The notes below the pieces were generated by a model, which was given only the letters and a program-made list of their open reading frames with translations, was not told where the DNA came from and did not search any database. A stretch of DNA of 14,695 bases, taken from contig CAJXJV010000012.1 in NCBI GenBank assembly GCA_913055135.1, positions 1-14,695 of the forward strand, in the 5' to 3' direction. Positions 1 to 14,695 of the stretch are shown here, one piece after another (the stretch's first letter is position 1; each line of letters opens with the position of its first letter). This DNA is from an uncultured Desulfurobacterium sp. Its GTDB lineage: Bacteria; Aquificota; Aquificia; Desulfurobacteriales; Desulfurobacteriaceae. The translations under genes were made by a program, and so were the position numbers.

Positions 1-1109
1 GTCAAAGCATCAACAGTTCTATCTACTTCCTCTTCGTAGAAGTCGGCAACTTTGGTTAGCATCTCGTCCAAGGTTCCAGCCTCTTCTCCAATTGCTACCA
101 TATTAATGAGCATTGGTGGGAAAACTTTGTATCTTGAAAGTGCAACTGAGATACTGATTCCTTTTTCAACCTGTTCTCTAACTCCATCTATGGCTTTTCT
201 CAAAACTTCATTGTTTGCTGTTTCTCCTGCTATTGAAAGTGCATCGAGGATGTTAAGACCACTTGTGATCATTGAAGACAGTGTTCGAGAGAAACTCGCA
301 ATGTTAGATTTTAAAATTAGTTCTCCAAAGATTGGAAGGTGAAGAAGGAATGAATCCATCACATATCTTACTTGCTTGATTTTTCGTAATTGAACCAGCA
401 TCACAACGGTTACAACAAATCCCAGAACAATCCAGTCAATATAGTTTCTCAAAAAGTTACTTGTGTTGATTATGGATTGTGTAAGAGCTGGAAGTTCACC
501 TCCTAAGTCCTCATAGAGAGTTTTGAACGTGGGAACTACAAAAACGAGAATACCTCCTACTATTATTGTGGTTATCACCAGAACAAAAACGGGATAAAAG
601 AGGGCACTTTTAATTTTTCCTCTAAGTTTTTCAATTTTTTCAAGGTAGTCCGATAGTCTTTTAAGAGTTTCTTCCAGTGTACCCGACTCTTCTGCTGCTT
701 TTATCATACTAATATAAAAATTTCCGAAGGTATTTCTATATTTTGAAAGGGCAGTTGAAAACCTTCCACCTTCTTCAATATGGGAAGCTATATTTTCAGA
801 AATTTGCTTAAGTCTTTTATTCGAAATCTGTTCTTTCATAACCTTAAGGGCTGTAACAATGGGAATACCTGCATGTACCATAGCATACAATTGTCGAGTA
901 AATACAAGAATGTCTTTTAGGGTTACTCTATCAAGGAAAGAGAAGTCTAATTCAGTTTTGAAAAATGACTTATCTTCTTTAAGCTTTTCTATGCGAACTA
1001 TTCCTCTGGAGAAAAGAAGCTCCCTTGCCAGTTCTTCATTGTCTGCTTCTATCTTTCCTTTTCTCCTTCTGTCAAGAACGTCTCTGCCAACGTATGTGTA
1101 TATTGCCAT
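1..1109 (-). CDS. pilC: Type IV pilus / type II secretion inner-membrane platform protein PilC (GspF family), 3' end cut by window
   Basis: This is the polytopic inner-membrane platform protein of the type IV pilus machine, on which the PilB and PilT motors act. I translated 369 residues from an ATG at 1109 to the window edge. The two tandem GspF domains are visible: residues about 65-190 (RQLYAMVHAGIPIVTAL, then KAAEESGTLEETL) and about 265-369 (FSRTLSSMITSGLNILDAL, then VAIGEEAGTLDEML). Hydrophobic membrane segments lie at about 171-192 and 226-242. The final membrane helix, roughly 35-40 residues, is missing only because the window ends. The start lies 2 bases after the pilT stop with no strong Shine-Dalgarno sequence, which suggests translational coupling. 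Family assignment is secure. PilC and not GspF is inferred from the adjacent pilT. Confidence 0.93.
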   Translation of the reverse strand, partial: MAIYTYVGRDVLDRRRKGKIEADNEELARELLFSRGIVRIEKLKEDKSFFKTELDFSFLDRVTLKDILVFTRQLYAMVHAGIPIVTALKVMKEQISNKRLKQISENIASHIEEGGRFSTALSKYRNTFGNFYISMIKAAEESGTLEETLKRLSDYLEKIEKLRGKIKSALFYPVFVLVITTIIVGGILVFVVPTFKTLYEDLGGELPALTQSIINTSNFLRNYIDWIVLGFVVTVVMLVQLRKIKQVRYVMDSFLLHLPIFGELILKSNIASFSRTLSSMITSGLNILDALSIAGETANNEVLRKAIDGVREQVEKGISISVALSRYKVFPPMLINMVAIGEEAGTLDEMLTKVADFYEEEVDRTVDAL

Positions 1110-1111
1110 CG

Positions 1112-2191
1112 CTATCTTTTAGAATAGGCTTTGATAAGTGATTCAAGTTCCCTTACATCTGGAGAAACCTTTTTAGCTTCTTCAAGAGTTATAAGACCTT
1201 CAATGTATAACTTTGCGAGTGATTGATTCATAGTTATCATTCCTGTGGCAGCCTGTCCCGTTTGCATTAACGAGTATATTTGATGAAGTTTGTTTTCCCT
1301 TATGAGATTTCTTATAGCGGGAGTGGGAATAAAGACTTCAACAGCGGCGACCCGTCCCTTTCCATCCTTTCTTCTCAGAAGTTTTTGAGCAATAGCACCG
1401 ACCAGAACAAAGGATAACTGGATTCTGGCTTGAACTTGTTTTTCTGGGGGAAAGGCATCTATTATACGGTTAATTGTTTCTATAGTTGAGTTTGTATGCA
1501 GGGTAGAGAATACAAGGTGTCCAGTTTCAGCTGCAGTGAGAGCAGCTTCAATTGTTTCAGGATCTCTCATCTCACCGACCAGAATAACGTCTGGATCCTC
1601 ACGAAGAGCAGCTCTTAAGGCATTTGCAAAGGATTTTGTATCTACTCCTAATTCTCTTTGAGTTACAAGAGACTTCTTGTGCTCATAGATAAATTCTATG
1701 GGATCTTCTATTGTTATAATGTGGTATGGATAGGTTTCATTAATGATATTTATCAAAGAAGCAAGGGTTGTTGATTTACCTGAACCTGTAGGACCTGTAA
1801 CAAGTACAAGTCCTTTATCTTTATGGGCAAAATTTTCTACTACTGGTGGTAGTCCAAGTTCTGAAAATTTTGGAACTTTGTAAGGGATCAAACGGAAGGC
1901 AGCGGCTAAGGTTGTCCTTTGATAATAAGCATTACCTCTGAATCTTGCAAGTCCCTTTATTCCAAAAGAGAAATCCAGCTCAAGATCTTCTTCTAACCTT
2001 TTCTTTTGAAAATCGGTTAGGACACTGTATATGAGTTGTTTGGTGTCTGCTGGAGAAAGAACGCCATAACCTTCGGCGGGAATTAGTTTTCCATTAATTC
2101 TCAATCTTGGAGGACTTCCGGGTGCAATATGAAGGTCTGACGCTTTACGTTCAACAACTTCCTTTAAAAGATCAATAATATTTACTGTCAT
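1112..2191 (-). CDS. pilT: Type IV pilus retraction ATPase PilT
   Basis: PilT is the cytoplasmic hexameric ATPase that disassembles the pilus during twitching motility and DNA uptake. The 359-residue protein has normal family length. The N-terminal PAS-like domain begins with a typical KASDLHIAPG motif. The ATPase core shows Walker A GPTGSGKST at 133-141, an Asp box around TIEDPIEFI at 160-168, Walker B DPDVILVGEMRD at 199-210 and the His box TAAETGHLVFSTLHT at 219-233. The C-terminal AIRNLIRENK segment is characteristic of PilT as opposed to PilB, and no PilB-type N-terminal extension is present. The ATG is preceded by AAAGGAAG. An 81-base gap separates it from uppP and carries a repeat-like hairpin; pilC follows after 2 bases. 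No pilB is visible. Confidence 0.96.
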   Translation of the reverse strand: MTVNIIDLLKEVVERKASDLHIAPGSPPRLRINGKLIPAEGYGVLSPADTKQLIYSVLTDFQKKRLEEDLELDFSFGIKGLARFRGNAYYQRTTLAAAFRLIPYKVPKFSELGLPPVVENFAHKDKGLVLVTGPTGSGKSTTLASLINIINETYPYHIITIEDPIEFIYEHKKSLVTQRELGVDTKSFANALRAALREDPDVILVGEMRDPETIEAALTAAETGHLVFSTLHTNSTIETINRIIDAFPPEKQVQARIQLSFVLVGAIAQKLLRRKDGKGRVAAVEVFIPTPAIRNLIRENKLHQIYSLMQTGQAATGMITMNQSLAKLYIEGLITLEEAKKVSPDVRELESLIKAYSKR

Positions 2192-2233
2192 ACTTCCTTT
2201 TCATGGTCTAGTATTCTGTACAAAATGCTTTGT

Positions 2234-2267
2234 CGTCATTCTGAGCCTGCTTTAGCAGGTGAAGATT
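2234..2267. repeat. REP-like palindromic element between uppP and pilT
   Basis: The sequence opens with GTCATTCTGAG, continues with a perfect 5-bp hairpin (CCTGC, loop TTTA, GCAGG at 2246-2259), and closes with GAAGATT. The arrangement resembles the dispersed intergenic repeats that begin GTCATTCTGAG and end GAAGAATC in many bacterial genomes; that resemblance is from memory and was not searched. Neither strand has a T-run after the hairpin, so it does not look like an intrinsic terminator. Only one copy is present in this window, so repeat status is inferred. Confidence 0.35.
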
Positions 2268-2272
2268 AAAAA

Positions 2273-3040
2273 TTATAACAAGAACAGTTTTAGAAAGAGA
2301 AAACCTATAACAATTCTGTAAATTCCAAACGGAATGAATGTGTGGGTCTTTATAAAGTTTAAAAGCCATTTAACTGAGATGTAGGCAGATATAAGAGCTG
2401 TAACAAAGCCAATAACTAAGACAATACCACCTTCTGGGGTAAATTCTTTAAAGTTCTTAACCATTTCAAAACCTGTTGCAGCAAACATTGTTGGAATGGC
2501 TAAGAGGAAGGAGAATTCTGTTGCAGCTACTCTTTTCATTCCAAGGAGAAGACCACCTATGATGGTGGCTCCGGAACGGGATGTTCCCGGAACCATTGCA
2601 AGGGATTGGAAAATTCCAATCATTGCAGCCTTTAGATAACTTATCTTTTCGGGTTCAGAGATGTGATGTTCTTTCTCTTTATATAGGAGCTCGATTGCAA
2701 TGAAAACCATTCCCCAGAAAATGAGAGCAACGCTAACGACAAAGGGATTAAACAGCTTTTCAACGTAGTGATGTAACGCAAGTCCTATTATCCCCGTGGG
2801 AATGAAAGCCACGATTAACTTTTTCCACAGTTCGAGGTTATGTGTGAGCTTTTCTCTGTAGATGGAGACCACTGCTAAGATAGCTCCAAGCTGAATAGCA
2901 ATTTCAAAAGTTTTTTCAAAGGAGTTTTGTTTCAATCCTAAAAGGTAAGAGACTAAAATCATGTGTCCCGTTGAAGAGATGGGAAGGAATTCGGTAACTC
3001 CTTCAACTATCCCCAGTATGATGGAATCCAGTATGTTCAT
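2273..3040 (-). CDS. uppP: Undecaprenyl-diphosphatase UppP/BacA
   Basis: This integral membrane phosphatase converts undecaprenyl diphosphate to undecaprenyl phosphate, recycling the lipid carrier for peptidoglycan and surface polysaccharide; the family is linked to bacitracin resistance. The 255-residue protein is mostly hydrophobic helices. It carries both signature motifs: EGVTEFLPISSTGH at residues 13-26 (E13, E17, S23 and H26 match the catalytic positions known from the E. coli enzyme) and PGTSRSGAT at 151-159, with the conserved Arg at 155. Its start overlaps the thiL stop by four bases (ATGA), so it is probably translated by coupling. Length is slightly short for the family but all core motifs are present. 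Confidence 0.96.
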   Translation of the reverse strand: MNILDSIILGIVEGVTEFLPISSTGHMILVSYLLGLKQNSFEKTFEIAIQLGAILAVVSIYREKLTHNLELWKKLIVAFIPTGIIGLALHHYVEKLFNPFVVSVALIFWGMVFIAIELLYKEKEHHISEPEKISYLKAAMIGIFQSLAMVPGTSRSGATIIGGLLLGMKRVAATEFSFLLAIPTMFAATGFEMVKNFKEFTPEGGIVLVIGFVTALISAYISVKWLLNFIKTHTFIPFGIYRIVIGFLFLKLFLL

Positions 3041-3990
3041 TCTGTTCTCCTTAGATGGTCAAATCCGATTTTCCGAACCTTTTTTCCATCGACGAAAACG
3101 CCGCTTCCTTCAGAGACAACTCCTATGACCTTAAATCCAGTCTTTTCTACACTATCAAGCAGATTTTCAGGAAAGGTAATTATGAGTTCGTAATCCTCTC
3201 CACCAAACAGGGCATATTGAAGAGCCTTTTCCCGGCTACCTGCGTAGGAGATAAGCTTTTCGGAAATAGGGATTCTATCACTGAAAATCTCTATTTTCAC
3301 CCTTGAGCTCTCAGAAATCGTATAGAGGTTAAATATGAGTCCATCGCTAACATCTGTTCCACACTGAACGCCAAGGCTTAAAGCTTCTCTACCTTCTTCT
3401 ACTCTTGCAGATGGATTGAGAAATCTTTCAATCAGGTAATTGTCAATCGGTCTGTTTTCCAGAAGAATCTCAAGTCCAGCCCTGCTATCTCCAAAAGTTC
3501 CTGTTACTGCAACCAGATCCTTAGGTTTTGCTGAAGATCTTAACATGTAGCCTTTGCTCTTTCCTGTAAGTGTTGAATCAAAAAATTCCGTTTCTGAAGC
3601 TACCGTATCTCCCCCAATAATTGATACGTTGTAATCCTTACAAGCATCTGAAAGACCATCATAAAGCGATTCCAATAATCTCTCCTCCGATTGATTGGAT
3701 ACTCCTAAGTTAACTATTGCAAATTCGGGAGCTCCTCCCATAGATGCGATGTCACTCACAGAGATTGATAAAAGCTTCCTTCCTAAGTAATAGTAAAGTT
3801 CCGGGAATTTGTTTATCCACTCTCTTTTGTAATGGGAGTTCTCAACAAGAGCATCCGAAGTAATAATCTGATAAGAGCCGTTTAACTTTACAACAGCAGC
3901 GTCATCACCGATTCCTACTACAACTTTTTCAGAAGGGCAGGAAAGTTTTTTTGTCAACTTGCTTATAAGTTCAAATTCACCTAATTTCAT
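3037..3990 (-). CDS. thiL: Thiamine-monophosphate kinase ThiL
   Basis: ThiL phosphorylates thiamine monophosphate with ATP to give thiamine diphosphate, the last step of coenzyme synthesis, in the cytoplasm. The 317-residue sequence shows the PurM/ThiL-type fold signatures: GIGDDAAVV at 26-34, the VSDIASMGG metal-binding segment at about 78-86, GGDT at 126-129, VTGTFGDSRAGLEIL near 162-176, GTDVSDGL at 211-218 and a later FGGEDYEL. The usual V-H-F after the TSD motif reads N-S-H-Y here, a mild variant. The ATG lies 3 bases after an AAAGG and overlaps the end of the upstream small Cys-rich frame by 14 bases. It overlaps uppP by 4 bases at its 3' end. A YjbQ-family gene, sometimes linked to thiamine phosphate synthesis, lies in the divergent operon. 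Confidence 0.96.
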   Translation of the reverse strand: MKLGEFELISKLTKKLSCPSEKVVVGIGDDAAVVKLNGSYQIITSDALVENSHYKREWINKFPELYYYLGRKLLSISVSDIASMGGAPEFAIVNLGVSNQSEERLLESLYDGLSDACKDYNVSIIGGDTVASETEFFDSTLTGKSKGYMLRSSAKPKDLVAVTGTFGDSRAGLEILLENRPIDNYLIERFLNPSARVEEGREALSLGVQCGTDVSDGLIFNLYTISESSRVKIEIFSDRIPISEKLISYAGSREKALQYALFGGEDYELIITFPENLLDSVEKTGFKVIGVVSEGSGVFVDGKKVRKIGFDHLRRTE

Positions 3991-4189
3991 CAGCCTTTAC
4001 AACCTTCAGGTAGCAGGTATTGTTGAACTTTTTCACAACTCCTTTAAACAGAAACTCTTTTCCTCTGTCTATCAGTGGATTGAGCCCTCCTGTTCCTCTC
4101 AGGTATATGCAACCTGTGGAGTCAACTATACAGGAGTCTGACCTTGTGATTCCAGGATTGTTACACTCTGCTGAACAATTCCATCCCAT
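3977..4189 (-). CDS. Cys-rich small protein; probably the frame-displaced C-terminal part of the lipoprotein encoded just upstream
   Basis: I do not recognise a family. From the ATG at 4189 the frame encodes 70 residues with cysteines in NCSAEC, DSC, GCIY and TCYL contexts, ending KVVKADEIR. The frame is open back to about 4213, adding RGCIRAKY before the Met, with another Cys. The ATG has no convincing Shine-Dalgarno sequence, and the protein has no signal peptide, which is odd for a Cys-rich polypeptide. The neighbouring frame at 4201-4359 supplies a lipoprotein signal peptide and then stops after about 30 mature residues. The simplest reading is one Cys-rich lipoprotein of about 125 residues broken by a one-base shift between 4203 and 4213. 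An independent coupled gene is possible. The 3' end overlaps thiL by 14 bases. Confidence 0.45.
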   Translation of the reverse strand: MGWNCSAECNNPGITRSDSCIVDSTGCIYLRGTGGLNPLIDRGKEFLFKGVVKKFNNTCYLKVVKADEIR

Positions 4190-4200
4190 GTATTTTGCTC

Positions 4201-4359
4201 TTATACAACCTCTTTACCGGTGAGCCTATTGCAGTTCTTCTTTATATTACCGATCGTTTCGAGCCTGAAACGGGCTTCTCCGTTCAATGTAACAGATGAG
4301 CAGGAAGAGAAGAAGAGAACAATTAGAGTAAGATTCAGCAATTTCCTTAAAAGTTTCAT
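4201..4359 (-). CDS. Small lipoprotein, N-terminal part (signal peptide and short mature region)
   Basis: The frame encodes 52 residues: a basic start (MKLLRKLL), a hydrophobic stretch and a lipobox-like FFSSC with the lipidated Cys at residue 20, followed by only about 32 mature residues containing NIKKNCNRLTGK. I chose the ATG at 4359 because GGAG sits 5 bases ahead of it and it begins 2 bases after the stop of the peptidase gene. An upstream in-frame ATG at 4404 lies inside that gene and would bury the signal peptide. The stop at 4201 is followed, in another frame, by a Cys-rich stretch that looks like the rest of the same protein. I therefore suspect a frameshifted gene. Function unknown; likely envelope-anchored. 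Confidence 0.55.
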   Translation of the reverse strand: MKLLRKLLNLTLIVLFFSSCSSVTLNGEARFRLETIGNIKKNCNRLTGKEVV

Positions 4360-4361
4360 CT

Positions 4362-6017
4362 TCACTCCGTTAGAGTATAGTATTTTTTCAGGAACTCGTC
4401 CCATTCCGTATCTGTAAACGGATTGTAGTAACCATTAACAATTTCTCCGTTAAATTCGCAGGTTTGAGGGTAAGCCACATAGTAACATTCATCTATATTG
4501 CTTTCGCTAATTGGGAAGTAGATAGAAATTCCGTTCAGGTTTCCTTTCCTGAACTTGTAGAGACTGTCTATTTTAAGTTTTATGTTTACTGCACTGTCGT
4601 AGGAAAAATTGCTCAAAAAGGAGTAAAGGTCAACGTAGTTTCCACCTTCCCAATCCGGAACTTCCTCAGAGTTTTCTCTTGCACTCTTAAAGTTTTCGTA
4701 ACTGGTACTATCCAGATAGCTGACGAACTGATTGAGATTGTCAACTATGTATTCAATATCGCTACTTTTAAAAAGGGTTAGAGTTAGATCGGAATTATAA
4801 GATTCATACTCTTCTCTGAAGGAATCAACAATCATCTTTCCAAATTCTTCAGGAGAAGCTGAAGGATTTGAGGAGAGCTTTCCAAAAACTCTTTCGTAAT
4901 TCCAGCCGTTTGCCGGTTCTTCTGCTTCCGAAGCAACAAAAAAGTCGGCGTAGTCCTTTATATCGTAGAGTGGTTCAACCATTCCCATCAAACATTCATC
5001 AAAACCGATAAGGTTAATTTCATAGTTGTTATCTTTCAGATAGTTTAAAGCGTTTCTTACTTCAAACATAAAAAGTGTATCACCATCCGTTTCATCAATT
5101 GCTGAAAACCTTGTTTGATAGTTTACAGACCTCCAGCCGTCTCCGTGATCCCAGAAGATTAGAGCTCTCTTAGGAGCCGGATATTTATCCATATATTCTT
5201 TAACAAATTTGACCAGCGTTTCTGGATCTCCCATGTTGGGTTCTTCAACCTCTTCCACTTTTCTTAACTTTCCATTGCCGTCGGTCTCGTATATTTCCCC
5301 TGTTGAATTTCCATAGTAGTCAACAAGGGCAACAACCTTTACCTGAGGTGGGAAGAAAACTTTTTCCATCTCGGAAAGGTCAAAAGAGACGTAAGAGTTT
5401 TCTCTTGTACTGCCAAGAGAATTATCGCCATCCATATAAATAAGAACGAGCCACTGGCGGTAGTTAACAGGAGTACAGGTTGAGTCTTTGCAAAGTTCAA
5501 CAGTCGAGTTTGATGGATAAATTTCTACCTGGTAGGTATTTCCATCTTTGAAAAAATCTATTTCTACTGTATTGCCGGATTTTATGTAATCTTCTATTGA
5601 ATCAGTTAGAGGAGTAGAGATATATACACCGGTAAGGTCAACTACAGCTTCTGTTTCATCTGTATCATTGCCAAAAGCGTGGATAAGCTTTGCAAGGATG
5701 TCTCCAACAGTTTCATTTCCTTCCGCCATCTTAAAAGGAGTTATGATCTCTCCGTTTTCCTTAAGTGTGTAGTCTGCAAGCAGAATGTTATCTACGTAAA
5801 AGTTTAAGGCAGGAAAGGGAGCAGGCGATTCAAGGTAAAAGTTCCCATCCTTGTCCGTCAGACTGCAGGTATCAGAGTTCTTTATACATACTTTTAAACC
5901 CTTTACACTGCTTGCAACAACCTTTCCGCTTATAGTTATATTTTCACTACCTCCGCCTCCACCGCAGGAGAAAAGAAATGAAGACAAAATAGCAACAACA
6001 AGCGAAAGCTTTCTCAA
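4362..6017 (-). CDS. Clostripain-like (C11 family) cysteine peptidase lipoprotein
   Basis: This is a predicted envelope-anchored caspase-fold peptidase of the clostripain C11 family, which usually cleaves after Arg or Lys. The 551-residue protein begins with a lipoprotein signal peptide ending SFLFSC (lipidated Cys18) and a GGGGGS linker. Residues about 25-180 form a beta-rich region that I cannot assign; its start (ISGKVV, then SLTDKDGNFYL) resembles carboxypeptidase-regulatory-like domains. The peptidase domain follows: WLVLIYMDGDNSLG at 189-202, the catalytic His in FWDHGDGW (His291) and the catalytic Cys in LIGFDECLMG (Cys342). The start is TTG at 6017: AGGAGG lies exactly 6 bases upstream and the signal peptide begins there. 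The substrate is unknown. It lies between nrdJ and a small lipoprotein. Confidence 0.85.
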   Translation of the reverse strand: MRKLSLVVAILSSFLFSCGGGGGSENITISGKVVASSVKGLKVCIKNSDTCSLTDKDGNFYLESPAPFPALNFYVDNILLADYTLKENGEIITPFKMAEGNETVGDILAKLIHAFGNDTDETEAVVDLTGVYISTPLTDSIEDYIKSGNTVEIDFFKDGNTYQVEIYPSNSTVELCKDSTCTPVNYRQWLVLIYMDGDNSLGSTRENSYVSFDLSEMEKVFFPPQVKVVALVDYYGNSTGEIYETDGNGKLRKVEEVEEPNMGDPETLVKFVKEYMDKYPAPKRALIFWDHGDGWRSVNYQTRFSAIDETDGDTLFMFEVRNALNYLKDNNYEINLIGFDECLMGMVEPLYDIKDYADFFVASEAEEPANGWNYERVFGKLSSNPSASPEEFGKMIVDSFREEYESYNSDLTLTLFKSSDIEYIVDNLNQFVSYLDSTSYENFKSARENSEEVPDWEGGNYVDLYSFLSNFSYDSAVNIKLKIDSLYKFRKGNLNGISIYFPISESNIDECYYVAYPQTCEFNGEIVNGYYNPFTDTEWDEFLKKYYTLTE

Positions 6018-7749
6018 AGCAAACCTCCTGAATCAAAGTTGACAACTGCACGCTTTTACTTTTTATAAGTTTTTCAATCTCCAGATTTTTAATCCCAAAT
6101 TCTATCACTCCTTCTTTTGAACCGTATCTAAAGACAGTAATTCCTTTTAATTTTAACCGGTAGCCAGGCCAGAAAACTTTCTTAACGTCTTCGACTGTAG
6201 CATTGTACGGTAGGTTTACAGTCTTTGAAACAGAGTTGTCAACGTGCTTCTGGAAAGCTGCCTGCATCTTAACGTGCCACTCCGGAGGTATATCAAGAGC
6301 TGTTATGAAAATCCTTTTTACATCTTCTGGAATTCCATGAATTTTCTGAATACTTCCTGTTTTCAGAATCCTTCTTAGCTGTTCTTCCGAGAGTGTGTTC
6401 TTAGTGTACTTGAGGAAAAATGGATCTATCTGAACGGCTGCTCTGCCCTCTAAAATTCTCTTTACATAGGCTATGGCAAAGAGAGGTTCTATGCCCGGGG
6501 TTGTGCCTGCAATCATGCTTATTGTTCCAGTAGGAGCGATGCTTGTTCTTGTGGCATTTCTGACCTTTTTTCCTTTGTAGATACTCTTTTCTATGTTGGG
6601 AAAACTGCCCTTTTCCTCTGCAAGCTTAACGGAAGTTTCAAAAGCTTTTTTGTTTATAAAGGACATAATTTTTTCTGCAAGTTCTAAAGCTTCATTACTG
6701 TCGTAAGGGATTTTCATGTTTATTAAGAGCTCGGCAAATCCCATTACTCCGAGACCTATTTTTCTGTTACCTTTTGCCATGAGTTCTATCTCTTTCACTG
6801 GATACCTGTTAACATCTATTACATTGTCAAGGAATCTGACGCCAATTTCTACCAGTTCTTCAAGTTTTTTCCAGTCTATTTGTCCATTCTTTACCACTTT
6901 TGCAAGGTTTATTGAACCCAAGTTACACTCCTCGTAAGGAAGAAGAGGAACTTCTCCACAGGGGTTTGTTGCCTCTATTTTTCCAAGGTCTGGAGTTGGA
7001 TTTTTCCTGTTTATCTCATCTATGTAGAGAATTCCGGGGTCTCCTGAATCCCAGGCAGATTCTGCTATAAGGTCAAACAGATCTCTTGCTTTAACTCTTT
7101 TCCAGATTTCACCGTTTCTTGGGTTTTTAAGCTCTATCGCTCCATTACTTTTTACTTTTTCAAAGAACTCGTCTGTTGCTGCAACAGATATGTTAAAGTT
7201 CTGAAAGCTTTTCTTGTCCCTTTTACAGGTTATAAACTTTTCAACATCAGGGTGGTATATAGAGAGAACCCCCATGTTTGCTCCACGCCTTTTCCCTCCC
7301 TGCTTTATCGATTCTGTTGCACAGTCAAAAACCCTCATGAATGAAACGGGACCAGAGGCTATACCGTTTGTCAATTTGACAATATCTCCCTCTGGTCTCA
7401 GATGAGAAAAGGAAAAACCTGTTCCTCCACCGCTTTTCTGGATTATTGCCATTAACTTGACAGAATTAAAGATTTCCTCAACTGAGTCTTCAACAGGTAG
7501 AACAAAGCAGGCAGCAAGCTGACCGAGCTCCGTTCCGGCATTCATCAACGTTGGAGAATTTGGAAGAAATTCAAGGTTTTTCATTGCAGTGTAGAACTTC
7601 TCCTCCCACTTCTCTGCAAATTGGGGAGGGTGATAGAGGAGCTCTCCCATTGAAACCGCCTTTGCAACCCGCCTGAACATTTCATCGGGGGTTTCCCCTG
7701 GTCTCAGATATCTTGCTTTCAGTATTTCAAGTGCTGTTTCAGAGAGCAT
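5947..7749 (-). CDS. nrdJ: Class II (adenosylcobalamin-dependent) ribonucleoside reductase NrdJ; apparent frameshift near the C-terminus
   Basis: The enzyme reduces ribonucleotides to deoxyribonucleotides, probably using adenosylcobalamin to form the thiyl radical. Visible motifs are NSPTLMNAG at 64-72, the redox Cys81 in LAACFVLP, SGGGTGFSFSHLRP at 106-119, the active-site N-x-C-x-E (N262, C264, E266), the partner Cys275 in EECNLGSINL and PTGTISMIAGTTPGIEP in the C-terminal half. There is no ATP-cone and no nrdB nearby, which supports class II. The ATG is preceded by AAGGAG overlapping the fabD stop. After residue 563 the literal frame runs 71 bases into the peptidase gene and encodes an implausible tail (CCCYFVF...RWRRR). 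One base fewer in the A5 run at 6060-6064 gives VKACSCQL and a stop at 6033: a 571-residue enzyme with a Cys-x-Cys tail. I read 6033-7749 as the real gene. Confidence 0.92.
   Translation of the reverse strand: MLSETALEILKARYLRPGETPDEMFRRVAKAVSMGELLYHPPQFAEKWEEKFYTAMKNLEFLPNSPTLMNAGTELGQLAACFVLPVEDSVEEIFNSVKLMAIIQKSGGGTGFSFSHLRPEGDIVKLTNGIASGPVSFMRVFDCATESIKQGGKRRGANMGVLSIYHPDVEKFITCKRDKKSFQNFNISVAATDEFFEKVKSNGAIELKNPRNGEIWKRVKARDLFDLIAESAWDSGDPGILYIDEINRKNPTPDLGKIEATNPCGEVPLLPYEECNLGSINLAKVVKNGQIDWKKLEELVEIGVRFLDNVIDVNRYPVKEIELMAKGNRKIGLGVMGFAELLINMKIPYDSNEALELAEKIMSFINKKAFETSVKLAEEKGSFPNIEKSIYKGKKVRNATRTSIAPTGTISMIAGTTPGIEPLFAIAYVKRILEGRAAVQIDPFFLKYTKNTLSEEQLRRILKTGSIQKIHGIPEDVKRIFITALDIPPEWHVKMQAAFQKHVDNSVSKTVNLPYNATVEDVKKVFWPGYRLKLKGITVFRYGSKEGVIEFGIKNLEIEKLIKSKSVQLSTLIQEVCFEKAFACCCYFVFISFLLRWRRR
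6024..6029 (-). promoter_or_regulatory. Strong Shine-Dalgarno sequence that fixes a TTG start for the C11 peptidase
   Basis: AGGAGG on the minus strand lies 6 bases upstream of the TTG at 6015-6017. It falls inside the literal nrdJ reading frame, but only 3 bases after the TGA that would end nrdJ if the upstream frameshift were corrected. Confidence 0.75.
6033..6064 (-). other. Candidate frameshift site and displaced Cys-x-Cys tail of nrdJ
   Basis: The minus strand has five consecutive A residues at 6064-6060. In the literal frame the codons read Ile, Lys, Ser and continue for 37 residues. Skipping one A gives Val-Lys-Ala-Cys-Ser-Cys-Gln-Leu and TGA at 6035-6033. A Cys pair at the very C-terminus is the known shuttle that re-reduces the active site in many class I and II reductases. 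Whether this is a real mutation, a base-call error in a homopolymer, or recoding cannot be told from one sequence. Confidence 0.7.
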
Positions 7750-7757
7750 TTCTCTCC

Positions 7758-8687
7758 TTAGATCTGGTTTAAAAGCTTCTCCAGATCTCCTGGCTTTTCA
7801 ACATTTATGACTTTCAGATTTCTATCAATTCTTCTTATGAGTCCTTTCAGAACATTCTTTGGACCAATTTCGTAGAAAGTGTCAATATCCATTTCCTTCA
7901 TCTTTAAAACGTCCTCAACCCATCTAACTGGAGAGAACATCTGTCTGTAAAAGGAGTCCTTTATCTCTTCTGGATTTTTTATGAGCTTAACGTCGGCGTT
8001 GTTGATAATTGGAACTTCAGCCTCTTTGAACGTAATCTCTTCCATCAGGACTTTTAGCTTTTCTGCAGCAGGTTTCATGAGCTCTGAGTGAAAGGGAGCT
8101 GAAACTGCAAGCCTTACAATTCTTTTTGCACCGGCTTCTTTGAGTTTTTCCTCAGCTTCTTCAAGGGCTTTAATCTCCCCGGAAATTACCGTTTGCTCAG
8201 GGCTGTTGTAGTTTGCCACCTGAATAAATCCAGATTCAACAGTTTTTAGAATTTCTTCTATTTTCTCAGAAGGAAGTCCTATTACTGCTGTCATTCCACC
8301 AACACCGGGCGGGACAGCTTCCTGCATAAACTCTCCTCTCTTCCTTACAAGGAGAGCTCCATCGTGAACAGAAAATACCTTAGCTGCACCGGCAGCGGAA
8401 AACTCACCGAGGGAGTGACCTGCAACTACAACCGGTTTTTTGTCAAAGCCAGCTTTCTCAAGGACTTTTAAGACTGCCATGCTGACAGTGAATATTGCTG
8501 GTTGTGCATTGTATGTAAGGGTTAGCTCTTCTTCTGGAGCTTCAAAACAAAGCTTTGCTATGTCAACCTTTGCGCCTTCAGAAGCTTCTTCAAATACCTC
8601 TCTTGCCTCCGGGAAAGCGTCAAAAAGCTCTTTTCCCATTCCACTGTACTGAGAACCCTGACCAGGAAAGATAAATGCAACTGCCAT
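7758..8687 (-). CDS. fabD: Malonyl-CoA:ACP transacylase FabD
   Basis: FabD moves the malonyl group from CoA to acyl carrier protein, supplying the extender unit for fatty-acid synthesis in the cytoplasm. The 309-residue sequence is full length. It shows the oxyanion-hole motif FPGQGSQYSGMGKEL at 7-21, the nucleophile Ser92 in GHSLGE, Arg117, and the catalytic His200 in APFHSELM, all near the positions known in the E. coli enzyme. The ATG at 8687 has AAGGAGG 6 bases upstream. It is the first gene of the leftward train, and a candidate promoter with an extended -10 lies about 65 bases upstream. No other fab gene is present, so it is separated from the usual fatty-acid cluster. Confidence 0.97.
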   Translation of the reverse strand: MAVAFIFPGQGSQYSGMGKELFDAFPEAREVFEEASEGAKVDIAKLCFEAPEEELTLTYNAQPAIFTVSMAVLKVLEKAGFDKKPVVVAGHSLGEFSAAGAAKVFSVHDGALLVRKRGEFMQEAVPPGVGGMTAVIGLPSEKIEEILKTVESGFIQVANYNSPEQTVISGEIKALEEAEEKLKEAGAKRIVRLAVSAPFHSELMKPAAEKLKVLMEEITFKEAEVPIINNADVKLIKNPEEIKDSFYRQMFSPVRWVEDVLKMKEMDIDTFYEIGPKNVLKGLIRRIDRNLKVINVEKPGDLEKLLNQI

Positions 8688-8748
8688 TTTCAGCCTCCTT
8701 GAGTGATTACAAGATTGTTCATCTTCTTCTCTCTGAGAATGCTATAGC

Positions 8749-8757
8749 TGTGATAAT
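8749..8757 (+). promoter_or_regulatory. Candidate extended -10 promoter for the yjbQ-hemH operon
   Basis: The plus strand reads TGTGATAAT, a TGn followed by GATAAT, overlapping the opposite-strand -10 of fabD. A second possible -10, TATCAT at 8795-8800, would give a shorter leader. Neither has a convincing -35. Confidence 0.25.
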
Positions 8758-8761
8758 AGCA
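8753..8761 (-). promoter_or_regulatory. Candidate extended -10 promoter for the fabD operon
   Basis: The minus strand reads TGCTATTAT, a TGn extended -10 followed by a 5/6 match to TATAAT. No good -35 lies 17 bases upstream, which is tolerable for an extended -10. The position leaves a leader of about 60 bases. Called from sequence only. Confidence 0.4.
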
Positions 8762-8825
8762 TAAAATTCGAAAAATCACGTTCGAAACTTTTGGTATCAT
8801 TGCTTTTAAGCTATTAGGAGGTGAG

Positions 8826-9239
8826 ATGAAAGCCTATACTGAGTATTTGACGTTCAATACCAAAAAGAGAAGGGAGCTCATCAGAATAACAGATACTGTA
8901 AAAGAAGCTGTCAAAAAGTCCGGTGTTAAAGAGGGTCTTTGTCTTGTTTCTGCGATGCATCTGACAGCAGCGGTCATTATTCAGGACGATGAGGAAGGGC
9001 TCCACGAAGATATCTGGGAGTGGCTTGAAAGAATAGCTCCGTTTAAACCTGACTATAAACATCATAGAACTGGTGAGGATAACGGGGATGCTCACCTTAA
9101 AAACCTTCTGGTTCACCTTCAGGTGGTTCTTCCGATAACTAACGGTGAGTTAGACCTTGGTCCCTGGCAGGAGATCTTTTATGCGGAGTTTGACGGTCAG
9201 AGACCAAAGAGAGTTATTATTAAGATAATTGGAGAATAG
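8826..9239 (+). CDS. YjbQ / UPF0047 family protein
   Basis: This small cytoplasmic protein of 137 residues matches the YjbQ family. Homologues have been reported to carry weak thiamine-phosphate-synthase activity, but the physiological role is unsettled. Family features seen are SAMHLTAAV with His45, the [13 protein letters not shown] block with His90, [16 protein letters not shown] around 104-118, and a C-terminal [17 protein letters not shown]. The conserved His and Asp residues could form a metal site. The ATG is well supported by AGGAGGTGAG directly upstream. It heads the rightward train, and its TAG touches the hemH ATG with no gap. The thiL gene in the divergent operon is suggestive but no proof of a thiamine role. 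Confidence 0.88.
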
Positions 9240-10163
9240 ATGAAAGAAGCGGTTCTTTTAACTTACATGGGAGCTCCCTCTTCTCTTAAAGAAATTCAGC
9301 CTTTCCTCTACCGACTCTTTTCAGATAGGGATCTTATAAACTTTGGAGTTCCAGCTTTTCTTCAAAAACCTTTAGCCTATCTGATTTCTAACTTAAGAGC
9401 TCCAAAGGTAAAACCCCAGTACGAGGCAATCGGTGGTGGAAGCCCTCTTGTGAAATATACGCAGGAACAGGCTGAGCTAATTGAGGAAAAGACAGGACTT
9501 AAGACTTTTGTTGGAATGCTTTACTCGGAACCTCTACTTGAAAGAGTTTCTATGGAAATTGAGAAGTACAGTCCAGATAAGCTCTATGTTCTTACACTCT
9601 ATCCCCAGTACTCAGCTGCAACTGCTGGAGCTTGCTTCAGAGATGTTGAAAAGTTCTTGGGAGGAAAAGTTAACTACACTTCTGTCAAATCCTGGTGCAG
9701 AAATCCTCTCTACATAAAGTGGATTCAGAATTCAATCGAAAGAGAACTTAAAGACCTAAAAGATCCTCTGATACTCTTTTCAGCCCACAGCCTTCCAAAG
9801 TACTTTGTTGAGCAGGGGGATATCTACGTAAGGGAGATTGAAGACACGGCAAAATCTGTGATGGAAAGGTTCCCGGACGTTCCATACAGGATTTCCTATC
9901 AGAGTAAAGTTGGTCCAATAGAGTGGCTTGAGCCATCAACTGAGGATGTTTTGAAAGAGCTCTCGGAAGAGGGAAAGAAAGAAGTCATTATTTTCCCGAT
10001 AAGCTTTGTTTCAGAGCACATTGAAACCCTTTTTGAGCTTGACATTGAATATGGAGAGATTGCACGGGAACTTGGACTGGACTACAGGAGAGTGAAGCTT
10101 GACCACAAAAGCCCTCTTCTGATAGATGCAATTGTTTCTGAGATAGAGAAATTGAGACAATAA
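9240..10163 (+). CDS. hemH: Ferrochelatase HemH
   Basis: The enzyme inserts ferrous iron into a porphyrin in the last or next-to-last step of haem synthesis. The 307-residue length is typical. It starts VLLTYMGAP, then has GGGSPL at 65-70, TLYPQYSAATAG at 119-130, the catalytic His183 in LFSAHSLP, and the conserved Glu262 in FVSEHIETLFELDIEY. These correspond to the His and Glu known from the Bacillus enzyme. The usual GMRYW block reads GMLYSEP, a divergence. The ATG follows the YjbQ stop immediately, with GGAG inside the end of that gene. A HemY-type oxidase follows after a short gap, so the pair could serve either the protoporphyrin or the coproporphyrin route; sequence alone does not decide. 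Confidence 0.95.
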   Translation: MKEAVLLTYMGAPSSLKEIQPFLYRLFSDRDLINFGVPAFLQKPLAYLISNLRAPKVKPQYEAIGGGSPLVKYTQEQAELIEEKTGLKTFVGMLYSEPLLERVSMEIEKYSPDKLYVLTLYPQYSAATAGACFRDVEKFLGGKVNYTSVKSWCRNPLYIKWIQNSIERELKDLKDPLILFSAHSLPKYFVEQGDIYVREIEDTAKSVMERFPDVPYRISYQSKVGPIEWLEPSTEDVLKELSEEGKKEVIIFPISFVSEHIETLFELDIEYGEIARELGLDYRRVKLDHKSPLLIDAIVSEIEKLRQ

Positions 10164-10198
10164 ATTGGATATCAGAAACTATGTTCATGGGAGGATTT

Positions 10199-11572
10199 GT
10201 GAAAGTTGCTGTTATAGGAGCTGGAGTTTCTGGACTTTCAGTTGCTTTTTACCTGAAAAGAGGTGGAGCTGAAGTTAAAGTCTTTGAAAGGGAAGAAACT
10301 CCTGGCGGTAAGATGAAAACGCTCCATGAGGATGGTTACATAATAGAAACGGGACCAAATGGCTTTCTTGATGGAAAACCCTACACTCTAAACCTTGTGA
10401 AAGAGCTCGGAATTGAGAGCAAGCTCTACAGGAGCTCTGACAGAGCAAGGAAGAGGTTCATATACACAAACGGAAGACTTGTAAGGCTTCCCGAAAATCC
10501 GATAGCTTTTCTCGGTTCTTATTTACTTTCGTGGAAAGGAAAACTGAGGCTTATCGGAGAGTTTCTTGTCCCGCCGAAAAAAGATGATAAGGATGAAAGT
10601 CTCTCAGAATTTGCAAGGCGGAGAATTGGAGTGGAGGCTCTTGAAAAGCTTCTTGACCCGATGGTTGCGGGGATTTTTGCCGGAGACCCTGACAGACTCA
10701 GCCTCAAAGCTGCCTTTCCAGCTATCTATTACCTTGAGAGACAGTATGGAGGTCTTATAAAGGGTCTTATAGCGAAGATGAAGGAGGCAAAGAAGAGCGG
10801 GAAAAAGTCAAGCGGTCCAGCAGGTCCCGGAGGGGTTCTCACTTCCTTTAAAGGCGGAGTAAAAGATTTGATTGATTCTCTGAGTGAATTCCTGCAGGAT
10901 TCTATTGAAACAGGGGTGGAAATCCTGAGTCTTGATAGAATGGAGGAAGGCTGGAAGATAAAGTATAAGAAAGGGAATAAAGTCTATGAAAAAACTTTTG
11001 AAGCTGTTGTCCTTTCAACTCCGGCTTATGTAACTGCTGAATTCCTAAAAGATCTGGATCCAGAGCTCTCTAATTTGCTTTCAGAGATAGAGTACTCTCC
11101 GATTTCCGTTGTTGCTCTTGGATTTGAAAAGAGAGGACTTGGGCACGACCTTGATGGTTTCGGTTTCCTTATTCCAAGGAGTGAAAAGAGAAAGATCCTT
11201 GGAGTTCTCTGGGACAGCTCGGTTTTTCCAAATAGAGCTCCAGAAGGAAAAGCCCTGATAAGAGTCATGATAGGTGGTGCAAGACAGCCTGAACTTGCAC
11301 TCCTGCCGGATGAGGAGCTTATAGATATTGCCCTCGAAGAGCTCAAAAGAATAATGAAAATCCGCCACTATCCGGAAAAGATAAAGGTCTTCAAGCACAA
11401 AAAGGGTATTCCTCACTATACAGTTGGACATGCTGAGAGGGTGGAAAGAATATTTAAACTAAGTGGTAAATATCCAGGTCTTTATCTTTGCAACAACGCC
11501 TACACTGGAGTTGGAGTCAACGACTGCACAAAAGCTGCCGAAGAGGTGGCTAAGGAGATTCTAAATGGCTAA
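10199..11572 (+). CDS. hemY: HemY-type FAD-dependent protoporphyrinogen/coproporphyrinogen oxidase
   Basis: The flavoenzyme oxidises a porphyrinogen by six electrons to the porphyrin used by ferrochelatase, probably at the membrane surface. From the GTG at 10199 it has 457 residues. The N-terminal dinucleotide fold reads VKVAVIGAGVSGLSVAF with GxGxxG at 7-12, followed by VFEREETPGGKM. ETGPNGFLDG, FARRRIGVEALEKLLDPMVAGIFAG and the C-terminal flavin segment LYLCNNAYTGVGVNDC are all HemY-like. I prefer the GTG because GGGAGG lies 4-5 bases upstream and the protein then starts right at the first beta strand. The in-frame ATG at 10181 has no Shine-Dalgarno. The 3' end overlaps the next gene by 8 bases. 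HemG flavodoxin-type and HemJ enzymes are unrelated in sequence. Confidence 0.92.
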   Translation: MKVAVIGAGVSGLSVAFYLKRGGAEVKVFEREETPGGKMKTLHEDGYIIETGPNGFLDGKPYTLNLVKELGIESKLYRSSDRARKRFIYTNGRLVRLPENPIAFLGSYLLSWKGKLRLIGEFLVPPKKDDKDESLSEFARRRIGVEALEKLLDPMVAGIFAGDPDRLSLKAAFPAIYYLERQYGGLIKGLIAKMKEAKKSGKKSSGPAGPGGVLTSFKGGVKDLIDSLSEFLQDSIETGVEILSLDRMEEGWKIKYKKGNKVYEKTFEAVVLSTPAYVTAEFLKDLDPELSNLLSEIEYSPISVVALGFEKRGLGHDLDGFGFLIPRSEKRKILGVLWDSSVFPNRAPEGKALIRVMIGGARQPELALLPDEELIDIALEELKRIMKIRHYPEKIKVFKHKKGIPHYTVGHAERVERIFKLSGKYPGLYLCNNAYTGVGVNDCTKAAEEVAKEILNG

Positions 11573-11864
11573 GGTTAGATTGAGTGACCGTGAAGTTTCA
11601 GCTATTAAAGAAACAGCAAAAGATGTTTTTGGAGAAGGAACTAAGGTTATTCTTTTTGGTAGCAGAGCGGATCTTTCAAGAAAAGGAGGAGATATAGACC
11701 TTTATATTATTCCGGCAGACAAAGAGGATCCTTTTGAGAAAAAGTTAAAGTTTCTTGTTAAACTGAAACAGAAAATCGGAGATAGAAAGATAGACGTTGT
11801 GATTCAGAGAGATCCTGAAAGGGATATAGAAAAAGTCGCCATGCTGACCGGAGTTGAACTATGA
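11565..11864 (+). CDS. mntA: MNT-type minimal nucleotidyltransferase, probable antitoxin (MntA-like)
   Basis: This is a 99-residue minimal nucleotidyltransferase of the polymerase-beta superfamily. The core is ILFGSRADLSRKGGDIDLYI: Gly32-Ser33, then Asp43 and Asp45, with a third acidic residue, Asp77, in KIDVVIQ. In studied MntA-HepT pairs the nucleotidyltransferase adds AMP to a Tyr of the HEPN toxin and silences it. Here the partner gene follows with a 4-base ATGA overlap and contains that Tyr. The start overlaps the end of hemY by 8 bases, with AAGGAG 7 bases ahead of the ATG, so it is translated from the haem transcript. Family is secure; the antitoxin role is inferred from family and gene pairing. 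Confidence 0.88.
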   Translation: MAKVRLSDREVSAIKETAKDVFGEGTKVILFGSRADLSRKGGDIDLYIIPADKEDPFEKKLKFLVKLKQKIGDRKIDVVIQRDPERDIEKVAMLTGVEL

Positions 11865-12325
11865 CCAATGAAGCTATCAGGCAGAAGTACAACAAGCTTC
11901 ATTCAGAAATTCAAAAGCATCTGTTCCGATTGAAACAGGCATTTGAGAAGTTAGAAACTCTAAGAGGGCTTCCAATTACTGCTATGGACGTTGCTGACCT
12001 TCTTAATAGAGAAGAAGGAATAATGCTTTTAGACCAGATAGCCTACAGATTCTCAAAACTTCAGGATTCTCTTGGAAGGTTACTTAGAGCCTATCTTACA
12101 CTAAAAGGTGAAAATGTAGAGCATCTTCCAATTATAGATGTAATTAACCTTCTCGAAAAATTTGGTTTTGAAATTACTCCTGAAAAGTGGTTTGAACTTC
12201 GAGAAATTCGGAATTCAATAGCCCATGAGTATGAAGATGAATATGAAAAAATAGCCTGGACATTAAATAAAATCTACTCAGAACTTCCATTCCTGGAGAA
12301 ACTCTTTAATGAGCTTCAGCTTTGA
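11861..12325 (+). CDS. hepT: HEPN-domain protein, probable HepT-like toxin
   Basis: The 154-residue, all-helical protein carries the HEPN ribonuclease signature RNSIAHEY at 117-124, a full R-x4-H-x-Y motif (R117, H122, Y124). In characterised HepT toxins Arg and His cleave RNA and the Tyr is AMPylated by the partner. The N-terminal half is helical with heptad-like leucines (LFRLKQAFEKLETL), suitable for dimer formation. It overlaps mntA by 4 bases and the following GIY-YIG gene by 17 bases. The catalytic residues are intact, so it is either an active toxin kept silent by its partner or, less likely, a non-toxic nucleotidyltransferase substrate protein as in the HI0073/HI0074 type pair. Confidence 0.85.
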   Translation: MTNEAIRQKYNKLHSEIQKHLFRLKQAFEKLETLRGLPITAMDVADLLNREEGIMLLDQIAYRFSKLQDSLGRLLRAYLTLKGENVEHLPIIDVINLLEKFGFEITPEKWFELREIRNSIAHEYEDEYEKIAWTLNKIYSELPFLEKLFNELQL

Positions 12326-12746
12326 GTTTCCAGAAACAAAAGGAACTTACTGCATTCTTTTTGAAATAGACACTCTTTCGTTCAAAGTTAAAAGCGGTAA
12401 GCGGTTTTCACTCAAAAAAGGAGTTTATGTTTATGTCGGTTCAGCTTTTGGGAGTGGTGGCTTAAGGAAAAGAATTTCAAGACATCTCAAAAAGGAAAAG
12501 AAAAAGCACTGGCATTTAGATTTCATTTCAACGGACAGTTCTTTTAAAGTTCTGGAGCTCTGGATTATCGAAGATAAAAAAGTTGAATGTTCTTTAGCCA
12601 ATTCAATATCTGAGACAGAAAAGCCTGTTATCGGTTTTGGTTCAACCGATTGTAACTGTCCATCTCACCTGTTTATAGTTAGTGAAGTTGAAAAATTAAG
12701 AAAACGGCTCCTTGAAGAATTCAATGTTAAAATTTTCGAAATCTGA
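12309..12746 (+). CDS. GIY-YIG-like protein of the DUF123 family
   Basis: This 145-residue protein matches DUF123, a branch of the GIY-YIG nuclease superfamily with no settled function. GTYCILFEI at 12-20 opens the fold. The GIY...YIG equivalent reads GVYVYVGSAFGSGG at 38-51, followed by the conserved basic helix LRKRISRHL at 52-60 and KKHWHLDF at 65-72. A Cys/His group, GFGSTDCNCPSHLF at 109-122, may bind metal. The first 17 bases overlap the HEPN gene, and GGAG lies about 10 bases upstream of the ATG, so translation is probably coupled. In other genomes DUF123 is sometimes fused or adjacent to DNA-repair genes. Here it sits with a toxin-antitoxin-like pair. Nuclease activity is not shown. 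Confidence 0.85.
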   Translation: MSFSFEFPETKGTYCILFEIDTLSFKVKSGKRFSLKKGVYVYVGSAFGSGGLRKRISRHLKKEKKKHWHLDFISTDSSFKVLELWIIEDKKVECSLANSISETEKPVIGFGSTDCNCPSHLFIVSEVEKLRKRLLEEFNVKIFEI

Positions 12747-12761
12747 CAGGTGGAGAAGAAG

Positions 12762-13793
12762 ATGGAAGTTAAAGAGGTTTTAAATAAACTCGTTGAAAAG
12801 CAAAATCTTTCTTTTGAAGAGACAAGAGATCTTTTCACTCAGATAATGGATGGAAAATTAACAGATGTTCAGATAGCCGGAATCTTAGTTGCTCTCAGGT
12901 CAAAGGGAGAGACAGCAAACGAGATAGCAGGTGCAACTTCTGTAATGAGAGAGAAGAGCCTGAAAGTTCCGCTTTCCGAAGAGATAAGGGAGAGAATAGT
13001 TGATACCTGTGGAACCGGTGGAGATTTGAAAGGAACCTTTAACATATCTACGACCGTTGCTCTTGTTGTTGCTGCCTGCGGTGTTCCTGTTGCAAAGCAT
13101 GGAAACAGGTCTGTCTCAAGCAAGTGCGGAAGTGCAGATATCTTAGAAGCTTTTGGTGTGAAGATAGATCTGACGCCGGAGCAGGTTGCAAAGTGTATAG
13201 AAGAGACAAACTTTGGATTTATGTTTGCTCCAAAGTTTCATCCTGCAATGGCTTCTGTTGTAAGACCGAGAAAAGAGCTTGGAATTAGAACGGTTTTTAA
13301 TCTCCTTGGTCCAATGACAAATCCGGCTGGAGCTAAAAGACAGCTCATGGGAGTCTTTGCAGACTACCTGACTGAAAAACTGAGTGAAGTTCTCTTGAAG
13401 CTTGGAACTAAGAAAGCCTTTATCGTTCATGGAAAAGATGGAACAGACGAGATAACCATCTGCGACATGACAAAGATTACAGAAATCTCAAACGGTGATG
13501 TAAAGAGCTATGTAATCTCTCCAGAGGATTTTGGAATCAGGCGAGCCTCTTTTGATGAAATAAAGGGTTGCGAAACCTTAGAAGAGAACAGGGAAATTGT
13601 CAGAAGAGTTCTGACAGGAGAAGAGAAAGGAGCAAAGAGAAACGTTGTTCTCCTCAATGCTGCCTTTGCACTCCTTGCAGCAGAGAAAGTGAGCTCTGTG
13701 GAAGAGGGTATAGAACTTGCCAGTTCAGTTATAGAGGAAGGAAAGCCTTACGAACTCCTCTGTAAAGTTGTTAAAGTAACAAACAGCTTTTAA
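12762..13793 (+). CDS. trpD: Anthranilate phosphoribosyltransferase TrpD
   Basis: TrpD joins anthranilate to phosphoribosyl pyrophosphate in the second committed step of tryptophan synthesis. The 343-residue protein is full length. It shows the PRPP loop DTCGTGGD at 81-88, NIST at 94-97, KHGNRSVSSKCGSAD at 112-126, the anthranilate-side segment APKFHPAMASVVRPRKELGIRTVFNLLGPMTNPAG at about 156-190 and the acidic Mg site KDGTDEITI. I chose the ATG at 12762 because GGTGGAG forms its Shine-Dalgarno 6 bases upstream. A GTG at 12750 is part of that ribosome site. No other trp gene is in the window, so it is an isolated member of its pathway. It follows the DUF123 gene by 15 bases and precedes cas6 by 21. 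Confidence 0.96.
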   Translation: MEVKEVLNKLVEKQNLSFEETRDLFTQIMDGKLTDVQIAGILVALRSKGETANEIAGATSVMREKSLKVPLSEEIRERIVDTCGTGGDLKGTFNISTTVALVVAACGVPVAKHGNRSVSSKCGSADILEAFGVKIDLTPEQVAKCIEETNFGFMFAPKFHPAMASVVRPRKELGIRTVFNLLGPMTNPAGAKRQLMGVFADYLTEKLSEVLLKLGTKKAFIVHGKDGTDEITICDMTKITEISNGDVKSYVISPEDFGIRRASFDEIKGCETLEENREIVRRVLTGEEKGAKRNVVLLNAAFALLAAEKVSSVEEGIELASSVIEEGKPYELLCKVVKVTNSF

Positions 13794-13814
13794 ACTGCAT
13801 GGAGATAAAAAATA

Positions 13815-14546
13815 ATGAAACTGAAAGTAACTCTTTCGGCTGAAAATCCGATATTTCTTCCACTACATTACAACTACATACTTCAATCTTTTATTTACAG
13901 GAATATGGAAGGGATCTATTCCACCTTTTTACACAATTACGGTTTTCCTTACAGGAAACGTCTTTTCAAGCTTCTTACTTTTTCAAAACTCTACGGAAGA
14001 AAAAGAGTTATAAAAGGGGCTAAGAGAATTATCTTCTTCCCGCCGGTTCATTTTTATGTATCCTGCATCTTAGAAGAAATACTTTCTTCTCATGCTAAGG
14101 TTTTACTTAAGAAAGAAAAGTTAAAACTTGGAAGAAACGAGGTATCTTTAGAAGGTGTTGAGGTAATTACAGAAAAAGTAGAAGGAGACAGGGCTGTTTT
14201 AAAAACACTTTCTCCAGTAACCATTCATAGCACGGACGAAAACAAAAAGACCATTTATTACAATCCTGAACAGGAGAAGTTTTATAGATTACTGGAAGAA
14301 AACCTGAGGAAAAAGTGCAGGATAGCTGGAATCAGAGAAGGACTTGAAGATATAGAAATCTCTCCGGCTGAGGATGCCTTTTTTAAAAAGGCAGTTGTTC
14401 TTTACAAAAACAATTTTGTAATAGAAGGATGGAAGGGAAAATTCTTGATTAAAGCAGATCCGAAGATAATAGAAATTGCTCTAAAAGCGGGGCTTGGAGA
14501 CAGAAACAGTCAGGGTTTTGGAATGGTAGCAATTGACGGAAGATGA
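13815..14546 (+). CDS. cas6: CRISPR-associated endoribonuclease Cas6
   Basis: Cas6 cuts the repeat in pre-crRNA to release guide RNAs for type I or III effectors. The 243-residue protein has normal length and two RAMP/ferredoxin-like halves. The first contains Tyr28, His40 in FLHNYGF and Lys52 in RLFKLLTFS, matching the Tyr/His/Lys catalytic triad known from Pyrococcus Cas6. The C-terminal glycine-rich loop GLGDRNSQGFGMV at 226-238 is a hallmark of the family. The segment LSPVTIHS and a later YNPEQEKFY are also Cas6-like. The ATG follows trpD by 21 bases with GGAG about 10 bases upstream. No other cas gene or array is visible, so it is either stand-alone or the first gene of a locus beyond the right edge. 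Confidence 0.93.
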   Translation: MKLKVTLSAENPIFLPLHYNYILQSFIYRNMEGIYSTFLHNYGFPYRKRLFKLLTFSKLYGRKRVIKGAKRIIFFPPVHFYVSCILEEILSSHAKVLLKKEKLKLGRNEVSLEGVEVITEKVEGDRAVLKTLSPVTIHSTDENKKTIYYNPEQEKFYRLLEENLRKKCRIAGIREGLEDIEISPAEDAFFKKAVVLYKNNFVIEGWKGKFLIKADPKIIEIALKAGLGDRNSQGFGMVAIDGR

Positions 14547-14611
14547 TTATTAGTTGATTTCTGGAATCGCAAGTATAGCCAGCTATTTATACCAATACCA
14601 AATTAAAATTC

Positions 14612-14688
14612 CCCCTTCGTAACTTTGTATTACCCATAAGTGTGCCAGAGTATTGTGGTACAATATTTTTAGATTCTCCCCTTCGTAA
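14612..14688. repeat. Two copies of an 11-base direct repeat, 66 bases apart
   Basis: CCCCTTCGTAA occurs at 14612-14622 and again at 14678-14688. Flanking bases match poorly. The offset equals a typical CRISPR repeat-spacer unit, but the shared core is much shorter than a CRISPR repeat. Palindromic REP-like sequences of the CCCCTT...AAGGGG type are an alternative. Confidence 0.5.
14656..14664 (+). promoter_or_regulatory. Candidate extended -10 promoter downstream of cas6
   Basis: TGGTACAAT combines TGn with a 5/6 -10 hexamer (TACAAT at 14659-14664). Transcription would begin near 14671, directly before the terminal hairpin. No good -35 is seen. It could drive whatever lies past the window edge. 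Confidence 0.35.
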
Positions 14689-14694
14689 GGGGAG
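14676..14694. repeat. Perfect 8-bp hairpin at the window edge
   Basis: CTCCCCTT, loop CGT, AAGGGGAG. It may be the stem of a REP-like repeat, the hairpin of a terminator whose T-run lies beyond the window, or part of a structured repeat. The sequence ends one base after the stem, so it cannot be resolved. Otherwise the 149 bases after cas6 hold only a short inverted pair (ATAGC-CA-GCTAT) and no gene. Confidence 0.5.
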
Positions 14695-14695
14695 T

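Follow-up and report, generated by a model that had tools for sequence, protein, structure and literature searches.

Does the class II ribonucleotide reductase gene (nrdJ) of an uncultured Desulfurobacterium sp. really encode a protein of 600 residues whose end is written in the following gene, or has its reading frame been broken by a single base just before a shorter, family-type tail? The gene lies in a window (the whole stretch of DNA analysed here, 14,695 nucleotides) that is the entire contig C12 of G000, a 1.68 Mb genome assembled in 315 contigs and 89.6% complete. We regard it as highly probable that the frame is broken with respect to the family, counting an error in the sequence and a recent mutation together, and we consider a consensus or assembly error somewhat more likely than a real mutation.

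The identity of the enzyme is clear from its matches. It scores 697.9 bits against the TIGR02504 model of NrdJ, for which the curated cut-off is 399.95, and it matches the barrel and all-alpha domains of Pfam (PF02867 and PF00317). The nearest solved chains, 1xjk and 1xje, are B12-dependent ribonucleotide reductase entries. Judged from its sequence, the enzyme belongs with the compact class II reductases and has nothing unusual about it, and the literal open reading frame (7749-5947) has no inner stop codon in the nrdJ body. The literal protein ends in ...CCCYFVFISFLLRWRRR, a long tail that holds four cysteines but lacks the C-terminal cysteine pair of the family, which is found in the other frame. 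With one base fewer, the tail reads A-C-S-C-Q-L and is followed by a TGA at 6035-6033. Three bases (6032-6030) then separate this stop codon from an AGGAGG at 6029-6024, and the peptidase gene begins with a TTG at 6017. The features are collected in Table 1.

Table 1. Positions of features at the 3' end of nrdJ and in the adjoining genes of the window
Feature	Position	Strand	Remark
Gene upstream of nrdJ	7758..8687	minus	presumably fabD
nrdJ, literal frame; class II ribonucleotide reductase, tail out of frame	7749-5947	minus	600 aa
A5 run named in the initial annotation	6060..6064	minus	possible, less economical site of the extra base
A4 run	6054..6057	minus	most economical site of the extra base, as inferred from the P0002 protein
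C-S-C codons, family frame	6042..6050	minus	TGC AGT TGT
TGA, nrdJ stop in the family frame	6033..6035	minus	15 bases upstream of the peptidase TTG
AGGAGG, likely ribosome-binding site of the peptidase gene	6024..6029	minus	judged by eye
Overlap of literal nrdJ frame and peptidase gene	5947..6017	minus	71 bases, covering the peptidase signal peptide
Downstream gene, clostripain-family Peptidase_C11 protein with lipoprotein-like start	4362..6017	minus	PF03415, 188.7 bits

A protein-set search with the window NrdJ was used to score 8000 candidates, of which the best 120 were listed, and the 28 listed proteins of at least 70% identity (P0002-P0029) were compared at their C-termini. A terminal cysteine pair is present in all 28, and the frame of the window gene is broken relative to every one of them. 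The relatives are 549-576 aa long. The spacing of the pair is C-x-C in 24 and C-x4-C in four (P0021, P0022, P0024 and P0025), so that it varies among close relatives. Among the remaining 92 of the best 120 listed proteins, 89 have a cysteine pair within the last 14 residues, and one of the three that do not is named as partial. The closest of the matches listed, P0002 (95% identity, 571 aa, from a cluster with 15 members), ends in IEKLIKSKACSCQF, and nine of its last 10 residues are identical to those of the tail in the other frame of the window. Chance would be a poor explanation for the hidden C-S-C tail, because of this near identity and because the pair recurs in all 28 relatives. The proposal that the long literal tail is a real and functional C-terminus can appeal to its four cysteines; however, none of the 28 relatives has such a tail, and its residues correspond to the ribosome site and signal peptide of the peptidase gene read out of frame. 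We hold this to be the least credible of the readings considered here.

The arrangement of the genes points in the same direction. The gene neighbours are common to the window and the 12 other family loci examined, and in all 12 a homologue of the peptidase, with 42-49% identity to that of the window, comes after nrdJ. The nrdJ stop codon lies 8-17 bases upstream of the peptidase start in 12 of 12 loci, a measure that uses starts picked by the author, with a further possible start upstream in four of them; in the window, the family frame gives a spacing of 15 bases. Since both the tails of the relatives and this spacing fit the other frame, the literal tail is best taken as an out-of-frame reading. 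Much of this had been put forward from the sequence in an initial annotation, which had described nrdJ as frameshifted near its end, with a proper C-x-C tail hidden behind an implausible extension that ran 71 bases into the next gene, had located the TGA at 6033 with a Shine-Dalgarno sequence three bases further on, and had taken the tail chemistry, the gene spacing and the unlikely extension as signs of it. These claims were borne out, and the alignment with close relatives brought up neither a long extension nor a tail without the terminal pair, either of which would have spoken against them.

The position of the extra base is a separate matter. C-S-C comes into frame whichever one of the bases 6051 to 6065 is omitted, and the sequence alone therefore does not fix the change to the A5 run at 6060-6064. 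This run exists as the initial annotation described it, and its choice as the site of the frameshift has given way to a likelier one. Only deletion in the A4 run at 6054-6057 yields I-K-S-K-A-C-S-C-Q, as in P0002, while deletion in the A5 run yields I-K-V-K; a single event in the A4 run would therefore be the most economical placement, as inferred from this comparison. An earlier A5 run, at 6070-6074, was also considered and was rejected, as it leads to an immediate stop in the other frame.

Short A runs rightly placed for slippage might also suggest that the base is real and is bypassed, with ribosomal frameshifting or transcriptional slippage yielding some NrdJ with the C-S-C tail. The candidate runs are no longer than A4 and A5, though, and the cysteine-pair tail stands in plain frame at all 12 other family loci, as it does in the 28 relatives. 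A conserved out-of-frame arrangement of nrdJ, as would be looked for in programmed frameshifting, was found in none of those 12 loci, and recoding as a family trait was rejected on the same grounds. Such a recoding signal at these A runs is not known to us, and we consider recoding here extremely improbable. The suggestion in the initial annotation that the enzyme would either lack its shuttle or need recoding is thus not needed, given that the family genes are in frame at 12 of 12 loci and that single-base indels occur elsewhere in G000.

There remain an error in the sequence and a recent mutation. It is quite conceivable, if short of probable, that a real one-base insertion has arisen recently in this strain or population, with loss of the shuttle tail as the first step of gene loss. 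Such an insertion would be tolerated because the genome has reductases of class I (NrdAB) and class III (NrdD) as well: NrdA and NrdB lie on contig C9 of G000, and NrdD on C124. Of the 22 family genomes, 13 have nrdJ (G000 included), 16 have the NrdB family and all 22 have NrdD, with G000 among both of the latter groups. In G002 (L115), G006 (L116) and G011 (L117) fabD is directly followed by the peptidase gene, and nrdJ is cleanly absent from between them. G002 is the closest sister of G000 on the FabD tree (support 98/94), and its lack of nrdJ makes real decay plausible; the other same-genus genome, G001, is also without the gene. Loss of NrdJ is tolerated in this family, as follows from the absence of nrdJ from G002 and other family genomes and the wide distribution of NrdB and NrdD. 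With nrdJ in 12 family genomes besides G000, it looks as if the gene comes and goes at a single fixed site.

The nrdJ body, on the other hand, carries no further disabling change. Over the first 556 residues the window NrdJ differs from P0002 at 11 positions, and at the 221 columns where the 27 other proteins show no variation it has no altered residue. When the differences were polarised by the majority among these 27 proteins, about five derived changes fell on the window side and two on the P0002 side, too few for a conclusion. The further disabling changes and lost constraint expected of a pseudogene were therefore not found in the nrdJ body, a result that a very recent pseudogene could also give, and the mutation, if real, must be recent.

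On L256 (G000 contig C124) the class III reductase NrdD is apparently split into two neighbouring genes on the minus strand, at 844-1386 and 1364-2983, of which the large part has 539 codons and the other 180 codons. The part of 180 codons has two CxxC motifs and what we take, from its motif, to be a glycyl-radical-like end. An NrdG-like frame lies at 2926-3597. Many of the 22 genomes of the family show similar NrdD matches in two frames, and in G008 and G013 the two are parted by a stop codon and a new ATG. Some genomes have a single, much longer frame of 926-1378 codons, perhaps with inteins.

Single-base breaks in other genes of G000 bear on the alternative that the extra base is a consensus or assembly error in an ordinary nrdJ, which we judge slightly more probable than its negation. 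Breaks were surveyed in 44 of the 315 contigs of G000 (553,260 bases, the window included, two contigs partial) against the single-contig genome G002 of the same genus, using matches of at least 60% identity. About nine matching residues were required on each side of a break, by which a break in the last codons, such as that of nrdJ, is missed, and the rates are lower bounds. Single-base breaks were found in 6 of 448 genes of G000 and, in the reverse direction, in 1 of 453 genes, a difference that is not significant at 0.05 (Fisher two-sided p = 0.068). A first, smaller survey had given 1/125 and 1/127. The keeping or dropping of rows was the author's judgement: of seven genes flagged forward, L148 was dropped (a short match upstream of the start) and six were kept, and of six flagged in reverse, one was kept (L139 against L160) and five were dropped, namely L137 and L143 (spurious-looking frames), L141 and L153 (matches that lie ahead of the start codon and contain stops) and L231 (a gene already broken in G000).

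All six breaks in G000 are one base short, as judged from the coordinates of the alignments. They lie in L229 at ~3845-3890 (ribD), L237 at ~1239-1290 (bioA), L138 at ~15368 (hflX), L231 at ~8325-8367 (a permease), L225 near 3098 and L226 near 2681. RibD, BioA and HflX score above their NCBIfam cut-offs, whereas the match of the permease to MacB falls below it; of the remaining two genes, one encodes a multihaem cytochrome-like protein (a weak match) and the other a protein that matched no family. A free-living cell is unlikely to have both ribD and bioA broken, and for this reason some of the breaks would be consensus errors; the six together are likely a sign of such errors. That single-base breaks fall in genes which a free-living cell should need also counts against a real mutation in nrdJ. 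The nrdJ break differs from the other six in that one base has been gained and not lost, which weakens its link to the error spectrum of the assembly and favours the mutation. The A4 run is also short for a homopolymer error, and this counts against an error.

What the enzyme would lose with its tail can be proposed by analogy. According to PMC5704485, class I reductases and the monomeric enzymes of class II bear two cysteines on their flexible C-terminal tail; thioredoxin or glutaredoxin reduces this pair, which in turn brings the active site back to its reduced state. These class I enzymes and the monomeric Lactobacillus leichmannii class II enzyme belong to other classes or subclasses than the window family, and the role of the tail would carry over from them by analogy. 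By this comparison, the C-S-C pair of a family-type NrdJ would act as an electron shuttle, taking electrons from an outside reductant and handing them to the active-site disulfide.

With the class II enzymes of the T. maritima and S. nassauensis type treated in PMC5704485 the window family shares the catalytic core, but unlike them it has a short cysteine-pair tail and no room for the cysteine-rich domain. A cysteine-rich C-terminal domain of 150-220 aa is reported there in 70% of the NrdJ sequences examined, and the S. nassauensis enzyme, when deprived of it, was active with DTT and inactive with TCEP. On the basis of that result, a tailless NrdJ would probably have no turnover with its natural donor. 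By length alone (549-576 aa in the relatives), a domain of 150-220 aa with six conserved cysteines was not found in the window family, and as the family is too short for such a domain and carries a bare pair, a shuttle mechanism like that of class I is likely for its NrdJ. Were the base both real and fixed, slippage might give a mix of tailed and tailless NrdJ, or the NrdJ might do without its own cysteine shuttle and be reduced directly or by another protein; we think either outcome very improbable.

The window gene resembles the compact class II reductases of Desulfurobacteriaceae and their kin, with which it shares 70-77% identity and an intact NrdJ body. Among these are proteins of Balnearium lithotrophicum (P0015), Thermovibrio guaymasensis (P0020) and Thermovibrio sp. 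(P0028). Unlike the window gene as given, the compact reductases of Desulfurobacteriaceae end in frame with their cysteine pair. Nothing points to a novel mode of decoding nrdJ; the broken frame most likely stems from an error of the assembly or from a mutation that is very recent. If the extra base is an error, nrdJ encodes a NrdJ of the usual kind that ends in a C-S-C tail, and the form of 600 aa is no variant. If the base is real, the gene has been caught at the onset of its loss, in a lineage that has reductases of classes I and III as well and whose sister genome is already without nrdJ.
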